A stretch of DNA of 44,026 bases from Rhizobacter sp. (lineage in GTDB: Bacteria > Pseudomonadota > Gammaproteobacteria > Burkholderiales > Burkholderiaceae_C), in the NCBI GenBank assembly GCA_025355745.1, contig JANXZA010000070.1, positions 1 to 44,026 on the forward strand. The letters run 5' to 3'. The position numbers were made by a program, and so were the translations under genes. Each line of letters starts with the position of its first letter. Within the stretch, counting starts at the first letter, position 1. Positions 1-44,026 of the stretch are shown piece by piece. Below the pieces are notes generated by a model. That model was not told the origin of the DNA. It saw nothing but the letters and a program-made list of their open reading frames with translations, and searched no databases.

Positions 1-918
1 TTCGCGATGATCACGCTCGGCCTGGGCGAACTGGTGTTCGCGATGTCGCTGATGATCCCCGAGTTCTTCGGCGGCGAGGCCGGCGTGGCCGCCAACCGCG
101 TTGTCGGCAAACCGGTGCTCGGCATCACCTTCGGCCCGCAGGTCCAGGTGTACTACCTGCTCGCGATCTACACCCTGATCTGCACAGCGGCCATGTACGC
201 CTTCACGCGCACGCCGCTCGGCCGGATGCTGAACGCGGTGCGCGACAACCCGGAGCGGGTCGAGTTCATCGGCTACAGCACGCAGCAGGTGCGCTACATC
301 GCCTTCATCATCGCCGGCTTCTTCGGCGGCATCGCGGGCGGCATGTACGCGCTGAACTTCGAGATCGCCACCGCCGAGGTGGTGGGCGCGGGGCGCTCAG
401 GCGCCTACCTGCTGTTCACCTTCCTCGGCGGCGCGACCTTCTTCTTCGGTCCCATCATCGGCGCGGTGCTGATGGTGGTGGCGTCGGTGCTGCTGTCCGA
501 GATCACCAAGGCCTGGCTGCTCTACCTCGGCCTGGTGTTCCTGCTGATGGTGATGTTCGCGCCCGGCGGCATCGCCAGCCTGATCATGCTGAACCTGCGC
601 GTCTTCAAGTTCGGCAAGCTCGGCGGGCTGCTCGGCGGCTATGCGGCGTTGGCAGTCACCGGCGCGGTGATGTTCGTCGGCGCGGCCGCGATGATCGAGA
701 TGCTGTACCACCTGCAGCTGAACACGTCGATGGGTTCGTCGCTGCGCTTCATGGGGCTGGACCTGAACGTGCAGTCGGCCGCGAGCTGGCTTGGTGCGGT
801 GGTGGTGACGATGGTCGGCGCGGCGATGTTCGAATTCGTGCGCCGCCGCTTCGCGCTCAAGTGGGGCGACGTGCAGGGCGAGATCGAAGCCGAGATCCGG
901 CGCCGGGAAGCAGCATGA
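1..918 (+). CDS. livM: LIV-type ABC transporter permease LivM (5' end outside window)
   Basis: Inner-membrane permease of a branched-chain amino acid type (HAAT family) importer. The frame is open from base 1 and the first residues (FAMITLGLGELVFA) match an internal stretch of LivM, so the true start lies upstream; the ATG at 7 is not the start. Several hydrophobic segments are visible, with the conserved cytoplasmic loop 'GRMLNAVRDNPERVEFIGY' at about residues 75-93 of the visible part, which couples to the ATPase. The stop overlaps the livG start (ATGA), so the two are translationally coupled. In Burkholderiales such transporters often carry aromatic or other acids instead of Leu/Ile/Val; the acyl-CoA oxidation genes downstream point that way, but the substrate cannot be read from sequence. 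Confidence 0.92.
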   Translation, partial: FAMITLGLGELVFAMSLMIPEFFGGEAGVAANRVVGKPVLGITFGPQVQVYYLLAIYTLICTAAMYAFTRTPLGRMLNAVRDNPERVEFIGYSTQQVRYIAFIIAGFFGGIAGGMYALNFEIATAEVVGAGRSGAYLLFTFLGGATFFFGPIIGAVLMVVASVLLSEITKAWLLYLGLVFLLMVMFAPGGIASLIMLNLRVFKFGKLGGLLGGYAALAVTGAVMFVGAAAMIEMLYHLQLNTSMGSSLRFMGLDLNVQSAASWLGAVVVTMVGAAMFEFVRRRFALKWGDVQGEIEAEIRRREAA

Positions 919-1697
919 CGCCGGCCTACGCCATCGAGCTGAAGAACCTGTGCAAGTCCTTCGGCAAGACCGAGATCATTCGCGGCACGAACCTGGCGGT
1001 GGCGTCCGGTGAGCGCGTGGCCATCATCGGGCCGAACGGCGCTGGCAAATCGACCCTGTTCAACCTCATCAGCGGGCGTTTCGGCGCCACCAGCGGCGAG
1101 ATCCTGCTGAACGGCCAGAACATCGCCGGCCTGAAGCCCTTCGAGATTGCGCGCAAGGGGCTGGCGCGCAGCTTCCAGATCACCAACATCTTCGGCCGCC
1201 TGTCGGTGTTCGAGAACCTGCGCTGCGGCGTGCTCTGGTCGATGGGCTACAAGTATTCGTTCTGGAAGTTCCTGGCCGGCCTGACCGACGCCAACGAACG
1301 CGCCGAGCAACTGATGCAGATGATCAAGCTCGTGCGCAAGCGCGACACCCTGGCGATGAACCTCACGTATGCCGAACAGCGCGCTCTCGAGATCGGCGTG
1401 ACGATTGCCGGCGGCGCCAACGTGGTGCTGCTCGACGAGCCCACTGCCGGCATGAGCAAGAGCGAAACCAGCCGCTTCATCGAGCTGATCCGCGAGGTCA
1501 CGGTCGGCAAGACCCTGCTCACCGTCGAGCACGACATGGGCGTGGTGTTCGGCCTGGCCGACAAGATCGCGGTGCTGGTCTACGGCGAGGTCATTGCCTT
1601 CGACGTGCCCGAGGCGGTGCGTGCCAATGCGCGGGTCCAGGAGGCGTATCTGGGCTCGGTGCTGGCCGATGCGCAGGTGGCGGAGGCGGGGCATTGA
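915..1697 (+). CDS. livG: LIV-type ABC transporter ATP-binding protein LivG
   Basis: Cytoplasmic ATPase subunit of the LIV-type importer, 260 aa, a usual LivG length. Walker A is GPNGAGKST (about residues 39-47), Walker B is VVLLDEPTAGM, and the H-loop is in TVEHDMGVVF. The signature loop reads LTYAEQR rather than the more usual LSYGEQR. The start at 915 overlaps the livM stop by four bases (ATGA); a longer reading from 861 would run deep inside livM and is not needed. livF follows after a 164-base gap filled by a large inverted repeat. Confidence 0.95.
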   Translation: MTPAYAIELKNLCKSFGKTEIIRGTNLAVASGERVAIIGPNGAGKSTLFNLISGRFGATSGEILLNGQNIAGLKPFEIARKGLARSFQITNIFGRLSVFENLRCGVLWSMGYKYSFWKFLAGLTDANERAEQLMQMIKLVRKRDTLAMNLTYAEQRALEIGVTIAGGANVVLLDEPTAGMSKSETSRFIELIREVTVGKTLLTVEHDMGVVFGLADKIAVLVYGEVIAFDVPEAVRANARVQEAYLGSVLADAQVAEAGH

Positions 1698-1727
1698 GGC
1701 GCTCTTGCGGGGTCTTGGCGTGGGACT

Positions 1728-1820
1728 GAATTTCTGCCACCGAGACACAAAGGCACCAAGAAAGAAAAGTCATTTCCCTTTTTCGTTCTTCTTGGTGCCT
1801 TTGTGCCTTGGTGGCAATTC
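1728..1820. repeat. Large intergenic palindrome, family B ('CACCAAG' type), copy 1
   Basis: Two long arms face each other: 1735-1762 (TGCCACCGAGACACAAAGG and on) and 1789-1816 (ending GCCTTGGTGGCA). They are almost exactly complementary over about 28 bases, with a roughly 26-base AT-rich loop. The element fills the gap between livG and livF, inside an apparent operon. A relative lies at 42028-42116. As RNA it would form a very stable hairpin. Confidence 0.85.
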
Positions 1821-1861
1821 TTCCTACCGTACAACAACTCCCGGCATTTGAAAGCCAGAAC

Positions 1862-2557
1862 ATGCTGCAACTCCAGGGCCTTCACGCTTACTACGGCAAG
1901 AGCCACATCCTGCATGGCGTGGACATGCGCATCGGCGAGGGCGAGATCGTCAGCCTGCTCGGGCGCAACGGCTCGGGCCGCTCGACCACCGTCAAGAGCA
2001 TCATGGGGTTGGTGCACGGCGAGGGTTCGGTGAAGTTCCGCGACGCCGAAATCCTCGGTCATCACGCGTTTGACATTGCGCACCGCGGCATCGGCTACGT
2101 GCCCGAGAACCGCGACATCTTTCCGAAGCTGACGGTGCACCAGAACCTGCAGCTCGGCGAGAAGCGCGGCACGACGAAGCCGCGCTGGTCGTTCGACGAC
2201 ATGTACAAGATGTTCCCGCGCCTGAAGGAGCGCGAGCACACTGAGGCCGGCGTGCTGTCGGGCGGCGAGCAGCAGATGCTCACCCTGTGCCGCACCTTGA
2301 TGGGCGACCCAGACCTGATCATGATCGACGAGCCGACCGAAGGCTTGGCGCCGAAGATCGTCGAGCTGGTGGCCGAGTATCTGCAAGAGCTGCGCCGGCG
2401 CGGTGTCTCGGTGCTGCTGGTCGAGCAGAAGCTGACGATCGCGTTGCAGATTTCCGAGCGCTGCTACGTGATGGGCCACGGCAGCATCGTCTTCGAAGGA
2501 AGCCCGGCAGCACTGCGCGCCGACGCCTATGTTCGCAAGGAATGGCTGGAAGTTTGA
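1862..2557 (+). CDS. livF: LIV-type ABC transporter ATP-binding protein LivF
   Basis: Second ATPase of the importer, 231 aa, normal for LivF. The start at 1862 gives the standard N-terminus MLQLQGLHAYYG; the frame also opens upstream at 1808, but that stretch lies in the repeat. Signature is LSGGEQQM, Walker B is LIMIDEPTEGL. Walker A reads GRNGSGRSTT: the lysine that normally contacts the ATP phosphates is an arginine (R40, codon cgc). I recall Arg at this position in other proteobacterial LivF proteins, so it may be a lineage feature rather than a defect. Followed by a family A repeat and then the acyl-CoA oxidation genes. Confidence 0.94.
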   Translation: MLQLQGLHAYYGKSHILHGVDMRIGEGEIVSLLGRNGSGRSTTVKSIMGLVHGEGSVKFRDAEILGHHAFDIAHRGIGYVPENRDIFPKLTVHQNLQLGEKRGTTKPRWSFDDMYKMFPRLKEREHTEAGVLSGGEQQMLTLCRTLMGDPDLIMIDEPTEGLAPKIVELVAEYLQELRRRGVSVLLVEQKLTIALQISERCYVMGHGSIVFEGSPAALRADAYVRKEWLEV

Positions 2558-2587
2558 GCGCTCGAGTTGGCCGTCAGGGCAAAGATC

Positions 2588-2693
2588 AACTCACGCACCG
2601 CAGAGGCGCAGAGGGCGCAGAGGGATTGCAAAGAAGAGCTGGTTTTCTCCTCTGCGCAATTCTGTGTACTCGGCGTCTCTGCGGTGGTGAGTT
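2588..2693. repeat. Large intergenic palindrome, family A ('GCAGAGG' type), copy 1
   Basis: Outer arms AACTCAC (2588-2594) and CACCGCAGAG (2596-2605) pair with CTCTGCGGTG (2677-2686) and GTGAGTT (2687-2693), leaving one bulged G. Inside, each arm is built from degenerate 8-10-base units of the form CGCAGAGG. Located after livF. Near-identical outer arms occur at 8268-8402 and 13015-13138. Confidence 0.88.
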
Positions 2694-2722
2694 TGATTTC
2701 ATCCCCTTGCACGCCGCCAATG

Positions 2723-2744
2723 CGCTGTCACTGCTGAGACAGCG
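2723..2744 (+). other. Small hairpin ahead of the acyl-CoA oxidation genes
   Basis: CGCTGTC (2723-2729) and GACAGCG (2738-2744) are perfect complements around an 8-base loop. There is no T-run, so it is not an obvious terminator. It overlaps where a -35 box would sit for the TAGAAT at 2764-2769 and could be a second protein-binding site or chance. Confidence 0.4.
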
Positions 2745-2763
2745 ATTCTTTGATCCCAAGACC

Positions 2764-2787
2764 TAGAATTGAACGACCGTTCTATTC
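2764..2787 (+). promoter_or_regulatory. Putative -10 box with overlapping TetR-type operator palindrome
   Basis: TAGAAT (2764-2769) is a good -10 box, though no convincing -35 lies 16-18 bases upstream. Overlapping it, 2766-2787 is a 22-base inverted repeat: GAAT-x-GAACG-AC-CGTTC-x-ATTC, with 9 of 10 pairs per arm matching. The size, the symmetry and the CG-rich core resemble operators of TetR-family fatty acid regulators (such as FadP, LiuQ or PsrA types). Sitting on the -10 and start region of the next gene it would act as a repressor site. No matching regulator gene is in the window. Confidence 0.55.
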
Positions 2788-2819
2788 CTGATTTGCCCCA
2801 ACTCTCGAGGGTCTACCGC

Positions 2820-4913
2820 ATGAGCGCCAACTACGAACTTCGCGGCAATGTCGCGGTCATCACGCTGAACAACCCGCCCGTCAACGGCCTGGGTTACGAG
2901 ACCCGCAAGGCCGTCGTCGAGGGGCTGGAACGCGCGCAGGCCGATGCAGCGGTCAAGGCGATCGTGATCACCGGCGCCGGCAAAGCCTTTTCGGGCGGCG
3001 CCGATATTCGCGAGTTCGGCAGCCCGAAGGCGCTCGCCGAGCCGAACCTGTTGACCGTCATCAGCGCCTGCGAGCTGAGCAGCAAGCCGATCGTTGCCGC
3101 CATCCACACGGTGTGCATGGGCGGTGGGCTGGAGCTGGCGCTGGGTTGTCACTACCGTGTGGCGTCGGCCGGTGCCTTGGTGGCGCTGCCTGAAGTCAAG
3201 ATCGGCTTGCTTCCGGGAGCCGGTGGCACGCAGCGGCTGCCCCGCGTGCTAGGGGTCGAGAACGCGCTGAACATGATCGTCAGCGGCGAGCCGGTCAAGA
3301 GCGACATGCTCGCGATGGCGCCGGGCCAGAAGCTGTTCCAGAAGATCATCGAAGGCGATTTGATGAGCGGCGCGCTGGCGTTTGCAGCGGAAGTCGCTGA
3401 CGCTCGTCCGCTGCCCAGGGTGCGCGACCTGAAGGTCTCGCACCCGAATGCCGACGCCTACTTTCAGTTCACCCGCAACATGGTGGGCGGCATGTCGAAG
3501 AACTTTCCGGCGCCGCTGAAGTGCGTCGAGGCGGTGGCGGCCAGCGTGCGGATGAAATTCGACGACGGCATGAAGTACGAGCGCGAGCTGTTCACCGCGC
3601 TGATGTCCACGCCCGAGTCGAAGGCGCTGCGTCATGCCTTCATGGCCGAACGCGCGACGACGAAGATCCCCGATGTGCCGGCCGACACGCCGGTGCGCAC
3701 GGTGGCGAAGATCGCCGTGATCGGCGCCGGCACGATGGGCGGCGGCATCGCGATGAACTTCCTGAACGCCGGCATCCCGGTCGTGATGTTGGAAATGAAG
3801 CAGGAAGCGCTCGACAAGGGCGTGGCCATCGTCCGCAAGAACTACGACGCGCAGGTCAAGAAGGGCAAGCTCAAGCAGGACAAGCTCGACGCCCGCATGG
3901 CGATTCTGAGCACGACCCTGAACTACGCCGACCTGAAAGATGCCGACATGGTGATCGAGGCGGTGTTCGAAGACATGGGCGTGAAGGAAACCGTCTTCAA
4001 GACGCTCGACGAAGTGATGAAGCCCGGCGCGATCCTGGCCAGCAACACCAGCACGCTCGATGTCGACAAGATCGCCGCGTTCACGAAGCGCCCGCAGGAC
4101 GTGATCGGCACGCACTTCTTCAGCCCCGCCAACGTGATGAAGCTGCTCGAGGTCATTCGGGGCAAGGAGACCGCGAAGGACGTGCTCGCCACCGTGATGC
4201 AGCTCGGCAAGAAGATCAAGAAGACCTGCGTGGTCTCCGGCGTGTGCGACGGCTTCATCGGCAACCGCATGATCGAGCAGTACTCACGCCAGGCCGGCTT
4301 CCTGCTCGAAGAAGGCTGCACACCGGTTCAGGTCGACAAGGCGATGGAAAAATTCGGCATGGCGATGGGCCCGTTCCGCATGGGCGACCTGGCCGGCAAC
4401 GATGTGGGCTGGTACATCCGCAAGCGCCGCTACCTCGAAAAGCCGAACCTGCGCTACAGCAAGACGGCCGACCTGCTGTGCGAACTCGGCCGCTACGGCC
4501 AGAAGACCAGCGCCGGCTGGTACGACTATGTGCCGGGCAAGCGCGACGCAATTCCGAGCAAGATCGTCACCGACATGATCGAGGCGCATCGACTGGCCCT
4601 CGGCATCGCGCCGCGCAAGATCGGCGACGAAGAGATCGTCCATCGGCTGGTCTACGCGCTCGTCAACGAAGGCGCGAAGATCGTCGACGAAGGCATCGCG
4701 CTGCGGGCCTCCGACATCGACATGGTCTACCTCACCGGCTACGGTTTCCCGCTGCATCGCGGCGGGCCGATGTGCTACGCCGATACCGTGGGCCTGTTCA
4801 ACGTGGTGGCGGCAATGAATCGCTTCGCGGCGAACCCGCTCGACGACGCCGCCTTCTGGCAGCCGGCGCCGCTGCTGGCGAAGCTGGCGGCCGAAGGCCG
4901 CTCGTTCAGCTGA
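2820..4913 (+). CDS. Enoyl-CoA hydratase / 3-hydroxyacyl-CoA dehydrogenase (FadB/FadJ-like)
   Basis: Bifunctional beta-oxidation enzyme, 697 aa from the ATG at 2820. The N-terminal crotonase domain (about 1-190) shows an oxyanion-hole stretch SGGADIREFG and both catalytic-glutamate regions (MGGGLELALGCHYR and LPEVKIGLLPGAGG). The Rossmann domain begins near 298 with VIGAGTMGGGIA, followed by the dehydrogenase His-Glu region THFFSPANVMKLLEV and C-terminal dehydrogenase domains. A TTG start at 2769 is possible, but that segment overlaps the operator palindrome and lacks family similarity. It performs hydration and oxidation of enoyl-CoA in the cytoplasm; the thiolase (7083) and acyl-CoA dehydrogenase (8450) downstream complete the cycle. 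Confidence 0.93.
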   Translation: MSANYELRGNVAVITLNNPPVNGLGYETRKAVVEGLERAQADAAVKAIVITGAGKAFSGGADIREFGSPKALAEPNLLTVISACELSSKPIVAAIHTVCMGGGLELALGCHYRVASAGALVALPEVKIGLLPGAGGTQRLPRVLGVENALNMIVSGEPVKSDMLAMAPGQKLFQKIIEGDLMSGALAFAAEVADARPLPRVRDLKVSHPNADAYFQFTRNMVGGMSKNFPAPLKCVEAVAASVRMKFDDGMKYERELFTALMSTPESKALRHAFMAERATTKIPDVPADTPVRTVAKIAVIGAGTMGGGIAMNFLNAGIPVVMLEMKQEALDKGVAIVRKNYDAQVKKGKLKQDKLDARMAILSTTLNYADLKDADMVIEAVFEDMGVKETVFKTLDEVMKPGAILASNTSTLDVDKIAAFTKRPQDVIGTHFFSPANVMKLLEVIRGKETAKDVLATVMQLGKKIKKTCVVSGVCDGFIGNRMIEQYSRQAGFLLEEGCTPVQVDKAMEKFGMAMGPFRMGDLAGNDVGWYIRKRRYLEKPNLRYSKTADLLCELGRYGQKTSAGWYDYVPGKRDAIPSKIVTDMIEAHRLALGIAPRKIGDEEIVHRLVYALVNEGAKIVDEGIALRASDIDMVYLTGYGFPLHRGGPMCYADTVGLFNVVAAMNRFAANPLDDAAFWQPAPLLAKLAAEGRSFS

Positions 4914-4956
4914 ATGTTCAGTTGATCGGTCATTGCAACCCCGCGGGTCTGTGACC

Positions 4957-6432
4957 ATGCGCAAGCTGCTCGCATTGCTCGGCCTCGTGGTCCTTGCGCT
5001 GGCCGTCGTGGTCGGCGCGAAGACGCTGCTGATGCCGTCGCGCCAGCTCGCGGTGGCAGCGGTGAAGCCGGTGGTGGTCGATGGCGCCGCAGACTCGGCC
5101 CGGCTCGGCGCGGCGGTGCGCTTCAAGACGATCGCGTCGCTCGTCGATGCAGACGCCAATGCCACCGAGTTCGCCGGCCTGCATGCGCACCTCCAGACCA
5201 GCTTCCCGAAGGCGCACGCGGTCCTGAAGCGCGAGCTGGTCGGCAACTACGGCCTCGTCTACACCTGGCCGGGCTCCGACGTCACCGTGCCCGGCATCGG
5301 CCTGATGGCGCATCAGGACGTGGTGCCGGTCGCCCCCGGCACCGAGGCCGACTGGCAGCAGCCTCCGTTCTCCGGCACCTTGAACGGCGGCTTCGTCTGG
5401 GGCCGCGGCGCGTGGGACGACAAGGGCAATCTGATGTCGATGCTCGAGGCGGTCGAGCTGCTCGCCGCCGGCGGCTTCCAGCCACGCCAGACGATCTACC
5501 TGATCTTCGGCCAGGACGAAGAGATCGGCGGCCAGCGCGGTGCGATGCAGGTCGCGCAGCGGTCCAGGGAGCGCGGCATCGGCTTGCAGTTCGTCATCGA
5601 CGAAGGGCAGCTGATCACCGAAGGCGTGCTGCCGGGCCTGACCCGGCCGGCCGCGCTGGTGGGCGTGGCCGAGAAGGGCATCCTGACCCTGCAGCTCACG
5701 GCAACCGCCGCGCCGGGCCATTCGTCGATGCCGCCGACGCAGGCCGGGCAGGCGGCCATCGGCATGCTCAGCGTGGCGCTAGCGCGGCTCGAAGATCAGC
5801 AGATGCCGCTGGCGGTGCGCGGCCGGGGGCGCGACATGTTCGAAACGCTGGCACCCGAGATGAGCGGCGTGAACCGCGTCTTCCTGTCGAACCTGCGGTT
5901 GTTCAAGCCGCTCGTCGAACGCCAGCTCGCCAAGGGAGCCGCCACAAGTGCCTCCCTGCGCACGACCACGGCACTCACCGTGGTCAGCGCCGGCAATGTC
6001 GAGAACGTGCTGCCGGGCCGGGCCAACGCGACCGTGAACTTACGGCTGCTGCCGGGCGACAGCAGCGATCAGGTCGTGGCCCATGCGACGCAGGTGGTGT
6101 CGAACCCGTCGATCCGGATCGAGAAGTCGCCGGTCTTTGCCGAGGCCTCGAAGCTGGCCAGCACCGACGCGCCGGGCTACCGGCTGATCCACAAGACCTT
6201 GCGGCAATTGCACGCCGATGTGGTCGTGGCACCCGGCCTGATGCTGGGCGGAACCGACTCGCGCTACTTCGACGGCGTGGCCGAGAACATCTACAAGTTC
6301 TCGCCGGTGCGCGCGCGGCCCGAAGACCTGAAGCGCTTCCACGGCACCAACGAGCGCATCTCGACTGCCAACTACATCGAGCTGATCCAGTTCTATCACC
6401 AGCTCATCAGCAACTCGCAAGCCGCCCCTTGA
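4957..6432 (+). CDS. M20 family metallohydrolase, membrane-anchored, PM20D1/CPS1-like
   Basis: 491 aa. The first 25 residues form one hydrophobic helix after MRK, a signal anchor or uncleaved signal, so the enzyme probably faces the periplasm. Di-zinc ligands are all visible: H119 and D121 (LMAHQDVVPV), D154/D155 (GRGAWDDKGN), E188/E189 (GQDEEIGG), and the C-terminal region GGTDSRYF followed by H462 in RFHGTNERIS. This order and the TDSR...HGxNExIS ending resemble carboxypeptidase S and mammalian PM20D1, which hydrolyses N-acyl amino acids. Lying between beta-oxidation genes, it could free fatty acids from N-acyl amino acids; that role is inference. Start chosen at ATG 4957, because the upstream TTG at 4933 would put charged residues before the helix. 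Confidence 0.85.
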   Translation: MRKLLALLGLVVLALAVVVGAKTLLMPSRQLAVAAVKPVVVDGAADSARLGAAVRFKTIASLVDADANATEFAGLHAHLQTSFPKAHAVLKRELVGNYGLVYTWPGSDVTVPGIGLMAHQDVVPVAPGTEADWQQPPFSGTLNGGFVWGRGAWDDKGNLMSMLEAVELLAAGGFQPRQTIYLIFGQDEEIGGQRGAMQVAQRSRERGIGLQFVIDEGQLITEGVLPGLTRPAALVGVAEKGILTLQLTATAAPGHSSMPPTQAGQAAIGMLSVALARLEDQQMPLAVRGRGRDMFETLAPEMSGVNRVFLSNLRLFKPLVERQLAKGAATSASLRTTTALTVVSAGNVENVLPGRANATVNLRLLPGDSSDQVVAHATQVVSNPSIRIEKSPVFAEASKLASTDAPGYRLIHKTLRQLHADVVVAPGLMLGGTDSRYFDGVAENIYKFSPVRARPEDLKRFHGTNERISTANYIELIQFYHQLISNSQAAP

Positions 6433-6451
6433 TGCCTGCCGGAGCCACCGC

Positions 6452-7066
6452 ATGAAACACGACCCAGCCAACCCTTCAGCCGACCGCGCCACCTTCACCC
6501 GCATGGAGGCGAGCACGCAAGACGACTGGCGCAAGATCGGCGCCGAGTACCTGCCGTTCGCGCGCCAGTTGCCGGACCGTTTGATCGCCCATTTGAAGGT
6601 GCTCGAAGGCGACTACGGCGGCTTTCCGATCGACCGCTACACGCACTCGCTGCAAACTGCCACGAACGCGCTGCGCGCCGGGCGCGATGAAGAGTATGTG
6701 GTTTGCGCGCTGCTCCACGACATCGGCGACACGCTCGGCACCTACAACCACTTCGACATTGCCGCGGCGATCCTGAAGCCCTTCGTCAGCGAAGAAAACC
6801 TGTGGATGGTGCAGCACCACGGCATCTTCCAGGGCTACTACTTCTTCCACCACATCGGCCTGGACCGCAACCTGCGCGAGCAGTTCCGCGGCCATGCGCA
6901 CTTCGAGCGCACTGCAGAGTTCTGCGACCAATACGACAACCCGGCCTTCGATGCGAAGGCCGAGACGCTGCCGATGAGCGAATTCGAACCGATGCTGCGG
7001 CGCGTCTTTGCGCAGCCGCGCAATAGCATCTACAAAGCGTCGACCGCCCTCGCCGCCACCGCCTGA
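6452..7066 (+). CDS. HD-domain protein, candidate diiron oxygenase (PhnZ/MIOX-like)
   Basis: 204 aa. The HD motif is H89-D90 in LLHDIGD. Other possible metal ligands follow in the PhnZ/myo-inositol oxygenase order: H65 (YTHSLQTA), H100 ([10 protein letters not shown]), H122/H123 (VQHHGIF) and D159 or D162 (CDQYDNPAF). Six ligands of this kind hold a di-iron centre in those oxygenases; classical HD phosphohydrolases usually keep fewer. A good GGAG site sits 7 bases before the ATG. It lies 19 bases after the M20 gene and 16 before the thiolase, so it is co-transcribed with beta-oxidation genes. No substrate can be named; a plain HD phosphohydrolase remains possible. Confidence 0.75.
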
Positions 7067-7082
7067 TTTCAAGGAGCACCCC

Positions 7083-8258
7083 ATGACCAACGCCGTGATC
7101 GTTTCGACCGCCCGCACCCCGCTTGCAAAGAGCTGGAAGGGTGCCTTCAACATGACGCACGGCGCCACGCTGGGCGGCTGTGCGGTGCGCGCCGCCGTCG
7201 AGCGCGCCGGCATCGAAGGGGCCGAGGTCGACGACGTGATCATGGGTTGCGCCACGCCCGAGGGCGCCACCGGCGGCAACATCGCGCGCCAGGTCGCGCT
7301 GCGTGCCGGCTTGCCGATCACCACCAGCGGCATGACGGTGAACCGCTTCTGCTCAAGCGGCCTGCAGACCATCGCGATGGCCGCGCAGCGCATCATCGCC
7401 GGCGAGTCCGACGTGATCGTCGCCGGTGGCGTCGAGAGCATCTCCTGCGTGCAGAACGAGGCGAACCGCCACATGGGCGCCGACCCGTGGCTGGCCGAGC
7501 ACAAGCCCGAGATCTACTGGAACATGCTGCAAACCGCCGAGCAGGTGGCCAAGCGCTACAGGATCGACCGCGAACGCATGGACCACTACGGCGCGGCCAG
7601 CCAGCAGCGCGCCTGCGCGGCGCAGGAGGCCGGCAAGTTCAACGACGAGATGGTCGCCTGCACCGTGATGGCCGGTGTTGCCGATGCGGCCCTCGGCCTG
7701 CGCACCAAGGAAGTGACGATCAGTGCCGACGAAGGCCTGCGCAAGGGCACGACGTATGAGTCGGTCGCCGGCATCAAGCCGGTGTTCCCGGGCGGCGTGA
7801 TCGCGGCCGGCAACGCCAGCCAGTTCAGCGACGGCGCCGGTGCCTGCGTGGTGATGAGCGAAGCGCTCGCCATCCAGCGCAACCTGAAACCGATCGGCCG
7901 ATTCCTCGGCTTCGCGGTGGCCGGCTGCGAGCCCGACGAGATGGGCATCGGCCCGGTCTTCGCGGTGCCCAAGGTGCTGAAGCGACTGGGCCTGACGGTG
8001 GCCGACATCGACCTCTGGGAACTCAACGAAGCCTTCGCGGTGCAAGTGCTGTACTGCGCCGACACGCTCGGCATTCCGATGGACCGGCTGAACGTGAACG
8101 GCGGCGCCATCGCCGTCGGCCACCCCTACGGCGTGAGCGGCCAGCGCTTGACGGGCCACGCGCTGATCGAGGGCAAACGCCGTGGCGCAAAGCGCGTGGT
8201 GGTCACGATGTGCATCGGCGGCGGCATGGGCGCGGCTGGGGTGTTTGAGGTACTGTGA
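7083..8258 (+). CDS. Acetyl-CoA acyltransferase (thiolase)
   Basis: 391 aa, normal for a FadA/PhaA-type thiolase. Catalytic residues are in the expected places: C90 ([10 protein letters not shown]), H347 ([10 protein letters not shown]) and C377 ([10 protein letters not shown]). It cleaves 3-ketoacyl-CoA with CoA, giving acetyl-CoA. The ATG at 7083 has an AAGGAG site at 7 bases; the frame is open further upstream, but that part overlaps the HD gene. The next gene is separated by a family A palindrome whose right arm ends in a T-run, so transcription may partly stop here. Confidence 0.94.
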
Positions 8259-8267
8259 CACTCCCGC

Positions 8268-8402
8268 AAGAGCCAACTCACGCACCGCAGAAGCGCGGAG
8301 GGCGCGGAGTTGCGCGGAGTTGCGCAGAGTGAATACAAGTCATTGAAATTCTCTGCGACCCTCTGCGTCCGCTGCGCCTCTGCGGTGGTGAGTTGGCTCT
8401 TT
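8268..8402 (+). repeat. Large intergenic palindrome, family A, copy 2, terminator-like
   Basis: The outer arms are longer than in the other copies: AAGAGCCAACTCAC (8268-8281) pairs with GTGAGTTGGCTCTT (8388-8401), and CACCGCAGA pairs with CTGCGGTG inside. The right arm runs directly into TTTTT, so as RNA on the + strand it would serve as an intrinsic terminator after the thiolase gene. The internal units are again CGCAGAG/GCGGAG-like. Confidence 0.85.
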
Positions 8403-8449
8403 TTGGCAATCGACCCGCGACGATTCAAGAACTCTCTGACGGCCTTCTC

Positions 8450-10300
8450 ATGACCTTCCGACAGACGCTAGACTTCCTGCTCCACGACTGGCTCGATGTC
8501 GAATCGCTCCAGCAGCGACCGCGCTTCGCCGACCATTCGCGCGAGACTTTCACCTCGGTGATGGACACCTGCGAGAAGATCGCGCGCGAGAAGTTCGCGC
8601 CGTTCAATCGCCTCGCCGACACCGAAGAACCGTGGTTCGACGGCGAGCGCGTGCACCTGCCACAGGCCAGCCATGACGCCGCGAAGGCGTATGCAGAGTC
8701 CGGCATGCTGGCGGCGGCGCAAGACTACGAGATCGGCGGCATGCAGTTGCCTTGCGTCGTCGAGATGGCGGCGAACAGTTTCTTCTCGAAGGCCGGCATC
8801 GGCATCGGCGGCGGCGGCATGCTGACCAGCGGCAACGCGAACCTGCTGATGGTGCATGGCACCAAGATGCAGCAGGCCGTGTTCGCGAAGCACGAGTTCG
8901 CCGGCCGCTTCTCCGGCACCATGTGCCTGAGCGAGCCGCAGGCCGGATCGAGCTTGTCCGATGTGATGACCCGCGCGGTGCCCGATGGCGCGGGCTTCGA
9001 GACCGACCCGCTCGGCCCGCGCTACCGCCTGCGCGGCAACAAGATGTGGATCTCGAACGGCGAGCATGAGCTGTCGGAAAACATCATCCACCTGGTGCTG
9101 GCAAAGATCCCCGGCGCCGATGGCAAGCTGATCGCCGGTACGCGCGGCATCTCGCTGTTCATCGTGCCGAAGAAGCTCGTCGGCGTGGACGGCGAACTGA
9201 CCGGCGAACGCAATGATGTGGCGCTGGCCGGCCTGAACCACAAGCTCGGTTATCGCGGCATTCCGAACACCCTGCTGAACTTCGGCGAGGGCAAGTTCCC
9301 GGTGCGCGCGGGTGCCGATGAAGGCGCCGGTGCCGGCGCCATCGGCTACCTCGTTGGCGCGCCGCATGAAGGTCTGCGCTGCATGTTCCACATGATGAAC
9401 GAGGCGCGCATCGCGGTCGGCCTGGGGGCGGCGATGCTCGGTTTTGCGGGCTACGAGGCCTCGCTCGATTACGCGAAGAACCGGCCGCAGGGAAGGCCGG
9501 CCGGTGTCGGCGGCAAGGACGTGTCGCGCCCGCAGGTGCCGATCATCCAGCATGCCGACGTGAAGCGCATGCTACTGGCGCAGAAGAGCTATTGCGAAGG
9601 CGCGCTGGCGCTCGAGCTGTACTGCGCGCTGCTCGTCGATGAACAGCACACCGGCACGCCGCAGGCCTCGGCTCGCGCCGCGCTGCTGCTCGACATGCTG
9701 ACGCCGATCGCCAAGAGCTGGCCGAGCGAGTGGTGCCTGGAAGCGAACAGCCTGGCGATCCAGGTGCTGGGCGGCTATGGCTACACGCGCGACTTCCCGG
9801 TCGAACAGTACTGGCGTGACAACCGCCTGAACATGATCCACGAAGGCACGCACGGCATCCAGGCGCTCGACCTGCTGGGCCGCAAGGTCGTGATGCAGGG
9901 CGGGGCCGGGCTGGCGCTGCTGGTCGCCACCATCGAGGCGACGATCGAGCGCGCGCAGATGCTGCCTGCGCTGATCGACTTCGCCGCTGCGCTGGCCGCC
10001 GCGCTCAAGCATCTGTACGCGGCCACACAAGCCGCGTGGGCGACGGGCCAGCCGGACGAGGCGCTGGCCAATGCCACGCCGTATCTGCAAGCCTTCGGCC
10101 ACACGGTGCTGGCGTGGATGTGGCTCGACGTGGCCGTGTGTGCACAAGGCAAGGCCGGCTCCGACGACGCATTGCGGCATGGCCTGCTCGCCGCCTGCAC
10201 CTACTTCTTTCGCTACGAACTGCCGCGCATCGGCGCCTGGCTGAAGGTGGTCGAGACCCGCGACGCCACCTGCCGCACAATGGACGAGGCCTGGTTCTGA
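8450..10300 (+). CDS. Acyl-CoA dehydrogenase with C-terminal extension (DmdC/FadE5-like)
   Basis: 616 aa, the long class of acyl-CoA dehydrogenases. FAD and substrate motifs are MCLSEPQAGSSLSDV and KMWISNGEHE. The catalytic base is probably E465 in MIHEGTHGIQALDLLGRK, a motif typical of the ~600-aa group including DmdC. The last ~130 residues form the extra helical domain of that group. It oxidises acyl-CoA to 2-enoyl-CoA, the first step of the cycle. The start at ATG 8450 (MTFRQTLDFLLHDWLDVE) is the usual N-terminus of the family; the longer frame from 8393 begins within the repeat. The Shine-Dalgarno site is weak. Confidence 0.92.
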   Translation: MTFRQTLDFLLHDWLDVESLQQRPRFADHSRETFTSVMDTCEKIAREKFAPFNRLADTEEPWFDGERVHLPQASHDAAKAYAESGMLAAAQDYEIGGMQLPCVVEMAANSFFSKAGIGIGGGGMLTSGNANLLMVHGTKMQQAVFAKHEFAGRFSGTMCLSEPQAGSSLSDVMTRAVPDGAGFETDPLGPRYRLRGNKMWISNGEHELSENIIHLVLAKIPGADGKLIAGTRGISLFIVPKKLVGVDGELTGERNDVALAGLNHKLGYRGIPNTLLNFGEGKFPVRAGADEGAGAGAIGYLVGAPHEGLRCMFHMMNEARIAVGLGAAMLGFAGYEASLDYAKNRPQGRPAGVGGKDVSRPQVPIIQHADVKRMLLAQKSYCEGALALELYCALLVDEQHTGTPQASARAALLLDMLTPIAKSWPSEWCLEANSLAIQVLGGYGYTRDFPVEQYWRDNRLNMIHEGTHGIQALDLLGRKVVMQGGAGLALLVATIEATIERAQMLPALIDFAAALAAALKHLYAATQAAWATGQPDEALANATPYLQAFGHTVLAWMWLDVAVCAQGKAGSDDALRHGLLAACTYFFRYELPRIGAWLKVVETRDATCRTMDEAWF

Positions 10301-10302
10301 GC

Positions 10303-10506
10303 ATGGACGCGAAGCGGTCTGCCGGCAGGCTCGACGGCTGGGTCTGGGCCTGCATCTACCTCGGCCTGCTGCTGCTCGGCCTCGGCCTGGCGGTGACCCG
10401 CACCGACAGCGCGCTGGGCTGGACGATTGCCAGCGCCGGCATGCTGTTGATCGCAGTGGGCATCGTGCTGGTCTGGGCCCGTTCCCGCCTCAAGGTCCCG
10501 TCGTGA
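10303..10506 (+). CDS. Small two-helix membrane protein
   Basis: 67 aa, starting two bases after the acyl-CoA dehydrogenase stop. Two hydrophobic stretches (about residues 14-30 and 38-58) are joined by a short polar loop, and both ends carry positive charges, so it should be an inner-membrane hairpin with both ends in the cytoplasm. I do not recognise a family. The tight spacing suggests co-translation with the upstream gene. It could be a small accessory protein or a spurious frame; the regular hydrophobic pattern favours a real gene. Confidence 0.6.
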   Translation: MDAKRSAGRLDGWVWACIYLGLLLLGLGLAVTRTDSALGWTIASAGMLLIAVGIVLVWARSRLKVPS

Positions 10507-10575
10507 GCGGGTCCGCCCGCCGCAATTTCCCCGCTGTTCCCTCACTGCTTCCATGCAACCCTTTACGGAGCCACC

Positions 10576-11367
10576 ATGAGCACACCGCTGCAAAAACTCT
10601 TCGACCTGAGCGGCAAGACCGCGCTCGTCACCGGCGGCTCGCGCGGCCTGGGCCTGCAGATCGCCGAGGCGCTTGGGGAGGCCGGCGCCAAGGTCATGCT
10701 GACATCGCGCAAGGCGTCTGATCTGGAGGAAGCGGCAGCGCATCTTCAAGCGAAGGGAATAGATGCCTGCTGGGTAGCGGCCGACGCGAGCCAGCCTAGC
10801 GAGATCGCCCGCGTCGCGGCCGACGCGATGCAGCGCCTGGGCCGTATTGACATTCTGGTCAACAACGCCGGCGCCACCTGGGGCGCGCCCGCCGAGGACC
10901 ACCCGCTGGAAGCCTGGGACAAGGTGATGAACCTGAACATCCGCAGCATCTTCCTGATGAGCCAGGCGGTCGGCAAGCTCAGCATGATTCCGCATCGCAG
11001 CGGCAAGATCATCAACGTCGCGTCGATCGCCGGCCTGGCCGGCAACAGCGCCGCCATGACCATGCTGGCCTACAACACCAGCAAGGCAGCGGTCGTGAAT
11101 TTCACGCGCGCGCTGGCCGGCGAATGGGGCAAGCACAACATCAACGTCAACGCGCTGGCGCCCGGCATGTTCCCGAGCAAGATGACGAAGGGCACGTTCG
11201 ACCGCCTCGGCGCCGACGCGCTGGCCGCGCATGCGCCGCTGCTGCGCGTGGGCGACGACGATGACCTGAAGGGCGCGGTGGTGCTGTTCGCGTCGCAGGC
11301 GGGCAAGCACATCACCGGGCAGATCTTGCCGGTGGATGGTGGTGTGTCGGCCATCATTGCGGCGTGA
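10576..11367 (+). CDS. SDR family oxidoreductase
   Basis: 263 aa classical short-chain dehydrogenase. The cofactor motif is TGGSRGLG near the N-terminus, NNAG near residue 95, and the active site is Y166-N-T-S-K170 with a serine in VASIAGLAG. ACGGAG lies a few bases before the ATG. It most resembles the gluconate-5-dehydrogenase/FabG-like branch; in this setting it probably acts on a hydroxy- or ketoacyl group, but the substrate is inferred from context only. Followed by a family C repeat. Confidence 0.9.
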   Translation: MSTPLQKLFDLSGKTALVTGGSRGLGLQIAEALGEAGAKVMLTSRKASDLEEAAAHLQAKGIDACWVAADASQPSEIARVAADAMQRLGRIDILVNNAGATWGAPAEDHPLEAWDKVMNLNIRSIFLMSQAVGKLSMIPHRSGKIINVASIAGLAGNSAAMTMLAYNTSKAAVVNFTRALAGEWGKHNINVNALAPGMFPSKMTKGTFDRLGADALAAHAPLLRVGDDDDLKGAVVLFASQAGKHITGQILPVDGGVSAIIAA

Positions 11368-11373
11368 AGAGAA

Positions 11374-11459
11374 CCCTCATCCCAACCCTCTCACGCGAGT
11401 ACGCGAGAGGGGGCCGGCATGCTCCCTCTCCCGCATGCGGGAGAGGGTTGGGGTGAGGG
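11374..11459. repeat. Intergenic palindrome, family C ('CCCTCTCCCGC' type), copy 1
   Basis: Nested structure. An outer arm pair CCCTCA-x-CCCAACCC / GGGTTGGGGTGAGGG encloses two hairpins: one near 11388-11418 (CCCTCTC-a-CGCG / CGCGAGAGGG) and a perfect one at about 11424-11447, CCCTCTCCCGC / GCGGGAGAGGG. This sequence type is widespread in beta- and gammaproteobacterial genomes. It sits in the gap between the SDR and thioesterase genes. A second copy is at 37523-37572. Confidence 0.82.
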
Positions 11460-11485
11460 CGGAGCCTGGCAGTGAACTCCATTCC

Positions 11486-11929
11486 ATGGCGATGAACTTC
11501 ACCGTCCACATCCCGTTCGTCGAGATGCTCGGCTTCGAGCTGATCTCGTGCGACGCCGGCCGGGCCGAGATCGCGCTGAACCTGCGCGAGGAACTCACCA
11601 ACTCGCGCAACATGGCGCACGGCGGCGTGTCGATGACCTTGCTCGATGTGGCCATGGCGCATGCCGCACGCAGCCCGAACCAGCCGGGCCAGGCCGAGAC
11701 CTTCGGCGTCGTCACGATCGAGATGAAGACGACCTTCATGCGCCCCGGCGTGGGCCGTCTGCTCGGGCGCGGCCACCTGGTGCATCGCACTGCGTCGATG
11801 GCGTTCTGTGAAGGCTCGATCGTCGATGCCGGTGGCGCCATCGTCGCGCAGGCCAGCGCCACCTTCAAGTTCGTCCGCGCGCTGCCGGCCGGCAGCAAAC
11901 GACACCGGCCTCTCGACACGTCCGAATGA
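11486..11929 (+). CDS. PaaI-family hotdog thioesterase
   Basis: 147 aa single hotdog domain. The segment NSRNMAHGGVSMTLLDVAMAHAAR is the PaaI/YbgC-like active-site helix, with the HGG turn and the acidic residue in LLD. Such enzymes hydrolyse acyl-CoA or aryl-CoA thioesters and often release CoA from dead-end intermediates. The ATG at 11486 gives the compact domain; the reading frame extends upstream through the family C repeat, which does not encode family sequence. An ATG at 11492 is an alternative start. Confidence 0.87.
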   Translation: MAMNFTVHIPFVEMLGFELISCDAGRAEIALNLREELTNSRNMAHGGVSMTLLDVAMAHAARSPNQPGQAETFGVVTIEMKTTFMRPGVGRLLGRGHLVHRTASMAFCEGSIVDAGGAIVAQASATFKFVRALPAGSKRHRPLDTSE

Positions 11930-11942
11930 AAACCACCTCACC

Positions 11943-12983
11943 ATGAGCACCACCATGACTTCCACCCCAGCCAAGAACCCACAGATCCACCTCGTCTCGC
12001 GCCCGACCGGCGAGGCCCTGGCCGCCAACTTCAAGCTGATCGACGCCGACCTGCCCGAGCTTCAAGACGGCCAGGTGCTGGTTCGCCACCACTTCATGAG
12101 CCTGGACCCCTACATGCGCGGGCGCATGAACGACGCCAAGAGCTATGCCGTGCCGCAGCCGCTGAACGCGGTGATGCAGGGCGGCACGGTGGGCGAGGTG
12201 GTGGCGTCGAAGAACGCGCACTACGCGGTCGGCGACAAGGTGGTCGGCTTCGGCGGTTGGCAGCAGTACAGCATCGTCGATGGCAACACGCCGGGCCTGC
12301 TGCGCAAGGTCGACACCACGCATGTGCCGCTGTCGGCCTACCTCGGCGCGGTCGGCATGCCGGGTGTGACGGCGTGGTACGGCCTGACGCAAATCATCAA
12401 GCCGAAGGCCGGCAACACCGTCGTCGTCAGCGCGGCCAGTGGCGCGGTCGGCAGCGCCGTCGGCCAGCTCGCGAAGGCGCGGGGCTGCCGCGCGGTGGGC
12501 ATCGCCGGCGGCATCGATAAGTGCAGGTACGTGGTCGATGAACTCGGCTTCGATGCCTGCATCGACTACAAGGCGCACACCGACGCGAAGTCGCTGCATG
12601 AAGCGCTGCGCGACGCCACGCCCGACGGCGTCGATGGCGCGTTCGAGAACGTCGGCGGCCCGGTGCTCGACGCCGTGCTGGCGCGCATGAACGCCTTCGG
12701 CCGGATCGCGTTGTGCGGCATGATCAGCGGCTACGACGGCGAGCCGATTCCGATCAAACAGCCGCAACTGATCCTGATGTCGCGCCTGACGATCACCGGC
12801 TTCATCGTCAGCGAGCACATGGAGATCTGGCCCGAAGCGCTGAAGGAACTGGGCACGATGGTGGCCACCGGCAAACTCAAGTACCGCGAGTCGGTGGCGC
12901 AGGGGCTGGCGGCTGCGCCGGAGGCTTTTCTCGGGCTGCTGAAGGGCCGCAACTTCGGCAAGCAGATCGTCAAGCTGGTGTGA
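11943..12983 (+). CDS. NADP-dependent MDR oxidoreductase (CurA / leukotriene B4 dehydrogenase type)
   Basis: 346 aa medium-chain dehydrogenase/reductase without zinc ligands. Recognised by the N-terminal SLDPYMRGRM motif, the glycine-rich AASGAVGSAVGQLAKARG cofactor loop and the FENVGGPVLDAVL segment of the CurA/PTGR family. These enzymes reduce the double bond of enones and 2-alkenals using NADPH. It starts 13 bases after the thioesterase stop. An ATG at 11955 is an alternative start. Its stop codon lies in the first unit of a 12-base tandem repeat. Confidence 0.9.
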   Translation: MSTTMTSTPAKNPQIHLVSRPTGEALAANFKLIDADLPELQDGQVLVRHHFMSLDPYMRGRMNDAKSYAVPQPLNAVMQGGTVGEVVASKNAHYAVGDKVVGFGGWQQYSIVDGNTPGLLRKVDTTHVPLSAYLGAVGMPGVTAWYGLTQIIKPKAGNTVVVSAASGAVGSAVGQLAKARGCRAVGIAGGIDKCRYVVDELGFDACIDYKAHTDAKSLHEALRDATPDGVDGAFENVGGPVLDAVLARMNAFGRIALCGMISGYDGEPIPIKQPQLILMSRLTITGFIVSEHMEIWPEALKELGTMVATGKLKYRESVAQGLAAAPEAFLGLLKGRNFGKQIVKLV

Positions 12984-13016
12984 GAGCAAGAGTGAGAGCA
13001 AGAGTGAGAGCAAGAG
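12981..13016 (+). repeat. 12-base tandem repeat, three perfect units
   Basis: TGAGAGCAAGAG occurs three times in a row with no mismatch, and the first TGA is the stop codon of the CurA-like reductase. The run leads directly into the left arm of a family A palindrome. The unit length is a multiple of three. Confidence 0.9.
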
Positions 13017-13138
13017 ACAAGTCATTCACCGCAGAGGCGCGGAGTGACGCAGAGTTGCGCAGAGTCAATTCAAGAAGATGAATTTATTCCTCTGCGGTTC
13101 CTCTGCGCTCTCTGCGCCTCTGCGGTGGTGAGTTGTCT
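13015..13138. repeat. Large intergenic palindrome, family A, copy 3
   Basis: AGACAA (13015-13020) pairs with TTGTCT (13133-13138), and inside it CACCGCAGAGGCG pairs with CGCCTCTGCGGTG. The inner parts again carry repeated GCAGAG / CTCTGCG units. It separates the reductase gene from the AidB-like gene, and its right end overlaps a possible TTG codon of the latter. Confidence 0.87.
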
Positions 13139-13153
13139 GTTCCCGCACTTCCG

Positions 13154-14842
13154 ATGAGCGTCAACATGTTCCCCGCCACGCACGAGGTGTCGAACCAGAG
13201 TCGCGCGCTGGTCGGCCACAACGTCTACAGCGGCGACGCGGCATTGCGCGATGCGCTGGCGTTTCATGCGCCGGGCGCCGATGAGGCGCCGCGCAAGATG
13301 CTGGGCGCGCTGCTCGGCAGCGAGATGATGGCCACGCATGCTCGGCTCGCTAACCTGCACACGCCGAGCCTGTACACGCATGACCGGTTCGGTCATCGCA
13401 TCGACGAGGTCGAGTTCCACCCGAGCTACCACGCGCTGCTGGGCGCGGCGGTGGCGGCAGGGCTGCACGCCACGCCGTGGGCGCTCGGGCCGGGCGCGCA
13501 CATCGAGCGCGCGGCGGGGTTCCTGATGTTCACGCAGTTGGAAGCTGCGGTGCTGTGCCCGGTGTCGATGACCTACGCGGTAACGCCCGCGCTGCGCGGC
13601 AACGCCGCCGTGTTTGCGGCCTGGTTCGACAAGCTCGCCAGCACCCGCTACGACCTGCGCCGGCTGCCCGGCCCGGCCAAGCACGGCGTGACCATGGGCA
13701 TGGGCATGACCGAGAAGCAGGGCGGCTCCGATGTGCGCGCCAACACCACCCGCGCCGAATATGTGGAAGACACCGCCCTTGGCCGCTGCTACCGGCTGGT
13801 CGGCCACAAGTGGTTCTTCTCGGCGCCGATGAGCGACGCCTTCCTGGTGCTGGCGCAGGCGCCCGGCGGGCTGAGCTGCTTCTTCCTGCCGCGTGTGCTG
13901 CCGGATGGTGGTTTGAACGGCGTCGCGATCCAGCGCCTGAAGGACAAGCTCGGCAACCACGCCAACGCCAGTTCCGAAGTCGAGTTCAACGGCGCCCTCG
14001 CGTGGCTGGTCGGCGAGGAAGGGCGCGGCGTTGCGCAGATTCTGGAGATGGGCACGCTGACGCGGCTCGATTGCGCACTCGGCACCGCCGGCCTGATGCG
14101 CGGCGCCGTGGCACTTGCGCTGCACCACAGCACGCAGCGGCTGGCCTTCGGCAAGCGGCTTGTCGATCAGCCGCTGATGCGCAACGTGCTGGCCGATCTG
14201 GCGCTCGAAAGCGAAGCGGCCACCGCACTGGCGCTGCGCCTGGCGCGCGCCATCGACCGCCAAGGCGATCCGTTCGAAGCGCTGATGCGGCGCGTGCTCA
14301 CGCCGGTGGCGAAGTTCTGGGTCTGCAAGCGCGGCAGCGCGTTGGCTCAGGAGGCCATGGAGTGCCTGGGCGGCAATGGCTATGTCGAGGCGCAGGGCGA
14401 GGGCGTGATGGCGCGCATCTACCGCGAGATGCCGCTGAATTCGATCTGGGAAGGGGCAGGCAACATCATGGCGCTCGACCTGCTGCGCGCGCTGCGCAAG
14501 CGCGCGCAGCAGGGCGCCGCCGCGTGCGAGACGGTGCAGGCGCTCGACGCTGAAATCGCGCCGTCGCGCGGCCGCCATGCGGGCTTCGACAGATTCGTCG
14601 ACGCGCTGTTCGCGCGCCTGGCTGATGCCACTGATGGTGGCGGTGACGAAGCCGGCGCGCGCCGCCTGGCGCAAGACGTGGCGCTGGCCGTGCAGGCCTC
14701 GTTGCTGCAGCGCCACTCGCCCGATTTCGTATTCGACGCCTTCTGCCGCTCGCGCCTTCATAGCGGCGGGCCGCAGGTCTTCGGCACCCTGCCTTCGGGC
14801 CTGCCGCTCGAGGCCATCGTCCAGCGCGCGATGCCTGGCTGA
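13154..14842 (+). CDS. AidB-like acyl-CoA dehydrogenase
   Basis: 562 aa. Typical AidB-branch features are the N-terminus with NQSRALVGHNVYSGD, the MTEKQGGSDVRANTT substrate loop and WEGAGNIMALDLLRAL, with the likely catalytic glutamate at E433. E. coli AidB is a flavoprotein of the alkylation response that binds DNA. Burkholderiales homologues are often annotated as isovaleryl-CoA dehydrogenases, and this one sits among acyl-CoA genes. The ATG at 13154 is preferred; the TTG at 13133 lies in the repeat arm and the ATG at 13166 is possible. It could be metabolic or protective, and the sequence does not decide. Confidence 0.87.
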   Translation: MSVNMFPATHEVSNQSRALVGHNVYSGDAALRDALAFHAPGADEAPRKMLGALLGSEMMATHARLANLHTPSLYTHDRFGHRIDEVEFHPSYHALLGAAVAAGLHATPWALGPGAHIERAAGFLMFTQLEAAVLCPVSMTYAVTPALRGNAAVFAAWFDKLASTRYDLRRLPGPAKHGVTMGMGMTEKQGGSDVRANTTRAEYVEDTALGRCYRLVGHKWFFSAPMSDAFLVLAQAPGGLSCFFLPRVLPDGGLNGVAIQRLKDKLGNHANASSEVEFNGALAWLVGEEGRGVAQILEMGTLTRLDCALGTAGLMRGAVALALHHSTQRLAFGKRLVDQPLMRNVLADLALESEAATALALRLARAIDRQGDPFEALMRRVLTPVAKFWVCKRGSALAQEAMECLGGNGYVEAQGEGVMARIYREMPLNSIWEGAGNIMALDLLRALRKRAQQGAAACETVQALDAEIAPSRGRHAGFDRFVDALFARLADATDGGGDEAGARRLAQDVALAVQASLLQRHSPDFVFDAFCRSRLHSGGPQVFGTLPSGLPLEAIVQRAMPG

Positions 14843-14892
14843 AGCGCATTCAAGCTACCTAACTTTCAACCTGAGCCCACCCGAGAAACCCC

Positions 14893-15819
14893 ATGGCCGA
14901 CCTGATCCTGCACCACTATCCCGGCTCGCCGTTCTCGGAAAAGGTGCGCCTGATCCTCGGCTTCAAGGGCATGGCGTGGCGCTCCGTCATCGTCCCGGTC
15001 GTCCTGCCCAAGCCAGATGTGCTGGCGCTGACCGGCGGCTACCGGCGCACGCCCTTCATGCAGATCGGTGCCGACATCTATTGCGACAGCGCGCTGATGT
15101 GCCGGTTGATCGACGGGCTGCAGCCCGAGCCGCCGCTGTATCCGCCAGGCACCTCCGGCCTGGCCGACATCGTCGCGCAATGGGCCGACAGCTCGCTGTT
15201 CTGGGCCGCAGTGCCGTACACGATGCAGCCGGCCGGCATCGTCCATGTGTTGAAGGGCGCCACGCCCGAGATGCTGAAGGCGTTCGGCGCCGACCGCGCC
15301 GCGATGAACCCGAACCTGCGCCGGCCGACGCTCGCCGACGGCGCTGCCGTCGTGCAGACCTACTTTGCGAGGCTCGAAAACCTTCTCGGTGATGGTCGGC
15401 CGTTCCTGCTCGGCGCCTTGCCGTGTATCGCCGACTTTTCGGCCGCGCAGTCGGTCTGGTTCATGCGCCTGGCACCGCCAGTGGCCACGGTGCTCGATGC
15501 GTTCCCGAGGCTCGCCGGCTGGTACCAGCGCGTGGCCGCATTCGGCCCCGGCACGTTCTCGAAGATGAGCAGCGCCGAGGCGATCGGAGTGGCGGCCGAA
15601 GGCCAACATGCGCCGCTCTCGTTCACGCCCGAGGTCGGCCTGGCGCACGGCGACGCCGTCAGCGTGACGCCGACCGACTACGCCCACGATGCAGTCGCCG
15701 GCACGCTCATCGGCCTGAGCGCCGACGAGGTCGTGGTCGCGCGCAACGACGAGCGTGCTGGCACGCTGCATGTGCACTTCCCGCGCATCGCGTTCCAGAT
15801 CAAGCCGCAGACTTATTAG
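14893..15819 (+). CDS. Glutathione S-transferase family protein
   Basis: 308 aa. The N-terminal thioredoxin-like domain (about 1-80) reads ILHHYPGSPFSEKVRLIL with the active-site serine region, then RRTPFMQIG (cis-Pro) and CDSALMCRLID (glutathione-binding Ser-Asp type). The rest is a helical GST C domain with an extra C-terminal tail that makes it longer than the usual ~220 aa. Such GSTs commonly detoxify electrophiles; here it neighbours an enone reductase and acyl-CoA enzymes. It is followed after 13 bases by an SDR gene. Confidence 0.85.
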   Translation: MADLILHHYPGSPFSEKVRLILGFKGMAWRSVIVPVVLPKPDVLALTGGYRRTPFMQIGADIYCDSALMCRLIDGLQPEPPLYPPGTSGLADIVAQWADSSLFWAAVPYTMQPAGIVHVLKGATPEMLKAFGADRAAMNPNLRRPTLADGAAVVQTYFARLENLLGDGRPFLLGALPCIADFSAAQSVWFMRLAPPVATVLDAFPRLAGWYQRVAAFGPGTFSKMSSAEAIGVAAEGQHAPLSFTPEVGLAHGDAVSVTPTDYAHDAVAGTLIGLSADEVVVARNDERAGTLHVHFPRIAFQIKPQTY

Positions 15820-15832
15820 GAGTGGAAGCTAC

Positions 15833-16741
15833 ATGAAAAACTTCAAAGGCCGCACGGCCGTGATCACCGGCGCGGCGTCGGGCTTCGGCCTTGAGGCTTC
15901 GCGCATCGCCGCCCGCCTGGGCATGAACATCGTGATGGCCGACGTGCAGCAAGACGCGCTCGACGTGGCCGCCGCCGAGATCAGCGCGCTCGGCGCACCG
16001 GTGCTGGCGTTCCGGCTCGATGTGTCGAAGGGGGCCGAGGTCGAGGCGCTGGGCGCGGCCACGCTGGCGCGTTTCGGCGCGCCGAATTTCGTCTTCAACA
16101 ACGCCGGCGTGGGTGCGGGCGGCCTGATCTGGGAGACGACGCTGAAAGACTGGGAATGGGTCATCGGCGTGAACCTGATGGGCGTGGCGCATGGCATTCG
16201 CGTCTTCACGCCGCTGATGCTGGCGGCCGCCGCGCAAGACCCGGCCTGGGAAGGCCACATCGTCAACACCGCGTCGATGGCCGGGCTGCTGAATGCGCCG
16301 ACGATGGGCGTCTACAACGCGAGCAAGAGCGCGGTGGTGGCGATGAGCGAAACGCTGTACCAGGACCTGCGGCTTGTCACCGACCAGATCGGCGCCTCGG
16401 TGCTGTGCCCGTTCTTCGTCCCGACCGGCATCACGAAGAGCGCGCGCAACCGACCCGACGAATTCACCAATGACGTCAAGCCGACGAAGAGCCAGCTCAT
16501 CGGCCAGGCAATGAGCGACAAGGCGGTGAGCAGCGGCAAGGTCAGCGCGGTGCAGGTCGCGCAGTTCGTCTTCGACGCGGTGGCCGAGAACCGCTTCTAC
16601 ATCTACAGCCACCCGAAGTCGCTGGCCAGCGTGCAGGTGCGGCTCGAAGACATCATGACGGCGCGCAACCCGACCGACCCGTTCGCGCACAAGCCCGAGT
16701 TGGGCGAGACGCTGCGGGCCCAGTTGCGTGCGGCTGACTGA
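15833..16741 (+). CDS. SDR family oxidoreductase
   Basis: 302 aa short-chain dehydrogenase. The cofactor motif is TGAASGFG (about residues 13-20), NNAG follows near residue 90, and the active site is Y161-N-A-S-K165. AGGAG lies 11 bases before the ATG at 15833. The C-terminal part is longer than in the SDR at 10576 and shows the RNRPDEF segment seen in SDRs of lipid and steroid metabolism gene sets. Substrate unknown. It is the last acyl-CoA-type gene of the island. Confidence 0.9.
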   Translation: MKNFKGRTAVITGAASGFGLEASRIAARLGMNIVMADVQQDALDVAAAEISALGAPVLAFRLDVSKGAEVEALGAATLARFGAPNFVFNNAGVGAGGLIWETTLKDWEWVIGVNLMGVAHGIRVFTPLMLAAAAQDPAWEGHIVNTASMAGLLNAPTMGVYNASKSAVVAMSETLYQDLRLVTDQIGASVLCPFFVPTGITKSARNRPDEFTNDVKPTKSQLIGQAMSDKAVSSGKVSAVQVAQFVFDAVAENRFYIYSHPKSLASVQVRLEDIMTARNPTDPFAHKPELGETLRAQLRAAD

Positions 16742-16746
16742 ACGCG

Positions 16747-17319
16747 GTGATGAACTTGTCGATGAATGAGGCGCCGGCGCCCGGCCGCAGCGCCGACATC
16801 GAACCGTTCTGGCTCGCCTACCAGCGCGCCTGTTCGGTGAAAGTGCCGGGCTTCAGCGCCAGTGCGCTCGGCCACACTCGCGCGCTGGCCGACACGCTCG
16901 CAGCGCTGGTGGTGGCGGGCGTGAAGCGGGCCCAGGCCACGCCGCTGCGCGACTTCGCGGCAGAAGTGGATGCGCAAGCTGAAGACCAGCACGCCGACCT
17001 GCCGCAACCCGGCGACCACCTCGTCGTGCTCGATGGCAGTGGCGTGCCCTGCGCCATCGTGCGCACCACGCAGGTCGAGAAACGGCTCTTCAACCAGATC
17101 GACGATGGGTTCGCGTTCGAGGCCGGCGAGGGCGACCTGACCTTGCGCTGGTGGCTCACCGCGCACCGGCAGGACTTCGCCGAGCGCGCCCAGGCCGAAG
17201 GCTTCGAGGCCGATGAGCGGATGGAATTGCTGCTCGAATACTTCGAGGTGGTGTGGCCACACCCGGCCGGCGCGTCAAGCCTGGTGGACGCAGCGAACAG
17301 CCTCAGCAACCCAACTTGA
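16747..17319 (+). CDS. ASCH domain protein
   Basis: 190 aa cytoplasmic protein. The pattern 'FWLAYQRACS', 'ALADTLAALVVAGVKRAQATPL', 'PGDHLVVLDGSGVPCAIVRTTQV' and 'EGEGDLTLRWW'-like residues matches the ASCH fold (RNA-binding related, near PUA); some members are amidohydrolases acting on acetylated cytidine. GTG at 16747 or ATG at 16750 can start it. It overlaps the convergent DUF1223 gene by 17 bases at its 3' end. Probably a separate function from the upstream oxidation genes. Confidence 0.82.
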   Translation: MMNLSMNEAPAPGRSADIEPFWLAYQRACSVKVPGFSASALGHTRALADTLAALVVAGVKRAQATPLRDFAAEVDAQAEDQHADLPQPGDHLVVLDGSGVPCAIVRTTQVEKRLFNQIDDGFAFEAGEGDLTLRWWLTAHRQDFAERAQAEGFEADERMELLLEYFEVVWPHPAGASSLVDAANSLSNPT

Positions 17320-18052
17320 GCGCCTGCACCGGCCGGCCGGTCTCGGCGTTGATGACGACCAGGTTCACGTCGCGAGGGTGCGCTGCATCGGCGGGTGTTG
17401 CGGGGTCGAAGCTCAGCGTGCGGCTGTCGGTCTTGTTTGCCCCGGTCGACCACGCGGCCACTTGCAGGTACTCGCGAACCACATGGTCGTGGTGCAGGGT
17501 CACGCCCTCGTTCTCGCCGGCCTTGACCGCGCTCACATGGCCTTGTTCGGTGACCGCCCAGTAAGCGGCCAGGCGCGCCGGTGCGCCGGCCAGCGCAGCC
17601 ACCGTGGCGTTGAATCGATTGCCGTCGCGAACCAGTTGCAGCTCGACGGGCGCGGCGCTCCGGGCGCTCAGGGGCGTGCTCACGCGCGGCCAGTCCGGCC
17701 GGTCGGCGCCATCGAGCAGCACCTGCGGCGTGTAGCTGAAGCGGGCGCCGCTGCTCGTGTGCTGCTGCGACTGGCGCTGTGTGTAGGCCGGGCTCGCGAA
17801 GCGGTCCTTCCAGCCGAGCCGGTCCCAGTAGTCGACGTGGAAGGCCAGCGCCACGACGCCCGGATCGGCCTTCAGGTTCGACAACCAGCGGTCGGCCGGC
17901 GGGCATGAGTTGCAGCCCTCGGACGTGTAGAGCTCGACCACCGGCGTGATTGAAGCCGGGCTGCGGGCGCTGCAGGTGGGCGCCCCTTGTGCGCCCGCCG
18001 CCGCCACGGCGAGACCGGCCGCGAAGACCTTGAGAGAAAGACTTTCGTGCAT
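17303..18052 (-). CDS. Secreted DUF1223 protein (thioredoxin-like)
   Basis: 249 aa. The first ~23 residues are a signal peptide ending AAGAQGA. VVELYTSEGCNSCPPADRWL places a CxxC motif in a thioredoxin-like start, the hallmark of DUF1223 proteins, with HVDYWDRLGWKDRFASP following. These proteins are periplasmic and probably redox-active; a precise role is not established. GAGGAG precedes the start on this strand. It converges on the ASCH gene and diverges from the flavoprotein gene at 18232, so 18053-18231 must hold both promoters; I could not assign boxes there with confidence. Confidence 0.87.
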   Translation of the reverse strand: MHESLSLKVFAAGLAVAAAGAQGAPTCSARSPASITPVVELYTSEGCNSCPPADRWLSNLKADPGVVALAFHVDYWDRLGWKDRFASPAYTQRQSQQHTSSGARFSYTPQVLLDGADRPDWPRVSTPLSARSAAPVELQLVRDGNRFNATVAALAGAPARLAAYWAVTEQGHVSAVKAGENEGVTLHHDHVVREYLQVAAWSTGANKTDSRTLSFDPATPADAAHPRDVNLVVINAETGRPVQALKLGC

Positions 18053-18231
18053 GACATGCTCCTCGGCGACCCATCGATTTCATGTGTCGCACCCGCCGGC
18101 GATTTATTACGCCAGACCGCCATGCCACACTGCGCCCCGGTGCATTTTCTGGTGGCCGTGACGCCGACACCGAGGCGCATCTCTCGCCGCGTCTGCCGCC
18201 GCAACTTCCACTGCACCCGCCAGCCCACATC

Positions 18232-19560
18232 ATGGCCCCAACGCCACCCTCACTGCCGCGCGTCATCGTCATCGGCGGCGGCCCGGCCGGCTTGATGGCC
18301 GCCGAGCGCCTGACGGCCGGCGGGGTGCAGGTCGATCTGTTCGACGCCATGCTCTCGGTCGGCCGCAAATTCCTGCTGGCCGGCAAGGGCGGCCTGAACC
18401 TGACGCACAGTGAGGCGCCAGAGGCCTTTGCGGCCCGCTACGGCGCGCGCCGCGAGCTGGTCGAGCCCTGGCTGCACACCTTCGGCCCGAACGCCCTGCG
18501 CGCCTGGGCGCAAGGCCTGGGCGTGAACACATTCGTTGGCAGCTCGGGGCGCGTCTTCCCGCACGACCTGAAAGCCGCGCCGCTGCTGCGCGCCTGGCTG
18601 CACCGGCTGCGCGCTTCGGGCGTGCGCTTTCACATGCGGCACCGCTGGGTGGGCTGGGAGGGTGGCGGTGACGGTGGCGGTGGCGGCGGAGCGGCTGCCG
18701 GCCAGCGGCTGCGCTTCATCGCACCCGCTGGCGAGCTGAGCCTCGATGCCGACGCGGTGGTGCTGGCGCTCGGTGGCGGCAGCTGGGCGCGCCTGGGTTC
18801 CGATGGCGCGTGGCTGCCGCTGCTGGCGCAACAGGGCATCGCGGTCGCGCCGCTGCGGCCTTCGAACTGCGGCTTCGACATCGGCCGCCTTGACGCCGAC
18901 GGTCACTTGCGACCCGGCTGGACCGACCACTTCCGCAGCCGCTTTGCCGGCCATCCGCTGAAGAACGTCGCGCTGACCTTGCAGACTCCGGGCGGCCGCA
19001 CGCTGACGCAAGCGGGCGAGTTCGTGGTCACCGAAAGCGGCGTCGAAGGCAGCCTGGTATATGCCCTCTCGGCCACGCTGCGCGACACCATTGCCACAGT
19101 CGGCCACGCCACCGTTTACATCGACCTGCAACCCGGCCGCAGCGCCGATTTCGTGCACGCCGAGGTGGCCCGTCCGCGTGGCTCGCGTTCGTTGGCCACG
19201 CACCTGAAGAGCCGCCTCGGCATCGACGGCGTGCGCGCCGCGTTGCTGCACGAATTGCTGCCGCGCGAAGTGCTCGCCGATGCGCCGCGGTTGGCGGCCG
19301 CCATCAAGGCCTTGGCGCTGACGCTGCTGGCGCCGCGCCCGATCGACGAGGCCATCAGCAGCGCCGGCGGAGTCTGCTTCGAAGCGATGGACCATCAACT
19401 GATGCTGCAAGCCCGACCCGGCGTGTTCTGCGCCGGCGAGATGCTCGACTGGGAGGCGCCGACCGGTGGCTACCTGCTGACCGCCTGTTTCGCCAGCGGC
19501 GTTACCGCCGCAAACGGCGTGCTTCAGCACGTCTCGAAGGGCCGTGCTGGCGCTGCCTGA
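18232..19560 (+). CDS. BaiN/HI0933-like NAD(P)/FAD-dependent oxidoreductase
   Basis: 442 aa flavoprotein. The dinucleotide motif is IVIGGGPAGLMAAE at about residues 12-25, then GRKFLLAGKGGLNLTHSE, typical of the HI0933/TIGR03862 group, and a C-terminal FAD contact CAGEMLDWEAPTGGYLL. A glycine-rich insertion (GGGDGGGGGGAAAG) around 18660-18705 looks like simple-sequence expansion within a loop. The biochemical role of this family is poorly known in Proteobacteria. Start chosen at ATG 18232; the upstream frame is Arg/Pro-rich and not family-like. Confidence 0.87.
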   Translation: MAPTPPSLPRVIVIGGGPAGLMAAERLTAGGVQVDLFDAMLSVGRKFLLAGKGGLNLTHSEAPEAFAARYGARRELVEPWLHTFGPNALRAWAQGLGVNTFVGSSGRVFPHDLKAAPLLRAWLHRLRASGVRFHMRHRWVGWEGGGDGGGGGGAAAGQRLRFIAPAGELSLDADAVVLALGGGSWARLGSDGAWLPLLAQQGIAVAPLRPSNCGFDIGRLDADGHLRPGWTDHFRSRFAGHPLKNVALTLQTPGGRTLTQAGEFVVTESGVEGSLVYALSATLRDTIATVGHATVYIDLQPGRSADFVHAEVARPRGSRSLATHLKSRLGIDGVRAALLHELLPREVLADAPRLAAAIKALALTLLAPRPIDEAISSAGGVCFEAMDHQLMLQARPGVFCAGEMLDWEAPTGGYLLTACFASGVTAANGVLQHVSKGRAGAA

Positions 19561-19691
19561 GCGGCGCTCTGCCAGACACCTCCTACAGGTGGCGAGGCCG
19601 ATGGGAGACGCGCAGTGGTGGGGTGTCTGACGCCCCGAAGTGGACCGACTGTCTACAGTGGCACCACTTTGTCTACGGCTTCGAGTCCGCC

Positions 19692-20222
19692 ATGAACGCC
19701 ACGTCCAATCTCGCAACCGCCACCGCAACCGCCACCGCCGCTGCAACCACCACGTCGCACCGCCACCCGGTGCTTCGCGCCGGCAGCCGGTGTGCCATCA
19801 GCGCGCTTTTGAGTGTGTGCGCGGCCGCAGCCACGGCCGCCGCGGAGACCCCGGCCGCAGACGTCCAGTTGCGCTACCAGCAGGAACGCGCCCGGTGCCT
19901 GGATGGCAGCTCGAATCAGGACCGCGCCACCTGCCTGAAGGAAGCCGGCGCGGCCCGTGACGCGGCCCGCAAAGGCCGTCTGAACGACGGCGATGCGAAG
20001 TACCGCAGCAATGCCAGGGACCGGTGCAACGCGCTCACCGGCGATGAGGCGCGCGACTGCCTGGCGCGCATGAAGGGCAAGGGCGGTTCGAACTCCACCA
20101 GCACCACCAGCGGCAGCGCCCAGTCGGGCGGAATCCTGCGCGAGACGGTGACGCGCGAGACCAAGCCGGTTGAGGCTGCGCCTGCGCCGATGCAGGCGGC
20201 GCCGGCCGCATCGGCCAACTGA
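19692..20222 (+). CDS. Small periplasmic protein with four conserved-looking cysteines
   Basis: 176 aa from the ATG at 19692. The N-terminal 50 residues hold a low-complexity Ala/Thr run (codons from an ACC-GCC repeat), then a signal-peptide-like segment (CAISALLSVCAAAATAAA). The mature part has two similar halves, each with a Cys pair: RARCLDGSSNQDRATCLKEAG and RDRCNALTGDEARDCLARM. The C-terminus is Ala/Pro-rich. Similar proteins occur in Burkholderiales as hypothetical; no function is known to me. The low-complexity start makes the exact N-terminus uncertain. Confidence 0.7.
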   Translation: MNATSNLATATATATAAATTTSHRHPVLRAGSRCAISALLSVCAAAATAAAETPAADVQLRYQQERARCLDGSSNQDRATCLKEAGAARDAARKGRLNDGDAKYRSNARDRCNALTGDEARDCLARMKGKGGSNSTSTTSGSAQSGGILRETVTRETKPVEAAPAPMQAAPAASAN

Positions 20223-20347
20223 TCGGCACGGGGCTGAACTGACCCGGACCGATCCCGCGCGATCCGGGGTCGGCGGCGCGGTGCCTGTGGCACACTGCGC
20301 CGCTTCGATTTCCAACCCGTCGCGGCGCCACGCTGCGGCCACTTCCC

Positions 20348-22690
20348 TTGGACAAGATCCTTCTGCAGATCGCCGCCGAACTGAGCGTTCGGCCGGCCCA
20401 GATCAGCGCCGCTGTCGGGCTGCTCGACGGTGGCGCTACCGTGCCCTTCATCGCCCGCTACCGCAAGGAAGCGACCGACAACCTCGACGACATCCAGCTG
20501 CGCGAACTCGAAGCGCGCCTGACCTATCTGCGCGAGCTGGAAGACCGGCGCGCTGCGGTGCTGAAGAGCATCGACGAGCAGGGCAAGTTGACGCCGCTGC
20601 TGCGTGAAGCCATTGCCGCCGCGCCGACCAAGCAGGAGCTGGAAGACCTGTACCTGCCGTTCAAGATCAAGCGCCGCACCAAGGCCATGATCGCGCGCGA
20701 AGCCGGCATCGAGCCGCTCGCGCAGGCGCTGTTCGCCGACCCCTCGCTCGTGCCGCTGACGCAAGCCGTAGCCTTCCTCAATGCCGAGGCCGGCTTCGCC
20801 GATGGGCACGCCGTGCTCGACGGTGTGCGCGACATCCTGGCCGAGCGCTGGGCCGAGGACGCGGGGCTGGTGCGCAGCCTGCGCGACTGGCTCTGGAGCG
20901 AGGCCTTGTTGCGCAGCAAGCTGCTGGACGGGCGCGATCCGAATCATGCTGACAGCGCCAAGTTTCGCGACTACTTCGACTACGCCGAACCGATCTGCAA
21001 CGTGCCGTCGCACCGCGCGCTGGCGGTGTTTCGCGGCCGGGCGCTGGAGCTGCTCGATACCCGTCTGGTGATCGACGAAACGCTCGTCGCCGGCCAGCCT
21101 TCGATGGCCGAAGGGCGCATCGCACTGCACCTGGGCTGGAGCCACTCGAAGCGGCCCGCCGATGACCTGATCCGCAAATGCGTGGCCTGGGCCTGGAAGG
21201 TCAAGCTGAGCCTGAGCCTGGAGCGCGACCTGTTCGGCCGGCTGCGCGAAGATGCCGAGAAGGTGGCCATCAAGGTGTTCGCCGCGAACCTGCGCGACCT
21301 GCTACTCGCCGCACCGGCCGGCCCGCGCGTCGTGATGGGGCTGGACCCGGGCATACGCACCGGCTGCAAGGTGGCGGTGGTCGACGCCACCGGCAAGGTG
21401 CTGGCCACCCACACCGTGTATCCGCTGGAGCCGCGCAAGGACTGGGAGGGATCGCTGCACACGCTCGGCCTGCTGTGCGCCGCGCATGGCGTGAACCTGA
21501 TCGCGATCGGCAACGGCACCGGCAGCCGCGAAACCGACAAGCTGGCGGCCGCGCTCATCAAGCGCATCCAGACCGCTGCGCCCGACACCGCGCTGCAGCG
21601 CGTCATCGTCAGCGAAGCCGGCGCCTCGGTGTATTCGGCCAGTGCGTACGCGAGCCAGGAACTGCCCGAGCTTGACGTCAGCCTGCGCGGCGCGGTCAGC
21701 ATCGCGCGGCGCCTGCAAGACCCGCTGGCCGAACTCGTGAAGATCGACCCGAAGAGCATCGGCGTTGGCCAGTACCAGCACGACCTGAACCAGAGCGAGC
21801 TGGCGATGGGCTTGAACAGCGTCGTCGAAGACTGCGTGAACTCGGTCGGCGTGGACTTGAACACGGCATCGGTGCCGCTGCTGTCGCGCGTTTCTGGGCT
21901 GAATGGTGCGGTCGCGGCCGCCGTGGTGCGCTGGCGCGATGCGAACGGCGCGTTTCGCAGTCGCCGGCAGTTGCTCGATGTGAGCGGGCTGGGCGCGAAG
22001 ACCTTCGAGCAGAGCGCCGGCTTCCTGCGAATTCAGGCTGGCGACAACCCGCTCGATGCCTCCGGCGTGCACCCGGAAACCTACCCGCTGGTCGAGCGCC
22101 TGCTGCTGGCCTTGCAGCGGCCGGCGGCCGAGGTGCTGGGCCGCAGCGAGGTGCTGCGCTCGCTGAAGCCCGAGGCCTTTGCCGACGCGCGCTTCGGCGT
22201 CATCACGGTCGGTGACGTGCTAGCGGAACTTGAAAAGCCCGGCCGAGATCCGCGCCCGGATTTCAAGGTCGCGCGCTTCAACGACGGCATCGAAGACATC
22301 AAGGACCTGCAACCCGGCATGCTGCTCGAAGGCACGGTCAGCAACGTGGCGCAGTTCGGTGCCTTTGTCGATCTTGGCGTGCACCAGGACGGGCTGATCC
22401 ACGTCAGCCAGCTTGCCCACAAGTTTGTGAACGATGCGCGCGAAGTCGTCAAGACCGGTGACATCGTGAAGGTCAAGGTGCTCGAGGTCGACCTCGCGCG
22501 CAAGCGTATTTCGCTCACGTTGAAGCTCGATGCGAAGCCCGCGTCGCAGGCCGAGCGCGATGGCAATGCATACCGCGCGCCGGAACGCGAGCAGCGCGTG
22601 GTTCCCGGTCGGCGCAACGATGTGCCAGTGGCAACGGCCGGCGGCTCGGCCATGGCGGATGCATTCGCGCGCCTCCAAACGCGGCGCTGA
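20348..22690 (+). CDS. tex: Transcription accessory protein Tex
   Basis: 780 aa, full length for Tex. The N-terminal Tex domain carries LLDGGATVPFIARYRKEATDNLDD, the YqgF-like RNase H-fold follows at about 330 (MGLDPGIRTGCKVAVVD), then helix-hairpin-helix motifs (LLSRVSGLNGAVAAAVVRWR) and an S1 RNA-binding domain near 655-725 (LLEGTVSNVAQFGAFVDLG). Tex binds nucleic acid and takes part in transcription. The N-terminus DKILLQIAAEL matches the family when translation starts at TTG 20348; no ATG is available nearby and no clear Shine-Dalgarno site precedes it. Confidence 0.94.
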   Translation: MDKILLQIAAELSVRPAQISAAVGLLDGGATVPFIARYRKEATDNLDDIQLRELEARLTYLRELEDRRAAVLKSIDEQGKLTPLLREAIAAAPTKQELEDLYLPFKIKRRTKAMIAREAGIEPLAQALFADPSLVPLTQAVAFLNAEAGFADGHAVLDGVRDILAERWAEDAGLVRSLRDWLWSEALLRSKLLDGRDPNHADSAKFRDYFDYAEPICNVPSHRALAVFRGRALELLDTRLVIDETLVAGQPSMAEGRIALHLGWSHSKRPADDLIRKCVAWAWKVKLSLSLERDLFGRLREDAEKVAIKVFAANLRDLLLAAPAGPRVVMGLDPGIRTGCKVAVVDATGKVLATHTVYPLEPRKDWEGSLHTLGLLCAAHGVNLIAIGNGTGSRETDKLAAALIKRIQTAAPDTALQRVIVSEAGASVYSASAYASQELPELDVSLRGAVSIARRLQDPLAELVKIDPKSIGVGQYQHDLNQSELAMGLNSVVEDCVNSVGVDLNTASVPLLSRVSGLNGAVAAAVVRWRDANGAFRSRRQLLDVSGLGAKTFEQSAGFLRIQAGDNPLDASGVHPETYPLVERLLLALQRPAAEVLGRSEVLRSLKPEAFADARFGVITVGDVLAELEKPGRDPRPDFKVARFNDGIEDIKDLQPGMLLEGTVSNVAQFGAFVDLGVHQDGLIHVSQLAHKFVNDAREVVKTGDIVKVKVLEVDLARKRISLTLKLDAKPASQAERDGNAYRAPEREQRVVPGRRNDVPVATAGGSAMADAFARLQTRR

Positions 22691-22997
22691 CGGGTTGGCC
22701 TGAACGGCTGGTGCTGCCGGGTCGCCGCCGTAGGCGCCGGCCTACGTCTTGTAACGCCGTTGGCCGATTTGTAGCCGTTGCTTGTGACCTGACCATCCCT
22801 CTCGCGTGCGCCGTTTCAAACGCGATGTGTGTGCAGGACGAAGATTTTTGCGTCGCCTTGCATCCAGCCGTGAATCCGGGGCGTACGCATCTTCAGACGT
22901 TTTTCCAGGTCATGGCCGGGGCAGGCGTCCAGACACTGTGAAACGCACCGGGCCCTTGCGGGGGCCCTTCCAACCAACACGTTCCAAGGACAAAGAC
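22691..22997 (+). promoter_or_regulatory. Intergenic region: tex terminator-like hairpin, possible ECF promoter, leader hairpin
   Basis: Of the 307 bases, 22729-22746 forms a hairpin CGTAGGC-GCCG-GCCTACG just after tex. A possible extracytoplasmic-function sigma promoter is GCATCC (22860-22865), a 16-base spacer, CGTACG (22882-22887); this is a pattern guess. A GGGCCC / GGGCCC hairpin lies at 22950-22967, and AAGGA (22986-22990) is the ribosome site for the DUF4331 gene. I saw no coding frame I would trust in it. Confidence 0.4.
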
Positions 22998-24596
22998 ATG
23001 AAATCCCATCGCAAGATTTCCACCCGGCTGGTGCCGCTGATGGCCGCCATCGGCGCGGTGTACGGCCTGGGCTCGTTGCCCGCCCTGGCCTCGAGCCACC
23101 GCGAAGCGCCGTCGATCACGACCTCGCCGAAGGTCGACGCCACCGACTTCTACATGTTCAACAGCTACGAGCCCGGCCGCACCGGCTTCGTCACGTTGAT
23201 TGCCGATTACCTGCCGGACCAGAGTTCGTATGGTGGCCCAAATTACTTCAAGCTCGACCCGAACGCGCTCTACGAGATCCACGTCGACAACGTCGGTGAT
23301 GCGAAAGAGCACATCACCTTCCAGTTCCGTTTCAAGAACGCACTGAAGGCCAAGACGTTGAAGATCGGCGACAAGGACGTGCAGATTCCGCTGACCCAAT
23401 TCGGTGTGGTTGCCGACCCGGCCGCCGCCACGCTCAACGTCAACGAGACCTTCACCGTCGACATCGTTCGTGGCGATCGCCGCAGCGGCGCGCGCGCATC
23501 GGTGACCAACGCGGCCGGCGGCAGCGCGACCTTCAACAAGCCTTCCGACAACATCGGCACCAAGACGATTCCCGACTACGCCGGCTACGCGGCCAAGCAC
23601 ATCTACGCCGTCAACATCCCGGGTTGCGCCACTCCGGGCAAGGTTTTCGTCGGCCAGCGCAAGGATCCGTTTGCCGTCTTCCTCGGCGGGATCTTTGACC
23701 TGGTAAACGTTCCGGGCGTGGCTGATTTCACGCCCGCCGAAGCGTCCTTCCTGCTCAACCCGGCCAACAAGGATGCGGCCACCGATGCGTTGAAAGACAA
23801 GAACGTCACCAGCCTGGCGCTCGAAGTCCCGACTGCGTGCCTGTTGGCAGCCGGCTCGGCCGACACGGTGATCGGCGGATGGACCACCGCCAGCCTGCGC
23901 CAGGGCAGCCTGCTCAGCGCCGCGCCAAAGTCCGGTTACCAGACCACCGCCATTGCGGGTGGAGCCTGGACCCAGGTCTCGCGTCTGGGCATGCCGCTCG
24001 TCAACGAGGTGGTGATTGGTCTGGGCGACAAAGACAAGTTCAACGGCTCGAAGCCGAAGGACGACGCGCAGTTCGCCACCTACGTGACCAACCCGACGTT
24101 GCCGGCGCTGCTTGAGATCGCGCTCGGTTCGCCGAACGTGGCACCGACCAACTTCCCGCGCAATGACCTGGTCACGACCTTCCTGACGGGCATCAAGGGC
24201 GTGAACCAGCCGGCGAATGTGGTGGGCTCTGAAATGCTGCGCCTGAACACCGCCATCCCGGCGACGGCTTATGCAAACCAGAACCGTCTCGGGTTGCTCG
24301 GTGGTCTGCTCGGCCCCGCGCCGCAAGACCTGGCCGGTTACCCGAACGGCCGGCGTCCGAATGACGACGTTGTCGACATCTCGTTGATCGCGGTAATGGG
24401 TGGCCTGTGCGTGGCCAACGGCGACGCTGACACCTACAAGTTCGGCGCGGCTTGCAAGCCGTCGGCAGCGCCGCTGGGTGCCGCTGTGTTCGGCCTGCAC
24501 GATGCTGTTGACCAAGCTGGCCCGAAGGTCCGTGCCGCAGGCCCGTTGCTGCCCGCCTTCCCGTACCTCGGCACCGCCTTGCCGGGCGCGTATTGA
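22998..24596 (+). CDS. Secreted DUF4331 domain protein
   Basis: 532 aa. A signal peptide spans the first ~34 residues (ending ALPALASS), and the mature start SSHREAPSITTSPKVDATDFYMF is the hallmark of DUF4331. Four cysteines in the mature part (GCATPG, TACLL, GLCVANG, AACKPS) could form disulfides. The function of DUF4331 is unknown. ATG 22998 has AAGGA 7 bases upstream; the frame extends upstream but without family sequence. It is the first gene of a cluster with a lipoprotein, a TPR-like protein and a HupE/UreJ-type membrane protein, which suggests a shared envelope role. Confidence 0.92.
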   Translation: MKSHRKISTRLVPLMAAIGAVYGLGSLPALASSHREAPSITTSPKVDATDFYMFNSYEPGRTGFVTLIADYLPDQSSYGGPNYFKLDPNALYEIHVDNVGDAKEHITFQFRFKNALKAKTLKIGDKDVQIPLTQFGVVADPAAATLNVNETFTVDIVRGDRRSGARASVTNAAGGSATFNKPSDNIGTKTIPDYAGYAAKHIYAVNIPGCATPGKVFVGQRKDPFAVFLGGIFDLVNVPGVADFTPAEASFLLNPANKDAATDALKDKNVTSLALEVPTACLLAAGSADTVIGGWTTASLRQGSLLSAAPKSGYQTTAIAGGAWTQVSRLGMPLVNEVVIGLGDKDKFNGSKPKDDAQFATYVTNPTLPALLEIALGSPNVAPTNFPRNDLVTTFLTGIKGVNQPANVVGSEMLRLNTAIPATAYANQNRLGLLGGLLGPAPQDLAGYPNGRRPNDDVVDISLIAVMGGLCVANGDADTYKFGAACKPSAAPLGAAVFGLHDAVDQAGPKVRAAGPLLPAFPYLGTALPGAY

Positions 24597-24610
24597 TTCA
24601 GGAGTCTGTG

Positions 24611-24862
24611 ATGAAAAAATCTTGGATCGTGTTGCTGATGGCCGTGGCAGCGTTGTCGGCATGCGGCGGGGGCGATGACGACGTGCCCGCGCCGCCGCCG
24701 GTGACCGAAGCGGTACCGGCGTCGGCCAGTGCGTCTGTGGGCGGCCTGATCGACTACCTGAAGGCGCTGGTGGTGGCTTCCGCCGACATGCTGGAGCCGG
24801 TCGACGTGAGTGCGGTGACGCCGCAGACGGACGACGCGGTCGAGCCCACCGCAGTCGACTGA
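24611..24862 (+). CDS. Small lipoprotein of the DUF4331 cluster
   Basis: 83 aa. The lipobox is LSAC with Cys18, after a short positively charged hydrophobic leader (MKKSWIVLLMAVAA), so it should be lipid-anchored. The sequence after the cysteine is GGGDDD and Pro-rich, then a single helix-like segment (GLIDYLKALVVASADML) and an acidic tail EPVDVSAVTPQTDDAVEP. It starts 14 bases after the DUF4331 stop with AGGAG upstream. I do not know the family. Its position suggests it anchors or assists the DUF4331 protein. Confidence 0.8.
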   Translation: MKKSWIVLLMAVAALSACGGGDDDVPAPPPVTEAVPASASASVGGLIDYLKALVVASADMLEPVDVSAVTPQTDDAVEPTAVD

Positions 24863-24873
24863 CGCCATGCTCG

Positions 24874-24895
24874 GGACCGCGCTTCGGCGCGGTCC
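24874..24895 (+). terminator. UUCG-loop hairpin inside the DUF4331 cluster
   Basis: GGACCGCGC-TTCG-GCGCGGTCC is a perfect 9-pair stem with a very stable UUCG tetraloop, 11 bases after the lipoprotein stop. No T-run follows, so it may be an RNA-stabilising or processing hairpin rather than a full terminator. Confidence 0.55.
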
Positions 24896-24945
24896 GCATC
24901 GGAGTTCCACGCAGGCGGTAAGCTGTCGGCTTCCCGCCTGTTTTC

Positions 24946-26139
24946 ATGCTCACCATGCAATTCATCTCGACCCGAATCGGCCTCGTCGGTGGGCTGGCCG
25001 CCATGCTGTTCGCGCTGTCGTTGCCGGCACGCGCCACGCCGATCGTGCCGACCCGCGACGACGAAGTGATCGAAGTGTTGCCGGCCGTGACCGGCAACCG
25101 CGCCGAAGAAAGGCGCTTGCGCAAGCAGCTGGCGCAGCGGCCGCGCGATCCGGCGCTGGCGCTCGACATGGCGAAGCGCTACCTTGATCAGGCGCACGAA
25201 TCGGGCGACCCGCGATTCGCCGGCATGGCGATGTCGGCCATCGAAGGCTGGCCTGACGAAGCCAGCATGCCCGACGGCGTGTTGATGATGCGCGCCACTT
25301 TGCAGCAATACCTGCACGAGTTCGATGCTTCGGTGCGCAGCCTCAAAGCCCTGCTCGCGCGCCCGAGTGCGCAGCCCCGGCCGCAAGCCTGGCTGACGCT
25401 TGCGACTGTCAAGCGGGTGCAGGGCCGCTACGCCGATTCCGATGCCGCCTGCAAGCAGGTGGCCGCCAGCGGCGCCGCCCTTCACAGTGCCGCCTGCCTG
25501 GCCGAGAACGCGGCCTTGCGGGGTGATGTGGACGCGGCGCGGGTCACCTTCACCGGGCTGCTGAGCAATGCCCGCAACCCGGTCGCGACTCAGGCCTGGC
25601 TGACCACAAGCCTGGCCGAACTCGAGCAGCGCGCCGGCCACGCCGAAGCGGCCGACGCCGCCTTCCGTGCCGCCCTGAAGCTCGATGGCGATCCGTACGC
25701 CACGCTGTCGTACGCCGACTTCCTGATCGACCAGCAACGCCCCGCCGAGGCGCTTGCGTTGCTGCAGGGCCAGACCCGCAGCGATGCCGTGCTGCTGCGC
25801 CTGGCGATCGCCGGCGCGCAGGCGAAGAGTGCGTCGGCCGGCGCCGATGCGGCCGAGATGCGCGAGCGCATCGCCCTGGCCAATCAGCGTCCGGATGCAA
25901 AGCTGTTCCATGGCCGCGAGCAGGCCATGTTTGCGCTGCTGGTCGAGCGCCAGCCGGCGCGCGCGCTCGAACTGGCGCGTGGCAATGTGGTGGCGCAGCG
26001 CGAGCCGCTCGACCTGCTGGTGCTGGCGCAGGCGGCGCGCGCCAGTGGCCGGGCCGAGGCACTGGCCGAGGCGCGGCGCCTGGTCGCGCAGATGGGCCTG
26101 AGCGACCAGCGCACCCTGGCCTTGCTCGGCAGCGGCTGA
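24946..26139 (+). CDS. Periplasmic TPR-like repeat protein
   Basis: 397 aa from ATG 24946; ATG 24955 is equally possible and neither has a strong ribosome site. A signal peptide (about residues 4-31, ending SLPARA) sends it out of the cytoplasm. The rest is Ala/Leu/Arg-rich helical sequence with TPR-like units, for example AWLTLATVKRVQGRYADSDAACKQV and ELEQRAGHAEAADAAFRAALKLDGD. It likely serves as a protein-protein scaffold. It lies between the lipoprotein and the HupE/UreJ-type gene, four bases from the latter. Confidence 0.85.
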   Translation: MLTMQFISTRIGLVGGLAAMLFALSLPARATPIVPTRDDEVIEVLPAVTGNRAEERRLRKQLAQRPRDPALALDMAKRYLDQAHESGDPRFAGMAMSAIEGWPDEASMPDGVLMMRATLQQYLHEFDASVRSLKALLARPSAQPRPQAWLTLATVKRVQGRYADSDAACKQVAASGAALHSAACLAENAALRGDVDAARVTFTGLLSNARNPVATQAWLTTSLAELEQRAGHAEAADAAFRAALKLDGDPYATLSYADFLIDQQRPAEALALLQGQTRSDAVLLRLAIAGAQAKSASAGADAAEMRERIALANQRPDAKLFHGREQAMFALLVERQPARALELARGNVVAQREPLDLLVLAQAARASGRAEALAEARRLVAQMGLSDQRTLALLGSG

Positions 26140-26143
26140 TTCG

Positions 26144-27445
26144 ATGCCGATGCGTCCCCTGTTCAAGGCACTGGTCTGCGGGCTGCTGTTCGGTTGGCTG
26201 CAGTTCCTGGCCGGCGGCGCCGCGCTGGCCCACAAATCCAGCGACTCGTATCTGCAGATCGACGCCTCCGACAAGGGGCTGGCGGTGCGCTGGGACATCG
26301 CGCTGCGCGACCTCGACGCCGCACTCGATCTCGACGCCGACGAAGACGGCAAGCTGACCTGGGCCGAAGTGAAGGCCGCCTGGCCGCGCGTGCAGACCTA
26401 TGCGATGGCGCGGCTGCAGATCGAAGGCTGCGCACTGCGCCCGGTGCGCCAGGCGCTCGAACGCCGCAACGACGGCGCGTATGCGGTGCTGTTCCTGAGC
26501 TCGGACTGCGTGCTGGCGAAGGCGCCGTCGATGGCCTACACGCTGCTGCGCGAGGTCGACCCGACGCACCGCGGCATCGCCAAGATTCAGCGCAGCGGCC
26601 AGCCGATGGTGCTGAGCCTGCTCGATCCGACGCGCCCGGCGGTGCTCGCGGCGGCATCGATTGCGACGCCGACAGCGAGCGCAGCAACAGCGATGCCCGA
26701 TGCGACGCTGACCAGCGCATCGAACATCGCGGGCGCGGCGGCGCTGCCGGGTTCGAGTCCGATGCCAAGCGTGATATTGCCCGCAAGCGCCAGGCCGAGT
26801 GCAGCCGCCGAGCCGGCGTTGACCGGCGCCACCGGCTGGGGCTTTTTGCGCGAAGGCATCCGCCACATCCTGACCGGCTACGACCATGTGCTGTTCCTGC
26901 TGTGCCTGCTGCTGCCGTCGGTGATGCGGCGCACGCCCGAGGGCTGGCGGCCGGTGGACAAGCTCTCGCAGGCGGTGCTGCCGTTGGTGGGCATCGTCTC
27001 GGCGTTCACGGTCGCGCACTCGATCACCCTGGCGCTGGCCGCCACGAAAGTGGTGTCGCTGTCGCCCGCGTTCATCGAGCCGGCGATTGCGGTGACCATC
27101 ATCCTGGCCGCGCTCGACAACGTCTGGCCGATCTTCCCGGTGCGCCGCGTCGTTGTGACCTTCTTCTTCGGCCTGATCCACGGCTTCGGTTTTGCCGGCG
27201 TGCTGGCCGAGCTGAACCTGCCGACCGCAGACTTCGCCTGGGCCTTGCTCGAGTTCAACGTCGGCCTGGAGCTGGGCCAGTTGCTGATCGTCGTCAGCGT
27301 CACTGCGGTGCTGTTCCTGTTGCGCCAGCGGCCGCACTACCGGGCATGGGTGATTCGCGGCGGCTCGTATGCGGCGATCGTGGTCGGCGTGCTGTGGCTG
27401 ATCGAGCGCACGGCGAACGTGTCGATCATTCCGATGGGAAGCTAG
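26144..27445 (+). CDS. HupE/UreJ-type membrane protein with periplasmic N-domain
   Basis: 433 aa. A signal peptide (to about A29) is followed by a periplasmic domain beginning HKSSDSYLQID, then an Ala/Thr/Ser-rich linker (about 165-225) and a C-terminal membrane domain with about six helices and GIRHILTGYDHVLFLLCLLLP, the HupE/UreJ_2 signature with conserved His and Asp. VAHSITLALA and LIHGFGFAGVL are also typical. In the periplasmic domain, D64-x-D-x-D-G-K-L-T-x-x-E75 fits a canonical 12-residue EF-hand loop. HupE/UreJ relatives move nickel or cobalt, but the transported species here is unknown. The stop codon overlaps the TAGAAT of the thrS promoter. Confidence 0.88.
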   Translation: MPMRPLFKALVCGLLFGWLQFLAGGAALAHKSSDSYLQIDASDKGLAVRWDIALRDLDAALDLDADEDGKLTWAEVKAAWPRVQTYAMARLQIEGCALRPVRQALERRNDGAYAVLFLSSDCVLAKAPSMAYTLLREVDPTHRGIAKIQRSGQPMVLSLLDPTRPAVLAAASIATPTASAATAMPDATLTSASNIAGAAALPGSSPMPSVILPASARPSAAAEPALTGATGWGFLREGIRHILTGYDHVLFLLCLLLPSVMRRTPEGWRPVDKLSQAVLPLVGIVSAFTVAHSITLALAATKVVSLSPAFIEPAIAVTIILAALDNVWPIFPVRRVVVTFFFGLIHGFGFAGVLAELNLPTADFAWALLEFNVGLELGQLLIVVSVTAVLFLLRQRPHYRAWVIRGGSYAAIVVGVLWLIERTANVSIIPMGS

Positions 27446-27448
27446 AAT
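27443..27448 (+). promoter_or_regulatory. Putative -10 box for the thrS operon
   Basis: TAGAAT lies about 33 bases before the leader-peptide start and overlaps the stop codon of the preceding gene. No good -35 box is present at 16-18 bases, so activity may need a factor or depend on sequence not evident here. Confidence 0.4.
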
Positions 27449-27480
27449 CCGGGCTCCAACGAAAGAGGACGGGAAAAGCC

Positions 27481-27528
27481 ATGAGGGTCATGACACCGCG
27501 AACTACCACCTTCTCGCTGAAGGTCTAG
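27481..27528 (+). CDS. thrS leader peptide (threonine attenuation)
   Basis: 15 codons: [15 protein letters not shown] then TAG. Four of 15 residues are Thr, with three in a row (ACT ACC ACC, 27502-27510). AGAGGA at 27464-27469 is a good ribosome site. It lies directly upstream of the terminator at 27573-27596 and the threonyl-tRNA synthetase gene. This is the classical design in which a ribosome stalled for charged Thr-tRNA prevents termination. The peptide itself probably has no function beyond sensing. Confidence 0.82.
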
Positions 27529-27531
27529 CCT

Positions 27532-27596
27532 GCCGCGCGTCTCGACCTGCTCTTCCCAACTTTTTCGTACAAGGCGCGGCTCAGTCCGCGCCTTTT
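27532..27596 (+). terminator. thrS attenuator: antiterminator strand and intrinsic terminator
   Basis: The terminator is GGCGCGG (27573-27579), a 6-base loop, CCGCGCC (27586-27592) and TTTT, with flanking AA/TT extending the stem to nine pairs. The competing strand GCCGCGC (27532-27538), four bases after the leader stop codon, pairs perfectly with GCGCGGC (27574-27580). A ribosome stalled on the Thr codons leaves 27532-27538 free to form the antiterminator; a ribosome that reaches the stop covers it and the terminator forms. Confidence 0.82.
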
Positions 27597-27613
27597 GCAT
27601 TCTGGAGTTTCCG

Positions 27614-29533
27614 ATGATCTCGATTCAATTGCCCGACGGCTCGAAGCGCGACTACCCGGGTCCGGTGACGGTGGCCGAGGTGGCCGCGTCGATCGGCGCC
27701 GGTTTGGCGAAAGCCGCGCTCGCCGGTCGCGTGGGGCTGGGCGCCGACGCCCGCGTCGTCGACACCAGCTTCATGATCGACGCCGACACGCCATTGGCCA
27801 TCATCACCGACAAGGACGCCGCCGGCCTCGATGTGATCCGCCACTCCACGGCGCACCTGCTCGCCTATGCGGTGAAGGAACTCTTCCCCGACGCGCAGGT
27901 GACGATCGGGCCGGTGATCGAGAACGGCTTCTTCTACGACTTCGCGTACCAGCGCCCGTTCACGCCCGAAGACCTGGTGGTGATCGAAGCCAAGATGGTC
28001 GAACTGGCAAAGATGGACGAACGCGTCGAGCGTCGCGTGCTGCCGCGCGACGCGGCGGTGGCGCACTTCAAGGCCATCGGCGAAGCCTACAAGGCCGAGA
28101 TCATCGCCAGTATTCCGGCCGGTGAAGATGTGTCGCTGTACCGCGAAGGCGCGTTCGAAGACCTGTGCCGCGGCCCGCACGTGCCGAGCACCGGCAAGCT
28201 CAAGCACTTCAAGCTGATGAAGGTGGCCGGCGCCTACTGGCGCGGTGATCACCGCAACGAGATGTTGACCCGCATCTACGGCACGGCCTGGGCGACGAAA
28301 GAAGAGTTGCAGCAACACCTGCACATGCTGGAAGAAGCCGAGAAGCGCGACCACCGCAAGCTGGGCCGCGAACTCGACCTGTTCCACATCGACGAGTTCG
28401 CGCCCGGCCTGGTGTTCTGGCATCCGAAGGGCTGGGCCGTGTGGCAGCAGGTCGAGCAGTACATGCGGCAGGTCTACATCGACTGTGGCTACCAGGAAGT
28501 GAAGGGCCCGCAGATTCTTGACAAGAGCCTCTGGGAGAAGACCGGCCACTGGGAGAACTACCGCGACAACATGTTCACGACCGAATCGGAGAAGCGCGAG
28601 TACGCGTTGAAGCCGATGAACTGCCCGGGCCATGTGCTGATCTTCAAGTCGCAGATGCGCAGCTACCGCGAGCTGCCGCTGCGCTACGGCGAGTTCGGCC
28701 AGTGCCACCGCAACGAGCCCAGCGGTGCCATGCACGGCATCATGCGCGTGCGCGGCTTTACGCAGGACGACGGCCATGTGTTCTGCACCGAAGACCACAT
28801 CCTCGAAGAGTGTGTGGCCTACACCGAGCAGTTGCGCAACGTCTACCGCGACTTCGGCTTCACCGACATCATCTACAAGGTTGCGACGCGCCCCGAACAC
28901 CGGGTCGGCTCCGACGCGCTCTGGGACAAGGCCGAGTACGCGGTGATGGAGGCGATGCGGCGCTCAGGCTGTGAGTTCAGCGTGGCGCCCGGCGACGGCG
29001 CGTTTTACGGGCCGAAGATCGAGTACACGCTGAAGGATGCGCTGGGCCGGCAATGGCAATGCGGCACGATGCAGGTCGACTTCAACACCGCCGAGCGGCT
29101 CGGCGGCGAGTACGTGACCGAGACCAGCGGCCGTGCCCACCCGGTGATGCTGCACCGCGCGATCATCGGCAGCTTCGAGCGCTTCATCGGCATGCTGCTC
29201 GAACACCACGCCGGCGCGCTGCCCGCCTGGCTGGCACCGGTGCAGGTCAGCGTGCTCAACATCACCGATGGCCAGGCCGACTACGCCCGGGATGTCGTCA
29301 AAACGCTGCAAAAACAAGGACTTAGGGTGGTGTCTGATTTGCGCAACGAGAAAATAACCTATAAAATACGAGAGCATTCCTTGCAAAAAGTCCCGTACAT
29401 CCTGGTCGTAGGCGACAAGGAGAAGGCAAACGGGGCTGTTGCGGTGCGCGCCCGGGGCAATCAAGACCTCGGTGCGATGCCACTGGCCGACTTCACACAG
29501 AAGATCGCCGCTGACATTGCCCAACGAGTCTGA
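27614..29533 (+). CDS. thrS: Threonyl-tRNA synthetase
   Basis: 639 aa, full length. Domains in order: TGS (about 1-61), editing/SAD domain (about 62-245) with HSTAHLL and the [10 protein letters not shown] zinc/editing motif, catalytic core (about 246-535) with [25 protein letters not shown] and [12 protein letters not shown], and the anticodon-binding domain. It charges tRNA-Thr in the cytoplasm. GGAG at 27604-27607 is six bases before the ATG, just after the attenuator T-run. The last ~200 bases are unusually AT-rich and hold a likely internal promoter for infC. Confidence 0.97.
29339..29367 (+). promoter_or_regulatory. Putative internal promoter for infC within thrS
   Basis: TTGCGC (29339-29344), a 17-base spacer and TAAAAT (29362-29367) lie in a distinctly AT-rich patch of an otherwise GC-rich gene. 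In E. coli, infC is also served by promoters inside thrS. It would let infC and the ribosomal genes be expressed when the thrS attenuator terminates. Confidence 0.55.
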
Positions 29534-29537
29534 AACT

Positions 29538-29570
29538 TTGCGACGCCGTCGAAAGACGGCGTCGCAATTT
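29538..29570 (+). terminator. Strong GAAA-loop hairpin between thrS and infC
   Basis: TTGCGACGCCGTC (29538-29550), GAAA, GACGGCGTCGCAA (29555-29567) is a perfect 13-pair stem with a GNRA tetraloop, followed by only TTT. It starts 4 bases after the thrS stop. The short T-run suggests a weak terminator or a 3'-end stabiliser for thrS RNA rather than a full stop. Confidence 0.75.
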
Positions 29571-29638
29571 GATCGCCGGGGCGCGCGCATCGATCGTCTG
29601 GGTTCCGCTGCCTTGGAACCCGTTGAAAGGTTTGAACC

Positions 29639-30190
29639 ATCGCTACTTTTGCTGACCGCCGGACTCCGAACGCAGAGCGCAAACACCGCTTGAACCGCGA
29701 GATCATGGCCCCTGAAGTCCGTTTGAACGGGCCCGAGAATGAGCCTCTCGGCATCGTGAGCATCACCGAGGCGTTGCGCCTTGCGGGTGAGGCCGACGTC
29801 GATCTGGTCGAGATCGTCGCGCAGGCCGACCCGCCGGTGTGCCGCCTGATGGACTACGGCAAGTTCAAGTACCAGGAGCAGAAGAAGGCGGCCGAGGCGA
29901 AGTCGAAACAGAAGGTCATCGAGATCAAGGAAGTCAAGTTCCGCCCGGGAACCGACGAAGGCGACTACATCATCAAGATGCGCAACCTGCGGCGCTTCAT
30001 TGCCGAGGACGGCGACAAGGGCAAGGTCACGCTGCGCTACCGGGGCCGCGAGATCACCCACCAGGACATCGGAATGCGGCTGCTCGAGCGTATCCGTGAC
30101 GAGTTGGCCGACGTGGCGGTGGTCGAGAACATGCCCAAACTCGAAGGGCGCCAGATGATCATGGTGCTGGGGCCGAAGAAGCGATCCTGA
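29639..30190 (+). CDS. infC: Translation initiation factor IF-3, AUC start
   Basis: 183 aa when translation starts at ATC 29639: the residues after it ([20 protein letters not shown]) are the normal IF3 N-terminus, which is lost if the first ATG/TTG (29690) is used. AAAGG at 29626-29630 is a proper ribosome site eight bases before ATC. IF3 rejects non-AUG starts, so a rare start codon is the known autoregulation device for infC. Core motifs are [19 protein letters not shown] and [18 protein letters not shown] hairpin GGGTTCC/GGAACCC (29600-29621) ends just before the ribosome site. Confidence 0.93.
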
Positions 30191-30252
30191 GGTCAGGAAG
30201 TTCAGTGAATTCAGTGCCACGGCGTTCATCGCCTCGGCGCTGTCAGAAGCGA

Positions 30253-30295
30253 CTGCAGGCCTACAAGACGGCAAGACCTTTGCCGGCGCCTGCAG
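30253..30295 (+). promoter_or_regulatory. Nested hairpin ahead of rpmI, possible L20 operator
   Basis: CTGCAGGC (30253-30260) pairs with GCCTGCAG (30288-30295) and, inside, GGCAA (30270-30274) pairs with TTGCC (30280-30284). The structure lies between infC and rpmI, where ribosomal protein L20 represses rpmI-rplT translation in E. coli. That it binds L20 here is inference. Confidence 0.45.
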
Positions 30296-30317
30296 GAGCA
30301 ATCAAGAAGGAGCAGAA

Positions 30318-30521
30318 ATGCCCAAGATGAAGACCAAGAAGAGCGCCGCCAAGCGGTTTCGGGTTCGACCCGGCGGCACCGTGAAGCGGGGCCAGGCGTT
30401 CAAGCGCCACATCCTGACGAAGAAGACCACGAAGAACAAGCGCCACCTGCGTGGCACTGCGGCCGTGAACGAGACCAACATGGGGCACATCAAGCAGATG
30501 ATGCCCTTCGCTGGCCTGTAA
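30318..30521 (+). CDS. rpmI: 50S ribosomal protein L35 (bL35)
   Basis: 67 aa, very basic: [14 protein letters not shown] start and [10 protein letters not shown] near the middle, the standard bL35 sequence. GAAGGAG lies about six bases upstream of the ATG. Followed after 21 bases by rplT. It assembles into the large subunit; expression is probably tied to rplT through L20. Confidence 0.96.
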
Positions 30522-30542
30522 CCCTTCCGAAGGAGAAATCAC

Positions 30543-30899
30543 ATGCCTCGCGTCAAACGTGGTGTCACAGCCCGCGCTCGTCACAAGAAAGTTCTCGCCC
30601 TTGCCAAGGGTTACCGCGGCCGCCGCAAGAACGTCTTCCGCATTGCCAAGCAAGCCGTCATGCGCGCCGGGCAATACGCCTACCGCGACCGCCGGACCAA
30701 GAAGCGGGTCTTCCGCCATCTGTGGATCGCCCGCATCAATGCCGGCAGCCGCAGCCATGGCGTGACCTACAGTAAGTTCATGGCCGGGCTGAAGAAGCTC
30801 TCGATCGAAATCGATCGCAAGGTTCTGTCCGACATGGCGATCCACGATCCGGCCGCGTTTGCCAGCATCGTCGACAAGGTGAAGGCCCAGCTCGCTTGA
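30543..30899 (+). CDS. rplT: 50S ribosomal protein L20 (bL20)
   Basis: 118 aa, standard length. [40 protein letters not shown] and the [20 protein letters not shown] segment are typical bL20. AAGGAG precedes the ATG. L20 binds 23S rRNA early in assembly and, in E. coli, represses the rpmI-rplT message. An in-frame route to pheS exists after its stop region, but pheS has its own ATG. Confidence 0.97.
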
Positions 30900-30910
30900 C
30901 TGTCGTGACC

Positions 30911-31015
30911 CTGCACGGCGCTCATGCGCTGTGCAGCACGGCGAGCCCGGCCGGCGGCGACGCAGGGCCGGGCCAGCTTCCCAAGGCCGGCCCCGTGTGC
31001 GGCCTTTCTTGTTTT
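30911..31015 (+). terminator. pheS leader: hairpins and intrinsic terminator
   Basis: Three structures. First, CTGCACGGCGC/GCGCTGTGCAG (30911-30936, tcat loop). Second, GCCCGGCC (30945-30952) with GGCCGGGC (30966-30973). Third, a terminator AAGGCCG (30983-30989) / CGGCCTT (31000-31006) followed by TCTTGTTTTT, 13 bases before pheS. GGGCCGG (30965-30971) can instead pair with CCGGCCC (30987-30993), which would break the terminator. No Phe-rich leader peptide is present, unlike E. coli pheM. Confidence 0.6.
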
Positions 31016-31027
31016 TGCAGCGAACCG

Positions 31028-32071
31028 ATGAACGACCTGACCCCCCTGGTGCAAGACGCCCACGCCGATTTCGCGCAGGCCGCAACGCCCGCTGAGCTCG
31101 AGAACGCGAAGGCGCGCTACCTCGGCAAGGCTGGCCGCATCACCGAGCACTTGAAGGCCCTGGGCGCACTCGCGCCCGACGAGAAGAAAGCGCGCGGCGC
31201 GCTCATCAACGCGGCCAAGCAACAGGTCGAAGCAGCGCTGAACGCGCGTCGTGATGCCATGGCGCAGGCCGAGTTGCAGGCGCAACTGAAAGGCCAGTCG
31301 CTCGACGTGAGCCTGCCGGGGCGCCAGCGCGGCATGGGCAGCCTGCACCCGACCTCAAGGGCGCGCGAACGCATCGAGACGATCTTCGCGTCGATGGGTT
31401 TCGAGGTCGCGGATGGCCCCGAGATCGAGACCGACTGGTACAGCTTCACCGCCTTGAACAACCCGGAGAACCACCCGGCGCGCTCGATGCAAGACACTTT
31501 TTACGTTGACGTGAAAGACGCCAACGGCGCCTGGCTGAACCTGCGCCCGCACACCTCGCCGATGCAGATTCGCTACGCCCAGGCGCATGCGAAAAAGTAC
31601 GCCGGCCAGGCCTCGATGCCCGACATCCGCGTCATCGCTCCCGGCCGCACCTACCGTGTCGACAGCGACGCCACGCACACGCCGATGTTCCACCAGGTCG
31701 AAGGCCTGTGGGTGGGCGAGAACGTGAGCTTCAAGGACCTGAAGTTCATGTACCTCGACTTCATCCAGGCGTTCTTCGAAACGAAGGATGTGAAGCTGCG
31801 CTTTCGGCCCAGCTACTTCCCGTTCACGGAACCGAGCGCCGAGATCGACATCAGGTTCGAGACCGGCCCGCTGCAAGGCCGGTGGCTGGAAGTCTCGGGT
31901 TCCGGCCAGGTGCATCCGCAGGTCATCCGCAACATGGGGCTCGACCCCGAGCGCCACATCGGTTTCGCCTTCGGCTCCGGCATCGACCGGCTGGCCATGC
32001 TGCGCTACGGCATGAACGACCTGCGCCCGCTGTTCGAAGGCGATCTGCGCCTGCTGAACCAGTTCATCTGA
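31028..32071 (+). CDS. pheS: Phenylalanyl-tRNA synthetase alpha subunit
   Basis: 347 aa. The N-terminal coiled coil precedes the class II core, with [28 protein letters not shown] (motif 1 region), [39 protein letters not shown] (motif 2) and [22 protein letters not shown] (motif 3). It forms the alpha2-beta2 enzyme with PheT. The ATG at 31028 is the family start; the upstream open frame covers the terminator structure and is not coding. Confidence 0.96.
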
Positions 32072-32102
32072 ACGCCCGCCGATTTCCTGAAGAATTCACC
32101 CG

Positions 32103-34529
32103 ATGCAATTCCCTGAGTCCTGGTTGCGCGAGTTCTGCAGCCCTCCGATCAGCTCCGAAGCGCTGGCCGAACTGCTCACCATGTCCGGCATGGAAGTCGA
32201 AGAGGCGCGGCCGGCCGCTCCGCCGTTCACGCGGGTCGTGGTGGCCGAGGTGCTGATGGTCGAGCGCCACCCGAACGCCGATCGGCTCAGCGTGTGCCGG
32301 GTGAATGTCGGCGGTGGCACCACGCTTGCCGTCGTCTGCGGCGCGCCGAATGTTCGTGCCGGCATCAAGGTGCCGTGCGCGCTGATCGGCGCCGAGCTGC
32401 CCGCAGCGGACGGCGGCGACGGCAAGCCGTTTCAGATCAAGCTCGGCATGCTGCGCGGCGTCGAGAGCCAGGGCATGCTCTGTTCGGCGCGCGAGCTGAA
32501 GCTCTCGGATGATCACGGCGGGCTGCTGATCCTGAGCGATGAGGCGCTGGTCGGCCAGGACATCCGCGAGCACCTTCAGCTCGACGACACGCTGCTCACG
32601 CTGAAGCTCACGCCGAATCTGGCGCATTGCCTGAGCGTCTACGGCGTGGCCCGCGAAGTCTCGGCATTGACCGGCTCGCCCCTGTCGCAGTCAGTGTTTC
32701 CGCCGGTGGCCGTGACGCATGCGCAAGTCTTGCCGGTCGCGGTCGAAGCGCCTGATCTGTGCGGGCGCTTCTCGGGTCGGGTCGTGCGCAATGTGAACCC
32801 GCAGGCGCGCACACCGGCCTGGATGGTGGACCGCCTGGCGCGCTGCGGCCAGCGCTCGGTGACGGCGCTGGTCGACATCTCGAACTACGTGATGTTTGAG
32901 TACGGCCGGCCCTCGCACATCTTCGATCTCGACAAGATCCACGGTGGCCTGGTGGTGCGCTGGGGCCGCGCCGGCGAACGCTTGCAGCTGCTGAACGGCA
33001 GCACGGTCGAGGTCGATTCAAACGTTGGCGTGATCGCCGACCATGAAGCGGTCGAGTCGCTCGCCGGCATCATGGGCGGCGACGCCACCGCGGTGTCGGA
33101 TGCGACGAAGAACGTCTACGTCGAAGCCGCGTTCTGGTGGCCGCAAGCCGTGGCGGGGCGATCGCGGCGCTTCAATTTCACGACCGATGCCGGGCATCGT
33201 TTCGAGCGTGGCGTCGACCCGGCCACGACCGCCCCGCACCTCGAGCGCATCACTCAACTCATCATCGACATCTGCGGTGGCGAAGCCGGCCCCGTCGACG
33301 ACCAGACGCTCAACCTGCAACAGCGCGAGCCGGTCGCACTGCGCGTCGCGCGCGCCGCCAAGGTCATCGGTATGCCGGTGACGCAGGCGCAGTGCGAGGG
33401 CGTGATGCAGCGCCTGGGCCTGCCGTTCACGAGTGAGCCGGGTCGCATCAGCGTCACGCCCCCCAGCTGGCGCTTCGACTTGCAGATCGAGGAAGACCTG
33501 ATCGAAGAGGTGATCCGCGTCCTCGGCTATCACCTGCTGCCCGACACCCCGCCGATGGGCACGCTGACCGCGCATGTGCGCAGCGAGTCGCAGCGCAGCG
33601 ACGACACGCTGCGTCATGCGATGGCCGGGCTCGGCTACCACGAGACGATCAACTTCAGCTTCGTCGAGGAACGCTGGGAACGCGAGCTGGCGGGCAATCC
33701 CGACCCGATCCGGCTCGTCAATCCGATGGCCAGCCAGCTGGCGGTAATGCGCTCGAGCCTGATCGCCGGGCTGGTCGGCGTGATGCGTTTCAACCTCGCG
33801 CGCAAGGCCTCGCGCGTGCGCGTGTTCGAGATCGGGCGCGCCTTCATGCGCGACGCCACCGCGGCCGACTCTCGGCTCGGCGTCGCCGGCGTGCGCCAGC
33901 CGCTGCGTCTGGCCGGGCTGGCCTGCGGCGCAGCCGACGAGCCGCAATGGGGCGAGGCCGATCGCAGCGTTGATTTCTTCGACATGAAGGGCGACATCGA
34001 AGCCTTGTTGGCACCGCGCATCGCGCACTTCATCGCCGCCGAGCACCCGGCGCTGCACCCCGGCCGCTGCGCGCGGATCGAACTCGATGGTGTGTCCATC
34101 GGCTTTGTCGGCGAACTGCATCCGCAGTGGCGCCAGTCGTACGAACTGCCGACGGCGCCGGTGGTGTTCGAACTCGACATTGCCGCGTTGACGCCGCGCG
34201 AGGTGCCGGCCTTCATGCCGGTGCCGAGGCATCAATCGGTGTGGCGCGACATCTCGGTGATGGCCGCCGACGCCGTGACGCACGACACCTTGATGCAGAC
34301 GATTCGCCAGGCCGGCGGCGCGTTGATTCGCTCGGCGCGCCTGTTCGACATCTATCGCCCCACCGCGACCGGTGGCGAGGCGAAGGCCGGCGAACGCAGC
34401 CTCAGCGTTCGGCTCGAACTCCTCGACGCCGACGCCGACGCGAGCTTCACCGATGATCGCATCGACGCGGTCGTGGCCGATGTACTGGCCGCATTGAGCG
34501 CTCGCCTGGGCGTGCGCTTGCGCGCTTGA
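32103..34529 (+). CDS. pheT: Phenylalanyl-tRNA synthetase beta subunit
   Basis: 808 aa, full length. It begins MQFPESWLREF, then the tRNA-binding EMAP-like domain (about 40-155, NADRLSVCRVNVG), B3/B4 editing domains, B5, the catalytic-like core, and the C-terminal anticodon-binding FDX-ACB domain (VPRHQSVWRDISVMAADAVTHD). It starts 31 bases after pheS. It handles tRNA-Phe binding and editing of mischarged tyrosine. Confidence 0.96.
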   Translation: MQFPESWLREFCSPPISSEALAELLTMSGMEVEEARPAAPPFTRVVVAEVLMVERHPNADRLSVCRVNVGGGTTLAVVCGAPNVRAGIKVPCALIGAELPAADGGDGKPFQIKLGMLRGVESQGMLCSARELKLSDDHGGLLILSDEALVGQDIREHLQLDDTLLTLKLTPNLAHCLSVYGVAREVSALTGSPLSQSVFPPVAVTHAQVLPVAVEAPDLCGRFSGRVVRNVNPQARTPAWMVDRLARCGQRSVTALVDISNYVMFEYGRPSHIFDLDKIHGGLVVRWGRAGERLQLLNGSTVEVDSNVGVIADHEAVESLAGIMGGDATAVSDATKNVYVEAAFWWPQAVAGRSRRFNFTTDAGHRFERGVDPATTAPHLERITQLIIDICGGEAGPVDDQTLNLQQREPVALRVARAAKVIGMPVTQAQCEGVMQRLGLPFTSEPGRISVTPPSWRFDLQIEEDLIEEVIRVLGYHLLPDTPPMGTLTAHVRSESQRSDDTLRHAMAGLGYHETINFSFVEERWERELAGNPDPIRLVNPMASQLAVMRSSLIAGLVGVMRFNLARKASRVRVFEIGRAFMRDATAADSRLGVAGVRQPLRLAGLACGAADEPQWGEADRSVDFFDMKGDIEALLAPRIAHFIAAEHPALHPGRCARIELDGVSIGFVGELHPQWRQSYELPTAPVVFELDIAALTPREVPAFMPVPRHQSVWRDISVMAADAVTHDTLMQTIRQAGGALIRSARLFDIYRPTATGGEAKAGERSLSVRLELLDADADASFTDDRIDAVVADVLAALSARLGVRLRA

Positions 34530-34541
34530 TCGAAAGCCCGA

Positions 34542-34934
34542 ATGAGCACCCGCAACGCCGCCGACAACCCCGCCGCCGACCTCGATTCGGCGCATCGGCT
34601 CGTCGCCCTGCCGACCCTGGAAACGCCGACGTTGACGAAGGCCGAACTGGCCGAATTGCTGTTCGAGCGGCTCGGCCTGAACAAGCGCGAATCGAAAGAC
34701 ATGGTCGAGGCGTTCTTCGACCTGATTCATGCCACGCTGGTCTCGGGCGACGATGTGAAGATGTCCGGCTTCGGCAACTTCAACATCCGCCGCAAGGCAC
34801 CCCGGCCAGGCCGCAACCCGCGCACCGGCGAGGCAATCCCGATCAAGGCGAGAAACGTCGTCACTTTTCACGCCAGTCACAAACTCAAAGGCATCGTGCA
34901 AGGCGACATACCTCTCGAAGAGGAGTTCGAGTAG
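34542..34934 (+). CDS. ihfA: Integration host factor alpha subunit
   Basis: 130 aa. The HU/IHF fold covers about residues 29-122: [29 protein letters not shown], then [29 protein letters not shown], with the DNA-intercalating Pro in the beta arm. It is longer than E. coli IhfA (99 aa) by an N-terminal tail of ~28 residues, as seen in Burkholderiales. IHF bends DNA and serves in recombination and regulation. Located directly after pheT, as usual. Confidence 0.94.
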
Positions 34935-34969
34935 AGTCTTAGCTTCCTAGCCCGAGGCCGTTGATTTTC

Positions 34970-35425
34970 ATGGAGAAAGCGCTTCCACCGATCCCCGCCA
35001 AGCGCTACTTCACGATCGGTGAGGTGAGTGAGTTGTGCGGCGTGAAACCTTACGTGCTGCGCTACTGGGAACAGGAGTTCACCCAGCTCAAGCCGATGAA
35101 ACGGCGCGGCAATCGGCGTTACTACCAGCACCATGAAGTGCTGCTTATCCGGCGGATTCGCGAGCTGCTGTACGAGCAGGGCTTCACGATCAGCGGGGCG
35201 CGCAATCGGCTCACCGACGCAGCCCACCTTCGCGCTCATGCACTGGCCGCCAGCGAGGCGATCAAGTTTGAATTGCCTGCCGATGCGAACGAGGCGCCCG
35301 GCGATGAACTGACGGCCAACTCCGAACCACAGGAGCTGCCGACACCTGATGTCACGGCCCACTCCCTGTCGATGCCGCAGATGCGCCAGGAGTTGTTGTC
35401 GATCCGCGGCCTGCTGTCGGTCTGA
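34970..35425 (+). CDS. MerR family transcriptional regulator
   Basis: 151 aa. A winged-helix MerR domain fills the first ~75 residues: YFTIGEVSELCGVKPYVLRYWEQEF and RRGNRRYYQHHEVLLIRRIRELLYEQGFTISGARNRL. The remainder is a poorly conserved acidic linker and a short C-terminal helix, with no metal-binding cysteines, so it is not a metal sensor of the classical type. It follows ihfA in many betaproteobacteria. Start chosen at ATG 34970; TTG 34961 is an alternative. Its stop overlaps the tRNA promoter. Confidence 0.92.
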   Translation: MEKALPPIPAKRYFTIGEVSELCGVKPYVLRYWEQEFTQLKPMKRRGNRRYYQHHEVLLIRRIRELLYEQGFTISGARNRLTDAAHLRAHALAASEAIKFELPADANEAPGDELTANSEPQELPTPDVTAHSLSMPQMRQELLSIRGLLSV

Positions 35426-35449
35426 CGCGGCAGTCCAAGACTCTATAAT
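35422..35449 (+). promoter_or_regulatory. Promoter of tRNA-Pro
   Basis: CTGACG (35422-35427), 16-base spacer, TATAAT (35444-35449), then the tRNA begins ten bases later at 35459. The -10 box is a perfect consensus. The -35 box overlaps the stop codon of the MerR gene. Confidence 0.75.
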
Positions 35450-35458
35450 CGTGCTCAT

Positions 35459-35535
35459 CGGGGCGTAGCGCAGCCAGGTAGCGCACTTGCATGGGGTGCA
35501 AGGGGTCGTGAGTTCGAATCCCACCGTCCCGACCA
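35459..35535 (+). tRNA. tRNA-Pro (anticodon GGG)
   Basis: 77 bases with encoded CCA. The acceptor stem CGGGGCG pairs with CGTCCCG (one G-U), followed by ACCA. The anticodon stem CTTGC/GCAAG closes the loop ATGGGGT, giving anticodon GGG, and the T arm contains GTTCGAATC. It is commonly found at this place, after ihfA-merR, in Burkholderiales. It reads CCC and CCU proline codons. It is a typical integration target for mobile elements, but no integrase is seen beside it. Confidence 0.97.
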
Positions 35536-35545
35536 ACGCAAACAA

Positions 35546-35578
35546 CGGGTTAGCTTCCGCAAGGGGCTGACCCGCTTT
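35546..35578 (+). terminator. Intrinsic terminator after tRNA-Pro
   Basis: CGGGTTAGC (35546-35554) pairs with GCTGACCCG (35566-35574), nine pairs with one T-G wobble, 11-base loop, then CTTTC. It would end the tRNA transcript. Confidence 0.75.
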
Positions 35579-35607
35579 CATTTGGCCCGGTGCAATTGAA
35601 TGCAAAC

Positions 35608-36591
35608 ATGAGCCCCTGGCGCCTCTCGGTCGCGCCGATGATGGACTGGACTGACCCGCATTGCCGTTTCTTCCATCGTCTGCTGACGCGCCGCACGCGG
35701 CTCTATACCGAGATGGTGACGACCGGCGCACTGCTGCATGGCGACCTGCCGCGCCACCTCGACTTCAATCCCGAAGAGCACCCCGTCGCGTTGCAACTCG
35801 GCGGCAGTGAGCCGGCCGATCTGGCCGCTTGCGCGCGCCTGGCGCAGCGCTGGGGCTATGACGAGGTGAACCTGAACTGCGGTTGCCCGAGCGAGCGGGT
35901 GCAGCGCGGCGCGTTCGGTGCCTGCCTGATGGCCGAGCCGCAGCTCGTGGCCGATGGCGTCAAGGCGATGCGCGATGCGGCCGGTTTGCCGGTGACGGTG
36001 AAGCACCGCATCGGCGTCGACCGCACCGAGAGCTACGCCTTCGTGCGCGACTTCGTCGGCACCGTCGCGCAGGCCGGCTGCGAGGTCTTCATCGTGCATG
36101 CGCGCAACGCCTGGCTGAAAGGCATCAGCCCGAAGGAAAACCGCGAGTTGCCGCCGTTGCGCCATGAGTTCGTGCACCAGCTCAAGCGCGACTTCCCGGC
36201 CTTGACGATCGTGCTCAACGGCGGCCTGAAGACGAACCCGCAGATCGACGAACAGCTGGCCTTCGTCGACGGCGTGATGCTGGGGCGCGAGGCTTATCAC
36301 CGCCCGTGGCTGATGACCGACTGGGACGCGCGCTACTTCGGTGAGGCCGAGGCGCCGCACGCCGAGACGTTGGATCGCGACGCGGTCGAGGCGGCGATGG
36401 TCGAGTACATGCACGGCGTGGTCGCGCGCGGCGAACCGTGGTCGCATGTGTCGCGCCACATGCTGGGCCTGCGCAACGGGCTGGCCGGGGCGCGGCACTG
36501 GCGCCAGGTGTGGTCGGATCACCGCTTGAAACACGAATCGCCGGCGCTCGTGAGCAAGCGTGCGCGCGAAAGTGCGGCTGCGTTCGCCTGA
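35608..36591 (+). CDS. dusA: tRNA-dihydrouridine synthase A
   Basis: 327 aa. The TIM-barrel flavoenzyme start SVAPMMDWTDPHCRFFHRLL is characteristic of DusA, and the catalytic cysteine C93 sits in NLNCGCPSERVQRG. KHRIGVDRTESYAFVRDFV and HARNAWLKGISPKENRELPPL are DusA-specific stretches. It reduces U20/U20a in tRNAs using NADPH. The family N-terminus MSPWRLSVAP favours the ATG at 35608 over the GTG at 35590. It lies just after the tRNA-Pro terminator. Confidence 0.94.
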   Translation: MSPWRLSVAPMMDWTDPHCRFFHRLLTRRTRLYTEMVTTGALLHGDLPRHLDFNPEEHPVALQLGGSEPADLAACARLAQRWGYDEVNLNCGCPSERVQRGAFGACLMAEPQLVADGVKAMRDAAGLPVTVKHRIGVDRTESYAFVRDFVGTVAQAGCEVFIVHARNAWLKGISPKENRELPPLRHEFVHQLKRDFPALTIVLNGGLKTNPQIDEQLAFVDGVMLGREAYHRPWLMTDWDARYFGEAEAPHAETLDRDAVEAAMVEYMHGVVARGEPWSHVSRHMLGLRNGLAGARHWRQVWSDHRLKHESPALVSKRARESAAAFA

Positions 36592-36601
36592 GCGGCGTTC
36601 T

Positions 36602-37519
36602 TCAGTTCCGCGCCGCCCGCGCCGCTCGCGTCGATCGCACCGGCCACGTCGCCAGCACCACGCCGGCCAGCGCGAGCCCAAAGGCGCCGGCCTGGGCAAG
36701 GCTAACGTGCTCGTTGAGCACCACCACGCCGACCAGCGCCGCGCTGACCGGCAACAACACCGTGAACACGCCCGCCGACGAGGCCGGCACCTGCTTCAGC
36801 CCCGTCATCCACAGCCAGACGGTGGCCACGCTGGCGGCGATCGAATAGAACCCGAGCAGCCACCACGATGCAGGTGCCACCGCAGCGAAGTCGAAACGCA
36901 GCGCCTGCCAGACGCCGAACGGCGTGACCAGCGCCAGCCCCCACAGGTTGATCAGCGCGCTGATGCGCTTCGGGCTGACGTTGCCGATCAGCTTCTTTCC
37001 CATCACGACATAGCTCGCTTCGCAGAGCACCGCGCCGACCAGAAGCAGGCTGCCGAGCAGCGAACCGGGCTGCGCCGAATCGCTGTGCTTCGTCAGCGCG
37101 ACCAGCGCAATGCCGCCGACGGCGCAAGCGATGCCGGCGGCCACGCGCGGTGCGATGCGTTCGCCGAGGAAGGCGCGCGACATCAATGCCACCGCCGCCG
37201 GGATGCCGGCCAAGATCACGCCGGCCGTGAGGGCGGTGCTCAGCGACACGCCGAACAGCATGCAGATCGAGAACAGGAAGTTGCCGAAGAACGATTCGAG
37301 GAACAGCAGGCTGCGGTCGTGCGCGCTGAGCGGCGCCTCATCCGCACCGCGCCGCACCCAGCCTGCCATCGCAACGGCCGCGATGCCGAAGCGCAGCCAG
37401 GCCAGCAGGAAGACCGGGAACACCAGCACCAGCACTTTCGACAAGCCGACGTAGCTGCCCACCAGCGCCATGCTGGCGGCCAGGCACAGGTAGGAGAGTG
37501 ACATCGGCCGACGCGGCAT
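36602..37519 (-). CDS. EamA-family drug/metabolite transporter (DMT superfamily)
   Basis: 305 aa with about ten hydrophobic helices in two EamA halves, each with the internal repeat pattern (for example AGVILAGIPAAVALMSRAFLGERIAP and the later GVFTVLLPVSAALVGVVVLNEHVSLAQ). Such proteins export amino acids or metabolites; no substrate is readable. The start at 37519 gives MPRRPMSLSYLCLA; the reading frame stays open far upstream into the neighbouring potI gene, but that part is its antisense shadow. Its 3' end converges on dusA. Confidence 0.85.
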   Translation of the reverse strand: MPRRPMSLSYLCLAASMALVGSYVGLSKVLVLVFPVFLLAWLRFGIAAVAMAGWVRRGADEAPLSAHDRSLLFLESFFGNFLFSICMLFGVSLSTALTAGVILAGIPAAVALMSRAFLGERIAPRVAAGIACAVGGIALVALTKHSDSAQPGSLLGSLLLVGAVLCEASYVVMGKKLIGNVSPKRISALINLWGLALVTPFGVWQALRFDFAAVAPASWWLLGFYSIAASVATVWLWMTGLKQVPASSAGVFTVLLPVSAALVGVVVLNEHVSLAQAGAFGLALAGVVLATWPVRSTRAARAARN

Positions 37520-37522
37520 CAG

Positions 37523-37572
37523 GGCTTTCTCCCTCGCCCCCTGGCGGGAGAGGGTGGGGGTGAGGGCGAGCC
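37523..37572. repeat. Intergenic palindrome, family C, copy 2
   Basis: On the minus strand it reads ggctcgccctcacccccaccctctcccgcc, then agggggcgagggagaaagcc; the CCCTC...GAGGG arms and the CTCTCCCGCC unit match the copy at 11374-11459, though this copy is shorter and less perfect. It lies downstream of the potI stop and ahead of the transporter gene. Confidence 0.75.
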
Positions 37573-37587
37573 ACTCAAAGCGATGCC

Positions 37588-38442
37588 TTAGCCGCGCGCG
37601 GCAGCCATCTCGGCCGTGCGGATGCGCGCATTGCGCGCGATCACGAAGCTCGCCACCACCACCCCGATTGCCACCACCGCGATGATCAGGGTGGCGACCG
37701 CATTCACGCCCGGGTTCAGCCCCAGGCGCGCGCGCGAGAAGATCACCAGCGGCAAGGTCGTCGCGCCCGGCCCGGACAGGAACGCCGACAGCACCACATC
37801 GTCGAGCGACAAGGTAAACGTGAGCAGCCAGGCCGACACCAGCGCCTGGCCGATCATCGGCAAGGTGACGAGCGCGAACACTTGCCACGGCCGCGCGCCC
37901 AGGTCCATCGCGGCTTCTTCGAGTTGCGGGTTCAGGTCGCGCAGCCGGGCCTGCACGACGACGGTGGCGTAGGCCATGCCGAGCAGCAAGTGGCCGAGCC
38001 AGATGGTCATCAGACCGCGCTCGGGAAAGCCGCTGCCGAAGGCCGCTTGCGTGGCGCGCTGCACTGCCACCAGCATCAGCAGCAGGGACAGGCCGACGAT
38101 GACCTCGGGCATCACCAGCGGCGCGCTGACCATGCCGGCGAAGAGCGTGCGGCCGGTGAAGCGGCGGTAGCGCACCAGTGCGAAGGCGGCCAGCGTGCCG
38201 AGCACCACCGACGCGCCGGCGGTGGCGAACGCGATCTTCAGCGACAGCCACAGGCCGTTCAACAATTCGGTATCCGTGCTGAGCGCGCGGTACCACTTCA
38301 AGGTTGCGCCGCGCCACACATTGGGCACCGGCGAATCGTTGAACGAGTAGAGGACGAGTGCGACGATGGGCAGGTACAGGAACAAGAAACCCAGCGCCAG
38401 CCAGCCGCGCCCGAACCACCGGTTTGCGCTCGCCGCGTTCAT
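37588..38442 (-). CDS. potI: Polyamine ABC transporter permease PotI
   Basis: 284 aa, about six membrane helices. The inner-membrane permease loop EEAAMDLGARPWQVFALVTLPMI is the conserved ATPase-coupling EAA motif. The start codon at 38442 overlaps the potH stop (ATGA). It is the second permease of the putrescine/spermidine importer (PotFGHI type). It ends the locus, followed by a family C repeat. Confidence 0.92.
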   Translation of the reverse strand: MNAASANRWFGRGWLALGFLFLYLPIVALVLYSFNDSPVPNVWRGATLKWYRALSTDTELLNGLWLSLKIAFATAGASVVLGTLAAFALVRYRRFTGRTLFAGMVSAPLVMPEVIVGLSLLLMLVAVQRATQAAFGSGFPERGLMTIWLGHLLLGMAYATVVVQARLRDLNPQLEEAAMDLGARPWQVFALVTLPMIGQALVSAWLLTFTLSLDDVVLSAFLSGPGATTLPLVIFSRARLGLNPGVNAVATLIIAVVAIGVVVASFVIARNARIRTAEMAAARG

Positions 38443-39371
38443 CGCCCGACCTCGGCGCCTTCGACCTGGTACTTGTTGAAGACGGCCAGCGGCACGATGA
38501 TCAACAGCACCATGACAACCGCCACGCTGGCAGCCATCGGCCAGTCGTTGTTGCTGAAGAACTCGTCCCACAAGGTGCGGCCGATCATCTGTGTCTGCGG
38601 GCCGCCGAGGAGTTCGGGCACCACGTATTCGCCGACGCAGGGAATGAACACCAGCATCGACCCTGCGACGATGCCGGCGCGCGACAGCGGCACGGTGACC
38701 TTCCAGAACGCCACCCAGGCCGAGGCGCCCAGGTCGCTCGCCGCTTCCAGAAGCCGCAGGTCCATCTTCGCCAAATTTGCGTACAGCGGCAGGATCATGA
38801 ACGGCAGGTAGGTGTAGGTCATGCCGAGCACGAGCGAGAACGGGGTGTTCATCAACTGGCCCTGCGCCGGGATCAGGTCGAGGGCGACGAGCAGCCGGTC
38901 GAGGCCGGTGGCGCCGATGAGGTCAGCCACCCAGCCGTGCTCGGCGAGCAGGCCTTTCCAGGCGTAGACGCGCAGCAGGAACGAGGTCCAGAACGGCAGC
39001 ATCACGAGCATCAGCAAGGCCGGCTGCACGCTGGCCCGGGCGCGCGCCATGAAGTAGGCGAACGGGTAGCCGATGGCAAGGCACAGCACGGTCGTGACGG
39101 CGGCGTACTTCAGGCTCGCCAGGTAGGTCAGCAGGTACAGATCGTCGTGCAGCAGCAGCGCGTAGTTGCTGAACTTCAGCGTTAATTTCGGGATTCCGTC
39201 GGTGAAGGTCAGCAGGTCTTTCACGGCCACCGTGTCCATCTCCGACAGGCTGATCTTCATGACGATCAGGAACGGCAGCAGGAACGACAGCAGCAGCCAC
39301 CCGAACGGGACGGCGATGACGGCGAGGCGGCCGCTGCCGCGGGCCGTTCGTATCGACCTGCGCATCGTCAT
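38439..39371 (-). CDS. potH: Polyamine ABC transporter permease PotH
   Basis: 310 aa. An N-terminal helix is followed by a permease domain with the EAA loop LLEAASDLGASAWVAFWKVTVPLSRAG and the conserved ending GEYVVPELLGGPQTQMIGRTLW typical of PotH/PotB. The start at 39371 overlaps the potG stop by four bases, so translation is coupled; ATG 39365 is an alternative. Partner of PotI and PotG. Confidence 0.93.
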   Translation of the reverse strand: MTMRRSIRTARGSGRLAVIAVPFGWLLLSFLLPFLIVMKISLSEMDTVAVKDLLTFTDGIPKLTLKFSNYALLLHDDLYLLTYLASLKYAAVTTVLCLAIGYPFAYFMARARASVQPALLMLVMLPFWTSFLLRVYAWKGLLAEHGWVADLIGATGLDRLLVALDLIPAQGQLMNTPFSLVLGMTYTYLPFMILPLYANLAKMDLRLLEAASDLGASAWVAFWKVTVPLSRAGIVAGSMLVFIPCVGEYVVPELLGGPQTQMIGRTLWDEFFSNNDWPMAASVAVVMVLLIIVPLAVFNKYQVEGAEVGR

Positions 39372-40504
39372 TCGCCGAGCACGATCTGGGCCGTGGACGA
39401 CCAGCTCGCCCAGGCTTCGTCGCCCCGGGTGAGGGCTTGCGCGCCCTGCGGTTCGGTGTTGCCGGCACTGACCTTCAGCACGAAGCCGCTGCCCAGCTGC
39501 AGGTGGAAGACGGTGAAGCTGCCGAAGTACGCCATGTCCTTAACGGTGCCGCGAACGCGGTTGACGTTGGGTTGTGTGTGCGTGTGCGGATCGAGCGGCG
39601 GCGCGGCATCGCGAGAGATCTGGATCTTCTCCGGCCGCAGTGCCACCGTCACCGCCATGCCGTCGGAGCCGACGACGCCTCGTTCGACCCGGTGGATGCA
39701 GTCTGCGCACTCGATCACCGCGTGATCCACCGCGTTCTCGATCAACGTGCCGTGCATCAAATTCACATTCCCGATGAAGTCGGCGACGAAGCGCGAGTTC
39801 GGTGCTTCGTACACCTCGCCCGGCGCGCCGATCTGCAGGAAGCGGCCCTCGCTCATCACCGCGATGCGGGTGGCCATCGTCATCGCCTCTTCCTGGTCGT
39901 GCGTGACCATGACGCAGGTCACGCCGACCTCGTCGATGATGTTGGCGAGTTCGATCTGCGTCTGCTCGCGCAGCTTCTTGTCGAGCGCACCGAGCGGCTC
40001 GTCGAGCAGCAGCAATTGCGGTTTCTTCGCCAGGCTGCGCGCCAGCGCGACGCGCTGCTGCTGGCCGCCCGACAGCTGGTGCGGCTTGCGGCTTGCGAAC
40101 TTCGTCAGTTGCACCAGTTTGAGCATGGCCGCGACCCGCTCGGCGACCTGCGCGCGCGGCATGGCGCTGCGGCGCAGGCCGAAGGCAATGTTGTCCCAGG
40201 CCGTCAGGTGTGGGAACAGCGCGTAGCTCTGGAACATCATGTTCAGCGGCCGCTCGTAAGGCGGCAAGCCGGCCAGGTCGCGCCCCGCCAGCGTGATCGA
40301 ACCGGAGGTCGGCGTCTCGAAGCCGGCGAGCATGCGCAGCAGCGTTGTCTTGCCGCAGCCCGAGGGCCCGAGCAGCGCGAAGATCTCGCCCTTCGCGATG
40401 TCGACGCTGACGTCGTCGACCGCAAGCTGGCCGTTGAAGCGCTTGACGACGTTGCGGATCTGCAGGAACTGCGATGCGAGCTCGGGGCTGTCGGGCGGGC
40501 TCAT
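39368..40504 (-). CDS. potG: Polyamine ABC transporter ATP-binding protein PotG
   Basis: 378 aa. Walker A is GPSGCGKTT, signature LSGGQQQRVALARSL, Walker B LLLLDEPLGALD, with a C-terminal TOBE/regulatory domain from about residue 280. The POT-specific stretch ...YALFPHLTAWDNIAFGLR is clear. It powers PotHI. No substrate-binding PotF gene follows or precedes it within the window; the aminotransferase gene starts upstream after a 103-base gap. Confidence 0.93.
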   Translation of the reverse strand: MSPPDSPELASQFLQIRNVVKRFNGQLAVDDVSVDIAKGEIFALLGPSGCGKTTLLRMLAGFETPTSGSITLAGRDLAGLPPYERPLNMMFQSYALFPHLTAWDNIAFGLRRSAMPRAQVAERVAAMLKLVQLTKFASRKPHQLSGGQQQRVALARSLAKKPQLLLLDEPLGALDKKLREQTQIELANIIDEVGVTCVMVTHDQEEAMTMATRIAVMSEGRFLQIGAPGEVYEAPNSRFVADFIGNVNLMHGTLIENAVDHAVIECADCIHRVERGVVGSDGMAVTVALRPEKIQISRDAAPPLDPHTHTQPNVNRVRGTVKDMAYFGSFTVFHLQLGSGFVLKVSAGNTEPQGAQALTRGDEAWASWSSTAQIVLGE

Positions 40505-40607
40505 TCGGGGCAGGCGAGGGCGGCAAAAAACACAGTCGCGAATGCTACCGGCAAAGCGCCGGGCGAAGCGCGAACGTGATGCGCCAAGACAGGGCCCGCA
40601 GGGGGCC

Positions 40608-41996
40608 TCAGACCCAGCCGTGGCGTGCGGCGTCCGCGAGCGTCAGATCCAGGCAGGTGTGGATCAACGCCATCATTTCGTCGATCTGCGCGCGCGTGAT
40701 CACCAGGGGCGGCGCGATGATCATGCGGTCGCCGACGGCCCGCATGATCAGGCCGTTCGCAAAGCAATGGCCGCGGCACAGCATGCCGACTTCCAGGTCG
40801 GCGGCGAAGGCTTTGGCGCTGGGCTTGTCCTGCACCAGTTGCACCGCGCCCATCAGGCCGCAGGTTTGGACTTCGCCGACCAGCGCGTGCCCGGCCAGCG
40901 CGGCGAACTGCTCGGCCAGGTAGGGGCCGAGATCGTCGTGCACCCGTTCCACCAGCCCCTCGCGCTGGATCAGCCGGATGTTCGCCAGCGCCACCGCACA
41001 CGCCACCGGGTGGCCCGAGTAGGTGTAGCCGTGGTTGAACTCGCCGCCCTGGTCGATCAGCACCCTGGCGATACGCTCGCCCACCATCACGCCGCCGAGC
41101 GGGATGTAGCCAGAGGTCACGCCCTTCGCGAAGGTCATCAGGTCGGGGCGAAAACCGAAGCGCTCGCAGCCGAACCAGTGGCCGGTGCGGCCGAAGCCGC
41201 AGATCACTTCGTCGGAGACGAGCAGCACGCCGTACTGGTCGCAGATGCGCTGGATCTCGGGCCAGTAGGTCTCGGGCGGAACGATCACGCCGCCTGCGCC
41301 CTGCACCGGCTCGCCGATGAAGGCGGCGACCTTGTCGGCGCCGATCTCGATGATATTTGCTTCGAGCCAGCTGGCCGCCTTGATCCCGAAGTCATCACGG
41401 CTCGTGCCTTGCCCCAGCTCGAACCAGAACGGTTGCTCGATGTGCACGATGCCCGGAATCGGCAGCCCGCCTTGCGCGTGCATGCCGCGCATGCCACCGA
41501 GCGAGGCGCCGGCCATCGTCGAGCCGTGATAGGCGTTGTTGCGGCTGATGATGACGGTGCGCTCGGGCTGGCCCAGCACGTCCCAGTAGCGGCGAACCAT
41601 GCGCACCACGGTGTCATTGCCTTCCGAGCCCGAGCCCGAGAAGAACACATGTTTGAACTGCGTCGGCGAGACTTCAGCGAGCAGTTCGGCCAGCTCGATC
41701 GCGGGCTTGTTCGCAGTCTGGAAGAAGCTGTTGTAGAACGGCAGCTCGGTCATCTGCTTCGTCGCCGCATCGATCAAGGCCTGCTGGCCGTAGCCCACGT
41801 TCACGCACCACAGGCCGGACATCGCATCGAGAATTTTGTGGCCCTCGCTGTCCCACAGGTAGATGTTGTCGGCGCGCTCGATGATGCGCGAGCCCTTGTT
41901 CGCGAGCGACTTGAAGTCGGTAAACGGGTGCAGGTAGTGGGCGGCGTCGGCGGCCTGCCATTGCTGGGTTGTGCGAACGATGGGATGTTGGTTCAT
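40608..41996 (-). CDS. spuC: Class III aminotransferase, SpuC-like (putrescine:pyruvate)
   Basis: 462 aa fold type I PLP enzyme. The PLP-binding lysine is K291 (TFAKGVTSGYIPLGG), and D262 in LVSDEVICGFGR contacts the cofactor. FSGSGSEGNDTVVRMVRRYW is typical of the omega-transaminase/SpuC group, which removes the terminal amine of putrescine to give 4-aminobutanal. The neighbouring polyamine transporter and puuA/puuD favour a polyamine substrate over beta-alanine or other amines. The gene symbol is a best match, not proven. Confidence 0.85.
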   Translation of the reverse strand: MNQHPIVRTTQQWQAADAAHYLHPFTDFKSLANKGSRIIERADNIYLWDSEGHKILDAMSGLWCVNVGYGQQALIDAATKQMTELPFYNSFFQTANKPAIELAELLAEVSPTQFKHVFFSGSGSEGNDTVVRMVRRYWDVLGQPERTVIISRNNAYHGSTMAGASLGGMRGMHAQGGLPIPGIVHIEQPFWFELGQGTSRDDFGIKAASWLEANIIEIGADKVAAFIGEPVQGAGGVIVPPETYWPEIQRICDQYGVLLVSDEVICGFGRTGHWFGCERFGFRPDLMTFAKGVTSGYIPLGGVMVGERIARVLIDQGGEFNHGYTYSGHPVACAVALANIRLIQREGLVERVHDDLGPYLAEQFAALAGHALVGEVQTCGLMGAVQLVQDKPSAKAFAADLEVGMLCRGHCFANGLIMRAVGDRMIIAPPLVITRAQIDEMMALIHTCLDLTLADAARHGWV

Positions 41997-42027
41997 GGGT
42001 CAGTAACGTAGAAGCTCAATTCAATGC

Positions 42028-42116
42028 GGCCACGAAGTCCACCAAGGTTCGCAAAGGTCACAAAGAACAAGTTGGCTTCTTGGCGTCCTTGGTGGACCTT
42101 GGTGTACTTCGTGGCC
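42028..42116. repeat. Large intergenic palindrome, family B, copy 2
   Basis: Outer arms GGCCACGAAGT (42028-42038) and ACTTCGTGGCC (42106-42116) are perfectly complementary; inside, CCACCAAGG and CCTTGGTGG pair. The inner CACCAAG/CTTGGTG units are shared with the copy at 1728-1820. It fills the gap between spuC and puuA inside the polyamine operon. Confidence 0.85.
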
Positions 42117-42127
42117 GTCTTTCGATC

Positions 42128-43495
42128 TCACACGTGCAGCAGCAGGTGCTCCCGCTCCCACGGCGAGATGACTTTCATGAACTCGTCATGCTCGATTTCC
42201 TTGACCTCGGAATACACCGTGATGAAGTCCTTGCCGAGCACGTCGTGCAGCTCCTTCTCGTCGGCGAGCCAGCCAAGCGCTTCGCTCAATGAGCGCGGCA
42301 ACTGGTACTCCGACAGGTAGGCGTCGCCCTTGCACTCGGGCGCGGGCTCGATGCGGTTTTTCATGCCGAGGTAGCCGCAGGCGAGAGTTGCGGCGAGCGC
42401 CACATACGGGTTCGCATCAGCGCCGATCACGCGGTTCTCGATGCGCCGTGCCGCCGGCGTGGCCACCGGCGAGCGGATGCCCACGGTGCGGTTGTCGCTG
42501 CCCCACTGGATGTTGATCGGCGCGGCGGTGGAGCGCGCCAGGCGCCGGTATGAATTGACGTAGGGCGCGAACAGCGCCATTGCCGCCGGCGTGTACTTCT
42601 GCAGGCCACCGATGTACCAGAAGAACTCCTGGCTCGGCGAGCCGTCGGCGTTGCTGAAGATGTTCAGGCCCGTCGCCTTGCTCAGGATGCTCTGGTGCAC
42701 ATGCATCGCGCTGCCGGGCTCGTTGGCCATCGGCTTGGCCATAAAGGTGGCATACATTTCGTGGCGCAGCGCAGCCTCGCGGATCGTGCGCTTGAAGAAG
42801 AACACTTCGTCGGCCAGGCCGAGCGGGTGGTCGTGGAAAAAGTTGATCTCCATCTGGCCGGCGCCAACCTCGTGGATCAAGGTGTCGACGTTCAACTCCA
42901 TCTTTGCGCAGTAGGCGTAGATGTCTTCGAACAGCGGGTCGAACTCATTCACCGCGTCGATCGAGTAAGCCTGGCGCGAGGTCTCGGCCCGGCCGCTGCG
43001 GCCACGCGGTGGGCGCAAGGGTGTGTTCGGATCGGAATTGCGTTCGATCAGGTAGAACTCGAGCTCGGGCGCGACCACCGGCATCCAGCCTTCGGCGTCA
43101 TAGAGGTCGCAGATGCGGCGCAGCACCGAGCGCGGTGCGTAGCTGATCATCTTGCCGTCGCGGTCGAAGCAGTCGTGGATCACCTGCGCGGTCGGGTCGC
43201 TGGCCCAGGGCACGATGCGCACCGTGCTCGGGTCGGGCCGCAGGTGCATGTCGCGGTCGGTCGGATGGATCACGTCGTAGTACGGGCCATCGGCCGGGAA
43301 GTTGCCGGTCACGCCGATGCCCACCACCGCTTCGGGCAGCCGCATGCCGCGGTCTTCGGTGAACTTCTCGCGCGGCAGGATCTTGCCGCGCGCCACGCCG
43401 GTGAGGTCGGGCACCAGGCACTCGATCTCGGTGACGTGATGTTCGTTGAACCAGTTTTCGAGGTCGGCGAAGGTGAAGTTGCTTTTGTCGACCAT
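42128..43495 (-). CDS. puuA: Glutamine synthetase family protein, gamma-glutamylputrescine synthetase type
   Basis: 455 aa. Glutamine synthetase beta-grasp N-domain (ECLVPDLTGVARGKILPREKF) and catalytic domain with the conserved GAGQMEINFFH, NEPGSAMHVHQSI and NRVIGADANPYVALAATLACG stretches. The DLTGVARGK variant and the context distinguish PuuA-type enzymes from true glutamine synthetase. PuuA joins glutamate to putrescine using ATP. It starts three bases after the puuD stop, so the two are translated together. Confidence 0.88.
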   Translation of the reverse strand: MVDKSNFTFADLENWFNEHHVTEIECLVPDLTGVARGKILPREKFTEDRGMRLPEAVVGIGVTGNFPADGPYYDVIHPTDRDMHLRPDPSTVRIVPWASDPTAQVIHDCFDRDGKMISYAPRSVLRRICDLYDAEGWMPVVAPELEFYLIERNSDPNTPLRPPRGRSGRAETSRQAYSIDAVNEFDPLFEDIYAYCAKMELNVDTLIHEVGAGQMEINFFHDHPLGLADEVFFFKRTIREAALRHEMYATFMAKPMANEPGSAMHVHQSILSKATGLNIFSNADGSPSQEFFWYIGGLQKYTPAAMALFAPYVNSYRRLARSTAAPINIQWGSDNRTVGIRSPVATPAARRIENRVIGADANPYVALAATLACGYLGMKNRIEPAPECKGDAYLSEYQLPRSLSEALGWLADEKELHDVLGKDFITVYSEVKEIEHDEFMKVISPWEREHLLLHV

Positions 43496-43498
43496 GGG

Positions 43499-44026
43499 TC
43501 ACCGGCGTTGTGGATCGGATGCGCGGCGCTGCTCGCGAAAAGCTGCGCACGCCTGGCCGAACGACGCGAACAAGCGCATCGATGTCGGGTTGCTTGCGGC
43601 CTGCCATTCGGGGTGCCATTGCACGCTCAGGTTGAAGCCCGGCGCAGGGCTCACCGTGAAGGCCTCGACCAAGCCGTCGGGCGCGACGGCTTCGACGCGC
43701 AAGCCCGGAGCGAGCCGGTTCACGCCCTGGCCGTGCAGGGAGTTCACGCGGATGCATGGCATGCCTGGCAAGCCGGCGAGCACGTTCGCCAGAAAGCCAC
43801 CGGGAACCACGTTCACGTCATGGGCCGGGCCGTATTGAACGGCCAGCGAGTCGGTGGCCACGTCGCGGTGGTCCGTCTTCCCGGCCACTTCCTGAACCGC
43901 CTGATGCAGCGAGCCACCGAGCGCGACGTTGACTTCCTGAAAGCCGCGGCAGATCGCCAGCAGCGGGATGCCGCGGGCCAGCACGCGAGGGATCAACGGC
44001 AAGGTCCAGGCGTCGCGCGCCGCATC
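43499..44026 (-). CDS. puuD: Gamma-glutamyl-gamma-aminobutyrate hydrolase PuuD (start outside window)
   Basis: Class I glutamine amidotransferase-like hydrolase; about 175 residues are visible and the frame is open to the window edge, so the N-terminus is missing. The first visible residues DAARDAWTLPLIPRVL match a point inside the family. The nucleophile elbow is LLAICRGFQEVNVALGG (Cys in AICRG), and the catalytic His-Glu pair is VQWHPEWQ. It splits gamma-glutamyl-GABA to Glu and GABA, the last step after PuuA, PuuB and PuuC. Confidence 0.9.
   Translation of the reverse strand, partial: DAARDAWTLPLIPRVLARGIPLLAICRGFQEVNVALGGSLHQAVQEVAGKTDHRDVATDSLAVQYGPAHDVNVVPGGFLANVLAGLPGMPCIRVNSLHGQGVNRLAPGLRVEAVAPDGLVEAFTVSPAPGFNLSVQWHPEWQAASNPTSMRLFASFGQACAAFREQRRASDPQRR

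Follow-up and report, generated by a model that had tools for sequence, protein, structure and literature searches.

The stretch of DNA analyzed here (the window, 44,026 nucleotides from Rhizobacter sp. of the order Burkholderiales) carries thrS on its forward strand at 27614-29533, with an ATG at 27614 and the domains of threonyl-tRNA synthetase (ThrRS) recognized by Pfam. The upstream neighbor is a HupE/UreJ-like gene (26144-27445, Pfam HupE_UreJ_2), and a large DUF4331 protein is encoded about 1.5 kb upstream of the latter, at 22998-24596 (Pfam E value 7e-143). The region between the HupE/UreJ-like gene and thrS (27443-27613) contains a series of forward-strand elements, which in the model proposed below would regulate thrS. 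It begins with a -10-like box, TAGAAT (27443-27448), which overlaps the stop codon of the HupE/UreJ-like gene and forms part of a probable leader promoter. This is followed by a short leader ORF of 12 codons and a stop codon (27490-27528, TAG at 27526-27528), with leaders of the MTPRT or xxRTT type found at the equivalent place in many relatives. Direct reading of the ORF gives a Thr codon ACA at 27493-27495 and, after a CGA codon at 27499-27501, a run of three Thr codons, ACT ACC ACC (27502-27510), also present in relatives and referred to below as the control codons; comparison of leaders places the CGA codon within a conserved CGA-ACT block.

The initial annotation of this DNA had proposed a threonine-peptide attenuator in front of thrS, with a strand at 27532-27538 able to pair with 27574-27580. 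The two strands (GCCGCGC and GCGCGGC) are indeed exact reverse complements over 7/7 bases. The first, which we call strand 2, starts four nucleotides beyond the leader stop codon, spans nucleotides 4-10 after it, and would form the 5′ strand of an antiterminator. The second (strand 3) is the 5′ arm of an intrinsic terminator hairpin at 27571-27594, which together with its short U tract spans 27571-27597, with a TTTT run at 27593-27596. The leader stop lies 85 nt upstream of thrS, with the terminator in between, just before thrS as the annotation had it.

Folding of the Leader in the Window

The whole leader folds with -70.4 kcal/mol, a value that none of 200 shuffled sequences reached (z -3.8). 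The terminator segment on its own also performs better than its shuffles (z -2.6, 2/200 as good), and the pairing of strand 27532-27538 has a p value of 0.045, while the antiterminator segment is no better than shuffled sequence (z 0.04, 97/200). A simple terminator scanner did not report the hairpin, probably because its A-U pairs consume part of the short U tract (TTTTGCATT). When the RNA is truncated before the 3′ arm of the terminator the antiterminator fold appears, and longer RNA adopts the terminator. In the same way, with a stalled ribosome the antiterminator (-18.0 kcal/mol) is predicted before the terminator 3′ arm has been made, and with the ribosome at the stop codon the terminator is formed. 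The complete terminator is the minimum-energy form in all three full-length states that we folded, therefore the switch would have to be kinetic. Taken by itself, the window gives mixed evidence for more than chance pairing, so that the matter is decided by the relatives.

Threonine-Rich Leader ORFs in Burkholderiales

Two sets of thrS loci were compared. The first contained the best 80 of a longer list of named thrS loci, of which 79 were usable (L025 was dropped as it has no upstream DNA). The second was an order sample of 200 genomes across Burkholderiales, all 200 with a ThrS match at E ≤ 0.001, a few of them weak; loci were fetched for 149 of the 199 other genomes, namely those with the better-scoring ThrS, and prevalence in this sample consequently leans towards nearer relatives. 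Contig ends shortened 9 of 228 upstream regions.

Short ORFs in which three or more of six residues are Thr were present upstream of thrS in 47/79 best-listed named loci and in 52/149 order-sample loci, compared with 4.7 and 8.2 in dinucleotide shuffles. Raising the threshold to at least four Thr in six residues left 21/79 (0.0 in shuffles) and 26/149 (0.2), and requiring an in-frame CGA-ACN pair gave 50/79 (3.5) and 54/149 (6.9). The other large excesses at three in six were those of Val (58/149 against 14.8) and, in the best-listed loci, Glu (10/79 against 1.0). After removal of tRNA-like frames and of the ends of upstream genes these fell to 16/149 and 2/79, while Thr held at 47/79 and 49/149; the upstream gene behind the removed ends is presumably that of isocitrate lyase. 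Smaller excesses were seen for Phe (20 against 13.2 in the 149 loci) and, in the 79 best-listed named loci with a threshold of at least four, for Ser (9 against 3.6) and Pro (4 against 0.9). With the criteria joined, a leader is called in 53/79 best-listed named loci, 63/149 order-sample genomes and 22/44 families, a few of these calls being doubtful; the count includes nine loci added by their CGA-ACN signature, among which L175, L187 and L202 look doubtful. The leader occurs in at least two thirds of the sampled members in 17 of the 22 positive families, again with a few doubtful calls, and in none of those of the other 22. The conservation of the Thr codons, on which the original proposal could have failed, is thus borne out, as is its suggestion that the attenuator may be common in the order.

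Further comparisons used a core set of 112 of the 124 leader calls. Twelve calls were dropped for lacking an R/L/P-Thr motif or a terminator, for their place or length, or, in the case of L026, by hand, though L158 and L215 among them resemble real leaders. Four core leaders (L023, L131, L142, L160) appear spurious by eye; they still count in the swap test, the geometry and the codon usage, and the folding test (69 clusters) and the prevalence count leave them out.

MTPRTTT-type leaders recur about 110-325 nt upstream of thrS in relatives. The conserved start of these leaders corresponds to 27490 of the window and hence to a peptide of 12 codons. An ORF with the Thr run at 27502-27510 is therefore present as annotated, but the 15 codons assigned to it, which count from an in-frame ATG at 27481, are not upheld, and this ATG is at most an alternative start. 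The leader of the window accordingly provides the ORF with cognate codons that characterizes ribosome-mediated attenuators, its translation being predicted. Some leaders carry only two Thr codons. In one Polaromonas MAG (L011), about 150 nt before thrS, an ATA stands in place of the start codon and the Thr run is altered while the terminator is kept, which looks like a leader being lost.

The conservation of MTPRT in a large group of lineages could also be accounted for by a nascent peptide that stalls the ribosome, or by an ORF that serves as a translation antenna, rather than by a response to Thr-tRNA charging. We regard this reading as barely plausible since other lineages surround the Thr codons differently (MSFRTTTT, MFKRTTTT, MTPRTLTETTSERR, MIQAPRTTT, MQLNRTTTTS and others), several of them keeping the Thr run only, since Leu or Pro can stand before that run, and since in the window a terminator separates the leader stop from thrS.

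Terminator, Antiterminator and Ribosome Position

Of the 124 leader calls, 121 have a terminator of -8 kcal/mol or better downstream of the leader, compared with 109/372 shuffled trials; the U tract of the window's own terminator is short. Terminators also lie within 130 nt of thrS in 84/110 leaderless loci, so that a terminator alone proves little, and it may in part be an old terminator of the upstream gene. Among the leaderless relatives, which include L017, L018 and L023, some have the same GCGCGG stem in their terminator before thrS.

The pairing of strands 2 and 3 was assessed with an alignment-free swap test in 73 sequence clusters, in which the region of the leader stop was paired either with its own terminator 5′ arm or with the arms of other lineages. 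Own partners paired 1.34 kcal/mol better than swapped ones (z -5.0), and none of 5000 permutations was as good, whereas 3301/5000 were in a control that paired the region upstream of the leader with the terminator arm. The strand that pairs exactly in the window therefore belongs to a pairing that co-varies between lineages, as expected of an antiterminator. Tests on single sequences were modest (p ≤ 0.05 in 18/73 clusters, median 0.14). By eye, lineage-specific pairs can be recognized, such as GTCCGCG/CGCGGAC in L021, CAAGG/CCTTG in L039, GAGCC/GGCTC in L071 and TCGAGG/CCTCGA in L069, L070, L072, L073, L077 and L080. Weak or negative outcomes came from swap tests that set the leader codons against the terminator arm (1:3, 326/5000) or strand 2 against the upstream region (860/5000). 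An anti-antiterminator formed between the leader codons and strand 2 (1:2) is weakly supported, with 99/5000 in the swap test and p ≤ 0.05 in 6/73 clusters, and inspection shows it clearly in some loci, among them L009 and L113.

The position of strand 2 is conserved as well. In 52/73 clusters the terminator arm finds its best partner at the leader stop, against 24.4 in shuffles, and in 66/73 strand 2 begins at least 12 nt past the start of the first Thr codon. Together with the folding, this suggests that strand 2 would be covered by a ribosome at the stop codon and uncovered by one at the control codons. When the ribosome is placed on the first Thr codon and the RNA downstream of it is folded, half or more of the terminator 5′ arm is held by upstream RNA in 60/69 clusters; for a ribosome at the stop codon the number is 35/69. 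The corresponding figures with a shuffled spacer are 47.2 and 35.0 of 69, which makes the excess of held arms at the Thr codon moderate. A motif near the leader stop, AGT(T/C)CG, was found in 49/96 loci against 14.1 in shuffles; it was discarded as evidence, since 27/96 loci also matched in a control region ahead of the leader, probably through T-loops of tRNAs. Altogether, the comparison with relatives confirms that the attenuator predicted in front of thrS is present and conserved, including the alternative stems on which the annotation had made its proposal depend.

Probable Promoter and Upstream tRNA Genes

Of 70 leader loci that have no upstream tRNA marker, 27 carry a TANAAT box at a distance of 25-75 nt before the leader ATG, compared with 2.1 in shuffles. 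Nineteen of these 27 boxes are located at 47-51 nt, and the TAGAAT of the window lies 47 nt before 27490. A scanner found no sigma-70-type site in the window, where a good -35 element is lacking. We consider a promoter for the leader near 27443 probable from these comparisons.

A tRNA-like marker was found within 340 nt upstream in 38/116 leader loci and in 57/110 others, and at such tRNA-bearing loci the leader may share the promoter of the tRNA. Six loci picked for an apparent tRNA (L066, L071, L135, L143, L151, L160) all have a tRNA-Val (GAC) upstream of thrS or its leader. The locus tag Rmet_R0015 of Cupriavidus metallidurans is one that we take to be an RNA gene. In a published start-site table of this organism (PMC9045368), thrS stands beside this tag.

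The hairpin might then be nothing other than the terminator of the upstream transcription unit, that of the HupE/UreJ-like gene in the window and of tRNA-Val in some relatives, with the short ORF incidental to it. Both the frequent terminators of leaderless loci and the upstream tRNAs would fit such an arrangement. It does not predict the enrichment in Thr, a conserved leader, a strand that co-varies at its stop codon or the -10-like box, however, and we find it very unlikely.

Specificity of the Leader for thrS

A search for the leader string ATGACACCGCGAAC gives a single match in the genome of the window. In the 200 genomes it gave 23 matches, 18 of them directly before thrS and four elsewhere, while the one in G148 could not be placed as the thrS position is not listed; the reversed pattern, used as a control, gave three matches in the 200 genomes. 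No short ORF dense in the gene's own codons was found before thrC, leuS, ileS, hisS, trpS or proS in the genome of the window, where the maximum of two in six residues is within the shuffles, and no Phe-rich leader precedes pheS in this window. Own-codon leaders as a general strategy in this genome are therefore rejected for the six genes checked and for pheS. A terminator-like stem followed by TTCTTGTTTTT does lie directly before pheS (30965-31005).

Outside the order, the 30 best-scoring thrS loci of the class sample (27 usable, because the ORF taken was the wrong one in L243, L247 and L256) contained Thr-dense ORFs in 3/30 against 1.5 in shuffles, and on these figures a spread beyond the order was rejected.

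The CGA-ACT Block

Of the 112 core leaders, 95 have CGA immediately ahead of the Thr run and 89 use ACT for the first Thr codon. Over all Thr codons of these leaders ACT is the most frequent, with 143 occurrences, followed by ACA (97), ACC (95) and ACG (66). Within thrS itself, counted over the core named loci (from the best-listed 80), CGA makes up 75 of 2100 Arg codons (3.6%), and ACT 71 and ACT plus ACA 132 of 1332 Thr codons. Where the residue at the CGA position changes, it becomes Leu or Pro and the codon still begins with C. Comparison of the leaders suggests that CGA-ACT, made up of two codons that are rare in the thrS genes, is conserved beyond the needs of the peptide. Theory holds, according to PMC1183508, that the choice among synonymous control codons sets the sensitivity of an attenuator.

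Such conservation is what a binding site might show, and it raises the question whether ThrRS or another factor binds the leader RNA, with the Thr codons as a by-product, or whether uncharged tRNA binds it as in a T-box. E. coli offers a precedent, as its ThrRS represses its own mRNA; the E. coli operator, where ThrRS binds tRNA-like stems, however blocks translation, whereas an intrinsic terminator is present here. The surroundings of CGA-ACT moreover vary by lineage while the Thr codons persist, and no Rfam family matched the leader, either at gathering thresholds or at E ≤ 5, the Thr_leader (RF00506) and T-box models included. On this lack of matches a T-box, a riboswitch or any Rfam family was rejected, and binding of the leader RNA as the basis of control appears highly improbable.

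It is tempting to speculate that CGA-ACT is a functional element in its own right, beyond the peptide and the weak 1:2 pairing, and makes the leader responsive to a further signal in addition to Thr-tRNA charging. We think this unlikely, though worth stating; were it true, the element could be, e.g., a slow pair of rare codons that sets the timing of ribosome and polymerase, or a site on the RNA recognized by a factor.

A Model for the Control of thrS

The comparisons make it very probable that thrS is controlled by a ribosome-mediated leader-peptide transcription attenuator of the classical type, a model for which we infer promoter use, translation of the leader, stalling of the ribosome and the regulatory response. 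RNA polymerase would start from the promoter near 27443, and a ribosome would translate the 12-codon leader. With enough Thr-tRNA, the ribosome would reach the stop codon (27526-27528) and cover strand 2 (27532-27538), so that the terminator hairpin (27571-27594) would form and transcription would end before thrS. Poor charging of Thr-tRNA would instead make the ribosome stall on ACT ACC ACC (27502-27510). Strand 2, which begins 22 nt past the last control codon, would then be left free to capture the 5′ arm of the terminator (27574-27580), and the polymerase would read on into thrS, yielding more enzyme when charged Thr-tRNA is short.

Discussion

The mechanism itself appears to be of the textbook type; what the comparison would add is the gene and the bacterial order. 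Like the classical attenuators of amino acid operons (trp, his, thr, ilv and leu, the thr leader being RF00506), the thrS leader has an ORF with cognate codons, an antiterminator, an intrinsic terminator and a predicted switch by ribosome position. It differs from them in that it precedes a synthetase gene instead of a biosynthesis operon, has no match in Rfam, and has a weakly supported anti-antiterminator.

Among synthetase genes, pheST has an attenuator in which a Phe-rich leader peptide, matching the amino acid of the synthetase, is combined with a terminator. The thrS leader is built on the same principle, with Thr and thrS in place of Phe and pheST, and in other taxa. The pheST attenuator is known in gamma-proteobacteria, as given in PMC1262725, which also describes leader-peptide attenuation as known or proposed for trpS and leuS in Streptomyces. 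For the His leaders of hisS paralogues in bacilli it is likewise known or proposed (PMC2965389); these synthetases, too, would be controlled through a leader peptide, for other amino acids and in other taxa.

A parallel at the same gene is the thrL-thrS arrangement proposed in Streptomyces lividans TK24. In that report (PMC8079986), the leader has 18 residues with two Thr, the transcript is leaderless and no U-rich terminator was found. A Thr leader before thrS, proposed to be an attenuator, is common to both, and among the literature matches listed the S. lividans case is the only thrS leader peptide that came up. A Thr-peptide attenuator on thrS would be a distinct solution, as the initial annotation had it, but a Thr leader had already been proposed in this actinobacterium, whose case is set apart, judged by its description, by the intrinsic terminator and co-varying antiterminator found here. 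No report of a thrS attenuator in Burkholderiales was among the literature matches listed, and surveys of attenuation in aminoacyl-tRNA operons may already list beta-proteobacterial thrS; the available parts of PMC2965389, PMC4833913, PMC2659441, PMC3766115, PMC7011215 and PMC2864571 do not contain one.

With the attenuator proposed here, the thrS of a large bacterial order would join the set of genes controlled by leader-peptide attenuation. Elsewhere this gene is regulated by other means, in E. coli through translational repression by its own protein and in Firmicutes through a T-box, that is, by binding of a protein or direct binding of tRNA. Together with the leader described here, this would make thrS a clear case of one synthetase gene whose expression different lineages have linked to tRNA charging through different mechanisms. 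The attenuator would also permit a simple read-through assay of Thr starvation in Burkholderiales, and its distribution over half of the sampled families makes it suited to the study of how such a leader is gained and lost.
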